Virus record (IMG/VR): IMGVR_UViG_3300002145_000088
Span: 1 to 50,481 of that record
DNA from: a virus
Strand: one strand, 5' to 3'
DNA: 50,481 nt
Shown here: one piece after another, positions 1-50,481 of the stretch
Position numbering within the stretch: position 1 is the first letter of the stretch
How the letters are laid out: each line of letters starts with the position of its first letter
Program-made: the position numbers and the translations under genes
The notes under the pieces: model-generated
Told to the model about the DNA's origin: nothing
What the model saw: the letters and a program-made list of their open reading frames with translations, nothing else
Databases searched by the model: none

Positions 1-1
1 T

Positions 2-93
2 TGGTAGCGAGTGACGGTTACGATCACTCCCTATGTCCTTTTGGGACCTCCAGCTTATGAAACTGGTGAGACTGCCACTTCTCCAACTCGCTA
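2..93 (-). tRNA. tRNA-like gene, anticodon CAT, long variable arm
   Basis: Acceptor strands TAGCGAG and CTCGCTA pair, followed by CCA. The D-arm is GAGA/TCTC with a GG in the loop. The anticodon stem CCAGT/GCTGG closes loop TTCATAA, giving anticodon CAT. A variable arm with stem GTCC/GGAC makes it class II, which is not expected for Met. The T-arm is irregular (core ATCGTAA) and its stem overlaps the acceptor strand, so the exact ends shift by one base. It could be degenerate. Confidence 0.6.
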
Positions 94-104
94 TTAATTT
101 GTTT

Positions 105-181
105 TGGAGAATGTCGGATTTGAACCGACCTGTATTTCCGCATTGCAAATGCGGCGACCACCCCTAGCAGTCCCAGCCCCC
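105..181 (-). tRNA. tRNA-Ala(TGC)
   Basis: The anticodon stem CCGCA/TGCGG is perfect and the loop TTTGCAA gives anticodon TGC. The T-arm GTCGG-TTCAAAT-CCGAC is canonical and the D-loop contains GG. The acceptor GGGGGCT/ATTCTCC has one mismatch and two G-U pairs, and the variable loop is long (8 nt). CCA is not encoded after the discriminator A. Confidence 0.75.
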
Positions 182-182
182 A

Positions 183-524
183 TCAGTCTTTTTGTAAAAG
201 TTTTACTACTTCACTAAGACTACTATTTACTTTATACTTATTCACAATATAAGAAGCAAACAAATATGTATTGTCGTTCTCGTAAAACTTTAATTGGTGT
301 TTATATGCTTCTAACTCACACTGCAATCGATACTTTGTACTAAACTTATATCTCAATGCATGAAACAAAGGATTTTTCCACCATTGTTTCACATGTATAA
401 GTTCATGTTCTAAGAGACCTTTGTCCTGTTTATAATCTGGACGAATTAGAACAAACGGTCCGCGAGTCATTGCAGCGAACTTCTTTGGTATTGAGAAATT
501 TGTGTAGAACACTTTATACCACAT
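183..524 (-). CDS. HExxH zinc-peptidase-like protein
   Basis: This 113-residue protein carries EHELIHVKQWW near residue 41, an HExxH zinc-binding helix as in zincin metallopeptidases, and a later conserved-looking stretch CELEAYKHQ whose Glu could be the third ligand. There is no signal peptide. The ATG at 524 is preceded by AGGAG at good spacing; a GTG two codons upstream is less likely. The stop lies one base from the tRNA-Ala 5' end, and the gene follows the repeated AGAATCC/GGATTCT element at 541-598. The fold call is from the motif alone; the substrate is unknown. Confidence 0.6.
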   Translation of the reverse strand: MWYKVFYTNFSIPKKFAAMTRGPFVLIRPDYKQDKGLLEHELIHVKQWWKNPLFHALRYKFSTKYRLQCELEAYKHQLKFYENDNTYLFASYIVNKYKVNSSLSEVVKLLQKD

Positions 525-540
525 AAACACTCCTAATATA

Positions 541-598
541 ACAGAATCCGTTTTTCTTTTTCCAATAAAAAGTAAATTTGTTTGCTGAATGGATTCTT
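541..598 (-). repeat. AGAATCC/GGATTCT element, copy without tRNA
   Basis: On the minus strand a 7-base stem AGAATCC/GGATTCT encloses CAGCAAA near its 5' side and AAAAACG near its 3' side. The same outer sequence encloses a permuted tRNA at 2559-2673. This copy holds only an AT-rich filler and sits between tRNA-Thr(TGT) and the ribosome-binding site of the peptidase-like gene. Confidence 0.7.
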
Positions 599-602
599 AA
601 AC

Positions 603-676
603 TGGTGCCCTATGACAGAATCGAACTGCCGTCAACGGATTACAAAACCGTGGTAATACCATTATACGAATAGGGC
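603..676 (-). tRNA. tRNA-Thr(TGT)
   Basis: The acceptor GCCCTAT/ATAGGGC is perfect, with discriminator A and encoded CCA. The D-loop has GG. The anticodon loop TTTGTAA gives TGT, with a T-T mismatch at the base of its stem. The T-arm GGCAG-TTCGATT-CTGTC is canonical. Confidence 0.92.
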
Positions 677-685
677 TTAATTCTT

Positions 686-713
686 TGGCTGACCGAGTTG
701 GATTCGAACCAGC
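686..713 (-). other. orphan tRNA 3' half (T-arm, acceptor strand, CCA)
   Basis: The stretch has a T-arm GCTGG-TTCGAAT-CCAAC (one mismatch), then TCGGTCA, discriminator G and CCA, exactly as the 3' end of a tRNA. No matching 5' strand TGACCGA lies at tRNA distance; the best nearby partner is GAGCCGA at 806-812 (5 of 7 pairs) inside the tRNA-Asn locus. A small hairpin TTCA/TGAA precedes it like a variable arm. It may be a remnant or one half of a split gene. Confidence 0.6.
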
Positions 714-750
714 AAAATTCAAATATATGAAGAAATGATCTAAAGTTAGA

Positions 751-841
751 TGTAAAGCTGTGGGGGTGGAGAACGATTCCACCTGTTTCGGATTAACAGT
801 CCGACTCGGCTCACCAATGAACGATACCCCACAGCTTTACA
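751..841. repeat. 15-bp perfect inverted repeat around tRNA-Asn
   Basis: TGTAAAGCTGTGGGG at 751-765 pairs with its exact complement at 827-841. Half of it is the tRNA-Asn acceptor stem; the other half extends that stem into the flanks. The right arm begins directly where the 5' tRNA-half-like sequence (842-872) ends. Confidence 0.85.
758..833 (-). tRNA. tRNA-Asn(GTT), atypical
   Basis: The acceptor TGTGGGG/CCCCACA is perfect and followed by discriminator G, as expected for Asn. The anticodon arm TCGGA-CTGTTAA-TCCGA is perfect with anticodon GTT. The T-stem GTGGA/TCCAC is perfect but its loop is ATCGTTC instead of TTCRANY. The D region is longer than normal (22 nt between acceptor and anticodon stems). 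CCA is not encoded. The acceptor pairing continues outward for 8 more base pairs (751-758 with 834-841). Confidence 0.75.
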
Positions 842-872
842 CCCAACTGCACTACCGCTGTGCTATCCTGGA
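842..872 (-). other. tRNA 5' half-like sequence after ribozyme
   Basis: TCCAGGA, then TA, then a textbook D-arm GCAC-AGCGGTA-GTGC, then A and GTTGGG. No 3' strand TCCTGGA follows within tRNA distance, so no complete tRNA can be folded from it here. It starts 10 nt 3' of the predicted hammerhead cleavage site. Confidence 0.55.
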
Positions 873-874
873 AT

Positions 875-972
875 TTATCCTTTACGACAAGGGCTCTGTC
901 TAGATCAGATGTGCGACTTATCGTTTCGTCCTCTAAGAAAGGAAATAACAGCGAGGACTCATCAGAAGGTAA
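875..972 (-). ncRNA. type I hammerhead ribozyme
   Basis: On the minus strand CTGATGA (965-959) is followed at once by stem II GTCCTC/GAGGAC (958-953 with 933-928, 19-nt loop) and then GAAA (927-924). Stem III is 8 pairs, ACGATAAG (924-917) with CTTGTCGT (891-884). The cleavage triplet is GTA, and the cut falls after A883. Stem I then pairs CCTT (969-966) with AAGG (882-879) and, past one bulged A, ATT with TAA-side bases 877-875. All conserved core bases are present. An 8-nt match between the 5' leader (AATAACAG) and loop II (CTGTTATT) could form a pseudoknot. A promoter ends about 12 nt upstream, so the transcript begins with the ribozyme. Confidence 0.9.
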
Positions 973-990
973 CTGTTATTCGATGTTTGT

Positions 991-1019
991 ATTATATATC
1001 GACCATCTATCATTGTCAA
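991..1019 (-). promoter_or_regulatory. sigma70-type promoter before ribozyme
   Basis: Minus-strand TTGACA (1019-1014), 17-bp spacer, TATAAT (996-991). Both hexamers match consensus. Expected start near 984, directly 5' of the hammerhead ribozyme and the tRNA-Asn locus. Confidence 0.85.
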
Positions 1020-1036
1020 GGGTTAATTTAATCTTT

Positions 1037-1113
1037 TGGAGGATTCGGCTGGCTTTGCACCAGCGTAATCTCGTTTTGCAGACGAGTGCCTAATCTATCT
1101 CGACCACGAATCC
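1037..1113 (-). tRNA. tRNA-Cys(GCA)
   Basis: The acceptor GGATTCG/CGAATCC is perfect, with discriminator T (normal for Cys) and encoded CCA. The anticodon arm CTCGT-CTGCAAA-ACGAG gives GCA. The T-loop is TGCAAAG, with G where U55 is expected, and the 11-nt D-loop lacks the GG pair. Confidence 0.88.
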
Positions 1114-1120
1114 GTCTAAC

Positions 1121-1210
1121 TGGTGGAAGATAAAGGATTCGAACCTTTGTACCGATTTCTCGGTCATCCGTTTAGCAAACGGTGTCAATAAGCCTCTCTG
1201 ACAATCTTCC
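1121..1210 (-). tRNA. tRNA-Ser(GCT)
   Basis: The acceptor GGAAGAT/ATCTTCC is perfect, followed by A and CCA. The anticodon loop TTGCTAA gives GCT. A long variable arm (ACCGA/TCGGT) fits class II Ser. The T-arm AAAGG-TTCGAAT-CCTTT is canonical. Confidence 0.92.
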
Positions 1211-1216
1211 ATAATT

Positions 1217-1291
1217 TGGTGCCTCTTGATGGTTACGCTCCACCTACAACCGCTTATCAAGCGGACGTTATAACTAGTTAACTAAAGAGGC
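1217..1291 (-). tRNA. tRNA-Ile(GAT)
   Basis: The acceptor GCCTCTT/AAGAGGC is perfect, with A and CCA. The D-stem GTTA/TAAC is perfect but loop ACTAGTTA has no GG. The anticodon loop TTGATAA gives GAT. The T-stem GGTGG/CCATC closes loop AGCGTAA, which lacks the T54-T55 pair of normal tRNAs. Confidence 0.82.
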
Positions 1292-1297
1292 AATAGC

Positions 1298-1371
1298 TGG
1301 CAGCGAATACGGGACTCGAACCCGTTTGACCTGATCGACAGTCAGGTATAATACCCATATATCAATTCGCC
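1298..1371 (-). tRNA. tRNA-Asp(GTC)
   Basis: The acceptor GGCGAAT/ATTCGCT ends in a G-U pair, followed by discriminator G and CCA. The anticodon arm CCTGA-CTGTCGA-TCAGG gives GTC. The D-loop has GGG and the T-loop TTCGAGT is canonical. Confidence 0.93.
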
Positions 1372-1390
1372 ATTTACAATTATCGAAATC

Positions 1391-1480
1391 TGGAGGAAAA
1401 GGTGGGATTCGAACCCACGGAACCTTTCGGTCCTCTAGTTTTCAAGACTAGTGCAATAAACCAGACTCTGCCACTCTTCC
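1391..1480 (-). tRNA. tRNA-Ser(TGA)
   Basis: The acceptor GGAAGAG/CTTTTCC (one G-U) is followed by discriminator T, unusual for Ser, and CCA. The anticodon arm CTAGT-CTTGAAA-ACTAG gives TGA. The long variable arm and canonical T-loop TTCGAAT fit class II Ser. Confidence 0.92.
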
Positions 1481-1487
1481 TTAATTC

Positions 1488-1563
1488 TGGTAGGTCCACC
1501 CAGACTCGAACTGGGAAAGACTGATTAAAAGTCAGCTATGATAACCAATTTCATCATGGACCC
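1488..1563 (-). tRNA. tRNA-Lys(TTT)
   Basis: The acceptor GGGTCCA/TGGACCT has one G-U pair, then A and CCA. The anticodon loop CTTTTAA gives TTT. The D-loop has GG and the T-arm CCCAG-TTCGAGT-CTGGG is canonical. Confidence 0.93.
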
Positions 1564-1571
1564 ATAAAATT

Positions 1572-1645
1572 TGGCGGGCGCGCTAGGAGTTGAACCTAGG
1601 ATGGCGGAGTCAAATTCCGCAGTGTTACCGTTACACTACGCGCCT
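1572..1645 (-). tRNA. tRNA-Gln(TTG)
   Basis: The acceptor AGGCGCG/CGCGCCC is paired except A1-C72; a weak first pair is usual for Gln. It ends in G and CCA. The anticodon arm GCGGA-ATTTGAC-TCCGC gives TTG. The D-loop has GG and the T-arm CTAGG-TTCAACT-CCTAG is canonical. Confidence 0.92.
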
Positions 1646-1651
1646 AATGTT

Positions 1652-1720
1652 CTTGCTACGTTGACAGTCGCAGGTGTAGCAACCTGGGGATTGTATGAGG
1701 CTTCTTAGGTTTCTCATACA
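1652..1720 (-). other. two 7-bp hairpins, possible small RNA
   Basis: The 1646-1885 gap holds no credible gene. TTGCTAC (1653-1659) pairs with GTAGCAA (1676-1682), and GTATGAG (1693-1699) pairs with CTCATAC (1713-1719). Neither folds as a tRNA. They lie between a TTGACA box and tRNA-Gln and could be part of a leader RNA. Confidence 0.4.
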
Positions 1721-1743
1721 TGACTTTTAAAACTGAATGTCAA
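1720..1743 (-). promoter_or_regulatory. possible promoter of the tRNA array
   Basis: Minus-strand CTTGACATT (TTGACA at 1743-1738) matches the -35 context of the other promoters here, but no good -10 lies at 16-18 bp; TATGAG at 19 bp is the best. Weak call. Confidence 0.35.
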
Positions 1744-1759
1744 GCGTTTTTTAAAATTA

Positions 1760-1876
1760 TTTCTACCGTATTCTGGGTCACCGTACTGTGTGAAAACGAC
1801 GTCTGGCGCCCAAATTTAACTTAATCTATTGATTCTAAAGGACTTTTCGATATTCTAAAAAGTCCTTAGGAATCAA
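1760..1876 (-). repeat. structured element, copy B
   Basis: A near-perfect 19-bp stem (1829-1847 with 1857-1876) is followed on the minus strand by TTAAATTTGGGCGCC (1819-1805) and then GACCCAGAATAC (1779-1768). The same order of motifs is found on the plus strand at 19291-19420 (copy A). No reading frame explains the conservation. Confidence 0.65.
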
Positions 1877-1885
1877 CGATTTACA

Positions 1886-2458
1886 TCAATTCTTAGATAC
1901 TAGTTGCCTGACTCGAGAATGCTTCGGCAAAAAATCTGACAAAAACGACATCTGATCAGCCAAGATATTTCTGTTCTGCAGAATCAACCCCTCGGCCTTG
2001 TCTGGTACATATGGAACATAAAGTAATTCTAGTCCCGAGTCCTCTAACAACATATCATCCTTATATGAGTTGCATCGAGTGCATGCAGTCACACAATTTG
2101 TCCAAGTGTTAGGACCACCTCGAGAAACAGGAACAATATGGTCCTTTGTCAGTTTAGATTCAGTGTAATTTTTACCACAGTAAGCACAAGTGTACAGATC
2201 CCGTCGAAAAAGATTCTTGTTACTTAAAGCAGGAGTTCTGTTCTCATAGTGAAATTTAGACTTTAGTGCTATGATAGAGGCTACTTCGATTTTTGATCTT
2301 TCTCCTGTGATGCGAGATACTCCACCTTGAAACATAAATTCCTCGTCGCCAAATTCCCAAGCGACCAATCCTTTACATTTCAAAGTGATTGCATCTTGCC
2401 AAGACATCCAGCTGTGTGGTTGTCCACCACTGTTAAGAGTCAAAATTAAATGCCGCAT
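1886..2458 (-). CDS. HNH endonuclease
   Basis: This 190-residue protein has a C-terminal HNH domain: CAYCG, then DHIVPVSRGG, W-N-V and CTRCNSYK, giving two zinc-binding CxxC pairs and the catalytic His. Free-standing HNH nucleases of this type are mobile genes common in T4-like phages. The ATG at 2458 has GGAGG five bases upstream; longer starts would run into tRNA-Phe (2478). Its position inside the tRNA array suggests a selfish insertion or a guardian of the array. DNA target unknown. Confidence 0.88.
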   Translation of the reverse strand: MRHLILTLNSGGQPHSWMSWQDAITLKCKGLVAWEFGDEEFMFQGGVSRITGERSKIEVASIIALKSKFHYENRTPALSNKNLFRRDLYTCAYCGKNYTESKLTKDHIVPVSRGGPNTWTNCVTACTRCNSYKDDMLLEDSGLELLYVPYVPDKAEGLILQNRNILADQMSFLSDFLPKHSRVRQLVSKN

Positions 2459-2477
2459 AATAGCCTCCGATAAATTT

Positions 2478-2553
2478 TGGTGCCGCTTGTTGGTTACGCT
2501 CCAACCTCTCATGCTCTTCAGGCATGCGCTTTCACTAGATTAGCTTAAGCGGC
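2478..2553 (-). tRNA. tRNA-Phe(GAA)
   Basis: The acceptor GCCGCTT/AAGCGGC is perfect, with A and CCA. The anticodon arm CATGC-CTGAAGA-GCATG is perfect with GAA. The T-stem GTTGG/CCAAC is perfect but the loop is AGCGTAA, and the D-loop AATCTAGTGAA lacks GG. Confidence 0.82.
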
Positions 2554-2558
2554 ATAAC

Positions 2559-2673
2559 AGAATCCGTTTTTTAGTGCTCTACCAACTGAGCTACTGACTC
2601 TAAAGAATCAGGCAGGACTCGAACCTGCGACCACTCGCTTACCAGGCGAAATATTATTTGCTGCAAGGATTCT
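2559..2673 (-). repeat. AGAATCC/GGATTCT element enclosing permuted tRNA
   Basis: AGAATCC (2673-2667, minus strand) pairs with GGATTCT (2565-2559) and brackets the permuted tRNA. Inner edges CAGCAAA and AAAAAACG match the copy at 541-598, which has no tRNA inside. Confidence 0.7.
2576..2650 (-). tRNA. circularly permuted tRNA-Thr(GGT)
   Basis: In minus-strand order: anticodon arm TTCGC-CTGGTAA-GCGAG (anticodon GGT), variable TGGTC, T-arm GCAGG-TTCGAGT-CCTGC, acceptor 3' strand CTGATTC, linker TTTA, acceptor 5' strand GAGTCAG, TA, D-arm GCTC-AGTTGGTA-GAGC. All stems pair and all consensus bases (T8, GG in the D-loop, TTC in the T-loop) are present, but the 3' part precedes the 5' part. Read as an ordinary tRNA, the upstream sequence gives no D-arm. 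The break falls between D-arm and anticodon arm, near position 26. Confidence 0.75.
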
Positions 2674-2693
2674 TAATTCGTTACATGCTCACC

Positions 2694-2721
2694 ATTATAT
2701 ACACATTTAAAATAATGTCAA
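2694..2721 (-). promoter_or_regulatory. sigma70-type promoter of tRNA/HNH unit
   Basis: Minus-strand TTGACA (2721-2716), 16-bp spacer, TATAAT (2699-2694). Perfect hexamers; reads into the permuted tRNA, tRNA-Phe and HNH gene. Confidence 0.88.
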
Positions 2722-2764
2722 GCATGAGATTAAACTTTTTAAAAACATAATAAAAACCAGATTT

Positions 2765-2846
2765 TACTTCCGCGTTATCGCCGCAGGGTTCATCCTTGGT
2801 TCCGCCCGTTCGGAAAATACTTCTCCGCGCCCACGTTGCGCCACAT
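2765..2846. other. GC-rich non-coding island
   Basis: About 80 bp clearly richer in G+C than the surroundings, with a small hairpin TTCCG/CGGAA. It lies between a terminator and a promoter, so it is not obviously transcribed. A 28-codon frame exists on the minus strand but has no ribosome-binding site. Confidence 0.4.
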
Positions 2847-2850
2847 CCAT

Positions 2851-2883
2851 AATAAAAACCCCAGGGTTTTTAGTCCTGGGGTT
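2851..2883 (-). terminator. rho-independent terminator
   Basis: Minus-strand stem AACCCCAGG/CCTGGGGTT with an 8-nt loop region, followed by a T-rich tract (TTTTATT). It ends the transcript of the 37-residue late gene. Confidence 0.88.
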
Positions 2884-2912
2884 AATTTGTATCTAAAAAT
2901 ATTTCTTTTGAT

Positions 2913-3026
2913 CTACAAACCAACCCCGACTGTTCTATCATAAAATGAAATAGCTGCTGGGCGTGGATTAATACCAAGCTGCCCTAAGCATGTTTCAGAT
3001 TTATGAGTTATGGATTGGTGGTACAT
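2913..3026 (-). CDS. small late-expressed protein, 37 aa
   Basis: A 37-codon frame starts at ATG 3026 with CGGAG upstream and a T4-type late promoter 20 bp further up, and ends just before a strong terminator. This complete transcription unit makes a real gene likely despite its size. The product is rich in polar residues and contains INPRPAAISFYDR; there is no membrane segment and I do not recognise the family. Confidence 0.65.
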   Translation of the reverse strand: MYHQSITHKSETCLGQLGINPRPAAISFYDRTVGVGL

Positions 3027-3045
3027 TTGTTTTCTCCGTTTATAT

Positions 3046-3053
3046 TATTTATA
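3046..3053 (-). promoter_or_regulatory. T4-type late promoter
   Basis: Minus-strand TATAAATA, the T4 late (gp55-dependent) -10 box, 20 bp upstream of the 37-codon gene. Confidence 0.7.
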
Positions 3054-3095
3054 CAGGAAACTGTTCAAAAATGAAATATTTTTAAAATATTTTTA

Positions 3096-3551
3096 CTATT
3101 CTGTTAAAACTGTTCTCTTTGTGCTTTTTGTACCAATAGAAACCTTTCTGGGTTTCTTTGATTCAGGAACTACACGGTATAAAGTAATGGTAAGAATACC
3201 ATTGTTCATCACTGCAGATTCTACTTCAACTTGTTCTGCTAAAGTAAACTCACGGGTGAAATCACGATTAGCAATACCTTTATACACAAAGGTAGTTGTT
3301 TCTTCTGATTTACCTGTTCCCTTAACTGTTAGTTTATTGTCAACTATTGATACATCTAAATCACTTTCAGCAAATCCCGCACAAGCGATTTCTATAACGA
3401 ATGTATCATCTTTGATTTTTTTAATGTTGTAAGGTGGATAAGATGCTCCTTTAGACACGTCTTCTGAAATCTTAGTTGCAGCATTCAGAATATCCTCAAA
3501 CCCTACAAAATGTTTTGGAAATATTGCTTCAAAATTCATTTGTTTGAACAT
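3096..3551 (-). CDS. small heat-shock protein (Hsp20)
   Basis: This 151-residue protein is an alpha-crystallin-type chaperone. The core domain runs from about residue 40 to 130: FVIEIACAGF and DLDVSIVDNKLTVKG form the first strands, and NGILTITLYRV is the conserved A-x-x-x-N-G-x-L-x-(I/V)-like end motif, followed by a basic tail. Such proteins hold unfolding proteins in oligomers; T4-like aquatic phages often carry one. AAGGAG precedes the ATG, a late promoter lies at 3607-3614 and a hairpin terminator of the preceding gene at 3581-3601. Confidence 0.93.
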   Translation of the reverse strand: MFKQMNFEAIFPKHFVGFEDILNAATKISEDVSKGASYPPYNIKKIKDDTFVIEIACAGFAESDLDVSIVDNKLTVKGTGKSEETTTFVYKGIANRDFTREFTLAEQVEVESAVMNNGILTITLYRVVPESKKPRKVSIGTKSTKRTVLTE

Positions 3552-3580
3552 GTTTTTCTCCTTTTTAGCAAGAATGAAAT

Positions 3581-3601
3581 GATCGCCCCGAAGGCACGAT
3601 C
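3581..3601 (-). terminator. UUCG-loop hairpin after regA
   Basis: Minus-strand stem GATCG/CGATC with an inner CC-TTCG-GG. The tail is only moderately T-rich. It resembles the UUCG-loop terminators at 15821 and 35446. Confidence 0.55.
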
Positions 3602-3606
3602 ACTTC

Positions 3607-3614
3607 TATTTATA
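3607..3614 (-). promoter_or_regulatory. T4-type late promoter for hsp20
   Basis: Minus-strand TATAAATA about 55 bp upstream of the Hsp20 start. Confidence 0.75.
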
Positions 3615-3624
3615 ACAACTCATG

Positions 3625-4053
3625 TTATTTTACTACTTTTTTCTTACCCAGATTATACTTTGTTTGTAGATTCCATTCATTCTTTTCTTTAAATGCCAGA
3701 ACCTTGATCTGAGCTAGTGGTGCTCTATTTTCAAAGGACTTAGAATCTACTAACGTTACCAAACCCCAATCAACCAGAAGTTTAGCAATAGTGTTTCTCC
3801 GTTCCAGATCATTTTCAGAGATATCTGAAAACTTACCATCCAAAGCAAAAAGCTCTTTAAAGTGCACAAGAAAGTATCTTCCCTGTTTATGTAGAATATG
3901 CACCGATTGATAAAGAATCTTATCTTTCTTAGATGCAACACCAATTCTAGATAGTGTTTCTTTGACTTTAAGAAAGTCATCAGGATGTGAGAGTATTACT
4001 TCTAATGGTTTGTACCCTGCCAGTTTTACATTAAATGAAAAATTTTCATTCAT
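3625..4053 (-). CDS. regA: RegA translational repressor
   Basis: The 142-residue product closely follows T4 RegA, which binds the start regions of early phage mRNAs and blocks ribosomes. Recognised segments are HPDDFLKVKETLSRIG, KDKILYQSVHIL, YFLVHFKELFALDGK and the central LLVDWGLV. It has about 10 more N-terminal residues than T4 RegA. The ATG at 4053 overlaps the gp62 stop and has AGGTGG upstream; a GTG at 4065 is a poorer start. It is last in the gp45-gp44-gp62-regA operon, the same order as in T4. Confidence 0.95.
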   Translation of the reverse strand: MNENFSFNVKLAGYKPLEVILSHPDDFLKVKETLSRIGVASKKDKILYQSVHILHKQGRYFLVHFKELFALDGKFSDISENDLERRNTIAKLLVDWGLVTLVDSKSFENRAPLAQIKVLAFKEKNEWNLQTKYNLGKKKVVK

Positions 4054-4480
4054 TTCGTAGTCCACCTTTTCTTAATTTCTGTTTAAATTCCACGATCTGC
4101 TGTGGCGAAAGAATGGAACAAACTTGACGGGCCTTTTCGTTATTATACCCATAGTATTCCTTGATCACTTCAATCGCTTCTAGCTTCTCACTTTTTAACC
4201 ATTTATTATACCTTTTCTTAGGTTTAATTATATATCTTAAAAAGTCATACTGAAGTTTCTTTGATAGATGTGGTCTAGAGTTCATCTCATTGGCATAGAT
4301 GACAGTATCCGCACCAAAACTTAGCGCTTTATTTATAATAAAAGGATTGTACTGTTTCTCTGACCAATCATCTACGATCAGATCATTTTTATCGTGGTGA
4401 ATACTATTAACGAAATCAAATGGTGAGATTGAGGGTATTTTATACTCCTCTTGCGATTCTTCTTTTTTCTTTCTTGCCAT
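4046..4480 (-). CDS. 62: clamp loader small subunit gp62
   Basis: Identified mainly by position between gp44 and RegA, as in T4, where gp62 forms the clamp loader with four gp44 subunits. At 144 residues it is shorter than T4 gp62 (187). Segments such as SPFDFVNSIHHDKNDL and YNPFIINKALSF look like the gp62 N-terminus, and a basic C-terminus contains LSPQQIVEFKQKLRKGG. The start codon follows the gp44 stop by 4 bases. Confidence 0.88.
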   Translation of the reverse strand: MARKKKEESQEEYKIPSISPFDFVNSIHHDKNDLIVDDWSEKQYNPFIINKALSFGADTVIYANEMNSRPHLSKKLQYDFLRYIIKPKKRYNKWLKSEKLEAIEVIKEYYGYNNEKARQVCSILSPQQIVEFKQKLRKGGLRNE

Positions 4481-4484
4481 GTTA

Positions 4485-5432
4485 CTACTTCTTGAATGAA
4501 ACAGAAGCCATGATCTCTGTCAGACAGGCAACTAGATTGATTTCTTGATCAGCGCAGAATGCTGACTTGTATCCATAGTCTGCCAAAATAAGAACCATCT
4601 GAGGTACCTCATTAACTTTATCTAAAAGTTCATCATATATTTTTCTAAAAATTCCCTGTGGATCATTATCAATATTATTAACAACCCAAGTACGCATCTT
4701 CTTCCAATCTTTTTCCTTTAAAGATGCTGTAAGTTCATTGATATTTAGATCACCAACACGGGAAAGAATACCTTCATCAATTTTTCCTGCGGTAGAATAT
4801 CTTTGCAACTCATTAATGATTCGACGATAATCAGGAAAGTATTTGACTAAAAGTGAAGCAATAACTTTTTCATCATAAGGAATCTGTTCATTCTCTAGAA
4901 TAAACTTAACTCGCTTCATGAATTTTCCTGCAATCTTAGGCTTTTCATCCTTGCTAAGTTTAAACTCGACAACTGCACATCTAGAATGTAAAGGTGCGAT
5001 AATACGATTCTTAAAGTTACAGGTAAGAATGAAACGACAATTACTAGAGAATTCTTCTATAAAAGCTCTAAGACCAGGTTGTGTACTATTAGCGTTTAGA
5101 TAGTCAGCTTCATCAAGAATGATAACCTTTGTCTTACCAGAGAAAGAAACTGTCGAGGCAAACTGTTTGATTTTAGTTCTCAGAACATCAATACCAGATT
5201 CTTCTGAACCGTTGATAATGATATAATCGGTACCTAGCTCTTCGCAGATGGCTCGAGCTACGGTAGTTTTACCCATACCCGCACCGCCGCAAAGAAGCAT
5301 ATTTTGAATCTCACCCTTCTCTACAAACTCCTTGAAAACTGCAAGTTGCTCTACTGGCAAAATGCAGTCATCAAGTTTAGTAGGACGATACTTTTCAACC
5401 CATAAAAACTGCTCATCACGAATTTCTTGCAT
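4485..5432 (-). CDS. 44: clamp loader ATPase gp44
   Basis: This 315-residue AAA+ clamp loader subunit (T4 gp44 is 319) opens the gp45 ring and loads it on primed DNA. Visible motifs are WVEKYRPTKLDDCI at the N-terminus, Walker A GGAGMGKTT, Walker B VIILDEADYLN, sensor 1 TCNFKNRI and the SRC arginine-finger motif HSRCAVVEF. The start chosen is ATG 5432 with GGAG upstream; a TTG at 5447 also fits the frame. It sits directly after gp45. Confidence 0.97.
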   Translation of the reverse strand: MQEIRDEQFLWVEKYRPTKLDDCILPVEQLAVFKEFVEKGEIQNMLLCGGAGMGKTTVARAICEELGTDYIIINGSEESGIDVLRTKIKQFASTVSFSGKTKVIILDEADYLNANSTQPGLRAFIEEFSSNCRFILTCNFKNRIIAPLHSRCAVVEFKLSKDEKPKIAGKFMKRVKFILENEQIPYDEKVIASLLVKYFPDYRRIINELQRYSTAGKIDEGILSRVGDLNINELTASLKEKDWKKMRTWVVNNIDNDPQGIFRKIYDELLDKVNEVPQMVLILADYGYKSAFCADQEINLVACLTEIMASVSFKK

Positions 5433-5450
5433 AATATAATTCTCCAATTA

Positions 5451-6104
5451 TTACATCTTTGAACTGGGTTCCATTGCAATCAAATATACCATACTACCAG
5501 TCTTACTACGAAACTCACACGCCATCTTTTGTGATAGAGTCACTACGTAGTCATCAGGAATCATCTTTAGATTCTCTGTAGCAATATCACAACTAAAGTC
5601 ATACTCACTCTTACCAATAATCTTCTTAAAGTTGTTAATCGTATCAATCTTCTTATCACCAATCTTCATCGTCACTTTACCATCTTTTGACACAATAGAA
5701 AGATTAGGTGCAGCCAGTAGACCTGCTACCTTAGTGATGTTTTGAATATCTTTTGATGATAGTTCAAAGGTGAAACGTGGTTCTAGTACAACTTCTTTTG
5801 CAGGTGGAGCTGGAAATGACACTGTACAATAAAAGTATTCAAAAGAACCCATATCATTCTTAACAGTAAGACTCTTATCACCAAACTCAATGTCTTGGTC
5901 ATCAGCAAAAGAAAAAATTTGTAGTAGAGAGTTTAGTTCATAGATAGCAAACTCTTGTGGAATTGTTTCTTGAATGTTAACACGAGCAAAGATAGATTTT
6001 GCTGAGTTAATAGTTGCCAGAGTATTACCTGGCTTAAAAATCATGTTTGGATTGATTGTCGCAAAATTCTTTAGAATTTGCATTGTAGCATTACTAAATT
6101 TCAT
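5451..6104 (-). CDS. 45: sliding clamp gp45
   Basis: The 217-residue product is the DNA polymerase processivity clamp (T4 gp45, 228 residues), which also couples late transcription through gp55. It begins MKFSNATMQILKNFATINPN, like other T4-type clamps, and keeps the two-domain length. It is the first gene of the replication operon and overlaps the DUF3310-like gene upstream by 4 bases. Confidence 0.95.
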   Translation of the reverse strand: MKFSNATMQILKNFATINPNMIFKPGNTLATINSAKSIFARVNIQETIPQEFAIYELNSLLQIFSFADDQDIEFGDKSLTVKNDMGSFEYFYCTVSFPAPPAKEVVLEPRFTFELSSKDIQNITKVAGLLAAPNLSIVSKDGKVTMKIGDKKIDTINNFKKIIGKSEYDFSCDIATENLKMIPDDYVVTLSQKMACEFRSKTGSMVYLIAMEPSSKM

Positions 6105-6421
6105 TTTCTATAATCCTTCTCGCTTTGTTTCTCATCTGTTTCAGGTAACCCTACTTCCATATCATGTGTATGTAGAAGCATTATTCCATAGTGTAACACC
6201 TTTAGAATGTCTTGTCGATTCCTTCCTGCCTTCTTTCCATACCTTTGTGCATATTTAATAATATTTCCTACAGTAAACCCCACACCATGGCCATTGTCTA
6301 TGATGAATTCAGTTGTCTGAATACTCGCTTTGGCGTAATGTTCACCATAAGTTTTATCAATATATTCTTTTAGTTCAGGAATTAGACGATTCTCACTATA
6401 CTTATAATCTATTTTCTCCAC
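6101..6421 (-). CDS. DUF3310-like small protein
   Basis: A 106-residue protein whose centre, VGFTVGNIIKYAQRYGKKAGRNRQDILKVLHYG, split here as VGNIIKYAQRYGKK and DILKVLHY, matches the DUF3310 pattern (GN-I-KY--R---K-----DL-K---Y) of phage nucleotide-kinase-like proteins. The frame opens with GTG; no ATG is available before the domain. Function is unproven. It overlaps both neighbours, so it is translated with the last glycan gene and gp45. Confidence 0.72.
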   Translation of the reverse strand: MEKIDYKYSENRLIPELKEYIDKTYGEHYAKASIQTTEFIIDNGHGVGFTVGNIIKYAQRYGKKAGRNRQDILKVLHYGIMLLHTHDMEVGLPETDEKQSEKDYRK

Positions 6422-7128
6422 GGTAAATTTTCTCCATATTTTTCCTGCATCTTTTTATTGCCTTCAATAAAGAATTGAGATTGTACTGAATCTGTTCTGT
6501 TACCTGCACGATAATTGACGGTGTACAACCCCGAGACATTACATTCAATTTTATTATGTCTTAGCATCATTGTCAATAGGCGATCTACCTCTGGTTGTTC
6601 TTGTGGATGTCTAGCTCTACGATACCAAAGAGGTGCCAGTTGTATAGCAATAATTTTTGGTAAAAAGTAACAGTTAACATCTACAAAGTAATCACCAATA
6701 ACAGATTCCCAGTTACCCAAACTTTCACAATCATCATTACAGATGAAGTTGCCTTCCATATCTGTAATCTTCCTGAGAGAACATGACCATGTACTGGGTT
6801 TAGTACATTCAATCAAACTTTCTACGTGATTGGGTTCTAACCAATTATCCTCATCTAGATAGATGATATAATCACCCTTTGCAAGAAAGGTTCCTGCAGC
6901 ATACATTCGATGACCATTGTAGTTATCTGTTCCTGTGGCATAGGGTAGAATGATTACATCTTGTGTGATATCACACTCAAAATCTGAATTTTTTAGATGA
7001 TGTTTTCCATCTATAAAGACAAGATGCTGAATGTTTTTATAAGTTTGTTTTTGAACTGATATTAGATTTTGTTGAAGATATTTAGAACAGGTTGTCGCTG
7101 TAATGATTGTTACTAGAGGAGTACTCAT
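6409..7128 (-). CDS. family 2-type glycosyltransferase
   Basis: This 239-residue protein is a GT-A fold transferase. It starts with LVTIITATTCSKYLQQNLISV, split from the typical GT2 N-terminus, has QTYKNIQHLVFIDG and the metal-binding DxD-type motif YIIYLDEDNWLEP near residue 95, followed by a WSCSLRKI acceptor region. It probably transfers a sugar from a nucleotide sugar. It is the last gene of the glycan island and overlaps its upstream partner by ATGA. Confidence 0.88.
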   Translation of the reverse strand: MSTPLVTIITATTCSKYLQQNLISVQKQTYKNIQHLVFIDGKHHLKNSDFECDITQDVIILPYATGTDNYNGHRMYAAGTFLAKGDYIIYLDEDNWLEPNHVESLIECTKPSTWSCSLRKITDMEGNFICNDDCESLGNWESVIGDYFVDVNCYFLPKIIAIQLAPLWYRRARHPQEQPEVDRLLTMMLRHNKIECNVSGLYTVNYRAGNRTDSVQSQFFIEGNKKMQEKYGENLPWRK

Positions 7129-8018
7129 ATATACCTCACATTATCACATGATTTACAAATACTACATTTTGAAAACTCAGGTGTTTCGTTAATCTTAATA
7201 AGATCAAGTAGAGAGTCGTTTTTAAATATACTTTCATAATCCTGATCTAGAAGATTACCAATAATATGTTTCAAATTATAGTCCATACAACATAATACTA
7301 TATCACCATTGGGTAAAAGAACATTTCTATCATAGAATGGTGTAGATCTGCATGTGAGTGCTTTGTTATGTCTAGGCGTCTGTTTTACTAATTGCCCCTC
7401 AATTTGTTTAATATCTAAACTATCTGCTCTGGTATGTAATTCTGCTTGATAAGATACTCGTGCAAAGTTAGCAACATCTGGATGAACTTTACCCGAACCA
7501 TCCATGGTCATTGCACCAACACCACATGAAACTTTTGTTGTAGCGATGATTGTAAAGCATTCTTTCCATTCTTCTGTATATCTCCAACCCTTCATGTTTC
7601 CGTTAGCATCAGGTAGATGGACACAAACTATTTCTACTTGACTATTGTATTTTTCCAATAGATTAGAAACACGTTTAGCTTCTGCTGACTTCATACCATA
7701 AAGTGTTGTGAAGATGGCTACTTTGAATCCTCTAAGTAGAGTTTGTTCAAGCATCTCTGTACAGTCAGGATTAGACCAAGGTTCTGCCATACCACTAAAA
7801 TCAATTCTTGTATTTAATGGTAACTTATCTAAAACAGTAGTTAAAGTTTCTACAGTCATATATTTGGTATTTTTACCATATGCTGTATGAAGATTTTTCT
7901 GCGGGCAAAAAGAACACATAAGAGGACAACCAACCATGGTGGTAATTTCCATAGCTGGACCATGTGGATGGTGTATACCATATTTTTCTCTGACTAAAGG
8001 AATAATAGGTCTGCTCAT
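7125..8018 (-). CDS. radical SAM/SPASM-like enzyme
   Basis: The 297-residue protein has the radical SAM motif CPLMCSFC (CxxxCxxC) around residue 31, which holds a 4Fe-4S cluster and S-adenosylmethionine. A C-terminal SPASM-like half has CRSTPFYDRNVLLPNGDIVLCC and the terminal CSICKSC, ligands for an extra cluster. Such enzymes modify sugars, peptides or cofactors. Its place inside the glycan island suggests a sugar or glycoconjugate substrate, which is inference. ATG 8018 overlaps the previous stop. Confidence 0.85.
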   Translation of the reverse strand: MSRPIIPLVREKYGIHHPHGPAMEITTMVGCPLMCSFCPQKNLHTAYGKNTKYMTVETLTTVLDKLPLNTRIDFSGMAEPWSNPDCTEMLEQTLLRGFKVAIFTTLYGMKSAEAKRVSNLLEKYNSQVEIVCVHLPDANGNMKGWRYTEEWKECFTIIATTKVSCGVGAMTMDGSGKVHPDVANFARVSYQAELHTRADSLDIKQIEGQLVKQTPRHNKALTCRSTPFYDRNVLLPNGDIVLCCMDYNLKHIIGNLLDQDYESIFKNDSLLDLIKINETPEFSKCSICKSCDNVRYI

Positions 8019-8944
8019 TTCCAATATGCTTTCTCAAACTGGTTGAATACTGCTTCATTTTGTGGTCTATCTATATCCAAAGGATATCTCCAGTGCTCAT
8101 TGAACATTTTAGGCCATGCAAAGTAAGATTTATTATTACCAGTCCATCTTGCACCTAAAAGACCAAAAAATAACTGCAAAGTACCGCAAATTGTAATTCC
8201 AATTTTACCTCTACTTTTAGCATGATTTGCTAGAGCAGGCGCCATTGCAGCAGCACTAACTAAAAGTACATCATATTCATAAGTATCAATTTGATTCATT
8301 AGATATTGCAGAGATTTATCCCATGTGTCACACCCAGGAAATTGTCTGTTATCCATTTGAGGATGAAATGGAGAGCGTAGAACATCAACAAGTTCAAAAG
8401 GAGTAATTTTATTCAGAGAATCGCCCCAAATAGATTCTCTGTTCTTCCACTGTTCCTTTATTGATTCAACAAAGGCGGAAACTACTAGTACTTTCTTACT
8501 CTTAAGTTTTTCAGTCCATGGATTTGAACAAAGAACGTCAACGATTTCTTTGTTAACAAGATATCCAGGATCTAATACGAGAATATCATCAACACCATAA
8601 AAAGTGTACTTATCAGTGCAATACTTTTCGTTGAAAGTTTTATTACTTTTTATCGCACCTGAAATGTCCACAAACCCCAATATATCTGCATCAAGCATTG
8701 CTTTATGATTTATCGGAGCCCATACTTCAGTAAAGTATTGTTTTGAGTGAGGAAATACTCCAGATGTTAAAGTTATCCAATAAAGAAATTCTACTAGAGG
8801 ATCTTCATTTTTATGAAAGGTTTCTAAAAAGTATCCCTCCATATTACCAATACGCACTACAGAAAATGGATCACCTGCATCAAACAAATCACCAATCTTA
8901 CTATTTAAATCTGTAAGTGCATTCTTATTCTCAACTATATACAT
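8015..8944 (-). CDS. GT-D-like (DUF1792-type) glycosyltransferase, putative
   Basis: The 309-residue product has SVVRIGNMEGYFLE near residue 30, resembling the R-x-G-(D/N)-x-E signature of DUF1792/GT-D glycosyltransferases, and a late segment DVLLVSAAAMAPALANHAKS and GKIGITICGTLQLFFG typical of that family's end. GT-D enzymes add glucose in serine-rich protein glycosylation. Assignment is from motif memory and is moderate. ATG 8944 has GGAG six bases upstream. Confidence 0.55.
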   Translation of the reverse strand: MYIVENKNALTDLNSKIGDLFDAGDPFSVVRIGNMEGYFLETFHKNEDPLVEFLYWITLTSGVFPHSKQYFTEVWAPINHKAMLDADILGFVDISGAIKSNKTFNEKYCTDKYTFYGVDDILVLDPGYLVNKEIVDVLCSNPWTEKLKSKKVLVVSAFVESIKEQWKNRESIWGDSLNKITPFELVDVLRSPFHPQMDNRQFPGCDTWDKSLQYLMNQIDTYEYDVLLVSAAAMAPALANHAKSRGKIGITICGTLQLFFGLLGARWTGNNKSYFAWPKMFNEHWRYPLDIDRPQNEAVFNQFEKAYWK

Positions 8945-8945
8945 G

Positions 8946-9662
8946 CTATACTCCAAAATATCTTGCTATATTTTCACGATGACCTTTGATATATCTAAAC
9001 AAGGTTTGTAGTTCAAAGGGAAGTTTGTTATAAAGATCATACATCTCTAATTCTGCTTGCTGCGAATTGTAGTTAGTTCCTCTGGGATGGTCGATAGTGT
9101 GGTTATAGTCGCGAATGACTGGTCTTGCTTTAAGAAAACTAAATGCTGGTAAAATTATATCCCATCCCCAACCCATTTTACATTTTTCCATCTCAATATT
9201 TGCAGCATGAAAATCCTCAATTATATTCTTGTCAATAAACCAACAAGTGCAATCAGGACAGGCAACCATCTTAAGATTATCATCGACAAGTTTAATATTG
9301 TTGATATCTGTTTTAGAAGAATCATACCAAGTATAGTCAACATTTGGTGCATAGATACCCCACATATACTTTTCATGATACATCAAAGCATCATCAATAA
9401 GTTTTTGCCAGTTGTTATATGATGCATCCGCCTGAACATGAAAAAGAATGTCACCCTGAAACAACTTTAGAGCCATTAGAAATTGTGCTGTAAAGTATGC
9501 ATCATTTCCAATGTTAATCCATTCAGGCTCATAATCAGTAACAGCATCATCACTATTGATGACTGTTACTTTTAAGCCATCAATTTTACTAAGTTGTTCT
9601 TCTTTTTGCTTAGCTTTTTCGTATTGTCTGGGCCAATTAAAAATAAATGAGTGTATTTGCAT
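8946..9662 (-). CDS. putative glycosyltransferase
   Basis: A 238-residue protein beginning MQIHSFIFNWPRQYEKA, with YFTAQFLMALKLFQGDILFHVQADASYNN in the middle (given here in part as GDILFHVQADASY), where QAD takes the place of a DxD metal motif, and WFIDKNIIEDFHAANIEMEK after it. The layout is that of a GT-A transferase. The start at 9662 is chosen over 9698 because it begins at the first strand of the fold and shortens the overlap with the GT10 gene. Confidence 0.62.
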   Translation of the reverse strand: MQIHSFIFNWPRQYEKAKQKEEQLSKIDGLKVTVINSDDAVTDYEPEWINIGNDAYFTAQFLMALKLFQGDILFHVQADASYNNWQKLIDDALMYHEKYMWGIYAPNVDYTWYDSSKTDINNIKLVDDNLKMVACPDCTCWFIDKNIIEDFHAANIEMEKCKMGWGWDIILPAFSFLKARPVIRDYNHTIDHPRGTNYNSQQAELEMYDLYNKLPFELQTLFRYIKGHRENIARYFGV

Positions 9663-10533
9663 CTCTCGATTCAATCTTTCTATATACAATTGCATCAAAC
9701 CAGTTCAAAAAGTTATCATACTGAAAGTATGCAGGTGGAATGTTGTAAAGAAACTTAGGTTGACTTACAATACGCGTATACAAATCTTCATCGTTATCGA
9801 TTGCTAGAATTGTATCGATACAATGATCAATTTCTTTATAAGCATGAACATTGATAAATGCTTGTGGATTAAAATCTAATGATACTGTTGGACTTCCCCA
9901 ATAGATAGGAATAGTACCAGCATAGAATGCATGTAGAATTTTTTCTGTTACATAACCTGGATGAGAACCACTTTCAAAACAGATATTGAACTTATGTTTT
10001 GCCAGATAATCAACCTTGGCCACTTCACCATCTAGATTAACATCGACATTCTTTAGATGTCTACCTGCACTGTTAACAGGTTTTCTAGCATTTAGTTTGG
10101 TAAAGAAAACGTTACGTTCTTTACAAGTACCATTACTTACAACAAAAGAACAGAAATCTGTCTTTTGTTGAATATGATTCTCTAGTATATATCCCTGGTT
10201 ATAAGGTGTTTTGTGAATATGTTCTAGAGCCCAAATATAGATCATGAACAACGGTAGACGATAATGCCAGGAATTAAAGTTATGATCGAAGGTAATAGCA
10301 TAATGGCAGTCATAGTTTTCAGGTCTACGATTCTCACCAGTATAGAAGATCTTGATACAATCATTCTTTGAAAAGTTTCGATTGTTAGTACCAAAGTTTT
10401 CATCACCAAAGATGAGAAAATCTGGATTATCATGATCAATTTCTATATCATATCGTTTAGACAATACATTGTAAAAGAAACTTGCTAAGTGTTCATGTGT
10501 ATCAGTAAATCCTAGTTTCAATTTAGATTTCAT
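9637..10533 (-). CDS. GT10-type fucosyltransferase
   Basis: This 298-residue protein ends with the GT10 alpha-1,3-fucosyltransferase signature: KFNICFESGSHPGYVTEKI followed by AFYAGTIPIYWGSP, the GDP-fucose binding loop, and then FNPQAFINV. The N-terminal half is variable, as usual for acceptor binding. Because the same island encodes GDP-fucose/GDP-colitose-type enzymes, the donor is likely made by the phage genes. Overlaps the next gene by 26 bases. Confidence 0.9.
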   Translation of the reverse strand: MKSKLKLGFTDTHEHLASFFYNVLSKRYDIEIDHDNPDFLIFGDENFGTNNRNFSKNDCIKIFYTGENRRPENYDCHYAITFDHNFNSWHYRLPLFMIYIWALEHIHKTPYNQGYILENHIQQKTDFCSFVVSNGTCKERNVFFTKLNARKPVNSAGRHLKNVDVNLDGEVAKVDYLAKHKFNICFESGSHPGYVTEKILHAFYAGTIPIYWGSPTVSLDFNPQAFINVHAYKEIDHCIDTILAIDNDEDLYTRIVSQPKFLYNIPPAYFQYDNFLNWFDAIVYRKIESRDANTLIYF

Positions 10534-11450
10534 AGTCTATTCAACTCTCTTTCAATTACAGTTTTAACATTTTCTCGCGAGTGATCAGTTACCAAATGAT
10601 AATCACACTTCTTATCTATACCATTTGACATTGATTCACGTTCACCACGACTAAATGAGATAATCTTTTTAGAAGAATCCATGAGATTTTGGTATGTCTC
10701 ACAAAACACAAATGGGCCTGAATTCTTACCTATAATCATATCACATTTGGTGCTCAAATACGATATCTCATTTAGATCACAATTGTTTAAACTTCTATCA
10801 TTCCATGGTGTCTTATAAGCATATTCATCTTTATCTGCAATGATATCATCAGTAAAGAAAACATTAGATTCTTTACAGTTAAATTTCTTAGTACAGATGA
10901 AATCTATGTCACTATACTTAGTAGCAAACTCCTTCACTTCTTCTTCTAATGAAGATTGAAATGATTGATTGGACATAGGAGCACCATTACATAGTAAAAC
11001 TTTCTTTGTATTACTTCTTTGTTCTAAAAATTTTTCGATTGTCTCTAGATTGAAAAAAGAGTAATCAATAGTAGGAAGATACTTAGCAACATCATTATAA
11101 GTTACTAAATGTGTACCAAACAAACTATTAATAGTTTCGTATATAGTTTCCCAACTTCTAGACAAAGATTGTAGATTGACTCCACCACATTCATTGAAGA
11201 TCTGTGAATGCACGCCGATCCATGTATTGATTAGTAAAATATCTTCATGTCTATAAAACAAATGATTTTGGGGTACTTTAGGTACTCCAGTTAAAGGTAT
11301 TTTTAGATCTAAATTTACTTTAGGATGATTGAAGTGCCAATACTCATAATCAACATTCTTCAATACACTTTTTATCTCACGTACAAATTCTTTATGAGTA
11401 AATAAATCACCTCTATGATAGTGATTGAAGAAAATAATTCTATTAAACAT
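10530..11450 (-). CDS. putative GT-B-like glycosyltransferase
   Basis: The 306-residue protein has no clear catalytic motif. It begins MFNRIIFFNHYHRGDLFTHK and has a second half with KKVLLCNGAPMSNQ, a Rossmann-like strand-loop, and CDMIIGKNSGPFVFCE, which resembles the nucleotide-sugar site of GT9/ADP-heptosyltransferase-like folds. Function is inferred mostly from being inside the glycan island. The ATG at 11450 overlaps the previous stop. Confidence 0.5.
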   Translation of the reverse strand: MFNRIIFFNHYHRGDLFTHKEFVREIKSVLKNVDYEYWHFNHPKVNLDLKIPLTGVPKVPQNHLFYRHEDILLINTWIGVHSQIFNECGGVNLQSLSRSWETIYETINSLFGTHLVTYNDVAKYLPTIDYSFFNLETIEKFLEQRSNTKKVLLCNGAPMSNQSFQSSLEEEVKEFATKYSDIDFICTKKFNCKESNVFFTDDIIADKDEYAYKTPWNDRSLNNCDLNEISYLSTKCDMIIGKNSGPFVFCETYQNLMDSSKKIISFSRGERESMSNGIDKKCDYHLVTDHSRENVKTVIERELNRL

Positions 11451-11787
11451 TATCAATACCTTTATACAACTTCACTGAATCTTCGACTAAACTTTTGTTT
11501 CGTGTAATGGCATCATCAACCATTAGATTGATTGCTTGCACAAACCGAGGTCTTTTTACTTTAAAGCAGATATCAATCTTGCGTTTTAATTCTGCTATTT
11601 CAGCATCAGATTTTGCTGCCTGTATTGCATCTTCTAACATCCAAGTACGAATGTGAAGAATAACTAATTTCTCAATCACTTCACCTAGATTATCTGTTGC
11701 TACATATTCTGTATCTGGTAGAGTTCTTTGTGAGAGAGTGTTTTTAACGGCTTGTCTGATTGCTTGTTCTATCGATAGTCCTACCAT
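11443..11787 (-). CDS. DUF4254-like small protein
   Basis: A 114-residue all-helical protein. LVILHIRTWMLEDAIQAA and IAELKRKIDICFKVKRPRFVQ recall the L-x-x-x-x-x-x-LW---D-AR and VK--ID--NQ-RN pattern of DUF4254 proteins from LPS gene clusters. The similarity is from memory and weak. AAGGA lies five bases before the ATG. It separates two transferase genes in the glycan island. Confidence 0.5.
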   Translation of the reverse strand: MVGLSIEQAIRQAVKNTLSQRTLPDTEYVATDNLGEVIEKLVILHIRTWMLEDAIQAAKSDAEIAELKRKIDICFKVKRPRFVQAINLMVDDAITRNKSLVEDSVKLYKGIDNV

Positions 11788-11789
11788 GA

Positions 11790-12677
11790 TTATCCTTCAC
11801 TTAATTCTTTTGCTATATAATGATCTATTGCTTTTCCTGAGGGAACACAATTAAAGATTCTTGCTTCATTTGCGGAGAGAATTCCCTGTACTGCTCTACC
11901 GTTTTGTGTCACGCAGTGATGTGAACCATGATAGTACGTAAAGTTCGGTATAATTCGAATCTTTTCTTTACTAGAGAATGCTTTTAGTACTATACCCGAG
12001 ACAACATGGTCACCCCATCTGTTATAGAAGAAGTCTGGATTTTCTATCAATTTGTTTAGAAAACTCTGCACTTCATTCTGAAGAAAGAACTTAGTTTTAG
12101 CAACATAAAGATTTGTATAAGGAACCCACAATTCAGTTTGATCGTAGTCGGATACTTTCCACTTTTCATTTGAGATAGATTCTGCAAAAGATGGAATAGT
12201 TGTATTTGTGAGTGTGTGCGTTTCTTCACAAAATCTACCAACCATATAGTCCAAATCATGTGATTCCATATATTCAAATATATCATAACTCAAATGATCA
12301 ATCAATGTATCTTCATCAATTCTAAAAATGTAATCAAATTCTTTACAATAATTCCAAATATGTACAGAATTGAAAGCACACATAATTCTGTATCCAGGAT
12401 GAAACCCAGAATCTTTCATCAAACTAGGATTGCAGTAACTAGGCCATTGAAAGTGCGTTGATACATTGACGAATCTAACATCAGAATTTTTGCCGTTTTC
12501 AATGATAAACTTCTGGTGATCTTCAGGAATATTTCCTTCATGGAAGATCACCAGAGGATAATGCTGTTTCAGATGTTTATTAAAATGCTCGTAGATATGA
12601 GCATTTCTCTGAATCAGTTTACCATACCATTCTTTTTGCTGATACCCTCGAGTTAGAATTACTATTGCTGCTTTCAT
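11790..12677 (-). CDS. GT15-like mannosyltransferase
   Basis: The 295-residue protein carries the markers of GT15 (yeast KRE2/MNT1) alpha-1,2-mannosyltransferases: GYRIMCAFNSVHIWN, DYIFRIDEDTLIDH with the metal-binding acidic motif near residue 117, and FFYNRWGDHVVSGIVLKAF, the strongest family signature. GT15 enzymes use GDP-mannose, the same precursor consumed by the neighbouring Gmd. It lacks an N-terminal membrane anchor. A eukaryote-type family in a phage is notable. Confidence 0.75.
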   Translation of the reverse strand: MKAAIVILTRGYQQKEWYGKLIQRNAHIYEHFNKHLKQHYPLVIFHEGNIPEDHQKFIIENGKNSDVRFVNVSTHFQWPSYCNPSLMKDSGFHPGYRIMCAFNSVHIWNYCKEFDYIFRIDEDTLIDHLSYDIFEYMESHDLDYMVGRFCEETHTLTNTTIPSFAESISNEKWKVSDYDQTELWVPYTNLYVAKTKFFLQNEVQSFLNKLIENPDFFYNRWGDHVVSGIVLKAFSSKEKIRIIPNFTYYHGSHHCVTQNGRAVQGILSANEARIFNCVPSGKAIDHYIAKELSEG

Positions 12678-13840
12678 AGTAATTCTCCGATAATCTTATG
12701 CAGAAATTCCATATTTTTGTAATTTACAAAATGATTATTGCCAATATAAACACCTTGTTTCTGAATGATATCGAGATTGGTGATCTTCTTTGTGGTTGTT
12801 AAATCGTATTTCTTTAGAAATGGTTGATCTAGTAGATTTCCACTTACAATGGGCCGATACTCGATACCATACTTAATAAAGATCTGTTTAAGTTTTCTCA
12901 TTGTATCTTCTGTTCTGCAGATAAAAGGAAAACAGAAACTACTAGCATAAGCATCATGGTTATGTGAGTAAAACAAACGATCATAATATTTGATTATATC
13001 ACAGTATCTTAGATAGTTACTATATCTTTGTCTATTCATCCAATCAAGACGTTTTAACTGCTCAATACCTAGAACAGCACAGATTTCATGGTTTCTAAAG
13101 TTATAACCATCAGTCATAAAGAGAAATTGTTTGTCTATATGTGGATGTGCATTAGCATACATATCAAACCAAGTTGATTCTCTTGCTAATCCATGACTAC
13201 GTTTCATTCGCATGAGATCATAAAGAAGATCATTGTTAGTGCAAACCATACCACCTTCAATAGTGGACATATGATGACCGAAGTAAAAACTAAATGTAGC
13301 ACCTAAACTATTTGAACCTCTCTTTACTCCAGAAGTCCCTCTTTCAGTGCAACCATGTGACTCACAAATGTCCTCTAAAATAAGAGCATTAGGAAAAATA
13401 TCTTTTAGTCTTCCACAATCACTTGGAAATCCTAGTAAATGTGTAGTAAAGATTAGTTTAATATCTGGATGTATTCTTGATATGTTTTTTGCTTCTTCAT
13501 AATCAAAACTAAAGTCTTGTAGATTAATATCACAAAAGATAGGTTGAAGACCTAACTGAATGATAGGTGCTACATTAGTCATCCATGTGCAACCAGGTAG
13601 AAGTACTTTATCGCCTGGTTGCAGATTAAAATGCTCTTTGACAGCAGCGATTAGAAGAAAGTTTGCTGTACTACCACTAGAGACAAATAACGAATGTTTA
13701 CACCCCAACCACTCACTCCATCGTTTTTCAAACTCATAAACTTTTTTGCCGTTTGTAAACTTTTTTGTGGTAAGCACAAATTGCGCCATTTTTAATCTAT
13801 CACCAAACGTGATAGTTTCACCCATCAAAGGCCATCTCAT
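12674..13840 (-). CDS. ColD-like GDP-4-keto-6-deoxymannose 3-dehydratase
   Basis: This 388-residue enzyme has the DegT/DnrJ/EryC1/StrS fold: FVSSGSTANFLLIAA near residue 52, the PLP-binding acid EDICESHG, and the active-site loop FYFGHHMSTIEGGM. The Schiff-base Lys of aminotransferases is replaced by His, the hallmark of ColD, which removes the 3-hydroxyl in GDP-colitose synthesis. RfbH shares a His in this loop but acts on CDP-sugars and has iron-sulfur ligands not evident here. Flanked by Fcl- and Gmd-like genes, ColD is the best fit; the exact product is inferred. Confidence 0.82.
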   Translation of the reverse strand: MRWPLMGETITFGDRLKMAQFVLTTKKFTNGKKVYEFEKRWSEWLGCKHSLFVSSGSTANFLLIAAVKEHFNLQPGDKVLLPGCTWMTNVAPIIQLGLQPIFCDINLQDFSFDYEEAKNISRIHPDIKLIFTTHLLGFPSDCGRLKDIFPNALILEDICESHGCTERGTSGVKRGSNSLGATFSFYFGHHMSTIEGGMVCTNNDLLYDLMRMKRSHGLARESTWFDMYANAHPHIDKQFLFMTDGYNFRNHEICAVLGIEQLKRLDWMNRQRYSNYLRYCDIIKYYDRLFYSHNHDAYASSFCFPFICRTEDTMRKLKQIFIKYGIEYRPIVSGNLLDQPFLKKYDLTTTKKITNLDIIQKQGVYIGNNHFVNYKNMEFLHKIIGELL

Positions 13841-14775
13841 AGATAACGATCCTTATTAGCAATAAACCAGTTAACTGTTCTTTCTAAACCTTCTTCAAAT
13901 GAAATCTTTGGTTTCCAACCTAAAGAAAACAACTTTGAATTGTCAATTTTACGGCGAGGTGTTCCATTTGGTTTAGCAGTATTCCAAAAGATTTCACCCT
14001 CATAACCAATCTTTCTTTTAATGATATCAGACAAATCTTTAATGGTGATCTCTACATCACTACCAATGTTGATATGTTCAGGTGAATCATAATAATTCAT
14101 TAAGTAGATGCAGGCATCTGCTAGATCATCAACATAAAGAAACTCTCTTGTTGGTGTACCATCGCCCCAGGCTTCTACTTGTGACGACTTCTTTACTTTA
14201 GCTTGATAAAACTTATTAATCATTCCAGGAATAACGTGGCATCTATCTGGATGAAAGTTATCATTGACGCCATAGAGATTTGCTGGCATCACACTAATAG
14301 CATTGAATCCAAGCTGTTTATGATACGCCTGACACATACGTAGACCTGCAATCTTAGCTAAAGCATATGGTTCATTAGTTGGTTCTAATGGTGCAGTGAG
14401 TAGATATTCTTCTTTAATCGGTTGAGGTGTTACCTTAGGGTAGATACATGCGCTACCTAAAAACAATAACTTTTTACAATTTACATGCCAAGCAGAATTG
14501 ATTACATTATTCTGAATAGCCAAATTATCAAAAATAAAGTCTGCTGGATGAGTAGCATTATAGTTGATACCACCAACTTTTGCTGCTGCAAGAAAAACAT
14601 AATCAGGTTTTTCTTTTTCAAAAAATTGACTGACTTGAGATTGTGATCTAAGATCAAGATTCTCTTTACCGATAGTGATGATATTAGTATAACCCAATTC
14701 AGATAGACGTCTTACCAATGCTGATCCAACTAAACCTCTATGACCAGCCACAAAAATTTTACCATGTTCATTCAT
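13837..14775 (-). CDS. GDP-fucose synthase or ColC-like epimerase/reductase
   Basis: The 312-residue product is an extended [17 protein letters not shown] binds NADP(H) at the N-terminus, and SACIYPK with YALAKIAG gives the Ser-Tyr-Lys triad. Length and the N-terminus match GDP-L-fucose synthase (Fcl/WcaG), which epimerises and reduces GDP-4-keto-6-deoxymannose. ColC of GDP-colitose synthesis is a close relative, and the adjacent ColD-like gene makes either role possible. ATG 14775 overlaps the Gmd stop. Confidence 0.9.
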
Positions 14776-15778
14776 CATTGCACATCTCATCTACTAATTT
14801 TTCAAATGTATATTCTGGTTTCCAACCTAATACTTCTCTTGCCTTTGTTGCATCACCTAGTAATGTTTCAACCTCAGAAGGTCTGAAATAGCGGGAATCG
14901 ATCTTAATAACTGGTTGGCATGTAAAACGATCATAACCAATCTCATTCAATCCTTCACCTTCCCAATAGATACTCATCTTAAAATGTGGTGCACATGCCT
15001 CCACAAATTCTCTCACTGAGTATTGTTCACCAGTAGCAATTACAAAATCATCTGGTTCATCTTGTTGCAACATCATCCACATTGCTCGGACATAATCTTT
15101 TGCATGACCCCAGTCGCGTTTTGCATTTAGATTACCTAGGTAAAGTATGTCCTGTTTACCCTTAGCTATATTTCTCAATCCATCTACAATCTTCTTTGTC
15201 ACAAAATTATGACCACGACGGGGAGATTCATGATTGAAAAGTATACCAGTACAAGCAAACATGTTATATGCTTCACGGTAATTTTTAATGATCCAATAGC
15301 CATAAATCTTTGCTACACCATAAGGTGAACGAGGATAAAATGGAGTAGTTTCTTTTTGTGGAGTCTCTTGAACTAAACCATACAGTTCAGATGTAGATGC
15401 TTGATAGATTTTAGTAAAGCCCTCTAGGCCTAGTAGACGAACTGCTTCTAAAATGCGTAGAGTTCCTAGAGCATCAACTTGTGCAGTGTATTCAGGAATC
15501 TCAAAAGAGACTTTTACATGGCTTTGCGCTGCTAGATTATATATTTCATCGGGTTCAATTTTCTGAATCACTGAAGTAAGCGAAAGAGAATCAGTAACAT
15601 CTCCATAATGAAGTTTTAGATCTGGATGATCATAGATATGATCTATTCTACTTGTATTGATAGAAGAACTACGGCGAATGATTCCATGAACCTCGTAATT
15701 CTTATTTAACAGAAGTTCGGTCAAATAACTACCATCTTGACCAGTAATACCTGTAATTAATGCAACTTTTTTACCCAT
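14768..15778 (-). CDS. gmd: GDP-mannose 4,6-dehydratase
   Basis: The 336-residue enzyme converts GDP-mannose to GDP-4-keto-6-deoxymannose. It shows [19 protein letters not shown] (NADP binding), [14 protein letters not shown], the catalytic STSELYG with [10 protein letters not shown], and [18 protein letters not shown], all Gmd signatures. It is first in the glycan operon, after a hairpin terminator at 15821-15844, and supplies the substrate for both following enzymes. Confidence 0.97.
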
Positions 15779-15820
15779 ACTATAATCACCTGTAAATAAC
15801 GATATCAGTATATATAACGG

Positions 15821-15844
15821 ATATGGAGCCCGAAGGCTCCATAT
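15821..15844 (-). terminator. UUCG-loop terminator before gmd
   Basis: A perfect 10-bp stem ATATGGAGCC/GGCTCCATAT. On the minus strand the loop is the stable TTCG; a T-rich tract follows only on the plus strand, so it may work in both directions. It separates the MoxR-like gene from the glycan operon. Confidence 0.65.
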
Positions 15845-15859
15845 TTAATTTTTTATTTT

Positions 15860-17038
15860 TTAAAGTTCAAAAGTTTCTTCTGTAGGAGTTTCGGGTGATT
15901 TTGGCACGACTAGAGGAGCGTCCATCTTTGTGTAGAGATCCATGAAGGCATTCTTAGTTTCACCATCAAACCGATTGATACACAGTTCAATCGCCTTTAG
16001 ACGATCATTAAACATTGAGAAAGCCTTAACAATATGAACTAGACGACGGGTTGAGATGATTTCATCAATACCACCATCTATGAATGTCTTACGAATAATC
16101 TCACCCCAAGTAACTAGTTTGTCAGCAAAATCTTCATCGACACAGTTTTTCTCTTGCATATTGAGCATAATGATCTTCTTCTCAACTGATGCGGTGGGAT
16201 ATTCTTGTTCTACAGTAATCGGAAACCGTTCTAGAAACGCTTCATCGAGAATCTGAGCAGCAATAAACTTTCCATCCTCTGTACCACGGCCCTTAGTATT
16301 TGCTGTTGCGATAATGTTAAATCCGTTTACAACGTGAACTACATCACCAGTCTTCTTGTTAAAGTAAGGCTTACCTTCAAGAATAGCCTGCAAACACATT
16401 AGTTTATTTGAACCGCGGTCGATCTCGTCAAGAATAACAATCGCGCCACGTTTCATTGCAGTAAGCAAAGGACCTTCACGATAGACAACATTACCATCAA
16501 TGAGCGTATTACCACCAATCAGATCATCTTCATCTGTCTCGATCGAGATATTGATACGAATGCACTCACGGTTTAGTTTCGCACAAACCTGCTCAACCAT
16601 GGTTGTCTTACCATTACCCGACAAACCAGTAATGAATACAGGGTAAAACTGCCCCGACTTGATAATTCGTTCCATGTCACGGAAAAAACCGAAAGGAACA
16701 TACGTAGATTCTTTTGCGGGAACAAGATTATCTACCTCGGTAGACATACGTTTTTGTCTGAGAGGAGTAACGACTGCAGCGACTGCATCCGCGGGCACAT
16801 GTTCTGTAGAAATTACTTCTACTGCAACTGGTTGCTTAGCAGTGTTGGGTACCAGATCATACAGGCCTCGTCCGCTTTTGTACATAGGATTAGTAAGCAA
16901 CCAATGAGGAAAAGGATAATTTTTAGTTTCGGCAAACTCAATAATAGTCTTTCGAGCTAGCAGCTTGCCATATGTACCAACCAAAGCACAGATAAAGTCC
17001 TTTTTCATTTCTTCAGTGTACGATGATACTCGTCCCAT
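15860..17038 (-). CDS. MoxR/CobS-like AAA+ ATPase
   Basis: A 392-residue MoxR-family ATPase with Walker A GLSGNGKTTMVEQV, Walker B AIVILDEIDRGS, sensor-type IIATANTKGRG and an arginine-finger region STRRLVHIVKAF. T4-like marine phages often annotate it as CobS. MoxR ATPases act with VWA proteins to insert metals or remodel complexes; the VWA partner is directly upstream (17106-19214). The start is set at ATG 17038, six bases after AAGGAG, because the promoter -10 box at 17069-17074 lies inside any longer frame. Confidence 0.88.
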   Translation of the reverse strand: MGRVSSYTEEMKKDFICALVGTYGKLLARKTIIEFAETKNYPFPHWLLTNPMYKSGRGLYDLVPNTAKQPVAVEVISTEHVPADAVAAVVTPLRQKRMSTEVDNLVPAKESTYVPFGFFRDMERIIKSGQFYPVFITGLSGNGKTTMVEQVCAKLNRECIRINISIETDEDDLIGGNTLIDGNVVYREGPLLTAMKRGAIVILDEIDRGSNKLMCLQAILEGKPYFNKKTGDVVHVVNGFNIIATANTKGRGTEDGKFIAAQILDEAFLERFPITVEQEYPTASVEKKIIMLNMQEKNCVDEDFADKLVTWGEIIRKTFIDGGIDEIISTRRLVHIVKAFSMFNDRLKAIELCINRFDGETKNAFMDLYTKMDAPLVVPKSPETPTEETFEL

Positions 17039-17068
17039 ATGTTTCTCCTTGTCAGTATTTGAATCCAT

Positions 17069-17096
17069 ATTATAACACACTTTCACTAAATGTCAA
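17069..17096 (-). promoter_or_regulatory. sigma70-type promoter for MoxR-like gene
   Basis: Minus-strand TTGACA (17096-17091), 16-bp spacer, TATAAT (17074-17069). Perfect hexamers; start near 17062, 24 nt before the ATG. Confidence 0.88.
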
Positions 17097-17105
17097 CAGT
17101 TTTCT

Positions 17106-19214
17106 TTAGGAAACATGCTCCATAAATCTGTTAAGAAACATACGATTTATACTTTTCTTTTGCAAATTTTTTCTGAATGCAGATTTTATTGCTGTCTTTG
17201 AGTCATTCGAGGTAATTTGTAGAGTTTCTTCTTCTTTACCAAGAGAAGACCCACCTGGAAGAAGATAATAACTATCATACCCACAATTCTTCAACTCAAA
17301 AAACTTATTGGTTGTGGCATTGATAATTTCTCTTACGTCAATAATTCTATTTGCGGCATAACTATTGCATTGATTTTTAATATGTCTCTTGTTGTATGTT
17401 TGCATTAGATAGAAACCTATCAAACGAGTACCAGTCAACTTTTTCATCAGATCAAGTAAAGCAACAGTTGGTGGCTGACCACTTTTCGCTGTACCTTGCA
17501 ACTTAGTTCTTTTATCTGTAAAAACTAAATTAACTGCGTGTGAGTTGAAATTTTGATATCCAGAAACGGTTTTAAAGGATCTTCTGGAATCAGATTCTCC
17601 ATCTGTAAGAAAGATAGTATTAACAATATCCAGTTTATTTCTTTGTTTAAAAGAATTTACTATATCAATAGATGCGATCACTGCCTCATTCAGTGGAGTC
17701 GAATGAAGAATTTCTGATTCTGGAATTGGCAGATAATCTTTGTAAGACGATGCACGAAATCCATATAGTGTAGATAAAGTGAAAGCCTGACCTAGACAAA
17801 GTAAATTTTTCTGTGCATTGATGTATTCATGGCTAGACATAGATGAAGAGATATACTCACGCAGGCGAAATCCAGATGGCTGCATAATCCAATCATTGGG
17901 CTCTGGAGTTTCTAAAGGCTCTGTTGCATTGATTAGTTCCTTGGCCTTATCCATTCCATTTTTAAAACCAAAAACACGAAAAGGAATATTTACTTTTCTG
18001 CAGAAAGAAGTAAGAATCAGTGTTTGTTCAATCGTTGACTGCATGTTTCTTGTCATTGATGCTGAACAATCAATAAACATGACCATACCATGGTTTTGAC
18101 CCTGAGGAACAATGGTAACTCGTTTGAAGATATCATCTACTAGACGATATGTATGTAGTTTCTTCATATCAAGTTCACCAGTCTTAGATACTGCTGCTCG
18201 AGCAAGAACGCGAGCATTCTTTCTGAGAGTAAATTCCTTGATCAGATAGGCAATGTACTTTTCGTTTTTAGTCTTAAACTTTTTCAACAGTTCATTACCT
18301 ATACGGTTCTTTTCTGTGTCGGGAACATTCTTAAAAAACATATTGGCATGAACAGTTTTATGCCCGATAATTCTTCCCTTCATGTTGAGACGAGGAAGAT
18401 TTAGATAAAGTGTTTCTTGACTCTCCTCGCTTTTAAGTTGCTTTTCGTTTTCACGAAAAAACTGATCAGTGATGGAGAAGGGATCGTCACCGTTTTCCTG
18501 AGTCATCTGTTTTTCAAAATCATCTGCCTCATCTGAGTATTCGGTATCATCTAATTCACCGTCATCCAGATATTCAAAATCATCTAAGTCATCCCCATCA
18601 GCGTCTTTCATTCTCCGAAGGTCGCCAATCATAGATTGAAGAGGGAGTTCAGCCTCTTCCTCTTTAGCATAAGTGTAAATTTGCTCAGCAAGTTGTCTTA
18701 CTTCATTCCACGTTTCAGCTTTTTCAACTGCATCAACGAATTCCTGTTCCTTTGACGAGAAAGGAACATTGAGTAGCATACCAATCTTAAAGTGTAGATT
18801 GATTCGATCAATCAGAGGAAGATCACGTAGATCAAAATTTTCGGTTACACCAAAGAATCCGCGATCAAAGAGGTCTCGGTAACCCGCGTAGAATGGTTTA
18901 CGTAATCCAGGAAACTGATTCTTCATCTTGCGCTCGATTCGAGCATCTTCGATGATGTTCAGATAACTCTTGAACCCCTTACCGTTCTTCTCCAATGCAT
19001 CATGCCACCCCTCTGCTGGAGTAAACAATGCATGACCAACCTCGTGACCCATCAAAAGATCGTAGAGATCAACCGACATCTCTTTCCAAAGAGGACATAC
19101 AAGAGCGCGCTCCTGCAACATGAAGTAGGCGGTAGAAACGTTCTTGTGCTGCACTGTGATGTTCTCGGCAGCAAGAAGCTTTGCCAGAATCGATTTTGAA
19201 TTCATTACGCTCAT
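17106..19214 (-). CDS. HExxH-containing VWA protein (CobT-like partner)
   Basis: This 702-residue protein has an N-terminal zincin-like helix LLMGHEVGHALFTP (HExxH, residues 52-60) with a downstream acidic helix NIIEDARIERKM that could give the third ligand. A central acidic linker (around residues 205-240) is followed by a von Willebrand A domain whose MIDAS motif is MFIDCSASMT near residue 375, with later LTDGESDS. MoxR-VWA pairs usually remodel or metallate target proteins. The ATG at 19214 has GGAG upstream. The peptidase role is inferred from the motif. Confidence 0.82.
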   Translation of the reverse strand: MSVMNSKSILAKLLAAENITVQHKNVSTAYFMLQERALVCPLWKEMSVDLYDLLMGHEVGHALFTPAEGWHDALEKNGKGFKSYLNIIEDARIERKMKNQFPGLRKPFYAGYRDLFDRGFFGVTENFDLRDLPLIDRINLHFKIGMLLNVPFSSKEQEFVDAVEKAETWNEVRQLAEQIYTYAKEEEAELPLQSMIGDLRRMKDADGDDLDDFEYLDDGELDDTEYSDEADDFEKQMTQENGDDPFSITDQFFRENEKQLKSEESQETLYLNLPRLNMKGRIIGHKTVHANMFFKNVPDTEKNRIGNELLKKFKTKNEKYIAYLIKEFTLRKNARVLARAAVSKTGELDMKKLHTYRLVDDIFKRVTIVPQGQNHGMVMFIDCSASMTRNMQSTIEQTLILTSFCRKVNIPFRVFGFKNGMDKAKELINATEPLETPEPNDWIMQPSGFRLREYISSSMSSHEYINAQKNLLCLGQAFTLSTLYGFRASSYKDYLPIPESEILHSTPLNEAVIASIDIVNSFKQRNKLDIVNTIFLTDGESDSRRSFKTVSGYQNFNSHAVNLVFTDKRTKLQGTAKSGQPPTVALLDLMKKLTGTRLIGFYLMQTYNKRHIKNQCNSYAANRIIDVREIINATTNKFFELKNCGYDSYYLLPGGSSLGKEEETLQITSNDSKTAIKSAFRKNLQKKSINRMFLNRFMEHVS

Positions 19215-19290
19215 GGGTGTCTCCGTATTAGGATAGTGCTATTGTAGCGTATTGGCGGCAAAAATGATACAGGGAATCTGTTCTTTTTGT

Positions 19291-19420
19291 AACCAATTGA
19301 TTTCTAAGGACTTTTTAAAAACTAAAAAACACTTAGAAATCAATGGGTTAAGTAAAATTTGGGCGCCACAGCGCGGTTTCAGATACTCTTCCGACCTCGA
19401 ATACACTAAAAACCGCGCTG
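19291..19420 (+). repeat. structured element, copy A
   Basis: The 19215-19471 gap contains this element. A 12-bp stem (19297-19308 with 19332-19343) is followed by TAAAATTTGGGCGCC, then an 11-bp perfect inverted repeat CAGCGCGGTTT (19369-19379) / AAACCGCGCTG (19410-19420) whose loop holds GACCTCGAATAC. Motif order and sequence match copy B at 1760-1876 on the other strand. A related hairpin follows at 19440-19463. Confidence 0.65.
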
Positions 19421-19471
19421 CTAACTCCTTGTTTTTACAGTAGAAAAAACTGCTGGTAAATCAATGAGTTA

Positions 19472-19777
19472 CTAAGTAGAGCCAGAGCCATCGCCATAGC
19501 CAGAGCCATAGCCATCGCCATAGCCAGAGCCATCGCCAGAGCCAGAGCCATAGCCATAGCCATCGCCAGAGCCAGAGCCAGAGCCATGGCCATCGCCATA
19601 GCCATAGCCATAGCCATCGCCAGAGCCATAGCCATAGCCATCGCCAGAGCCAGAGCCAGAGCCATGGCCATCGCCATAGCCAGAGCCAGAGCCATCGCCA
19701 GAGCCAGAGCCATCGCCATAGCCATCGCCATCAACAAATTTATTTCGCGGCACGGATCGACTCCTCGCTCTTTGCAC
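19472..19777 (-). CDS. Gly-X repeat frame (GDGYGSG), uncertain gene
   Basis: The frame translates a hexanucleotide array into alternating Gly and Asp/Tyr/Ser/His (about 85 residues). It has no ATG or ribosome-binding site; the first start is a GTG inside the upstream gene, in another frame. It could be expressed by a +1 shift at the end of the 19740-20096 gene, be a decayed gene, or be untranslated. The frame's stop TAG lies just past the array. Confidence 0.4.
   Translation of the reverse strand: MQRARSRSVPRNKFVDGDGYGDGSGSGDGSGSGYGDGHGSGSGSGDGYGYGSGDGYGYGYGDGHGSGSGSGDGYGYGSGSGDGSGYGDGYGSGYGDGSGST
19477..19732. repeat. GGC-NNT hexanucleotide array
   Basis: About 42 tandem six-base units. 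On the minus strand each unit is GGC followed by GAT, TAT, TCT or rarely CAT, in irregular order. Only the first two bases of the second triplet vary. The array is open in all three minus-strand frames over most of its length. Confidence 0.95.
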
Positions 19778-20096
19778 TGCACGGAATCAATTCGCAAACA
19801 CCAGTTAGATAAATTTGTGGGTTCACAACATCAACCTTTCCACTCTGCAGCCCGCACTGCGCAAGGCCAGACAATGCGATACCGTCCTTTGCCTTCCACT
19901 GCCACAATCGCCGAGAGTCGGCGAGGATAACGTTTTCTCCGTCAACGTTCTCAACGACCCCAGCATGCACGCCAGCGGCGTAGCATCGTGCGATTACGTA
20001 TCGCCCAACCATTGGATGTGGTGCTTTCTGTGCCCCACCATTAAACAATGCTGCGATCGCTTTAAGTTCTCCGAGCTTCATGTCATCTATATTCAT
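19740..20096 (-). CDS. DUF6948-like phage protein
   Basis: The 118-residue protein contains MVGRYVIARCYAAGVHAGVV, ILADSRRLWQWKAK, IALSGLAQCGL and IYLTGVCELIPCSAKSEESI, a pattern I recall from small phage proteins (DUF6948-like). No catalytic motif is evident. The start is ATG 20096, with AAAGGA seven bases upstream; an ATG at 20120 lacks one. The stop falls eight bases before the Gly-X array, which is open in the +1 frame. Confidence 0.65.
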   Translation of the reverse strand: MNIDDMKLGELKAIAALFNGGAQKAPHPMVGRYVIARCYAAGVHAGVVENVDGENVILADSRRLWQWKAKDGIALSGLAQCGLQSGKVDVVNPQIYLTGVCELIPCSAKSEESIRAAK

Positions 20097-20132
20097 TTTA
20101 TTCCTTTCACTTATACCCATTTTTAGAAAAAA

Positions 20133-21044
20133 CTACGCACCCTGCGTCAGCACGTACTTTGCAAGAGCCTTCCAGTCACCACCCCGCGAACGAATCTTGA
20201 CCGTGGCGATCAACGAGCGCAGTGAGAGGTTACTGATCTCTTTGATCACTGCCTTGATGAATGCAACCGACTCGATCTTCTGATTCATCGAGTACTCTGG
20301 CAGGAACTCCTTGTCCTCGATGATCTTCTCCATACGCTCAACCTTCTGCTCTTCTGTCATTGACACATCGACACAGAGAGCACGTGACCGAACTGCCTGA
20401 TCGATGGAGTCCAGATCCATATTAGAGATGAAAATCACCGCACCAGTGAACTTGAATGAGCGAGGAAGATCCTCGTCCCGAATGTCAGCATTCCAGCTGA
20501 TATAACGCTCCGAGTAAGAATCAAGAGCACCTTTAAGCAAATTAAGAGCGACGGGATCTTTAAGAACACTGTCGCAATCATCAAACACCAGCACCATATC
20601 GTTACCCTCGAAAAGCGTACGATACAAGCCCTTGGCAGTCGAAAACCCCTTGATGATACGGTAGGAATTCGACGATTGAACCTTGGTACCGACCTCAAAC
20701 GATGCAAGTTCAGTCACGTCCTGCATACCAGAATCATTCAGTGCCTTCAGAACCGAGTGCGTCTTACCCAAACCACCCTGGCCAGTGATAACAGCCGAGG
20801 CGATGGTCTTGCTTGACACCATATCGACCATTTTACCGACAAAGTCGAAACGCTGATTGATACTGAACTCATCTGCCTTTTTCTGCTGCTCTGCCTGCGA
20901 GGGCGAAGCAGCTAGAGTGTAACCCATCGACGCAATACGCATGACCAGATAGTCCTGCTTGCTCGACTTTGCAATGACCTTAGAACCGACAATAGCAGTA
21001 TACTTGTTCAGAGACTTGCTAAAAACGATCTTCGCTGCTTGCAT
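20133..21044 (-). CDS. AAA+ ATPase
   Basis: A 303-residue ATPase with Walker A ITGQGGLGKTHSVLKAL (residues about 78-94), Walker B MVLVFDDCDSVL, sensor 1 VIFISNMDL and arginine finger AVRSRALCVDV. The N-terminal 60 residues are a separate small domain. Target unknown; similar ATPases occur in other T4-like phages. ATG 21044 has GAGG six bases upstream. A dedicated promoter lies at 21079-21106. Base composition is richer in G+C than the neighbours. Confidence 0.8.
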   Translation of the reverse strand: MQAAKIVFSKSLNKYTAIVGSKVIAKSSKQDYLVMRIASMGYTLAASPSQAEQQKKADEFSINQRFDFVGKMVDMVSSKTIASAVITGQGGLGKTHSVLKALNDSGMQDVTELASFEVGTKVQSSNSYRIIKGFSTAKGLYRTLFEGNDMVLVFDDCDSVLKDPVALNLLKGALDSYSERYISWNADIRDEDLPRSFKFTGAVIFISNMDLDSIDQAVRSRALCVDVSMTEEQKVERMEKIIEDKEFLPEYSMNQKIESVAFIKAVIKEISNLSLRSLIATVKIRSRGGDWKALAKYVLTQGA

Positions 21045-21078
21045 GTTTTGCCTCATCAATTAATCAACGTATGCTGCT

Positions 21079-21106
21079 ATTTTACATGGATTGAACTAAA
21101 TGTCAA
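21079..21106 (-). promoter_or_regulatory. sigma70-type promoter for AAA ATPase gene
   Basis: Minus-strand TTGACA (21106-21101), 16-bp spacer, TAAAAT (21084-21079); upstream context AAAGCTTGACATT resembles the other early promoters. Confidence 0.82.
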
Positions 21107-21112
21107 GCTTTT

Positions 21113-21137
21113 TTTACCAGAAAAAACTACTGGTAAA
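21113..21137. repeat. TTTACCAG/CTGGTAAA hairpin
   Basis: A perfect 8-bp stem just after the RNA-ligase stop codon, followed on the plus strand by TCAATGGATTAG. A similar hairpin with TCAATGAGTTA lies at 19440-19470. It may terminate the ligase transcript but lacks a proper T-tail. Confidence 0.5.
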
Positions 21138-21145
21138 TCAATGGA

Positions 21146-22156
21146 TTAGTCATGTTTCAGCAAATATTGATTGGAGACAGCTTTCCAATGAGTCGAACCC
21201 TCCATGGTTTTGAACACTAAACCCTCGCGCAGAGCATCGGGGCGCAGTTGACTTTTACCATCAGCCATTGCAAGAATTGACTCTACACTCTCTGCAGAGA
21301 TGTTCAACGACTCATGTAGAACAGGAACGTGTTTTAGATCTAAACTGTTCACTAAAATTCTGCGCCAGGTAGATGGATGGTAATCACCCCGTTTAATGTC
21401 ATAGACAGCGAACACGTAGAAATCGTTGCCCTTTAACTTGTAGATATTACCTTGTACACCTTCTCCGACAAGTTCACCCTGTAGAACGATATTATCGAGA
21501 TTCATATCACGCATCTTTCGCTCGATATCTAACTGACGAGCAACACGCCAGAAGGTATTGGTATCGGTTTCCTGTAGTTTCAAATTACGACTGCACACAA
21601 TGAACTCGCCATCGATGATACCAACAGTCATTGAGGAACCCTCAAGTTTCTCAGTAACTTCATAGGACATATTTCGATAGAGATCCCAGTCAGATGCCAA
21701 ATTCTGAATTCTTTCTTCATCAGTCTTGGGAACCGAACTCGGAAATGCTCCAGCTGCAATACCTCGAAGCTGCGCGGGAATCGGACGTTCCCACTTCTGT
21801 ATACTAAGAATATCAGTCACATCTTGTCCCTCAACTGGCATACCAGATGCAGTAGGAAACACAGTTTCTAGTGGTAGAAGTAGACCCTGACTTAGTTGAC
21901 CGCGTAGTTTCACAGTACGTAGACGTTCACCCTTTACACCGTTATATTCTCTGGGTTCCTTGTCACGACTAAGAAAGGGCGCTAGTTCATGAGTAACCCA
22001 TGAGTCTACCTCAAAGTAAACTGCCAAATCACCAATACGGTATTCCCCTTTCTTAACTACAACAGTCCATCCATCAATCACTGCGCATTCGATAGCATCA
22101 GCACCAGGAATAGAGCGAATATCAGTAATGCGGCGAATAGATGCCATCTTTCTCAT
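21146..22156 (-). CDS. RNA ligase (DRB0094/Rnl5 type)
   Basis: The 336-residue protein combines an N-terminal OB-like domain (ECAVIDGWTVVVKKGEYRIGD onward, as in DRB0094) with a nucleotidyltransferase domain. The adenylation motif is EKLEGSSMTVGI, followed by FIVCSRNLKL, LQGELVGEG and a late motif EGLVFKTMEGSTHWKAVS, whose lysines are motifs IV-V. The family seals 3'-OH/5'-phosphate RNA ends. ATG 22156 follows GGAG by six bases, about 20 nt from the promoter start at 22183-22210. A role in tRNA repair or splicing is inference. Confidence 0.88.
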   Translation of the reverse strand: MRKMASIRRITDIRSIPGADAIECAVIDGWTVVVKKGEYRIGDLAVYFEVDSWVTHELAPFLSRDKEPREYNGVKGERLRTVKLRGQLSQGLLLPLETVFPTASGMPVEGQDVTDILSIQKWERPIPAQLRGIAAGAFPSSVPKTDEERIQNLASDWDLYRNMSYEVTEKLEGSSMTVGIIDGEFIVCSRNLKLQETDTNTFWRVARQLDIERKMRDMNLDNIVLQGELVGEGVQGNIYKLKGNDFYVFAVYDIKRGDYHPSTWRRILVNSLDLKHVPVLHESLNISAESVESILAMADGKSQLRPDALREGLVFKTMEGSTHWKAVSNQYLLKHD

Positions 22157-22182
22157 GTGATTCTCCATAACAAATTTCCTGC

Positions 22183-22210
22183 ATTATACAGGTATAAAAA
22201 CTAATGTCAA
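22183..22210 (-). promoter_or_regulatory. sigma70-type promoter for RNA ligase
   Basis: Minus-strand TTGACA (22210-22205), 16-bp spacer ending in TG, TATAAT (22188-22183). Perfect hexamers. Confidence 0.9.
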
Positions 22211-22226
22211 GTAAAGAGTAAACTTT

Positions 22227-23945
22227 TTAGCGAAGAACTGAAAAATTTCCTTGTTTTTCAAAACGAATCACTGATCTAAACTTATCGTACAGTACATCAC
22301 CTTTATGGCTGATTACAAATAGATTAGTATCTCCACCCAGAGTATTCAGCAATGACATTAGATAATCTGTACCATTTGCATCTAATGAACTATCAAAAAT
22401 CTCATCTAGTATAAGCAGATTGGTATGCACAGAATTTTTTAGCTTTGCAATGGTTCTCCATGTAAACAACAAAGCAAGATCGATACGTTGCTTCTCACCC
22501 TCACTGAATGAAGCATAACTAAATCCATCTCTATGGCGTGACTTAATCTGTTCATTGAATGATTCATCTAGTTCAAAATGAACAAAGAAATCCATAGCAG
22601 CAAGATACCTGTTGACTGTCTTATTGATCAGCGGCAGATACTGTTTAATGATCTTTGTCTTTATACCAGTGTCCTTAAGCAACATAGCACATATGTTTAG
22701 ATATTCTTGATCATGTTTTAAACTTGTTCTGTTTGCAGCAAGAGCAAGAACTTCCTTAGCTAGATCTTTCAACTTAGCTTTTTCTGATTCAATATTTTTA
22801 ATAGTATCTTCATTAGGTTTTTCGATATCTTTACGTAGTTTTTTAAGATATCTTTCGTGCGAAGCTATAGTGGAATTTAGATCCTGAATTTGCTCATTGA
22901 GTGTTTGAATCTCATTATTGATTTCATTGATTGTGGTTAATTTAGTTTTAATTTCTTTTAGATCTAAATTTAACTTCTTGATACCTTCATCAACATCAGT
23001 ATGTTTAGTAGTTTTTTGTTTGAGTATATCAGACTTAAATTTCTGTGTAATCTTTTGTTTGCATGTAGGACAGTTATTATTGTTGTTATAGAACTCAATC
23101 TCATCTGATAACTTCGTGTAACAATTTGTGAGTTTGGTCTTCATTGAAGAAAGAGATTCAAGTTTTTTATCGAGAGAATCCTTGTTCTTCAAATCATTCA
23201 TTTTCTCTGCTACTTGTTTCATCAAGATATCAACTTGTGCGGTTGCTTTTTCGATTTCAGTAGATGTTTTATCGATATCTAACTGAATCTCTTTCTGCAT
23301 TTTGTCTCGCGATTGTTCGATCTTTTGAATAAAATCTTTTTGCAGTTTTACTTTTTGCTTTTCAATGTCTATCTTTCCATCTACCTCACGCAGAGCATCT
23401 TTAGTATTGGTGATCTTTTCTTTTAGAATAGTATTCATCGTTGAAAAGATTTGAATATCAAGAATATCTTCAATAACTTCTCTACGATGTGCCAGAGGTA
23501 GTTGCATGAATGGAGTAAATGATGCACTTCCCAGAATATCAATCTGAGTAAATGCTTTGTAGTTAAACTTTAGAATCTGTTCTTCAAGAACTAATTGATA
23601 ATCTTTTGTAGCTGCATCTTGATTGATCAATTCCCCATTGCAGTAGATAGAAAAAATGCTGGGTTTGATACCTCGACATACTTTATATTCTTTATTACCT
23701 GTTTTGAATTCTACTTCTACTAGACAATTCTTTTTATTAATAGAATTTACTAGAGCAGGTTTATTGACATTACGAAATGCTCTACCAAAAAGAGCAAAGC
23801 AAAGAGAATCTAAGACCGTGCTTTTTCCAAAACCATTTTCTCCAACTATCAGAGTGGTTGTACTTCTATCTAACTGAATCTCGGTAAATGAGTTGCCAGT
23901 TGATAGAAAATTGCGCCATCGAATTTTAGTGAAATGAATACTCAT
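22227..23945 (-). CDS. 46: recombination endonuclease subunit gp46 (Rad50/SbcC-like)
   Basis: A 572-residue SMC-like ATPase (T4 gp46 is 560). It has Walker A GENGFGKSTVLDSL near residue 35, two coiled coils around the zinc hook NNCPTCKQKI, the ABC signature SFSEGEKQRIDLALLF and Walker B LLILDEIFDSS. With gp47 it resects DNA ends for recombination-dependent replication. It directly follows gp47, whose stop it touches. Confidence 0.97.
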   Translation of the reverse strand: MSIHFTKIRWRNFLSTGNSFTEIQLDRSTTTLIVGENGFGKSTVLDSLCFALFGRAFRNVNKPALVNSINKKNCLVEVEFKTGNKEYKVCRGIKPSIFSIYCNGELINQDAATKDYQLVLEEQILKFNYKAFTQIDILGSASFTPFMQLPLAHRREVIEDILDIQIFSTMNTILKEKITNTKDALREVDGKIDIEKQKVKLQKDFIQKIEQSRDKMQKEIQLDIDKTSTEIEKATAQVDILMKQVAEKMNDLKNKDSLDKKLESLSSMKTKLTNCYTKLSDEIEFYNNNNNCPTCKQKITQKFKSDILKQKTTKHTDVDEGIKKLNLDLKEIKTKLTTINEINNEIQTLNEQIQDLNSTIASHERYLKKLRKDIEKPNEDTIKNIESEKAKLKDLAKEVLALAANRTSLKHDQEYLNICAMLLKDTGIKTKIIKQYLPLINKTVNRYLAAMDFFVHFELDESFNEQIKSRHRDGFSYASFSEGEKQRIDLALLFTWRTIAKLKNSVHTNLLILDEIFDSSLDANGTDYLMSLLNTLGGDTNLFVISHKGDVLYDKFRSVIRFEKQGNFSVLR

Positions 23946-25006
23946 TATTTTTCTTTAAAATTTTGTGCTTCGATATAGAGAGTTTTAAGATAACTCTTAA
24001 GTTTATCTTTATTCATGTCTGTCTCAATAGCCTCCACATAAGTGGATAACAGAGACATTGTATCCTCTATATTAACAGATTCATCGTCAATTTGCGATTC
24101 AATAAACTCAGAAAAGTCTTCTATGATTTTTATGTCTAATGGTTGTGATGCATATAAACCATCCACAAATTTATCATATGTGTAGAAATCTTTCTTGTTA
24201 ACTACAACAAGTTTTACATTCTTATCTTTATACTGTTTGAATGAAAAATTTTTGTAGTCATTCTTTTCATCATCATAGTAGATCTTTTCAAAAATTGTAT
24301 AAGGATTCTCTATGAATTCTAACTCTAATGTTTCAGTATCAAGAATGTGAAATCCTCGAGTATCAGCATAATCACTCCAGGTAAATTCATATGGATTACC
24401 TAAATATGTGATATTACCTCTAGTTGATCTATGATGATAATGCCCAGAGCAGACTAGTCTGTAACTATCAAAAATTTTAGGATCTAGACCCTCTTCGCTC
24501 ACCTGACCAGCAAACATTGCGAATCCAGAAACTTCTAGATGACCCAGAGCAACAGATGCGGGAACATCATTGATTAGTTCCATAGATCTTTTAAAATTAT
24601 CAGCACAGATCCATGGTAAAAGAAGAATATCTAAATTCTCAATTCTTGCTACCTGTGGATCAGAATATACTCTGATATTAGAATATTCTTTGAATAGAAC
24701 ATCTAGAGTATTAATCTCATTAGTGTTTTTATAGAAAGTTGTATGATTGCCCACTAATACATGTAGATCGACACCTAGCTCAACCAATCTATCAAAGTAC
24801 ATTTTCTTTGATGTTCTAAGTGTCAAAAAGTTAATGTACTTTCTACGATCAAAAGTATCACCTAGATCAATAACTGTTTTGATATCTCTTTCGATTAGAG
24901 TAGGAAAGAAGATATCATTGTAGAATTTTTCAAAGAAGTTTAGATAAACTAATGAATCACCGCGGGCTCCGAAATGTTGATCTGTAATTAGACATATTTT
25001 GCTCAT
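23945..25006 (-). CDS. 47: recombination endonuclease subunit gp47 (Mre11/SbcD-like)
   Basis: This 353-residue metallophosphoesterase (T4 gp47 is 339) shows the five motifs: ITDQHFG, DLGDTFDRR, LVGNHTTFY, ALGHLEVSG and SGHYHHRS, with the Asp, His and Asn ligands for two metal ions. It forms the nuclease of the gp46/47 complex. ATG 25006 is used in preference to an upstream TTG. It overlaps the QueD-like gene by a TGA/ATG-type junction. Confidence 0.96.
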   Translation of the reverse strand: MSKICLITDQHFGARGDSLVYLNFFEKFYNDIFFPTLIERDIKTVIDLGDTFDRRKYINFLTLRTSKKMYFDRLVELGVDLHVLVGNHTTFYKNTNEINTLDVLFKEYSNIRVYSDPQVARIENLDILLLPWICADNFKRSMELINDVPASVALGHLEVSGFAMFAGQVSEEGLDPKIFDSYRLVCSGHYHHRSTRGNITYLGNPYEFTWSDYADTRGFHILDTETLELEFIENPYTIFEKIYYDDEKNDYKNFSFKQYKDKNVKLVVVNKKDFYTYDKFVDGLYASQPLDIKIIEDFSEFIESQIDDESVNIEDTMSLLSTYVEAIETDMNKDKLKSYLKTLYIEAQNFKEK

Positions 25007-25509
25007 CAATCATCCTCAAAAAGATTCTCATTCCATTCTCTATGACCTTCACGAAACGCCATATTGCTTTGTGTTTCCCGCACTTCTACTCTAAAACACC
25101 AAAGCCTATCCGCCTCACCCTGACCTAACATATCTGAAATAAAGACACCATTGATATACTTATACAGCATATCTGCAAGGCCTTCGCAACCAAGTCGAGG
25201 GAGAATTGTAAGTTTGGCTAGTTTCTTTTCCTGTAAAGATTTAAATGTTTCAATTTCTGGATCATCGCGGCTGACTAATAAAGTATGATCAAATTGATCT
25301 TCTAAGATTCTTTTCAGATCACGCAAACCACCATAGTCGACTACCCAGTTTCTGACATCTAGTTCATCGGTACCAAAGTAAAACTTCATACTAAAAGAAT
25401 ACCCATGAATCTGATTGCAGTTAGAATCAGCTCTCCACTGACGATAAGCACAAGGAAAGGCATCAATATATTCTTTTGTCGATACGAACTTGTATACTAC
25501 TGGTTGCAT
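25006..25509 (-). CDS. QueD/PTPS-like protein with altered zinc site
   Basis: A 167-residue T-fold protein resembling 6-carboxytetrahydropterin synthase. The catalytic Cys is kept in CNQIHGYSF, and VVDYGGLRDLKRIL, FDHTLLV and the C-terminal RVEVRET match the family. The zinc triad is not: the first His position reads AYRQW and the HGH motif reads HGY, so two of three ligands are Tyr. It may be a variant enzyme or have lost activity. It lies among FolE, QueE and DpdA-like genes. Confidence 0.8.
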   Translation of the reverse strand: MQPVVYKFVSTKEYIDAFPCAYRQWRADSNCNQIHGYSFSMKFYFGTDELDVRNWVVDYGGLRDLKRILEDQFDHTLLVSRDDPEIETFKSLQEKKLAKLTILPRLGCEGLADMLYKYINGVFISDMLGQGEADRLWCFRVEVRETQSNMAFREGHREWNENLFEDD

Positions 25510-25518
25510 TCTTTTACC

Positions 25519-26568
25519 TCATGAAAGCAGATGATTTATCATCACTTTAGGAGTAAGATAATCATCTATAAGAATTTGTCTCTGTTTCTCCATATCATCA
25601 TATAGAAAAACATAATTGTAAATATTATCAATAAATTTAAGCAAATTATGTTTACATTTTTGATAGTTGTCAAATGATGATGTCCATTCAGACGGATACT
25701 TAAATACATCTAGATACATTTCACTATATGAGCATCTATCTGGAACAATCGGAATAGCTCCTGCCAAAGTACCTTCCATCATACTTATACCAAGATTTTC
25801 ATGTAGAGAGCAACTAAATACTGCTCTAGCTTCACCTAAAAGTTTATAATATGATTCTTTTGATAAATTTTGTTCTTGAGTTAAAAGTACATCGTAATAA
25901 CGAATCAAATCTCTAGCAATCTCTGGTTGCTTATCCTCATTCAATCTATGAGGAAACATGATAGTATTACTCTTTAAGTTTTGTTTAAGTGGGGTTAACT
26001 TTTCAATGATAGGAGTATGTGGTTGTCCTGATCTATATGCGCGAGAAGGATTTACACTGAGATTATTCACAAACATATTTAGATGAAAATATGTGGCAAA
26101 GTAGTTATAATCACTAGCGTAATACCAAGATCTTTCTTGATTAGAAGCCCAATTTGTAGACATTCTCATACCCAAGATGTCTGATGGATCATAGTTGCCA
26201 GCATGCCAAATAGAATGAATTTCTACAGGAACATTAAGTAGCTCACTCATGTATTTGATAGCAGTGATTGCAAAGTTCCAAGCATCAGTGACTAGAAACT
26301 TATCACCAGGTCTAACCAAATTATTATTAAAAAGTCTACTGATTAATTCTACTTGTTTTGACTTGTAAGTATTTGTTGTCGCAAAATCTAAGAAAGCACC
26401 TTTTGTAGTACCTTCATTTAGCTGCAATCCATCAATTGTGTGGACAATATAGTTCAGTTTTCTTTCAGTAATTTCTTCTCTAAGAATCTTAGGAATATTA
26501 GTATACCATTGTTCAGTATATCTCTGATCAATAGGTTCAATGGGGACAATAAAGATTGTTTTAATCAT
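25519..26568 (-). CDS. GT-B glycosyltransferase, putative
   Basis: The 349-residue protein has the two-lobed GT-B layout: an N-terminal half with GDKFLVTDAWNFAITAIKYM and EIHSIWHAGNYDPSD, and a C-terminal half with IMFPHRLNEDKQP, ARAVFSCSLHENLGISMMEG and GAIPIVPDRCSY, the E-x7-E-like nucleotide-sugar site of GT4 enzymes. It stands apart from the glycan island, inside the deazaguanine cluster, so a DNA-base sugar acceptor is possible but unproven. Confidence 0.72.
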   Translation of the reverse strand: MIKTIFIVPIEPIDQRYTEQWYTNIPKILREEITERKLNYIVHTIDGLQLNEGTTKGAFLDFATTNTYKSKQVELISRLFNNNLVRPGDKFLVTDAWNFAITAIKYMSELLNVPVEIHSIWHAGNYDPSDILGMRMSTNWASNQERSWYYASDYNYFATYFHLNMFVNNLSVNPSRAYRSGQPHTPIIEKLTPLKQNLKSNTIMFPHRLNEDKQPEIARDLIRYYDVLLTQEQNLSKESYYKLLGEARAVFSCSLHENLGISMMEGTLAGAIPIVPDRCSYSEMYLDVFKYPSEWTSSFDNYQKCKHNLLKFIDNIYNYVFLYDDMEKQRQILIDDYLTPKVMINHLLS

Positions 26569-26972
26569 TATACTTTCTTAAACTTTAAAATAGCACCGTT
26601 TTCATCATCCTCGTACACCTTTATCACTAAATCTCTATTCTTAAATCTATCATATCTTTGTAGAAGATTAAAAAGATCCTCTGCAAGCATTTCACATGAC
26701 TTATAATCTACATTCATGGTTCCCGAAGAATATTCTTTTTCAAGCCATCTTTTAAACTGAATAAATTCAATCTCACGATCATTGTGAGTAACTGCAATTG
26801 AGACATAGAAATGAAATATATGTCTATGGGGATGGGCTAAAAAAGATACATCTAGATAATCTCCAGTAGCCAGATTTGTATCTTTTTCTGCAGCAGGATA
26901 ACGGTGAATACCTTCACGAGTAAACTTAACTTCAATCCATCTTTCAGCATGAAATCCATTATTCATATTCAT
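26568..26972 (-). CDS. QueD/PTPS-like T-fold protein, putative
   Basis: A 134-residue protein. Aligned by eye to the PTPS pattern, GIHRYPAA supplies a first His, HPHRHIFHFYVSIAV a second and third, DREIEFIQFKRWLEK the strand-helix after them, KSCEMLAEDLFNLL the T-A-E-N-like helix and VIKVYEDDENGA the terminal Glu. So it appears to keep the zinc triad missing from the 25006-25509 protein. This is a distant-homology guess; otherwise it is a conserved phage protein of unknown role. It overlaps the DpdA-like gene by ATGA. Confidence 0.5.
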   Translation of the reverse strand: MNMNNGFHAERWIEVKFTREGIHRYPAAEKDTNLATGDYLDVSFLAHPHRHIFHFYVSIAVTHNDREIEFIQFKRWLEKEYSSGTMNVDYKSCEMLAEDLFNLLQRYDRFKNRDLVIKVYEDDENGAILKFKKV

Positions 26973-28228
26973 TCTCCAAACAAAGCATCAAGTGGTGATG
27001 CACCATTATACACACCTAGAGCCTCACTATAAATATGTTTAGATGCATTTCTTAACCAATTGTCAAAATCACTTAAAGTTTTTACCTCACTCAATGTACT
27101 AAAAGCATTTTTATATTTTGAAGGTAAAGTTTTAAGTAGATCTTCTTTTGATCTAGACATTCTATCTACACAATCACAAAAGTTTTTGATGGCAGAAGAA
27201 ATATAAGCAATCGCTGTTATTACTGGAGCATCTGGAGAACCATACTTTTCCTCTATTACAGAAGGAGCTTTATTTAGACACTCATGCATCATTCTAACAT
27301 CATATGGATAAACACCAGGAAAGTTTTTATGAATATCGGAGAAAACTGTATCATAATCTGGTCCGTAGTATCTAGAATAGTTTAACATTTTATTTCTATA
27401 AAAGTATAAACCTCTCTCAATAGATGCAGTATGTGTCGTAGAGTCATAACTAATAGTCATGTTTTTATAGACACCATTTTGAGCAAAAATAAGTGTAGGA
27501 ATCATTCGCGGAAAAGAACCTACCCCTAATAAATGCACATGTTTTAGTTCAATTGGTAGTTGAGTTACATAGAAAGCTCTCTTGATATCTTCTAGAGGTC
27601 CTTTACCTAAGGCAGCAGCACCCATTGCCAAGCCACCAATATGGTCTACAAATCCTGTAGGTAACTGTTTTAGCATGATCTCAACCCATTTCATGTATGA
27701 GTCATAACAGTTACCCTGAGCAATTAGAAATGGTTTAGTTTTAGTCTTGTTTTCAATAAAGTATTGTATCTGTGTTGCTAGATTCTTACCAGATTCTTTT
27801 GCGCAATCTTCTAGTTTTTCAGCATCAAACTTTCTATTCTTTGTATCTACACCTACATATCTCTCACCTAATACTTTCACTGGAATAACATCAAATGCCA
27901 TAGCAATATCACTGTACTTTGCCTGATTAGCATAAACATCCATCTTTCGTTGTTCTGTGATAGTTTTACCTAAGGTGATCATCTGTAGACCACCAGAATC
28001 AGCATAAATGTGGTGGACATGTTCTTTTAGTGTATCACTAAACATTTCACCACGATTCTTCTCAGTATAAGCATTATACAGTAAAGATACTGTATGATTA
28101 TGTTTACCATTAATCTGAGAGAAGGTATTTTTGAAAAAATCTATATAGTTAGCAGAAAGTTTAGCTCTTCCATTAATTTTGAAGTAGCTAAACCCCGAAG
28201 CAACATATTCAAATGTTACATTATCCAT
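26969..28228 (-). CDS. dpdA: DpdA-like DNA guanine transglycosylase
   Basis: The 419-residue protein is a tRNA-guanine-transglycosylase relative: HIYADSGGLQMITLG holds the catalytic Asp and substrate loop (DSGG), IAMAFDVIPVK the second conserved Asp, and HVHLLGVGSFPRMIPTL the GVG loop. TGT zinc Cys ligands are not obvious. Ph-age DpdA enzymes swap guanine in DNA for a 7-deazaguanine. The neighbouring FolE, QueD-like and QueE genes make the base, so this is the insertion step. Subfamily assignment is inferred. Confidence 0.85.
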   Translation of the reverse strand: MDNVTFEYVASGFSYFKINGRAKLSANYIDFFKNTFSQINGKHNHTVSLLYNAYTEKNRGEMFSDTLKEHVHHIYADSGGLQMITLGKTITEQRKMDVYANQAKYSDIAMAFDVIPVKVLGERYVGVDTKNRKFDAEKLEDCAKESGKNLATQIQYFIENKTKTKPFLIAQGNCYDSYMKWVEIMLKQLPTGFVDHIGGLAMGAAALGKGPLEDIKRAFYVTQLPIELKHVHLLGVGSFPRMIPTLIFAQNGVYKNMTISYDSTTHTASIERGLYFYRNKMLNYSRYYGPDYDTVFSDIHKNFPGVYPYDVRMMHECLNKAPSVIEEKYGSPDAPVITAIAYISSAIKNFCDCVDRMSRSKEDLLKTLPSKYKNAFSTLSEVKTLSDFDNWLRNASKHIYSEALGVYNGASPLDALFGE

Positions 28229-28236
28229 TATAAACC

Positions 28237-28905
28237 TTATGATTGCTTCAAAGAAAGAATCTTGTAAAATTCATCCTTTAAACTTTGATCTGTTTGAAAA
28301 GCACCTTGCATGATTGCTGTAGTCATATCTGACTCATGCTCCTTTACACCGCGGTGAGTCATACAATGATGTTCTGCTTTTACTACAACAGCAATATTCT
28401 GTGTCTTAGCATATGTAACTAGTTCATTAGCAATCTGAGCAGTCATTTCCTCTTGAATCTGAGGTCTTTCAGCAATATGATGAACCAAACGATTAAATTT
28501 AGATAAACCAATAACCTCATTCTCAGGAAATACTCCAATCCAGCACTTTCCGACAATATTTTGAAAGTGATGGGCACAGGTTGAACGAATAGAAATAGGA
28601 CCTGTTGTATAAAGACTTTTATATCCTTTATTAGGAAAACTTGTAACTTTAGGTTGTGGTTCATACCGTCCACTGAATACTTCATTCACCCACATCTTTG
28701 CAACACGATGGGCGGTTTCTCGCGTATTGTGGTCGTTCTCAACATCAATCACTAAAGAATGCAGTACTGAGAGCATTTTCTTCTCAACTTCTGCTACAAG
28801 TTTCTCTCGTTCACCTGGTTTGATGAATTCAGCAATATTATCATTACAGTGAAACTGTACACCTGCTTCTTTAACACGTTCACGAATTTTATCTGAAATT
28901 GCCAT
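28237..28905 (-). CDS. folE: GTP cyclohydrolase I
   Basis: A 222-residue FolE that opens GTP to dihydroneopterin triphosphate, the first step of 7-deazaguanine synthesis. Visible signatures are DVENDHNTRETAHRVAKMW, SIRSTCAHHFQNIVGKCWIG (zinc Cys and His-His), VIGLSKFNRLVHHIAERPQ and VVVKAEHHCMTHRGVKEH with the second zinc Cys. Length matches the family. It lies between DpdA-like and exonuclease genes, with 3-8 base gaps. Confidence 0.97.
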   Translation of the reverse strand: MAISDKIRERVKEAGVQFHCNDNIAEFIKPGEREKLVAEVEKKMLSVLHSLVIDVENDHNTRETAHRVAKMWVNEVFSGRYEPQPKVTSFPNKGYKSLYTTGPISIRSTCAHHFQNIVGKCWIGVFPENEVIGLSKFNRLVHHIAERPQIQEEMTAQIANELVTYAKTQNIAVVVKAEHHCMTHRGVKEHESDMTTAIMQGAFQTDQSLKDEFYKILSLKQS

Positions 28906-28907
28906 TA

Positions 28908-29426
28908 TTAAGATCCTAAAATTTTAAGTAGATGTTTAGTTTGAAATACTGCATCATCTAGAGCATTATGGTAAACACCTTCACGTTCATCTGCCGAAAT
29001 CTGAATTAGTTCTTTTACTGTTCTATAACATCGATCATGCCAGAATTTCCATGGTCTTACTCCACCAACAGCAATATAAGCATTTTCTATTATCACATTA
29101 TCAAATGCTGCACCATTACCCCAAGTAGGAATACTTTTGTTTCCATACCAGTCAGAGTACAATGATAATGCATCTTCTAAAGGAATGCAATTCCTAGTTA
29201 ACTCTTTTAGAGCTTCTTTGTTTTGTTCTGACCACCATTTGATAGTATTCTTATCAAAATGCAATCCAGCATTCTTACAAGTTTTAGCATCGATAGTTCT
29301 ATAAAAAGTATCGATGATACCATTCTTTAATGTAAATTTTACTGCTCCAATAGAACAAATGGCGGCATTACTTCTTACCGACATTGTTTCTAAGTCATTC
29401 ATAATTTGCAGTTGATTCGGGTCCAT
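28908..29426 (-). CDS. DEDD 3'-5' exonuclease
   Basis: This 172-residue protein is an RNase T/DnaQ-type exonuclease. Exo I is IMNDLETMS (D-x-E), exo II is WGNGAAFDNVIIENAY with Asp, and exo III is YHNALDDAVFQTKHLL with H-x4-D. It resembles the Rv2179c-like group. The longer start at 29426 is kept because the first beta-strand (LQIMNDLE) needs it, although an ATG at 29402 overlaps the preceding stop. Substrate could be RNA or DNA. Confidence 0.85.
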   Translation of the reverse strand: MDPNQLQIMNDLETMSVRSNAAICSIGAVKFTLKNGIIDTFYRTIDAKTCKNAGLHFDKNTIKWWSEQNKEALKELTRNCIPLEDALSLYSDWYGNKSIPTWGNGAAFDNVIIENAYIAVGGVRPWKFWHDRCYRTVKELIQISADEREGVYHNALDDAVFQTKHLLKILGS

Positions 29427-29844
29427 GCCTTTCCCACCAAAAATCGATCCATGAGGGATCTATAGTTTTGTCAATGATTCTTCCGTAATAGTCTGGCTTT
29501 TGAATTTCTTGGCCTACATCATATAGTAGAGTGGCATACTTAGCTTTAGGCAAAACACTCATAATTTCTTTTTGTGTATAACCAGTATCTACGATATCAT
29601 CTACAATAAGAATAGGAAGATCATAGTTATGAGTCATGTAAATATTTTTAGAAATATTCTTCATAGACCAATTAATCGTTTCAACTCTTTGAGATTTGAT
29701 ACCTAACCGATGTGCTAGTACAGTTGCTGGTATTAAACCACCACGAGTAATACCCACAATCATAAATGGTTTATAATCTGCTGATGCAATACTATTTACA
29801 ATGTTATTGATATCTTCACTGAACATTTCAAAAGTATAATCCAT
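29395..29844 (-). CDS. guanine/xanthine-type phosphoribosyltransferase
   Basis: The 149-residue protein has VGITRGGLIPATVLAHRLG and the PRPP-binding motif PILIVDDIVDTGYTQKE, plus a C-terminal SWIDFWWE like the W-V-x-F-P-W-E end of Gpt-type enzymes. It likely salvages a purine base (or a deazapurine) to the nucleotide. ATG 29844 overlaps the QueE stop and has GGGGAA upstream. Its place in the deazaguanine cluster suggests feeding GTP supply or salvage. Confidence 0.85.
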   Translation of the reverse strand: MDYTFEMFSEDINNIVNSIASADYKPFMIVGITRGGLIPATVLAHRLGIKSQRVETINWSMKNISKNIYMTHNYDLPILIVDDIVDTGYTQKEIMSVLPKAKYATLLYDVGQEIQKPDYYGRIIDKTIDPSWIDFWWERHGPESTANYE

Positions 29845-30698
29845 TATGTTCCCCACTGATTCTTGAACAATGGTACTTGAAGTCGATCAGAGTATCTCCA
29901 ACCTCTCTTTAATGCCATCAAAGCAACAGTTTTGTTATTTAGTGTGTAAACTGATTCTACTCCACCGACAGGCATCAGATAAACGGGACCATAAAATCCC
30001 GCATCACGATACTCAGCAACTGCTTTTTCAGCATCAGTTACATCTTCTTCAGTAGCTACAACAAACTTTAGATAAACATATCCATACTTTGCGTAGGTTT
30101 GAATGATTTTTGGTTTAATAGCATCACTCCACTTTTCACCGCTATTAGGCAGTTTAGGACTTACACTAAATGTAAGATTTTCTGGATGCCATCTTTCTAT
30201 AGTCCACTCTTTAAGAAAATCTGCAAACTCTTGTGATAGTTCCTGCGTTCCATTTGTTTCAAATGTCAAAGAGTTTAATGTTTCCATTTTATCATGTGAT
30301 AGTAATTCTGGATAAGAACGTTGCCATCCTAGTAAAGGTTCTCCTCCAGTGATTACAAGATGTTCTTCTCTCCATTCACCAAAAGGTAGCATGCCCATAA
30401 TGGAGTCAACAATAGAATCAATAGTAAGCAAAGGACTAAGATGCTTAAACCTAGAATCCCAAGAAGCATAGCTGTCGCAACCAGTACTAACGAGAGGAAG
30501 ATCACGATAATCACTAATACTCTTTGCATTAACAGCGATGTTATCTCTTTCAACACTCAATTCTCCTCTTAGCATACCGAAGCCACCACATGTAAAATTG
30601 CATCCAAAGGTTCTTAGGAAGACACTTGGTACTCCCATAAACCTGCCCTCGCCTTGCAAAGAAAAAAAAGTTTCGGATACTTTAATCTTTTGTGTCAT
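29844..30698 (-). CDS. queE: 7-carboxy-7-deazaguanine synthase QueE, variant
   Basis: A 284-residue radical SAM enzyme that rearranges carboxytetrahydropterin to CDG. It starts with FFSLQGEGRFMGVPSVFLRT, a QueE hallmark, then GCNFTCGGFGM with only two cluster cysteines; the third appears 36 residues later in STGCDSYASWD, so CxxxCxxC is stretched by an insertion. VITGGEPLLGW and KFVVATEED follow as in QueE. ATG 30698 overlaps gp55. Confidence 0.9.
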   Translation of the reverse strand: MTQKIKVSETFFSLQGEGRFMGVPSVFLRTFGCNFTCGGFGMLRGELSVERDNIAVNAKSISDYRDLPLVSTGCDSYASWDSRFKHLSPLLTIDSIVDSIMGMLPFGEWREEHLVITGGEPLLGWQRSYPELLSHDKMETLNSLTFETNGTQELSQEFADFLKEWTIERWHPENLTFSVSPKLPNSGEKWSDAIKPKIIQTYAKYGYVYLKFVVATEEDVTDAEKAVAEYRDAGFYGPVYLMPVGGVESVYTLNNKTVALMALKRGWRYSDRLQVPLFKNQWGT

Positions 30699-31266
30699 TG
30701 TATAGCTCATCAAAGTTTAGTGAATTGGTAATCTCATCTGCTAGTTTAGCAGATTTTTTAGCTGATGTCAATTCATGTTTCTTATTACTCATTTCAAAAT
30801 AGTCTATTTGTTTACGAACATAATCTAAAAACTGATCATTATAGTCACCTGAATCTTGTTCCTGAGTAATGATTTCATCTAGATCGACATTCTCTAGCAT
30901 TTTGTACTTGATTGATTGTTGTTTCTTTTCTTTTTGTATACGTCGAATAAAAGCAAAGTAAACAATTTGAGTAAAATAAGCGAAAGGATTTTCAGACTTT
31001 GTAGGATCAAACTTTTTAACTGCTACTAAACAATTCTCAATTCCATCTGAGACCATATCATCACGAAAAGAATAATTTATAAAATTTGTCTTGAAACATA
31101 AATGATTTGCAATCTTTATAAAGCATTCTCCGATATAGTTAGGAATGATTGGATCTTCTTCACCCTTTTTCTGAGCCTCAGCACAGGATGAACGATATTC
31201 AATTAGAGAAGCTAAAAATTTCTTGTTATCGATATAATGTGTATTCTTTTGCATCAATGTAGCCAT
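30682..31266 (-). CDS. 55: late transcription sigma factor gp55
   Basis: The 194-residue product matches T4 gp55 (185 residues), a minimal sigma that directs host RNA polymerase to TATAAATA promoters with gp33 and the gp45 clamp. FRDDMVSDGIENCLVAVKKFDPTKSENPF, quoted in part as DGIENCLVAVKKFDP, and PFAYFTQIVYFAFIRRIQKE are its region-2-like core. TATAAATA boxes before capsid and tail genes in this window are the expected targets. It overlaps both neighbours. Confidence 0.95.
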   Translation of the reverse strand: MATLMQKNTHYIDNKKFLASLIEYRSSCAEAQKKGEEDPIIPNYIGECFIKIANHLCFKTNFINYSFRDDMVSDGIENCLVAVKKFDPTKSENPFAYFTQIVYFAFIRRIQKEKKQQSIKYKMLENVDLDEIITQEQDSGDYNDQFLDYVRKQIDYFEMSNKKHELTSAKKSAKLADEITNSLNFDELYNDTKD

Positions 31267-31703
31267 TTCTTATACTTATTGGTAGATTGTTCTTCGGTAT
31301 TAAACTCTTTATGTTCTTCATCAACTATCATCTGTTCAACTTCATCATTGATGTTTTCCATATCATCACTCAAAGAATGTGTATGATCTTCTAAAAATTC
31401 TCTGTATCTTTCTACAAAGAGATCAGAAACCTTTCCAATGAATACTATACTAGAAAAGGGAATCTCAAAAATTTCATCATTATCACAAAAAGGAATCCAA
31501 GGTTGCATCATAAATTTCTCTACGATAGATTCTCCAACAGGAATCCTCGTAGAGATAACTTGAACAGGTCTAATAACAGGTAGAGTTATCTGCATTGTTT
31601 CTTTATCATCATCAAATTCTTGTTCTTCAAATGTAGCGCATATGATATTTTCTCCATTGATCAATTTCACAAACACATAACTAAATTCACTAATATTACT
31701 CAT
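31254..31703 (-). CDS. conserved hypothetical, Sm-like
   Basis: A 149-residue acidic protein. Its start, SYVFVKLINGENIICATFEE, resembles an Sm-type first strand pair, and EIPFSSIVFIGKVSDLFVERY could be the second Sm motif; the C-terminal 45 residues are highly acidic. No enzyme motif. It is coupled by overlap to UvsW and gp55, so it probably acts in late gene expression or recombination, which is inference. Confidence 0.6.
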   Translation of the reverse strand: MSNISEFSYVFVKLINGENIICATFEEQEFDDDKETMQITLPVIRPVQVISTRIPVGESIVEKFMMQPWIPFCDNDEIFEIPFSSIVFIGKVSDLFVERYREFLEDHTHSLSDDMENINDEVEQMIVDEEHKEFNTEEQSTNKYKKWLH

Positions 31704-33189
31704 GTAAAGGTACCTTTACCAGTTTAAAGTCAAATGATTCCTCAGAATATATTTTAACACGCTCGATCAAATGGTTCAATGTATAGTTTTTACTTTTCTT
31801 CCAACTTAGATCATCTCCAATATCATAAAGATTACAGGTACTTTTTGTATCAGATACTCGTAAACCTCTACCAATAGATTGTAGATTGCGAATTCGTGAT
31901 TTTGTGGGTGATGCAAAGATTACATTGTGCAGATTACGAATATTAACTCCTGCAGAGAAGGTTCCAAAAGAAGCAACTATAATAGCATCTGTTTCATTTT
32001 CAACAATTGCACGAATTGATTCTCTATCCTCAGTTTCTGTACCACCATGAATGAAGAAGATTTTTCTGTTTTCATGTGCTGCTTCCTGTATCATTTCATA
32101 AAGAATCTTACCATGTTTCTCTACATATTGAAATAGTACAAGAGTGTTACCTTTACAGTTTAGAGCGAGATTTTTTATGAAACGATTTCTTTTTGGATGA
32201 GTAACTAATAATTCCATCTCTTGCTGATAAGACAACTTTTTAGCGATCTTTCTAACACTTTCATCATATTCTAATACAATACAGAAAATCTTTAGATCAG
32301 CAAGTTGTTTGCTATCCATAAGAGTCTTTGTAGTTGTAACTTTGTATACTGGACCAAATAGACCCTCAAGTACTAATTTATGTGTCTGTGTACCATCTAG
32401 AGTTCCTGTAGCTCCGATTTTATAGGGACTATTGACACATTTAGTTAGTATGCCTGTTAGTGCTTTGGAGCGGAATATATGGCTTTCATCTCCGTAAATA
32501 CAATCATATACTTCGAAGAATTTTTTAGGTAATCTTTGCAAAGATTGCCATGTAGAAATTGTAATATCGAAGGTATTAGTCTTTTCATAATCAGCATAGA
32601 TCTTATTGCAGTACTGTTCTACATTCCAATTATTGATTGACGAGTAATCCTCAAAGTCAGAATACAATTGTTCTACTAATGATGTTGTAGGTACTATAAC
32701 TAGTTGTTTTCTATTCTTTACATGATTCCAACGAATCAGAGAATATAGAATCAAAGATTTACCAGAACCAGTCGGTGACAATAACAAAATTCTACCATTT
32801 GAAATTGCTCTATGAATAGCATCTATCTGATACTCACGAACCTCTAATAGTTTACCTCTAGATGCAAGTTGCAAAGATTCACAGAATGTTTTCGTATCTT
32901 CATAACTTATACTATCTGCTTCTGAATTGTACTCAGAGCAATCTACCTCATAACCATTATCGTTTGCAAATTTTTCTATGTAATCTTTTAATCCTACGTA
33001 AATCTCTTTAGTGAACATAGAATATAAAGAGATCTTGCCATCCCACATTCTTGCTCTATACTTAGGATGAAATTTTGCACCAGGAACATCAAATGTGAAA
33101 TACTCCTTCAACTCTTGAGCAATCGAAGGAGTAGTATCAACTTTTAGATACACATCATCTTTTTTTGTTATTTTTATAATGTCTGGCAT
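31696..33189 (-). CDS. uvsW: RNA-DNA and DNA helicase UvsW
   Basis: A 497-residue superfamily 2 helicase (T4 UvsW is 503). Motif I is LSPTGSGKSLILYSL, motif II YGDESHIFRSK (DESH), motif III GATGTLDG, and motif VI LQSIGRGLRVSDT. The N-terminal 100 residues form the small substrate-binding domain. UvsW unwinds R-loops and branched DNA, shutting off origin-dependent replication late in infection. Adjacent UvsY supports the call. Confidence 0.97.
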   Translation of the reverse strand: MPDIIKITKKDDVYLKVDTTPSIAQELKEYFTFDVPGAKFHPKYRARMWDGKISLYSMFTKEIYVGLKDYIEKFANDNGYEVDCSEYNSEADSISYEDTKTFCESLQLASRGKLLEVREYQIDAIHRAISNGRILLLSPTGSGKSLILYSLIRWNHVKNRKQLVIVPTTSLVEQLYSDFEDYSSINNWNVEQYCNKIYADYEKTNTFDITISTWQSLQRLPKKFFEVYDCIYGDESHIFRSKALTGILTKCVNSPYKIGATGTLDGTQTHKLVLEGLFGPVYKVTTTKTLMDSKQLADLKIFCIVLEYDESVRKIAKKLSYQQEMELLVTHPKRNRFIKNLALNCKGNTLVLFQYVEKHGKILYEMIQEAAHENRKIFFIHGGTETEDRESIRAIVENETDAIIVASFGTFSAGVNIRNLHNVIFASPTKSRIRNLQSIGRGLRVSDTKSTCNLYDIGDDLSWKKSKNYTLNHLIERVKIYSEESFDFKLVKVPLHE

Positions 33190-33632
33190 CAGAAACTTCC
33201 ATTGGTAAATTTAAGCCATTCTATATGATTCTTAATATCCCAAGTACGCGAGTTTAAAGATCGTAGAATTTGCTCTAGTTGAAATACCACAGTTTTAAAG
33301 TATTCAATTTTATCTTGAAGATTGATTAGATCGGAATCAGTGGTTAAAAACTCATCCATCTCATTTTTCAATGGTTTAGTTCCTTGCCACTGAGTCCAAT
33401 CTTCTTCTTTTAGTTCACTTGCTGACATCTCTCCACGGTAATACTTATACTTCTTATTTCGCAACTTGTAATAATCTGATTCAGCTTTTCTTAGCTGAAG
33501 TTTAGTGCTTGTAAGAAAGTTTAGATATTTTGCGTGGAGTTTAGGTATCTTTGTTGCTTCATTACCAAGATTTGTTTCATCAATTTTAGAATCTTCATTC
33601 CAAAGATTCTGCAACTCTGATAGTGTAGGCAT
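33189..33632 (-). CDS. uvsY: recombination mediator UvsY
   Basis: A 147-residue, mostly helical, charged protein matching T4 UvsY (137 residues) in size, position next to UvsW and pattern: LHAKYLNFLTSTKLQLRKAE, DYYKLRNKKYKYYRGEM and the C-terminal RTWDIKNHIEWLKF. UvsY loads UvsX recombinase on gp32-coated single-stranded DNA. Starts at the UvsW start overlap junction. Confidence 0.92.
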   Translation of the reverse strand: MPTLSELQNLWNEDSKIDETNLGNEATKIPKLHAKYLNFLTSTKLQLRKAESDYYKLRNKKYKYYRGEMSASELKEEDWTQWQGTKPLKNEMDEFLTTDSDLINLQDKIEYFKTVVFQLEQILRSLNSRTWDIKNHIEWLKFTNGSF

Positions 33633-33641
33633 ATGAGTTCA

Positions 33642-34451
33642 TTATTTAGATTGTTCAAAAATTACTGTAGGATTGCCGCGGAAGGGAATAGTGCCATAAT
33701 GATTGAGATTGATGTTTGGATCTAGCCAAATCTCTCCACCTAATTTCTGCCATCTGCGACAGAAGGTGTAATCTTCAGAAAGATATCTACGGGTACCTTC
33801 TTCGATAACAGTATCAAAAAGTGCATAGGTATACTTATCTAGAGCCTTATCGACATTGATATCATTGTTGTATTGTAGTTCTGGATGAGCTTCTGCCATT
33901 TTTTCAATAGTTTGACGCTTAATCATCATAAAACCTGTACCCGCATCTTTCAATGCAATTAGACCATCCTTTACTTCTACTACACGCTTTTCAGGATCAA
34001 TATTGAAATTGATAGCATATTCACTACCTGCACAAGCAAGCATATCATCTGTTGCCTCAGGATTTCTTTGTGCAAGATCCTTTACTGCATTCCAATTAAT
34101 ACCTTTCTTAGGATACGCTCCTACAGCAACATCTTTATTTGCTGCTAGTAGACGAATAACATCCTCTACACGAAACTCAATGTCAGCATCTATAAAGAAA
34201 AGATGGGTACAATCGGAATTGAGAAAGAATGCGGTAAGAGTGTTGCGAGCGCGGGTAACAAGACTTTCGTTTGCAATAGTACCAAACTGCAAAGGAATAC
34301 TATGTTTATCACAAAAGAAAACCAAACGTAAAATGCTTTTAAAGTATGGTTCAGTTAAGCTTCCCCCATAACATGGTGTGGCGATAAAAAGTTTATTTTT
34401 TTGTAATTCTGCTACTGAGATAGCGCGTTGTTCTTGATTTTGTTGCATCAT
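33642..34451 (-). CDS. GT-A glycosyltransferase-like protein
   Basis: The 269-residue protein begins its fold with LFIATPCYGGSLTEPYFKSI and has ARNTLTAFFLNSDCTHLFFIDADIEF (in part TARN and FFIDADIEF), the DxD motif around residue 95, then a region with GTGFMMIKRQTIEKM and YTFCRRWQKLGGEIW. This type is common in T4-like aquatic phages near UvsY. The acceptor is unknown. GGAG precedes the ATG. Confidence 0.8.
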   Translation of the reverse strand: MMQQNQEQRAISVAELQKNKLFIATPCYGGSLTEPYFKSILRLVFFCDKHSIPLQFGTIANESLVTRARNTLTAFFLNSDCTHLFFIDADIEFRVEDVIRLLAANKDVAVGAYPKKGINWNAVKDLAQRNPEATDDMLACAGSEYAINFNIDPEKRVVEVKDGLIALKDAGTGFMMIKRQTIEKMAEAHPELQYNNDINVDKALDKYTYALFDTVIEEGTRRYLSEDYTFCRRWQKLGGEIWLDPNINLNHYGTIPFRGNPTVIFEQSK

Positions 34452-34476
34452 ATTATAACTCCACTAAATTAATATT

Positions 34477-35055
34477 TTATAATTGTTCAAACTCAAACAT
34501 TCTATATTTAAAAACTGCACGGCATGTTAGATATTCAATGTTTGAAACTGTAGAATTGAAAGCTACTGGTGAAAGATCCACAGGAAACATCTCTGTGTAC
34601 TTTATATTTATCTTTGGTAGATTTGACGAATTTAAAATCACTAATGAACCATCAGAGTATTTTAACGTTTCTTTGTTATTTTTGTCAATACCCAATCTTT
34701 TATTTTCTCTTTGCTGTAGAAACTGGTTTAACTTAGAATAATCTTTAAAATCACCGATCGAGGACATCCAATTATAAAGTTCTAGATAATTAGTCATATC
34801 CTCTGATACTATGAATGTTATATCTAGATCAGAAAAAGTTACCTTTTCACCTACAAGAGGATAGTTTATAAATGGTGTAGCATGAGTAACAGAACCAAAA
34901 GATATTCCAGGTAAAGCTACTTCCTGGCAAAAATAAGAAACATGTGGTAGATCTTGTATTACTAATCTAAATCCATTTGGTTTCAGATAATCATAAGTTG
35001 TAGGTCTATTTGATGTGTATGAACTAGATACTGTAGCGGCATTGGCACTAAACAT
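34477..35055 (-). CDS. tail-tube-like structural protein (gp19/gp54-like)
   Basis: A 192-residue protein with NGFRLVIQDLPHVSYFCQEV, ALPGISFGSVTHATPFINYP and FSDLDITFIVSEDMTNYLEL, which follow the strand order of phage tail-tube and tube-initiator proteins, where VALPG and the DL-x-x-x-F-x-V-D segment recur. It could be the gp54-type tube initiator. Its position after gp23 is unusual for that role, so the call is moderate. Confidence 0.55.
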   Translation of the reverse strand: MFSANAATVSSSYTSNRPTTYDYLKPNGFRLVIQDLPHVSYFCQEVALPGISFGSVTHATPFINYPLVGEKVTFSDLDITFIVSEDMTNYLELYNWMSSIGDFKDYSKLNQFLQQRENKRLGIDKNNKETLKYSDGSLVILNSSNLPKINIKYTEMFPVDLSPVAFNSTVSNIEYLTCRAVFKYRMFEFEQL

Positions 35056-35377
35056 TATGGTGGGAATCCTGGATTATAAGTAGAAATTTGGCGTTACCTG
35101 CATCGTAAACTTTGTAGTATTTATTCGCCTCCATAATTTCTCTACCAATAACAGCTTCAAAATCACCACCAAGTATAATACTTCTAACTATAGAATAATG
35201 ATTGCTGTTATACTTTTTAGCTGCATGTGTGAGTGGTAGAATTTCACCATTTACTTTGACAAATTTAGTCTGTGTTGTCTCATTTCTTTTTAGAAGATCA
35301 GACTTATAACAATCAAAGTTGCAATATTTAGAATTTGCACTAGGTATAGTTTTGTTACAGGAAAGGCAGGTTTTCAT
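35048..35377 (-). CDS. zinc-finger protein, homing-endonuclease-like DNA-binding part
   Basis: A 109-residue protein starting with a four-Cys finger, CLSCNKTIP then KYCNFDCYK, followed by LTHAAKKYNSNHYSIVRSII, which looks like the helix-turn-helix NUMOD repeats of homing endonucleases. No nuclease motif is visible. ATG 35377 starts just before the finger; an ATG at 35425 is in frame, and neither has a clear ribosome-binding site. It sits between the gp23 terminator and the tube-like gene, a typical place for mobile insertions. Confidence 0.55.
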   Translation of the reverse strand: MKTCLSCNKTIPSANSKYCNFDCYKSDLLKRNETTQTKFVKVNGEILPLTHAAKKYNSNHYSIVRSIILGGDFEAVIGREIMEANKYYKVYDAGNAKFLLIIQDSHHNV

Positions 35378-35445
35378 ATCTAATATTGTTAAATCAAGAT
35401 GTTGTATTATACAATAATTTATCATCCCTGTAAATAGAGACCAAA

Positions 35446-35471
35446 AAATAGGGACCCGAAGGTCCCTATTT
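35446..35471 (-). terminator. rho-independent terminator after gp23
   Basis: Minus-strand 11-bp stem AAATAGGGACC/GGTCCCTATTT around a TTCG loop, followed by a T-run. Directly downstream of the major capsid gene. Confidence 0.93.
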
Positions 35472-35495
35472 CATCCCGAACAGGTAATACTACTA

Positions 35496-36791
35496 TTACA
35501 TAATATTCAATACTGCGGTTTTTCTGTAGTATTGATTACGGTTAGCAGTGAATGTTGATGCATCAGCATCACTTAGTCCTGTTGCGCTTGTAACGTATGG
35601 GTTTGCAATGAATCCATAACGTGTCTTAAAGCCAATCTTAGGCTGGAAGGTGTTAGGATCAACTGCACGTACCATTTGTAGAGGAACGTATGGGCAGTAG
35701 AAAAGACCTGCGTCATATGGGCTTGTACCTTTGTATCCAACTACGTAGAACTGATACTGTGCACCTAGGTTAGCTGAATATGGATCAACATAAACACGAT
35801 AACGACCGTTTAGAACACCTGCAAATGTATTGCTGGTATCGTCAACGTTTAGGCTTGTTGAAAGTGCTGGTGCGTAATCTAGTACACCTGCCATTGCTAG
35901 AGCTGAGGCAACGTCTGCAGAACATACGATGAAGTTACCTTTACCTCTACGAGTATCTTGAGCAATGTGATTAGCATCGCGTTCGATATTGAATAGAAGA
36001 CCCTTGAAACGCTCTACTGACCAACGACCGTTTGAATCGATATCTAGGTCAAATGTACCTGCTGTTGCTGTTGCTGGTGAACCTACTTTTGCAACTTTGT
36101 AAATGGTACGAATAACTTCACGGTTAATTTCAAACATAATTTCTTGTGAAAGAATATTTGAAAGCTCTGATTCAGCATCAAGACCATGAACTGCTTTAAG
36201 ATCCTGTGCTAGTTCGATGGTGTACTCAGCTTTTAGAGCACGTGACTTAGCTGTTACTGTTGTCTTATCAATTGAGAAAGACATTTCACCAAAGTCGTAA
36301 TTAGTGGTACCTAGTTGTTCAGCCCATGCTGTAACGTTTGCTGTACCAGTGGTATATGTACCATTAACTGGATTTGAACCAGCATGTGTACCTGTACCAG
36401 AGAAATCAGTATCAGCTTCGTTAAATAGTGCTTCTACACGGGTTGTAGTGTTTGCACGCTCTGAACCGTAGATAGAACGCATTGCGAAGATAAGACCAGT
36501 TGGACCAGTCATTGGCTGAACACCGCAAACATCATATGCCATTAGATTTGGCATTGCACGACGAACTAGACCAATAAGAATTGGATCATACTTATCGATA
36601 CCGTTTGTTGCTGCAATGTTGTTAGCTGGTGCATCTTCAAATAGTGCAGAACGTTCTTCACGTAGTGCTTTTTCTTGGTTTTCTAGAAGAATAGCAGTAA
36701 CTGCTTTCTTATAGTTTTCTTTAATTTCAGGAAGTTCTGGATGCTCCAGAATTGCTCCCCATTTCTTTTGTAAACCTTCGGTCATCAACAT
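35496..36791 (-). CDS. 23: major capsid protein gp23
   Basis: The 431-residue product is the T4-type HK97-fold capsid protein. It has the gp23 landmarks DPILIGLVRRAMPNLMAYDVCG, QPMTGPTGLIFAMRSIYG and the C-terminal KIGFKTRYGFIANP. The prohead protease site is likely LFE at residues 50-52, just before DAPANN, which fits the L/I-x-E consensus and would trim the scaffold-contacting arm. AAGGAG precedes the ATG and a late promoter lies 30 bp upstream. Confidence 0.98.
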   Translation of the reverse strand: MLMTEGLQKKWGAILEHPELPEIKENYKKAVTAILLENQEKALREERSALFEDAPANNIAATNGIDKYDPILIGLVRRAMPNLMAYDVCGVQPMTGPTGLIFAMRSIYGSERANTTTRVEALFNEADTDFSGTGTHAGSNPVNGTYTTGTANVTAWAEQLGTTNYDFGEMSFSIDKTTVTAKSRALKAEYTIELAQDLKAVHGLDAESELSNILSQEIMFEINREVIRTIYKVAKVGSPATATAGTFDLDIDSNGRWSVERFKGLLFNIERDANHIAQDTRRGKGNFIVCSADVASALAMAGVLDYAPALSTSLNVDDTSNTFAGVLNGRYRVYVDPYSANLGAQYQFYVVGYKGTSPYDAGLFYCPYVPLQMVRAVDPNTFQPKIGFKTRYGFIANPYVTSATGLSDADASTFTANRNQYYRKTAVLNIM

Positions 36792-36820
36792 CTTTTTTGT
36801 CTCCTTAATGGAATGTTAAT

Positions 36821-36828
36821 TATTTATA
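36821..36828 (-). promoter_or_regulatory. T4-type late promoter for gp23
   Basis: Minus-strand TATAAATA, 30 bp upstream of the gp23 start codon. Confidence 0.85.
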
Positions 36829-36830
36829 AG

Positions 36831-38015
36831 TTAGCGAGTTTTAACTGCTCTTGATAAAGCTTGTGCATATTTAGAGATTGTATCTGTAGACTGAAGAGGT
36901 GCTTCTTCGGAAAGAATTTGTTCTTCAGGTGAAAATTTTGCAGCTTTTGGAAAATAGTTTTCCTTAACCACTTTAACCTTCTCACGATATAGTTGTTCTG
37001 AATCAAAGCTAACACCCTCAAGCAATGCTGCTAATTTTTCGCTTTCAGTTGCTGCTAGATCAGAGGTCATTTCACTGATGATTTGTTGCTTTTTCATTTC
37101 AGCGATTTGTTCGTTAAGTTCAATATTAGTACCTACTGCTTCATTAAGTTTTACTTCTAATTCAGATGCTTTATCTTGTAGCTCTTCAAGAACATTATAC
37201 TTTTCTTCAGGAACTTCGATATAGTGTTCCTTAAATAAAGTTTTTAATCCGCCAATGAAGTCTTCAGCAATTTCAGATCTTAAGCCTTTCTCAACTGCTA
37301 GCTCATTTTCTTCCATCCATTGTTCAACGACATAATTGAGAAATGAATCGACCTTATCGACTAAAGCTTCTGCCACTTCAGCTACTTCTGCTTCTTTTTG
37401 CTCTTGTAGTTTTTCACTAATTCTTTCCATTTCGGAGTTTACGCGAGCGATAACTGCTGCTTCAAAAATAGATGTTGCTTTATCACGAAATTCTTCTGAT
37501 AGATCTTCACCAAAAATTGAATTTAGTTCTGATCTAACATCAAGTTCTGATTTTTCAGAAATTTGTTCACCATCTACATCAGTGTCCTCTTTAGCAACAT
37601 TGCCAGAAGATTTCTGCATGTTTACTACTGAAGTAGGATCACCAACTGTGGTATAGTTAGGGGCTGCACCAGCGCCACGTGCCTGTAAATTATTTGGTTT
37701 AACAGGAGCAGCTGCTTTAGCACCTTGGTTTTCTTCATCTTCATCACGTTCATCATATGTTGCTTTTTGTGATGAACCCTGCATTGGATTAGTTGCATCA
37801 CCTGAAACAGAAGTTTTTACAGTTGAATCTTTACTTACAGATGCAACATTAACTGAGTTTGGTGTGCCAATCGATTGATATGATGCTTTTTGTGATGAAC
37901 CTTGCATTGGTGGGCTTGCATCTCCTGCAACAGCACCACTACCAGCTGCGGCTTCATCAATTTGCTTTGCACCAGTACGTGCTAGCAAATCTTTGATTTT
38001 TTGTTCTACTGACAT
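36831..38015 (-). CDS. 22: prohead core scaffold gp22
   Basis: A 394-residue, acidic, coiled-coil-rich protein in the gp22 position between gp21 and gp23. The first 130 residues are low-complexity with two copies of ASPPMQGSSQKA/DATNPMQGSSQKA-type repeats; the rest is helical (for example EDLSEEFRDKATSIFEAAVIARV). The scaffold fills the prohead and is digested by gp21; several L-x-E sites (LSEE and others) are visible. Confidence 0.92.
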   Translation of the reverse strand: MSVEQKIKDLLARTGAKQIDEAAAGSGAVAGDASPPMQGSSQKASYQSIGTPNSVNVASVSKDSTVKTSVSGDATNPMQGSSQKATYDERDEDEENQGAKAAAPVKPNNLQARGAGAAPNYTTVGDPTSVVNMQKSSGNVAKEDTDVDGEQISEKSELDVRSELNSIFGEDLSEEFRDKATSIFEAAVIARVNSEMERISEKLQEQKEAEVAEVAEALVDKVDSFLNYVVEQWMEENELAVEKGLRSEIAEDFIGGLKTLFKEHYIEVPEEKYNVLEELQDKASELEVKLNEAVGTNIELNEQIAEMKKQQIISEMTSDLAATESEKLAALLEGVSFDSEQLYREKVKVVKENYFPKAAKFSPEEQILSEEAPLQSTDTISKYAQALSRAVKTR

Positions 38016-38043
38016 GAAAATCTCCTAAATGATTGACAAATAT

Positions 38044-38051
38044 TATTTATA
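38044..38051 (-). promoter_or_regulatory. T4-type late promoter for gp22
   Basis: Minus-strand TATAAATA about 30 bp upstream of the gp22 start. Confidence 0.85.
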
Positions 38052-38055
38052 AAAA

Positions 38056-38697
38056 CTAATTTTTTGAGATAAATTTAATGAACTGCTGAAATAACTGAAG
38101 TTTCTTTTCTTCAGTTAGTTTACCCTTTTTGATTTCTTCTTTCATCTGCTCCATTACCCACCCCTTACCATCTATGTAAACCCATGAAGCATCTTCAACG
38201 ATACCATTAACCCAACATTCTGGACCACTTGGATCAGCAACGATATCGATAGTTGCTAGATGAAAGTCATCTTGAACTTCATTTACACCTTCTTTGTTCA
38301 ATTTTAGTGAACCAAGACCCCTTGATGATACTCCTAGACGAACACCTTCCTCCACAAAATTCTTTGCAATCTTACCCATTGGAGTGTCAAGAATCTTTGC
38401 TCTACCTATAACATCATTGCCTTCAAATCTTAAATCAGTCATCAAATGTGATGCTTGATGTAAATTTATAGAAGGATTAGTAGGATGTCCTAATTCACCT
38501 AGAGCACGTTTCTCTTTAATTAGATCTTGATATTTGTCAACTTCTCTTTCAAGAATATTTTTACGATATAATCTATTATTGCGATTAGCTTTCTCTGCCT
38601 GCATGAAGATACCTTCAATGAAGACATTATTTCCACCTGATTCTTTTGCCTCAGTAATGTACTGTAGCTCTTGTGTAACTTCAGTAATTATTTTCAT
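38056..38697 (-). CDS. 21: prohead protease gp21
   Basis: The 213-residue serine protease (T4 gp21 is 212) cuts scaffold and capsid arms. The catalytic His lies in GELGHPTNPSINL, the Ser in RLGVSSRGLGSL, and a later acid in DIVADPSGPECWV. FIEGIFMQAEKANRNNRLY is the conserved first segment. It lies between gp20-associated core genes and gp22, as in T4. Confidence 0.96.
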   Translation of the reverse strand: MKIITEVTQELQYITEAKESGGNNVFIEGIFMQAEKANRNNRLYRKNILEREVDKYQDLIKEKRALGELGHPTNPSINLHQASHLMTDLRFEGNDVIGRAKILDTPMGKIAKNFVEEGVRLGVSSRGLGSLKLNKEGVNEVQDDFHLATIDIVADPSGPECWVNGIVEDASWVYIDGKGWVMEQMKEEIKKGKLTEEKKLQLFQQFIKFISKN

Positions 38698-38704
38698 GTT
38701 TTTA

Positions 38705-39103
38705 TTACCTTGGTACTGATTGTTGATCTGGTTCTCTATAACCAGCAGCTTTTGTAAGACCTAAAAACACTGTACCACCTGGTGAAGGTATAGTAACAGA
38801 AATGTTTGAGGTGTTATTTTGATTCAATACAAATCCAAATTGTTGCGAAAAGGTCCAGTTATCATTGCTATAAATGATTAAAACATTACTATTATTTCTC
38901 TTAATAAATGTTCCGCCACCAGAAAATTCTGGTACAGAATAAACAATAGAATTAATATTAACATTTGCATTTGCATAACCCAAAAAAGTTTCATCCGCAA
39001 GAGCTAAATCTGCATTTAGATCAATATTGGCTGTTCCATCACCTACAAGTTGAATAACAGCTTGTTGACGTTGTTTTTTAAGAATAGTTTTTGTAATAGC
39101 CAT
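38705..39103 (-). CDS. hypothetical head-region protein, 132 aa
   Basis: An all-beta-looking protein (TANIDLNADLALADE, ISVTIPSPGGTVFLGL) with a basic N-terminus. No motif recognised. Similar-sized genes sit between gp21 and gp20 in cyanophage-type T4 relatives, and its position suggests a head or core component. It abuts both neighbours without promoters. Confidence 0.7.
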   Translation of the reverse strand: MAITKTILKKQRQQAVIQLVGDGTANIDLNADLALADETFLGYANANVNINSIVYSVPEFSGGGTFIKRNNSNVLIIYSNDNWTFSQQFGFVLNQNNTSNISVTIPSPGGTVFLGLTKAAGYREPDQQSVPR

Positions 39104-39105
39104 TA

Positions 39106-40149
39106 TTACTTACCTACCTTTTGTGGTGTCATTGGAGTATTGTTCTCTACATCCATTTGCAATCCATCATGAATATCTTGTAGTGTTCTGCAAAGATTTT
39201 TCATAGACATTACATGCCCAGAATGCATACGAGATCCTTTTTCTTTCATATAACCTTCTGAATTAGGATAACCTTGGTACACTGCCTTCTTATGTTTACC
39301 TAAACTATTGATAATATCATTGGCTTTCTTAGCAGCCATAGCATTATACTGATCATATTGATCATGCACTACTGCTTCATCAATAGTTTCTTCTGCATCA
39401 TCTTTAGCTTTAGCAATACCAGCGGTTCTCTTTGCAATTAGATTCTTTGCTAGATCACGGTACTCTGATTTTTTCTTTGTAAAAGGTTGTAGTTCTTTTA
39501 CCTGTGCTTTTGCTTTTGTAGTATAAGCAGCTTTAGTTTCTTGGGAAATTTCATCAATAGATTCTACTTCTTCTGTTTGTGTAGAGGCAGCTGCTTTAGC
39601 TTTTCTTGCTAAACCACGCTTAACTGCTTTATCTACTTCATAACCAGATGCCATTCCGCTAGGAACAGATGTTGTTCTGCGTGAATGTTCTCTGCTTAGA
39701 GCAGTGTGACGAGCACTTTCTTCTGGTGAAGTAGTATCAAAATCTTTCTTTTCTATCTGGTCAATCTCTGATCTGATAGCTTTAGTAGACATCTTCGAAG
39801 GGTCTCTAGCTTCTTCGATATCTTTTTTTGCATTTTTCTCTTCTTGTTCTTTAGCTCTACGCTCTGCAGGTGTGGGAATCTTTGGTGGATTCTTAACCAT
39901 TGCTTTATCCTGCATCATGCGTGATAATCTTTCACGAGCACCCTCATCAACAGATTCTACTTCTTCATTGCGCTGCTTAGCATAATATGCACCAAGAGCC
40001 ATCTTAATACGCTCTTTCTTTGACTTGCCTTCAAATTTAGGATTATCAGATTTCACAAAATCTCTAATCCATTTAGATGTTGGATCAGCTTTAGCTAATA
40101 CCTCATCCAATTTTTCATCAGTCAATAGATGATCTCTAAAACTAGGCAT
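39106..40149 (-). CDS. hypothetical head-core protein, 347 aa
   Basis: A highly charged, mostly helical protein rich in Lys, Glu and Ala. It opens with FRDHLLTDEKLDEVLAKADP and SKWIRDFVKSDNPKFEGKSK, a segment that recurs in marine T4-like structural proteins, and has repeated E(E/V)SIDE-like acidic patches (EVESVDEG, EVESIDEI). No enzyme motif. Likely an internal or core protein; its gene overlaps the gp67-like gene upstream. Confidence 0.7.
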   Translation of the reverse strand: MPSFRDHLLTDEKLDEVLAKADPTSKWIRDFVKSDNPKFEGKSKKERIKMALGAYYAKQRNEEVESVDEGARERLSRMMQDKAMVKNPPKIPTPAERRAKEQEEKNAKKDIEEARDPSKMSTKAIRSEIDQIEKKDFDTTSPEESARHTALSREHSRRTTSVPSGMASGYEVDKAVKRGLARKAKAAASTQTEEVESIDEISQETKAAYTTKAKAQVKELQPFTKKKSEYRDLAKNLIAKRTAGIAKAKDDAEETIDEAVVHDQYDQYNAMAAKKANDIINSLGKHKKAVYQGYPNSEGYMKEKGSRMHSGHVMSMKNLCRTLQDIHDGLQMDVENNTPMTPQKVGK

Positions 40150-40318
40150 TTTCTTCTGTTCCTTTGTTAAAAATTGTTTGTGCTAATTCTATTTTTCGAT
40201 CATCTAACGCAGCGGAAACTTTGGTTGCAGCAATATCATTAAATGTCTCTTGAGCACCAACATTGTTGCCATCAAGAATACTTGAAATCATGTCTCGAAT
40301 TTGATCTGTTGTTTCCAT
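40142..40318 (-). CDS. prohead core protein gp67-like, 58 aa
   Basis: A 58-codon frame from ATG 40318 to TAG 40142, overlapping the next start. The product reads METTDQIRDMISSILDGNN, AQETFNDIAATKVSAALDD and RKIELAQTIFNKGTEENA. The pattern (short helix, acidic middle, K-V-x-x-A-L-D-x-x-K-x-x-x-A) fits the small gp67-type core proteins of T4 relatives, and it lies directly after gp20 as gp67 does in T4. Confidence 0.75.
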   Translation of the reverse strand: METTDQIRDMISSILDGNNVGAQETFNDIAATKVSAALDDRKIELAQTIFNKGTEENA

Positions 40319-40320
40319 AA

Positions 40321-41877
40321 CTATTGTTCCTCAGAAGTATTATTTTGATTATTTATTGGTGGAGAACCAGGGGGTGCTAGCATTAATGATGGTGGTTCAG
40401 CGGCAATTTCTTTTTCAATGTTATCCATTTCAGCATCTGTTAGATGAAGAAAATTTTTCTTAACATATGATTGACTATAATAAGTTCCTACATATGGTTG
40501 GACCATGTTTAACAGATCCATACGATTCCGCATCATCTCTGCATCTTTAGCTTCTTTAAAGTATTGATCCTCTGCATACTTATAACGAATCTGTTCTTTA
40601 ATATCTGCCCAATCTTGTTCTACTATAACACCTTTAAGAATAAGTTGAGTCTTTAGTAAATCGCGGAACAAATCGGAAAACTTATTACGTAAACGATTAA
40701 TAAACTTTGCAAACTTTAATTCGTCTCTTGTTACTTCTACTTGACGACCAAATGACATACCTGTTTGTGGTTGTAATCTAGAAACTGGAACATTTAATGC
40801 TTGATACATCTTATTTTGAAAATAAGTAATATCATCAATTTGACCCAGATTTTCACCACCTGGAAGTGTGGAAATTTCTGTTCCTTTTCCACCGTCTCTA
40901 CGTGGCAACCAAAAATCTTCTAACATAGATGTAAATTTACGATCATCTCTAATCTCACCAGTCGATGAGTCATATACAATCTTATTGCGATATCTAGCCA
41001 TAATATCTTTTAGATATTGTTCAGCTTTCAACTTTGGTAGATTACCTACATCGATATAGAAAATTCTACGTTCTGGTGCTCTAGCTAGACGATAGATGAC
41101 CAAAGCATCTTCCATCATTTTTAGCTGGTTAACTGGTTTAATAGCTTTATGTAGGTAACCAACTACAATATTCTTCTCCATGTCTATCAAACCTGAATGA
41201 CAATAGGCGATAGTATCGGGAGTAATTTTTAAACCGACTCCATTAGTAACTTGTTGACTACTACCATACGCTACTGAGTAGGTAATACCTCTCTCGTTAT
41301 AGAGGTAAAATTCGTCGATAGTTTTTACAATCTCAACACCGCTAGGTAATTTTTCTTTCTTTACATCACGAACTTTTTTAATTTTTCTTGGATCAATGTA
41401 ACGAAGTTCTACAATACCTTTTTTAGAATTTTTAACATCAATAATCTTTTGATAAAAGATTCTTCCGTCGATATACCAACGACGGAAGATATCATGTGCT
41501 CGAGAATTAAAATCAAGAAGTTTTAATATTTCATCAAATTCTGCCTGTATTGCTTTGCGAATATTTGGTGAAACATTTAACTCATCCACATCAAGTTGTA
41601 CAGGAGGCTCATCATCAATATTGGCGATTGCCTCCGATACAATATCCTCAATAGCCATATCACATTCTGGATAGAATGCCATTTGCCTATATCTAGTAAT
41701 AAGCTCAGATTCTGTTTTTGATGTAGCATCAAGATCTACATAAGTTCCATAGTAACCACCTGCTGCAATTGTGGTTGCTCCATCTTCAGGTGTCGGCGTC
41801 ACAAAACCTTGACTGCTCTGTGCCGCCGATTCCTTCTTAGGCTTGGTTATTCTAAATCCAAAAAGATTTAATTCCAT
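40321..41877 (-). CDS. 20: portal vertex protein gp20
   Basis: A 518-residue portal (T4 gp20 is 524), the dodecameric ring for DNA entry and neck attachment. Landmarks are GGYYGTYVDLDATSKTESEL, FYPECDMAIEDIVSEAIAN, WYIDGRIFYQKIID, ELRYIDPRKIKKVRDVKKEK and LPGGENLGQIDDITYFQNK. Its first 120 codons are duplicated in the chimeric frame upstream at 41884-42507. Confidence 0.98.
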   Translation of the reverse strand: MELNLFGFRITKPKKESAAQSSQGFVTPTPEDGATTIAAGGYYGTYVDLDATSKTESELITRYRQMAFYPECDMAIEDIVSEAIANIDDEPPVQLDVDELNVSPNIRKAIQAEFDEILKLLDFNSRAHDIFRRWYIDGRIFYQKIIDVKNSKKGIVELRYIDPRKIKKVRDVKKEKLPSGVEIVKTIDEFYLYNERGITYSVAYGSSQQVTNGVGLKITPDTIAYCHSGLIDMEKNIVVGYLHKAIKPVNQLKMMEDALVIYRLARAPERRIFYIDVGNLPKLKAEQYLKDIMARYRNKIVYDSSTGEIRDDRKFTSMLEDFWLPRRDGGKGTEISTLPGGENLGQIDDITYFQNKMYQALNVPVSRLQPQTGMSFGRQVEVTRDELKFAKFINRLRNKFSDLFRDLLKTQLILKGVIVEQDWADIKEQIRYKYAEDQYFKEAKDAEMMRNRMDLLNMVQPYVGTYYSQSYVKKNFLHLTDAEMDNIEKEIAAEPPSLMLAPPGSPPINNQNNTSEEQ

Positions 41878-42774
41878 GTTTTATTAAATTCGTGCGGTAG
41901 ATGGTACTGATGCACCAGCAATTGTTCTTGCTACGTTATCATCTGCTACTGAAAAGTACTGGTATTGCCATGTGCAAGTGAATGTACTAATCTGATCATT
42001 TGCATCAAAACTTAGTGCAACATCAGACAAATCTGTAGGAAATGCTTGCTTGAATACATAACTCTTCAAAATTTTGCCATTTCTGTCAAGCTGTGCAACT
42101 CCAAGATCTGATAGATATTGAGAAGGTTGTGTTAGACCCCTTTTTAAAAGTTTTAATATTTCATCAAATTCTGCCTGTATTGCTTTGCGAATATTTGGTG
42201 AAACATTTAACTCATCCACATCAAGTTGTACAGGAGGCTCATCATCAATATTGGCGATTGCCTCCGATACAATATCCTCAATAGCCATATCACATTCTGG
42301 ATAGAATGCCATTTGCCTATATCTAGTAATAAGCTCAGATTCTGTTTTTGATGTAGCATCAAGATCTACATAAGTTCCATAGTAACCACCTGCTGCAATT
42401 GTGGTTGCTCCATCTTCAGGTGTCGGCGTCACAAAACCTTGACTGCTCTGTGCCGCCGATTCCTTCTTAGGCTTGGTTATTCTAAATCCAAAAAGATTTA
42501 ATTCCATGTTTTATTAAATTCCTGCTCCAAATGGTACTGATGCACCAGCTAATGTTCTTGCTACGTTATCATCTGCTACTGAAAAGTACTGGTATTGCCA
42601 TGTGCAAGTGAATGTACTAATCTGATCATTTGCATCAAAACTTAGTGCAACATCAGACAAATCTGTAGGAAATGCTTGCTTGAATTTATAACTCTTCAAA
42701 GTTTCGCCATTTCTGTTAAGCTGTGCAACTTCAAGATCTGCTAGATATAGAGAAGGTTGTGTTAGACCCCTTTT
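41516..42774. repeat. 630-bp imperfect tandem duplication
   Basis: Two units of 630 bp (about 41516-42145 and 42146-42774). The gp20-derived parts look identical over roughly 360 bp, while the gp19-derived parts differ at about fifteen positions in 260 bp. Confidence 0.85.
41884..42507 (-). CDS. gp20-gp19 chimeric frame from tandem duplication
   Basis: The 207-residue frame starts with residues 1-121 of gp20 (identical to the real portal, same start context) and switches in frame to the C-terminal 86 residues of gp19, from KRGLTQPSQYL to the end. The gp19 part differs from the intact copy, for example SQYLSDLGVAQLDRNGK against SLYLADLEVAQLNRNGE. It arises from a 630-bp tandem repeat spanning the gp19-gp20 junction. 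It may be translated but cannot be a functional portal or tube. An assembly artefact from mixed strains is possible. Confidence 0.85.
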   Translation of the reverse strand: MELNLFGFRITKPKKESAAQSSQGFVTPTPEDGATTIAAGGYYGTYVDLDATSKTESELITRYRQMAFYPECDMAIEDIVSEAIANIDDEPPVQLDVDELNVSPNIRKAIQAEFDEILKLLKRGLTQPSQYLSDLGVAQLDRNGKILKSYVFKQAFPTDLSDVALSFDANDQISTFTCTWQYQYFSVADDNVARTIAGASVPSTARI

Positions 42775-43095
42775 AAATTCTAGATCTTCCATCTGATTCA
42801 TCCAACGCTCAATCGCATTTCTAACGATGAATTGAGTATCGTTTAGAATAGTTGTTGTCCATGGAGTAAATACACGATCACCAGCCATGTGTACTTGACG
42901 ACCACGATACAGAACAGTTGCAGGAGGAACTACTTGTCCTGGTAGTGATGCTGCGGTTACTAAAAATGAGCTTTTCTCAGACGCAAAAGTGTTTGGTGCA
43001 GCAGGAGGAAATCCAATCGTTACTTGAAACTGATTGGGTCTTGCTCCACCATTACCTAGCGATGTTCTGAATTCATCTACGTTAAAAATTGCCAT
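42514..43095 (-). CDS. 19: tail tube protein gp19
   Basis: The 193-residue product is the tail tube subunit (T4 gp19 is 163 residues). It has NQFQVTIGFPPAAPN, VTAASLPGQVVPPATVLYRG and the C-terminal LSFDANDQISTFTCTWQYQYF typical of the family. It follows gp18, as in T4. Its last 86 codons recur, diverged, in the downstream chimeric frame. Confidence 0.95.
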   Translation of the reverse strand: MAIFNVDEFRTSLGNGGARPNQFQVTIGFPPAAPNTFASEKSSFLVTAASLPGQVVPPATVLYRGRQVHMAGDRVFTPWTTTILNDTQFIVRNAIERWMNQMEDLEFKRGLTQPSLYLADLEVAQLNRNGETLKSYKFKQAFPTDLSDVALSFDANDQISTFTCTWQYQYFSVADDNVARTLAGASVPFGAGI

Positions 43096-43108
43096 TTACT
43101 TTCTCCTA

Positions 43109-44800
43109 TTAAGCACCAACTTCACTGAATGAAATTGATGATCTTGTAGCAATAAAGTTTAGTGAAATGAAATTGATTGAACGTGCTGGTTTGATGTAAA
43201 TATCAGCAACAAATTCGTTTCTATCAATTACTTCACCAGTGTTGTTTGTTTCATCACATACAACTAGGAAATCTGTAATACCACGGCGACCACGAACATC
43301 ACGCAGGAATGGTTCTACAAGATTCTTAAATTGTGCTCTGGTAAATGCATCATTGAATTCAAATAGTGAGTATTTAGCAGCAGATGCAATTGCTTTTTCA
43401 AGTACGATGAATAATCTACGTACATTGATTCTATCAAATGCACTTGGTTTGCTTAGTAGTGTTTTATCTCCATAAAGAACAGTTCCCTGACCTGCTACTG
43501 AAATTACAGGATTAATACCATTCTTATAAAGAATATCGCGCTGGCTTGCGGTTGGATTAAATGCTAGACGAACCACATTCTTAATTTGACCACGATTTAG
43601 ACCACCAGGTGAGAACCATGGATCTGCAACGAAATCTGTACGAGCACAAAGTCCAGCAATATCACCGTTTAGAGGCAACCATCTGTATACGTCATTGTAA
43701 CGGTCATATTGATATTTCCAACCCGAATCCATTACTGCATATGAAGATGAAAGATTTGATAGATTATTTGTTCTATCTGCAACCACATTTGTTAGTTGTG
43801 TTGAAGAAGCAAGATTTGCTTGCACACTAGTATAGGTTGGTGAAAGAAATACTACACAATCTTTTCTAACTGCTGCAATATTATCAACAATATTCTTCGC
43901 ATTTGTTAATGCTAATGCACCAACAGGGATCAAAGAAACGTCGTAGATGTCATCTTGTAGAAAATTGTTATAAGCAGTTTCAACGTTTCCAGCTGAAGGT
44001 GATGAATCTACTCCACCAAATAGTGAAAGTTGTACATTTGCTGTTAAAGCATAAGTAACATTACCAGTTGATGCTGCAGTACCCCAATTTGTTGCATCTA
44101 CTGGATGACCTCTCCACCAGACATAGTTTGAATTGTTTAGTACATTTCTGTAGTAAATTGATGTACCATCTGAACCAACTGCGTCAGAAGCTACTGACAA
44201 ATATTGAAATTTATCAATAACTGTGTTTGCTGTACCTGAAAATAAACCATCTTCATCAATTACTGCAATGTGAATTTCATCATTGGTTGAACCAAACTTA
44301 GCAGCATGGGCAGAAGTACCTGGTTGACCATTAAATTCTGCTTGAATTGCTCCTAAAGTACTCCAGTTACCATTCGTTGCGTAAACGATCTTTAATGTGT
44401 TTCCTAAAGCACCTGGATACTTTGCAGAAACTAAACCATTTGTTAGAGCAGTTGACGAATCGTATTCGTTCTGATTCTTGATCAAATCTGCTGTTACTGT
44501 AACAGCAGTATTTGCATTTGCTGCGGCATTTTTGGCTGCACTACCAACTGCACGAATAGTTAAAAGTTGATTAGAATATGCTAAAAAGTTGGCTGCGGTA
44601 AAGAAAGACAAGTAAGTATTTGCATTAGGTTTTCCAAAAACTGCTGCTAGTTCATTTTCTGAACCAACATATGTTACTTGATCAGCTGGACCCCAAGCAA
44701 ACTCACCTGCAAAACCTCCTGCACTAGTTGAAACTGAAGGTACTACTGTCGTAAGATCAGTTTCCTTTACTAGTACACCAGGTGAAAGTTGATATGCCAT
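43109..44800 (-). CDS. 18: tail sheath protein gp18
   Basis: The contractile sheath subunit, 563 residues (T4 gp18 is 659). It begins MAYQLSPGVLVKETDLTTVV and GGFAGEFAWGPADQV, the conserved N-terminus, and ends with NAFTRAQ-like FNDAFTRAQFKNLVEPFLRD and GRRGITDFLVVCDETNN, the conserved C-terminal domain. The middle is the variable exposed domain, rich in Ser, Thr and Asn. ATG 44800 is six bases after AGGAG; a second ATG lies one codon earlier. Confidence 0.97.
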   Translation of the reverse strand: MAYQLSPGVLVKETDLTTVVPSVSTSAGGFAGEFAWGPADQVTYVGSENELAAVFGKPNANTYLSFFTAANFLAYSNQLLTIRAVGSAAKNAAANANTAVTVTADLIKNQNEYDSSTALTNGLVSAKYPGALGNTLKIVYATNGNWSTLGAIQAEFNGQPGTSAHAAKFGSTNDEIHIAVIDEDGLFSGTANTVIDKFQYLSVASDAVGSDGTSIYYRNVLNNSNYVWWRGHPVDATNWGTAASTGNVTYALTANVQLSLFGGVDSSPSAGNVETAYNNFLQDDIYDVSLIPVGALALTNAKNIVDNIAAVRKDCVVFLSPTYTSVQANLASSTQLTNVVADRTNNLSNLSSSYAVMDSGWKYQYDRYNDVYRWLPLNGDIAGLCARTDFVADPWFSPGGLNRGQIKNVVRLAFNPTASQRDILYKNGINPVISVAGQGTVLYGDKTLLSKPSAFDRINVRRLFIVLEKAIASAAKYSLFEFNDAFTRAQFKNLVEPFLRDVRGRRGITDFLVVCDETNNTGEVIDRNEFVADIYIKPARSINFISLNFIATRSSISFSEVGA

Positions 44801-44842
44801 CATGTTCTCCTATAGGTTAAAAACAAAAACTCTTTGTTATGG

Positions 44843-44850
44843 TATTTATA
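44843..44850 (-). promoter_or_regulatory. T4-type late promoter for gp18
   Basis: Minus-strand TATAAATA about 43 bp upstream of the gp18 start, in the gp17-gp18 gap. Confidence 0.82.
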
Positions 44851-44862
44851 GAATTTAAAATT

Positions 44863-46545
44863 TCAACCTAATCCTGAGTTAATTCTGCGATTAATATGAG
44901 CACCTAAATCATCTTCGGCAGCAATCCATAAATCTCCTGCCATGATTTCGGGTTCCTTTTCTTCGGGCATTCCTGTATTTATTACACCAAATGGTGTTAA
45001 TTCGTCCTCAATTTGTTTCAATCTTTGTTGAAAAAGTTCATAGCGAAGATTAGAATTTGTTAAATCTTTAAAGTATGGATCTCGAACAATCCAAGCAAAA
45101 AGTACTAAAGTCATCACAAGATCATCATTATACCCTTCATCTGCTTCATAGGAACCTCTCTTTTCAATGAATGTGGAGAGTTCTGAGATAATATCTTTAT
45201 CAAATATTAAAAGTTTATTAGATTCTACTAAAGTTTTTAGATTAGAGCAACCGATTCTTTTTACTTGTTTAGTGGTTCTAACACCTAAAGTATCACCCTT
45301 AGCTCCAGCAGAGACATATTGTCCTTTGCGTCCATTAGATCCTATACTAAAGATGTTTTCATATTCTAATTCAGAATACAAAATATCTGCAATTTGTTGT
45401 CCATTGTCATTGATCTCTACTAGTACATAAGCATCATTATAATCTTTTGCTATTTTATGTATCACATTAGGATATAACAAAGGACTAATTCTATTGTTTC
45501 TATACTTTCCAACAACTTTATATGGAATCTGTGTTACATCTATAACTGTAAATGCTGAGTAGTCACCACCAACTCCACGAGAAGTATCGACCATAATTAC
45601 GTATTGTTTGTTTCTTTCTGGTTCATCTATGATGTCTAAACCATCATCAGTAGTAAACACGTATGGAACTGGTGACATACGAGCAACAACATCTCCAGCA
45701 ATTAGAGAGTGTGAGCTTCCGATAAATGAACATAATACTTCCTGATTAAACTTAACCTCACCAAGTAATTTTCTCTGTTCCTCGGCCCATTTTGCATCTC
45801 TTTTTGGATGTTCTGAATATTTAACTTCAAAATGTGTAAATCCATTGGCACCCTGTAAAGCATCATTCCAAAATTTCCAAAAATGATTGAAACCCAACGG
45901 TGTGGAGGTAAGAACAATCTTCGTAGTTTCACCAGCAGAAATTGTAGGATAAACCGATGTAAAAAATTCCTCAGCTACATTATTAGGAATTATTGCCGTT
46001 TCGTCAACATACAAAAGATTAACTGATTTACCACGAATACCTGAACTGGATGTTGCTGCAGTAAATACAATCGATCCATTCTCTAATTCTATATCACCCT
46101 TATTCCATGTTTTAATACCTTGTTGCAACCACAAAGGAAGACCTTCATACATTAGTTGATAACGATATAAAATTTCTCTTGCAGCAGGTGCTTTGTTTGC
46201 AAGAATAGCAACTGTTTTATTAGATTGAAATAATGTGTACCATAAAATAAAAGCCGCTACTGTTTGAGATTTTCCCATTTGCCGCGGCTGCATACTAATT
46301 ACTTTACGGTTGTTTAGTAAAGTACCAATAAAATTTCTTTGATATCCATAAAGTTCAAAGGGAACTAAACCATGATCTAGTGAAACAATTTTACAATATT
46401 TAGTAATAAAGTAGATAGGATCATTCGTACACCGAATAATCTCTTGTACGTTGTCCTGAGTATATTGTATAGGATACCCAACTTGTTTTAGTCGAGTATT
46501 ACCATTATACTTGTTTCTTATACTATTAATTATCGGAAGAACCAA
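44863..46545 (-). CDS. 17: terminase large subunit gp17
   Basis: The 560-residue packaging motor (T4 gp17 is 610). Walker A is SMQPRQMGKSQTVAAF, Walker B VNLLYVDETAIIP, motif III LTSTPLG. The nuclease domain shows YVIMVDTSRGVGGDYSAF, YVLVEINDNGQQIAD and YNDDLVMTLVLFAW with the metal-binding acids. No ATG is available at the N-terminus; the frame opens with a TTG that overlaps the gp16 stop, so a non-ATG start is likely. Confidence 0.97.
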   Translation of the reverse strand: MVLPIINSIRNKYNGNTRLKQVGYPIQYTQDNVQEIIRCTNDPIYFITKYCKIVSLDHGLVPFELYGYQRNFIGTLLNNRKVISMQPRQMGKSQTVAAFILWYTLFQSNKTVAILANKAPAAREILYRYQLMYEGLPLWLQQGIKTWNKGDIELENGSIVFTAATSSSGIRGKSVNLLYVDETAIIPNNVAEEFFTSVYPTISAGETTKIVLTSTPLGFNHFWKFWNDALQGANGFTHFEVKYSEHPKRDAKWAEEQRKLLGEVKFNQEVLCSFIGSSHSLIAGDVVARMSPVPYVFTTDDGLDIIDEPERNKQYVIMVDTSRGVGGDYSAFTVIDVTQIPYKVVGKYRNNRISPLLYPNVIHKIAKDYNDAYVLVEINDNGQQIADILYSELEYENIFSIGSNGRKGQYVSAGAKGDTLGVRTTKQVKRIGCSNLKTLVESNKLLIFDKDIISELSTFIEKRGSYEADEGYNDDLVMTLVLFAWIVRDPYFKDLTNSNLRYELFQQRLKQIEDELTPFGVINTGMPEEKEPEIMAGDLWIAAEDDLGAHINRRINSGLG

Positions 46546-46954
46546 TTACTTTTTCCTGCGTTTGTTTCAGCATTTTAAGTAGATCTTCTGTTGATCCAGT
46601 AAAGACTATATTGTTTTGTTGACCAATTTGTGGGTTTTGTGCTGCCTGTTCTGCTTGAGGTTTATCTAGCTCTATCTTTTGTTTTTGTAGAGCTAAAAGA
46701 TCCTTTGCAACTTCAGACATAGTTTTCATTAACTGGCCAGCAACCTCATATGTTCTGGGATGTTCAGAGTTTTTAGCTAGATGAATGATATCATCTAGCG
46801 CATTAGAACCTTTTTCTATCACATTTCTAAGTGTACCACGGGCTAGATCATAGTCATCTTCAGCGTCGATGTTTTTTGAAACAGATGGAGCAATAACTGG
46901 TACAGATTCTTTTTCTTGTGGAGTTATATTGAAGATTTCATTTAACTTGTCCAT
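46526..46954 (-). CDS. 16: terminase small subunit gp16
   Basis: A 142-residue helical protein in the gp16 position (T4 gp16 is 164). DDYDLARGTLRNVIEKGSNA and EHPRTYEVAGQLMKTMSEVA, DLLALQKQKIEL match the central oligomerisation helices of T4-type small terminases, which recognise DNA and stimulate gp17. Starts on the gp15 stop (TAATG) and overlaps gp17. Confidence 0.92.
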   Translation of the reverse strand: MDKLNEIFNITPQEKESVPVIAPSVSKNIDAEDDYDLARGTLRNVIEKGSNALDDIIHLAKNSEHPRTYEVAGQLMKTMSEVAKDLLALQKQKIELDKPQAEQAAQNPQIGQQNNIVFTGSTEDLLKMLKQTQEKVIGSSDN

Positions 46955-47712
46955 TATTCATCTAATCCCTCAAATGTTTCTGCAAATTCAAAAGTATCGC
47001 CAGGTTGTGCTGTTGAAGGACTTACAGTTACAGTATACGTACCAAGTGAATTTGTTAGTTCTCTATTTTCAAAGAAATCGACAATTGCTGTACGAATGAT
47101 ACCTTGTCTAGATGCAGGACCATAAAAGTTTGTTTTTAGAGTAAATGACAAAGTCCAAACAATCATTCTTCTATCGAGAAAGTCACCCTCAAAGGTATCT
47201 TCAAATTGTATTCCATCAAGAATGATTGGTAGATCATGTGTGATGTTTAAATCTGGTATTGCTTTAATAGATAGAGTAAAATCTGGATTAAAGTATGGTA
47301 AAATTTGCTCAACTATTTGGTGTGCATCTTCAGTATTGCGAGTATAGATGTATAAATTAACTCCGATATTATATGGAGTAGGTGTATATTGGGTGGTTAG
47401 ATTTGTTGTAGTAGAATTTGTGATACGATTTTGCTGTACTAGAGATAGTTTCCTTGCTGGATCATAATTGATACTTGTCATCTCAAAGGACATACGCGGA
47501 AGAATAATCTCTACGTTTCTTTCTTCTGCAGCATTTGGTTGTTGATCTATTCTAGCAAGATACTTATGTTTTGAGGCATATGCAAGGGGAACTCTTATAC
47601 TTTTTGTAGGAGTATCATTTGCATCTAGGCGATCAATGGTAATATTGTTGAACATGTTACCAAATGCAACAATACACTTTCTGATTGTAGACCAATAAAA
47701 TTTGGTTAACAT
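46954..47712 (-). CDS. 15: tail sheath stabiliser gp15
   Basis: The 252-residue product (T4 gp15 is 272) begins MLTKFYWSTIRKCIVAFGNM and FNNITIDRLD, followed by IRVPLAYASKHKYLARI, the conserved gp15 N-terminus. It caps the tail and joins it to the head. Its stop overlaps the gp16 start, and it overlaps gp14 in the same way. Confidence 0.95.
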   Translation of the reverse strand: MLTKFYWSTIRKCIVAFGNMFNNITIDRLDANDTPTKSIRVPLAYASKHKYLARIDQQPNAAEERNVEIILPRMSFEMTSINYDPARKLSLVQQNRITNSTTTNLTTQYTPTPYNIGVNLYIYTRNTEDAHQIVEQILPYFNPDFTLSIKAIPDLNITHDLPIILDGIQFEDTFEGDFLDRRMIVWTLSFTLKTNFYGPASRQGIIRTAIVDFFENRELTNSLGTYTVTVSPSTAQPGDTFEFAETFEGLDE

Positions 47713-48458
47713 TATCTACTTACAACCTCTCCGAAGGGATTTCTTTCACTGAAATCTAATATATCTTTTCCTTCTGTATTGAAGTGATCATTGGTTGCAG
47801 CTTTGTCTATATCTTCTAGATCATAATTTTCAAGAATCATACTTGCTCTTCTACTCTGTTCTAATAGTAATGCAAAACCTTCTTCTAATTTCAATTCATA
47901 AGAAAGTATATCTTCATTTATTGCATCGGAGATAACATCAATTTCGTCAACACCAGTATCAATTGTGTTATGACTAAATTGATACAACTCACACTGTAAT
48001 TTATAGACGTATAACTTTCCTACCTGAAAGAACGGATCAGTTGCTTCTACGTACTTTATTTCAAAAAATGATTTAGTAAGAGGAAAGAAAAGTAAATCAC
48101 CTTCGGCTGGTCTGGTTGAGAGAATAGAATTACCTTTTCTTTTTATCAATTCATCCCAACGACGGCGCGCCATAACAAATGTGGCGGAGTCTTGCAACTG
48201 TAATCCAAACTTTGTCATCAAATCATTACCACCAAATCCGTTCACATTTTCAAGATAAACCTCTACAGGATAAGCATTTTTAAACTCTTCTAATACTTCT
48301 TCATTGAGAATATAATCTCTTGCAACAGCAGCACGAGGTAGATAGTACACATCAAATCCATAAATCTTTAAGCATTCTATAATAAGATCTTCCATAAGCA
48401 ACGATTCTGATCGTCTGCCCATTGGAATACCAGATTGAAAATAAAAGTTTGTGGTCAT
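47712..48458 (-). CDS. 14: neck protein gp14
   Basis: A 248-residue head-closure protein (T4 gp14 is 256). Recognised are MGRRSESLLMEDLIIECLKI with YGFDVYYLPR, ARRRWDELIKRKGNSIL, RPAEGDLLFFPLTKSFFEIK and VGKLYVYKLQCELYQFSHN. With gp13 it forms the neck collar. It lies between gp13 and gp15, as in T4. Confidence 0.95.
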   Translation of the reverse strand: MTTNFYFQSGIPMGRRSESLLMEDLIIECLKIYGFDVYYLPRAAVARDYILNEEVLEEFKNAYPVEVYLENVNGFGGNDLMTKFGLQLQDSATFVMARRRWDELIKRKGNSILSTRPAEGDLLFFPLTKSFFEIKYVEATDPFFQVGKLYVYKLQCELYQFSHNTIDTGVDEIDVISDAINEDILSYELKLEEGFALLLEQSRRASMILENYDLEDIDKAATNDHFNTEGKDILDFSERNPFGEVVSR

Positions 48459-48504
48459 GTTCTGCTGTACTTTTTATTGTACTTTTTAAAAGTTATATTT
48501 TTGA

Positions 48505-48542
48505 TTGACATCTATTGACAACTGTCGTATACTTGCTATGTA
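48505..48542 (+). promoter_or_regulatory. plus-strand promoter-like sequence in gp13-gp14 gap
   Basis: Two overlapping sets on the plus strand: TTGACA (48505) -17- TATACT (48528), and TTGACA (48515) -16- TATGTA (48537). A 7-bp stem TGTAGCG/CGCTACA (48539-48572) follows. It points against all genes of the window. Confidence 0.55.
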
Positions 48543-48574
48543 GCGAATGATGATTACACCACTAACGCTACACA

Positions 48575-49531
48575 CTAACCTAAAAAGAAATCTGTCGGTA
48601 ATTCAAATCTAGATTGGATTTCATCTTCTATTTTAGATAATTCATTAATTGCTTCATTATATATTTGTTGTCCATTTAATGTTACACCACCAGGTAACTG
48701 GACTCCTTCAAATTTCTTAAGATTCTCACCCCATTGTCTTTTCATTAGAGCAGTGGCATATCTTTTCAAAAACATATCATTATAAACATCAGTGAACTGA
48801 TCTGGATCTAGTATTCTAAAACATTCAACTATTAATATATCACCTATTGGAGCATCACGTTTCCAATCCATATCAACAAACAGTCTATTCATATGACGGT
48901 TGAAGCGGATTGGTTTTGTACCAACTAAAAGTGTATTAATTAGTTGTAGATGATTTTGAATCATAGTGTAATGAATCATATCTACAGACATTACATTGTA
49001 CAAATCCTGTACTAACATCTGATAACGAATATCAAAGAGATTAATACCAGATGTTCTATCGAAGAATGGTAGAACTCTTTCTACACCGATAACTGCATCA
49101 GATATTTCAAAGTATTGATTATCATAAGAACCTTTAGTTAAAGAACTAAAGACTGCTGTTGCATTTGAGGTAGAACCACGAACAGTCTCACCCAATACAA
49201 AATTAGTATCAGAAACATTTATTACATTTAGTTGTGTTGCAACATTTGAAGTTGCACCATTCCATTCTGCTGTAGCACCAGAAGTTTGCCCAGTGATTAC
49301 ATCACCAGATGTAAATAGATTTGCATTACCAGTTACAGTCATTAAAGATGGAGTAATGACTGCTTTAAGATATACTTTTTCTGTAGCATCAAAGTGATAT
49401 TCACGATAAAACTGTAGAGCATCATCTAGACGATCACTTATTTGATCATCGTCAAGATTGATTTCAATTACAGGATGACCCAATCTACGTAGGCAGTAAT
49501 CAATAAGATCTTGTCTGGAAGCAATAGCCAT
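48575..49531 (-). CDS. 13: neck protein gp13
   Basis: The 318-residue neck protein (T4 gp13 is 309). YCLRRLGHPVIEINLDDDQI, RLDDALQFYREYHFD, IHYTMIQNHLQLINTLL and PIRFNRHMNRLFVDMDW are the conserved core. An insertion at about residues 68-135 holds two short repeats, GDVITGQTSGATA and GETVRGSTSNATA, absent from T4 gp13 as I recall it. Confidence 0.94.
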   Translation of the reverse strand: MAIASRQDLIDYCLRRLGHPVIEINLDDDQISDRLDDALQFYREYHFDATEKVYLKAVITPSLMTVTGNANLFTSGDVITGQTSGATAEWNGATSNVATQLNVINVSDTNFVLGETVRGSTSNATAVFSSLTKGSYDNQYFEISDAVIGVERVLPFFDRTSGINLFDIRYQMLVQDLYNVMSVDMIHYTMIQNHLQLINTLLVGTKPIRFNRHMNRLFVDMDWKRDAPIGDILIVECFRILDPDQFTDVYNDMFLKRYATALMKRQWGENLKKFEGVQLPGGVTLNGQQIYNEAINELSKIEDEIQSRFELPTDFFLG

Positions 49532-49555
49532 AGAAATTATTCCTTAATTTTCTAT

Positions 49556-49563
49556 TATTTATG
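49556..49563 (-). promoter_or_regulatory. weak late promoter for gp13
   Basis: Minus-strand CATAAATA, one base off the TATAAATA consensus, 25 bp upstream of the gp13 start. Confidence 0.5.
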
Positions 49564-49990
49564 CAGGTTTAATAGGCCAAATTAAGTTATAAGGAAATCC
49601 TTCTTGATCGGTTATGTCACGTAGTTCTTGTCTGTATGTTGCCCATGCAACTTTATCTATTGAAACATCAGGTAACTGTGTCCAATCACACTCGGATAAA
49701 AGTCTATCCCGATAACCTCTTACATTGTTAGATGCTTGGTCTAATGATATTTCTACAACTATCCATGCTTGTGTCCAAACATCATCTATTTTTTGTACTG
49801 TTTGTTTAATTCTATGTGTTTTACTATCAATAACTGGTGCGGGTGTAGTTTGAACTTTATATACAGAAAATAGTTCTAACAGACTATCTGTACACACTGA
49901 AGGAAAACTTGTTTGAGGATTATCTCTTTGTAAATCACTCAAAGTATATGGAAAAACACTAGGTTGATTATTTACTATCTTTACGTACAT
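49559..49990 (-). CDS. phage tail-fibre assembly chaperone-like protein
   Basis: A 143-residue protein. Its C-terminal part, RDRLLSECDWTQLPDVSI then WATYRQELRDITDQEGFPY and LIWP, is the Phage_tail_APC-type signature (R--LL--SDW-QLPD------W--YRQ-LRD----GFP---WP). Such proteins are encoded next to tail fibres and help assemble them; the adjacent beta-propeller gene fits. The N-terminal half is a small beta domain. Confidence 0.85.
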   Translation of the reverse strand: MYVKIVNNQPSVFPYTLSDLQRDNPQTSFPSVCTDSLLELFSVYKVQTTPAPVIDSKTHRIKQTVQKIDDVWTQAWIVVEISLDQASNNVRGYRDRLLSECDWTQLPDVSIDKVAWATYRQELRDITDQEGFPYNLIWPIKPA

Positions 49991-50001
49991 ATTTTTCTCT
50001 T

Positions 50002-50481
50002 TTAAAAGTCAAAAGCCCAAACAGCATCAGAATTTACACCTACTGCGTATAGTTTTTTACCATCTGATTTAATGTATATATTATAAAAATTAAGATCATA
50101 CAGCCCTACAGAAAAAGCTGTAGAATACACAGTTGTACTAATATCCCATGGCGTGCTTAAAGAGTATTCATATAGTTTGTCACCACCTAAACCCATAATA
50201 TACATCTTGGTACCATCTGGTTTAAAAAACAATCCACTCGGAGTTCCTTCTTGTGCGGATACACTAAAAACTTGAACATATGATGCGGTACTAATATCCC
50301 AGGCTGAACTTAAGGTATACTCGTTGACATCATCTCCAGTTCTACCTATAACATACATCTTAGTACCATCTGGTTTAAAAAATAATCCATGTGGAATATC
50401 TTCTTGTCCTGCAACACTAAAAACTTGAACATATGATGCGGTACTAATATCCCAGGGTGTACTTAAGGTATACTCGTTGAC
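50002..50481 (-). CDS. beta-propeller repeat protein, partial (tail fibre-like)
   Basis: The frame is open to the window edge; 159 codons are visible and the start lies outside. It contains three repeats of about 51 residues: EYTLS(T/S)(P/A)WDIST, then FSV, then GLFFKPDGTKMY(V/I)(I/M)G. The first two copies are nearly identical in DNA. Blades with F-K-P-D-G-T-K-M-Y recur in phage fibre and surface proteins. Position next to a tail-fibre chaperone suggests a receptor-binding or fibre part. Confidence 0.75.
   Translation of the reverse strand, partial: VNEYTLSTPWDISTASYVQVFSVAGQEDIPHGLFFKPDGTKMYVIGRTGDDVNEYTLSSAWDISTASYVQVFSVSAQEGTPSGLFFKPDGTKMYIMGLGGDKLYEYSLSTPWDISTTVYSTAFSVGLYDLNFYNIYIKSDGKKLYAVGVNSDAVWAFDF

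What the first reader, a model, noticed from the sequence alone, without database searches (positions are those of the whole stretch)
2559..2673. Circularly permuted tRNA-Thr(GGU) gene
The anticodon arm, variable loop, T-arm and acceptor 3' strand come first; after a TTTA linker follow the acceptor 5' strand and a textbook D-arm. Every stem pairs (acceptor GAGTCAG/CTGATTC). A linear reading has no D-arm. Permuted tRNAs are established in red and green algae and some archaea; I know of none in phages. A 7-bp stem AGAATCC/GGATTCT joins the flanks at the junction that would need splicing.
Basis: partly seen in the sequence, partly recalled or inferred. Interest (0 to 1): 0.93.

Follow-up and report, generated by a model that had tools for sequence, protein, structure and literature searches.

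The report
Phage Ro-linked tRNA-mimic noncoding RNA
What looks like a tRNA gene with its halves swapped is most likely one member of an overlooked family of small phage RNAs that display pieces of tRNA on a fixed stem and sit beside a gene for a Ro60-like RNA-binding protein, a pairing found in many cultured phages.

Summary
In detail: on the minus strand 2673-2559 the anticodon arm, T-arm and acceptor 3' strand precede the acceptor 5' strand and D-arm. No such cloverleaf appeared in 300 shuffles or 2.1 Mb of controls. The better join is 28|29, not 26|27. The splicing reading is not supported. The 'junction stem' AGAATCC/GGATTCT plus CAGCAA is the frame of a separate RNA family, with a second copy at 597-543 that has no swapped tRNA. 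I found about 50 members in tRNA-rich phages. Stem pairing is compensatory (37/42 versus 5.8 expected). A covariance model built only from short members finds the window element at E=5e-5, and nothing significant in 1.2 Mb of controls. Inserts show tRNA pieces: an anticodon hairpin alone, or a whole permuted cloverleaf like Y RNA YrlA, with acceptor loops of 2-6 nt here and in the closest relatives. Members lie next to DUF2828 genes, including in E. coli phage finno, Listeria CKA15 and Mycobacterium Faith1. The DUF2828 model's nine best PDB matches are all Ro60/TROVE. Best reading: a Y-RNA-like tRNA mimic of a Ro-like RNP. The frame also resembles dictyostelid Class I RNA; homology is unproven. 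Function is inferred.

The parts
2694..2721 (-). Sigma-70-type promoter TTGACA-16-TATAAT, 12 of 12 matches, about 20 nt upstream of the RNA
   Evidence: consensus match only
2667..2673 (-). P1 5' strand AGAATCC (preceded by A: AAG start)
   Evidence: pairing supported family-wide
2658..2663 (-). Conserved motif CAGCAA, three bases after P1
   Evidence: CAGCAA gives 64 framed hits versus 2-14 for 12 decoy motifs
2634..2648 (-). Anticodon-hairpin mimic, positions 29-43, loop CUGGUAA (GGU, Thr)
2612..2628 (-). T-arm GCAGG-TTCGAGT-CCTGC
2594..2611 (-). Acceptor-stem hairpin CTGATTC-TTTA-GAGTCAG closed by a 4-nt loop, no CCA
2573..2593 (-). T8-A9, D-arm GCTC-AGTTGGTA-GAGC, A26, C27-T28 (27-28 pair with 42-43)
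2559..2565 (-). P1' 3' strand GGATTCT, followed by GTTA (CTGT end)
2555..2677 (-). Whole ncRNA with permuted tRNA-like module; covariance model R1 match at 2553-2678, 34.6 bits, E=5e-5 (model built without it)
539..598 (-). Second ncRNA of the same family without the permuted tRNA: AGAATCC-ATT-CAGCAA ... GGATTCT-GTTA, with hairpin TTTTT-ATTGGAA-AAAGA resembling an anticodon arm (UGG); Rfam RF01414 34.1 bits
   Evidence: R1 64.3 bits, but a training member
2481..2553 (-). tRNA-Phe(GAA), ordinary neighbour directly downstream, CCA encoded
1886..2512 (-). HNH endonuclease used to find the closest relatives (L328, L329/L479)

Best explanation
The element is a small structured noncoding RNA, not a tRNA precursor. 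A short stem joins its ends (AAG-stem ... stem-CUGU), CAGCAA follows the 5' strand, and the loop displays a tRNA-like module; here that is a complete permuted cloverleaf with anticodon GGU and an acceptor stem closed by UUUA. It belongs to a phage RNA family that is the counterpart of Y RNAs for a Ro60-like protein (DUF2828, phrog_850). Proposed mechanism: the stem plus CAGCAA binds the DUF2828 ring protein, and the variable insert presents a tRNA piece that recruits or competes for tRNA-recognising factors during infection (modification enzymes, synthetases, or anticodon nucleases of host defence). Shown by computation: the architecture, the family, covariation of the stem, adjacency to DUF2828, and the Ro60 fold of DUF2828. 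Inferred: binding of this RNA by DUF2828, and the decoy or tether role. Estimated: RNA-family identity 0.9; DUF2828 as binding partner 0.8; competing for tRNA-recognising proteins 0.4.
For: Second copy of the frame in the window without swapped tRNA halves. About 50 curated members. With only outer anchors fixed, inner stem bases pair 4/4 in 37 of 42 cases versus 5.8 for shuffled partners, in 16 different combinations. Model R1, built from short members only, finds the window element (E=5e-5) and others; best control score E=0.5 in 754 kb of contigs that each hold AAGAATCCNNNCAGCAAA, and no hit in 459 kb of Ro60/YrlA loci. Inserts hold an anticodon hairpin in 31 of 64 raw hits versus 3.35 shuffled. 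DUF2828 found in 21 of 35 searched records, mostly missing in short fragments, and absent in three element-free T4-like relatives; TROVE absent in all 23 records tested. Members lie 12-400 nt from DUF2828 genes and within 1.5 kb in 6 of 8 sampled isolates. DUF2828 model (pLDDT 79.9, pTM 0.82): nine best PDB matches all Ro60/TROVE, E 5e-9 to 2e-6. The RNA folds in place with all expected stems. In Listeria phage CKA15, three very abundant noncoding regions lie within 2 kb upstream of the DUF2828 gene CKA15_055; a three-RNA cluster of this family lies at 25,282-25,557 just upstream (PMC12282133).
Against: No DUF2828 gene lies in the 50-kb window fragment; it is present in the nearest relatives' contigs (L328, L479). 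The only CKA15 abundant region given with coordinates (26,236-26,727) does not overlap the RNAs, so their expression is not proven. Two of eight isolates (ValKK3, Munch) have no member within 1.5 kb of DUF2828. The folding z-score of the window element is modest (-1.94). A YrlA partial match is expected for any T-arm followed by a D-arm; adjacent ordinary tRNAs give about 24-25 bits. About half of the inserts have no recognised anticodon hairpin. The Foldseek TM-scores are moderate (0.47-0.61).
Confidence: 0.82

Rival explanations
1. True circularly permuted tRNA gene: the flanks pair, an endonuclease cuts at 28 and 29, a ligase makes a circle, and RNase P plus 3' processing open the acceptor end to give functional tRNA-Thr(GGU).
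For: Rearranged sequence is called tRNA-Thr(GGT) by ARAGORN; all stems and the conserved D-loop GG and T-loop bases are present; positions 27-28 continue the anticodon stem; some other family members hold ACCA or GCCA in the linker (L505 DLP6, L134, L373).
Against: Acceptor strands joined by UUUA only; no CCA, although the array tRNAs inspected encode it; the flanks are shared with RNAs that have no tRNA halves to join; sister RNAs lack whole arms; no bulge-helix-bulge motif was recognised; the family sits with a Ro-like protein gene.
Confidence: 0.07
2. Debris of tandem tRNA duplication and deletion in a fast-changing tRNA array, without function.
For: Phage tRNA arrays rearrange often; the two halves match one tRNA; similar half-tRNA sequences occur in L188 and L373.
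Against: Precise 28|29 boundary, stem and CAGCAA recur in unrelated phages with compensatory changes; perfect promoter consensus directly upstream; adjacency to DUF2828 in many genomes.
Confidence: 0.05
3. Ordinary YrlA-type Y RNA bound by a classical Ro60/TROVE protein.
For: Same order of tRNA-like parts; RF02553 match of 44.6 bits over model 24-84.
Against: The Ro-binding part of the model (1-23 and 85-114) does not match; no TROVE gene in 23 records tested, against 25 of 26 classical YrlA records; model R1 finds no member in 459 kb of classical YrlA/Ro loci.
Confidence: 0.04
4. A small intron at tRNA position 28|29 (self-splicing or protein-spliced), present in linear and permuted genes.
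For: Linear forms exist with the same stem inserted at 28|29: L188 tRNA-Asp-like, L412, and with the YrlA stem in L415, L138, L152, L450 and Anaerolineae L493/L496.
Against: The linear forms mostly lack a correct CCA; the same stems occur free of tRNA; the YrlA-type insert is the known Ro-binding stem. These fit linear versions of the same mimics.
Confidence: 0.02

Closest known systems
YrlA, Y RNA-like (Rfam RF02553; Chen et al. 2014, doi 10.1261/rna.047241.114, cited from memory of the abstract and from PMC7790460/PMC12282133)
   Same: Order of tRNA-like parts: anticodon-like hairpin, T-arm, acceptor hairpin with a short loop, D-arm; partner protein of Ro60 fold; encoded next to it
   Different: The protein-binding stem is replaced by a stem plus CAGCAA; the partner is DUF2828, not TROVE; many members show only an anticodon hairpin; many copies per phage
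Dictyostelid Class I RNA (Rfam RF01414; Kjellin et al. 2021, PMC7919456)
   Same: Stem of 6-7 bp joining the ends with compensatory changes, end CUGU, motif next to the 5' strand with C6, C9, A10, A11, and about 52-67 nt for the short members; window 542-596 scores 34.1 bits, L328 37.7, L479 30.5
   Different: Below the gathering score (41.5); most members do not reach E=0.05; start AAG in only 8 of 51 and T3 in 24 of 51; phage instead of amoeba; tRNA modules not described for Class I RNA; homology not shown
Circularly permuted tRNA genes (red and green algae, Thermofilum pendens; PMC3978253, PMC3218864)
   Same: 5' half encoded after the 3' half; flanks pair
   Different: 4-nt acceptor loop without CCA; flanks are a conserved RNA frame shared with RNAs that hold no tRNA; partner Ro-like protein
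Ro60/TROVE RNPs (Deinococcus Rsr, Xenopus Ro60, Thermus phage phiLo Ro60)
   Same: DUF2828 model matches the whole Ro60 fold; vWA with a DxSxSM motif; small RNAs next to the gene
   Different: Sequence similarity detectable only in the vWA part (hhalign E=1e-12); different RNA motif

Membership tests
Circularly permuted tRNA gene | 3' half precedes 5' half and the rearranged sequence is a full cloverleaf | tested here: met
Circularly permuted tRNA gene | Intervening sequence that allows 5' and 3' acceptor ends to be matured (leader, discriminator, CCA or room for it) | tested here: not met
   Linker UUUA of 4 nt, no CCA; neighbours encode CCA
Circularly permuted tRNA gene | Ends joined (circular intermediate, mature tRNA detected) | not testable with these tools
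   needs RNA-seq of infected cells
YrlA Y RNA (RF02553) | tRNA-like module in YrlA order | tested here: met
   RF02553 44.6 bits, E=4.6e-8, model 24-84
YrlA Y RNA (RF02553) | Whole-model score above gathering (69) including the Ro-binding stem | tested here: not met
   44.6 bits, positions 1-23 and 85-114 unmatched
YrlA Y RNA (RF02553) | TROVE/Ro60 gene in the genome | tested here: not met
   0 of 23 records of this type, 25 of 26 classical YrlA records; the window itself is only a fragment
Dictyostelid Class I RNA (RF01414) | Stem joining ends, conserved motif beside it, CUGU end | tested here: met
   searches compared with PMC7919456
Dictyostelid Class I RNA (RF01414) | Score at or above the gathering cut-off | tested here: not met
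   window 542-596 34.1 bits; the permuted element 18.6; most members not listed at E 0.05
Dictyostelid Class I RNA (RF01414) | DUSE promoter element about 60 nt upstream | not tested
   eukaryotic promoter, not expected in a phage
Ro60 fold family (for DUF2828) | Ring of helical repeats plus vWA domain | tested here: met
   AlphaFold model, Foldseek top nine all Ro60/TROVE
Ro60 fold family (for DUF2828) | Binds Y-like RNA | not testable with these tools
   needs pull-down or binding assay

The most novel reading that the evidence does not exclude
DUF2828 is the second great branch of Ro proteins, and its RNA partner, with a stem plus CAGCAA, is the same in bacteriophages and in dictyostelid Class I RNAs. 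Phages use a panel of these RNAs, each showing a different anticodon arm or tRNA mimic, as decoys or adaptors against host anticodon nucleases or for tRNA quality control.
Probability: 0.2. Interest if true: 0.95.

Novelty: new variant of a known kind. Interest (0 to 1): 0.82.

Why it matters
DUF2828 proteins are encoded in at least 682 sequenced phages, including common laboratory types, mostly annotated as hypothetical or RNA-binding. A defined RNA partner family makes their function directly testable. The RNAs show a modular tRNA mimicry (anticodon arms of many specificities, sometimes a whole permuted cloverleaf), which suggests a general phage strategy towards tRNA-recognising proteins. 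The likeness to dictyostelid Class I RNAs, described as unique to social amoebae, offers a concrete lead to their unknown binding partners.

Tried and rejected
Linear tRNA reading of the interval: below cut-off. Splicing or intron reading (self-splicing ribozyme, tRNA-splicing-endonuclease-like): pursued because of linear forms at 28|29; dropped when classical type-B flanks proved to be YrlA beside Ro genes. Search for the nearest relatives through the clamp loader gp44 gave contigs without the element. BLAST for known phages with the same DNA failed because the family diverges fast. The RF01414 match was tested on more members and does not generalise, so homology with Class I RNA is not claimed. 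A first statistic on stem pairing is biased by selection and was replaced by the anchor test. TROVE as partner rejected. The CKA15 abundant region with given coordinates (26,236-26,727) gave no R1 match.

Full report
What is in the sequence. On the minus strand, 2673-2559 reads AGAATCC-TTG-CAGCAA-ATAATATTT, an anticodon hairpin with loop CTGGTAA (GGU), a T-arm, the acceptor 3' strand CTGATTC, TTTA, the acceptor 5' strand GAGTCAG, a standard D-arm, A-C-T, AAAAAAC, GGATTCT-GTTA. ARAGORN finds nothing in place but calls tRNA-Thr(GGT) when the halves are swapped. Rfam's linear tRNA reading is below cut-off (25.4 bits). A permuted cloverleaf with seven acceptor pairs was found in 0 of 300 dinucleotide shuffles and in 0 of 2.1 Mb of control strands. 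A perfect TTGACA-16-TATAAT lies about 20 nt upstream.

The flanks are not splice flanks. The same flanks occur again at 598-539 (minus strand): AAGAATCC-ATT-CAGCAA ... AAAAAC-GGATTCT-GTTA, around a small hairpin and without swapped tRNA halves. In the closest relatives, found through the HNH endonuclease, L328 has this short form after the equivalent tRNA-Thr, and L329/L479 has both short forms and another permuted form (Thr UGU). A scan of IMG/VR for T-arm then D-arm then CTAAA gave 80 stretches of DNA, nearly all permuted tRNA-like elements split at 28|29. They fall in two types by their flanks.

Type B is a known thing. Its flanks hold a helix with a bulged U, CGUAG/CGAAG and CGUUUGUU. In named phages it sits next to 'Ro-like RNA binding protein' (Mycobacterium phages Sparky and prophiGD43A-5, Microbacterium phages FuzzBuster and Magritte), and Rfam matches it to YrlA, the Y RNA-like family, below the gathering score. 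The Ro protein domain TROVE is in 25 of 26 type-B records. So the 'permuted tRNA' order is that of the tRNA-like module of Y RNAs. The window's module also matches YrlA, but only in that module (44.6 bits, positions 24-84 of 114).

Type A is the window's type. Its frame is AGGATNN-NN-CAGCAA-[insert]-NNATCCT-GTTR. Fixing only the outer bases and the motif, the inner four stem positions pair perfectly in 37 of 42 cases versus 5.8 for shuffled partners, with 16 different combinations. CAGCAA gives 64 framed hits versus 2-14 for twelve decoy motifs. A covariance model from 27 short members, none of them the permuted kind, finds the window element (34.6 bits, E=5e-5) and 67 other matches in tRNA-rich phage loci. 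In 754 kb of contigs that each contain AAGAATCCNNNCAGCAAA its best match has E=0.5, and in 459 kb of Ro60/YrlA loci it has none. The stem covaries (biased by selection). Inserts contain an anticodon-like hairpin in 31 of 64 raw hits versus 3.35 after shuffling; in 51 curated members, 24 hold an anticodon hairpin (UGU, UUU, UGG, UCU, UGA and others), 8 of them together with a T-arm, and 10 hold a T-arm alone. The window element folds in place with P1, anticodon hairpin, T-arm, acceptor hairpin and D-arm, -33.7 kcal/mol, z -1.9.

The partner. None of 23 searched records (type-A contigs plus the window and a few relatives) has TROVE. DUF2828 (PF11443, phrog_850 'RNA-binding protein') is in 21 of 35 records; the gaps are mostly short fragments, and three element-free T4-like relatives lack it. 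The RNAs lie beside the gene: 46 and 269 nt in L182, 48 and 283 nt in L466, 138 and 244 nt in L164, about 12-16 nt in L479, several in tandem in L515. A protein search finds DUF2828 in 682 phage isolates. Of eight fetched, six have the RNAs within 1.5 kb: Listeria LMTA-57 (three), Escherichia phage finno on K-12 (three, one with a permuted tRNA-like module closed by AGAG), Mycobacterium Faith1 (three, one with a permuted tRNA-like module), Aeromonas 4_4572 (seven), Campylobacter CP30A (two), Synechococcus BUCT-ZZ01 (three). Vibrio ValKK3 and Salmonella Munch have none that near.

DUF2828 has the Ro60 fold. The AlphaFold model from twelve sequences (pLDDT 79.9, pTM 0.82) matches Ro60/TROVE structures in the nine best PDB hits over the whole chain (9kop, 1yvr, 2i91, 2nvo, 1yvp, 9l5y, 9nfa; E 5e-9 to 2e-6, TM 0.47-0.61). 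By sequence the link to TROVE is seen only in the vWA part (hhalign E=1e-12). Annotators already call the mycobacteriophage members 'Ro-like', and the authors of the Listeria phage CKA15 study matched CKA15_055 to Rsr by HHpred and guessed that three very abundant noncoding regions nearby might be Y RNAs (PMC12282133). The three-RNA cluster found here lies at 25,282-25,557, directly upstream of CKA15_055. The paper's one coordinate range (26,236-26,727) is a different stretch, so expression of the cluster is plausible but not shown.

Resemblance to dictyostelid Class I RNA. Kjellin et al. (PMC7919456) describe RNAs of about 60 nt that start AAG, end CUGU, have a 6-bp end-joining stem with compensatory changes and an 11-nt motif with C6, C9, A10, A11, and state that they are unique to dictyostelids. 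The phage frame has the same layout, and Rfam RF01414 matches window 542-596 at 34.1 bits, L328 at 37.7 and L479 at 30.5, all below the cut-off of 41.5. Most phage members do not match, AAG is the minority start and T3 is present in 24 of 51. I treat it as a lead, not as homology.

How it may work. By analogy with Ro60 and Y RNA (Deinococcus Y RNA tethers Rsr to PNPase; PMC7790460), the stem and CAGCAA would dock on the DUF2828 ring, and the insert would present a tRNA piece. [quoted passage not shown] A set of RNAs showing different anticodon arms would suit that, but nothing here tests it.

Limits. The window is a 50-kb fragment without DUF2828. No expression, binding or processing data exist for this phage. 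The 2014 paper that defined phage and bacterial Y RNAs was not available to me, so I cannot exclude that some DUF2828-linked RNAs were noted there.

Noticed in passing
window 920-990 (-), and L328 5775-5835: Hammerhead-ribozyme-like core (CUGAUGAG-UCCUC ... GAGGA-CGAAAC) within the tRNA array, repeated in the relative L328 as CUGAAGA ... GAUGAAAC; not called by Rfam at the gathering score.
   Followed up: no
window 680-905 (-): A tRNA-Asn-like sequence (758-833) inside a 15-bp extended stem, enclosed by what look like a D-arm and a T-arm of another tRNA: a nested tRNA arrangement. Rfam's Y_RNA model scores weakly here (24.4 bits).
   Followed up: no
L415 3953-4146, L138 1067-1318, L152, L450, L493, L496: Linear (unpermuted) tRNA-like RNAs with the YrlA Ro-binding stem inserted at 28|29 like an intron, some in tandem; L493/L496 are Anaerolineae/Chloroflexi MAGs.
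   Followed up: partly
L188 7908-8022 and L412 2154-2280: Linear tRNA-like RNAs (Asp GUC, Asn GUU anticodons) with the CAGCAA stem inserted at 28|29, without a normal CCA end.
   Followed up: partly
L466 10040-10147: Family member whose insert is a linear D-arm, anticodon arm and T-arm without an acceptor stem.
   Followed up: no
L425 6948-7355: Permuted tmRNA (RF04321, 97 bits; RF01850, 95 bits) in a phage contig with many tRNAs.
   Followed up: no
L328 6421-6515, L010 7730-7824 and other relatives: tRNA-Ile(UAU) calls of about 95 nt with an unusually long variable arm, repeated across T4-like relatives.
   Followed up: no
L505 6001-6165 (Stenotrophomonas phage DLP6): Family-like permuted tRNA module whose linker holds ACCA and a long spacer, unlike the short closed loops elsewhere.
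   Followed up: partly
L527 780-1440 (Listeria phage cka15): The most abundant noncoding region of CKA15 (26,236-26,727) gives no match to model R1; its identity stays open.
   Followed up: partly
window 8946-15778 (-): Sugar cluster: fucosyltransferase FucT, glycosyltransferase 15, DegT aminotransferase, GDP-mannose 4,6-dehydratase and epimerase genes.
   Followed up: no
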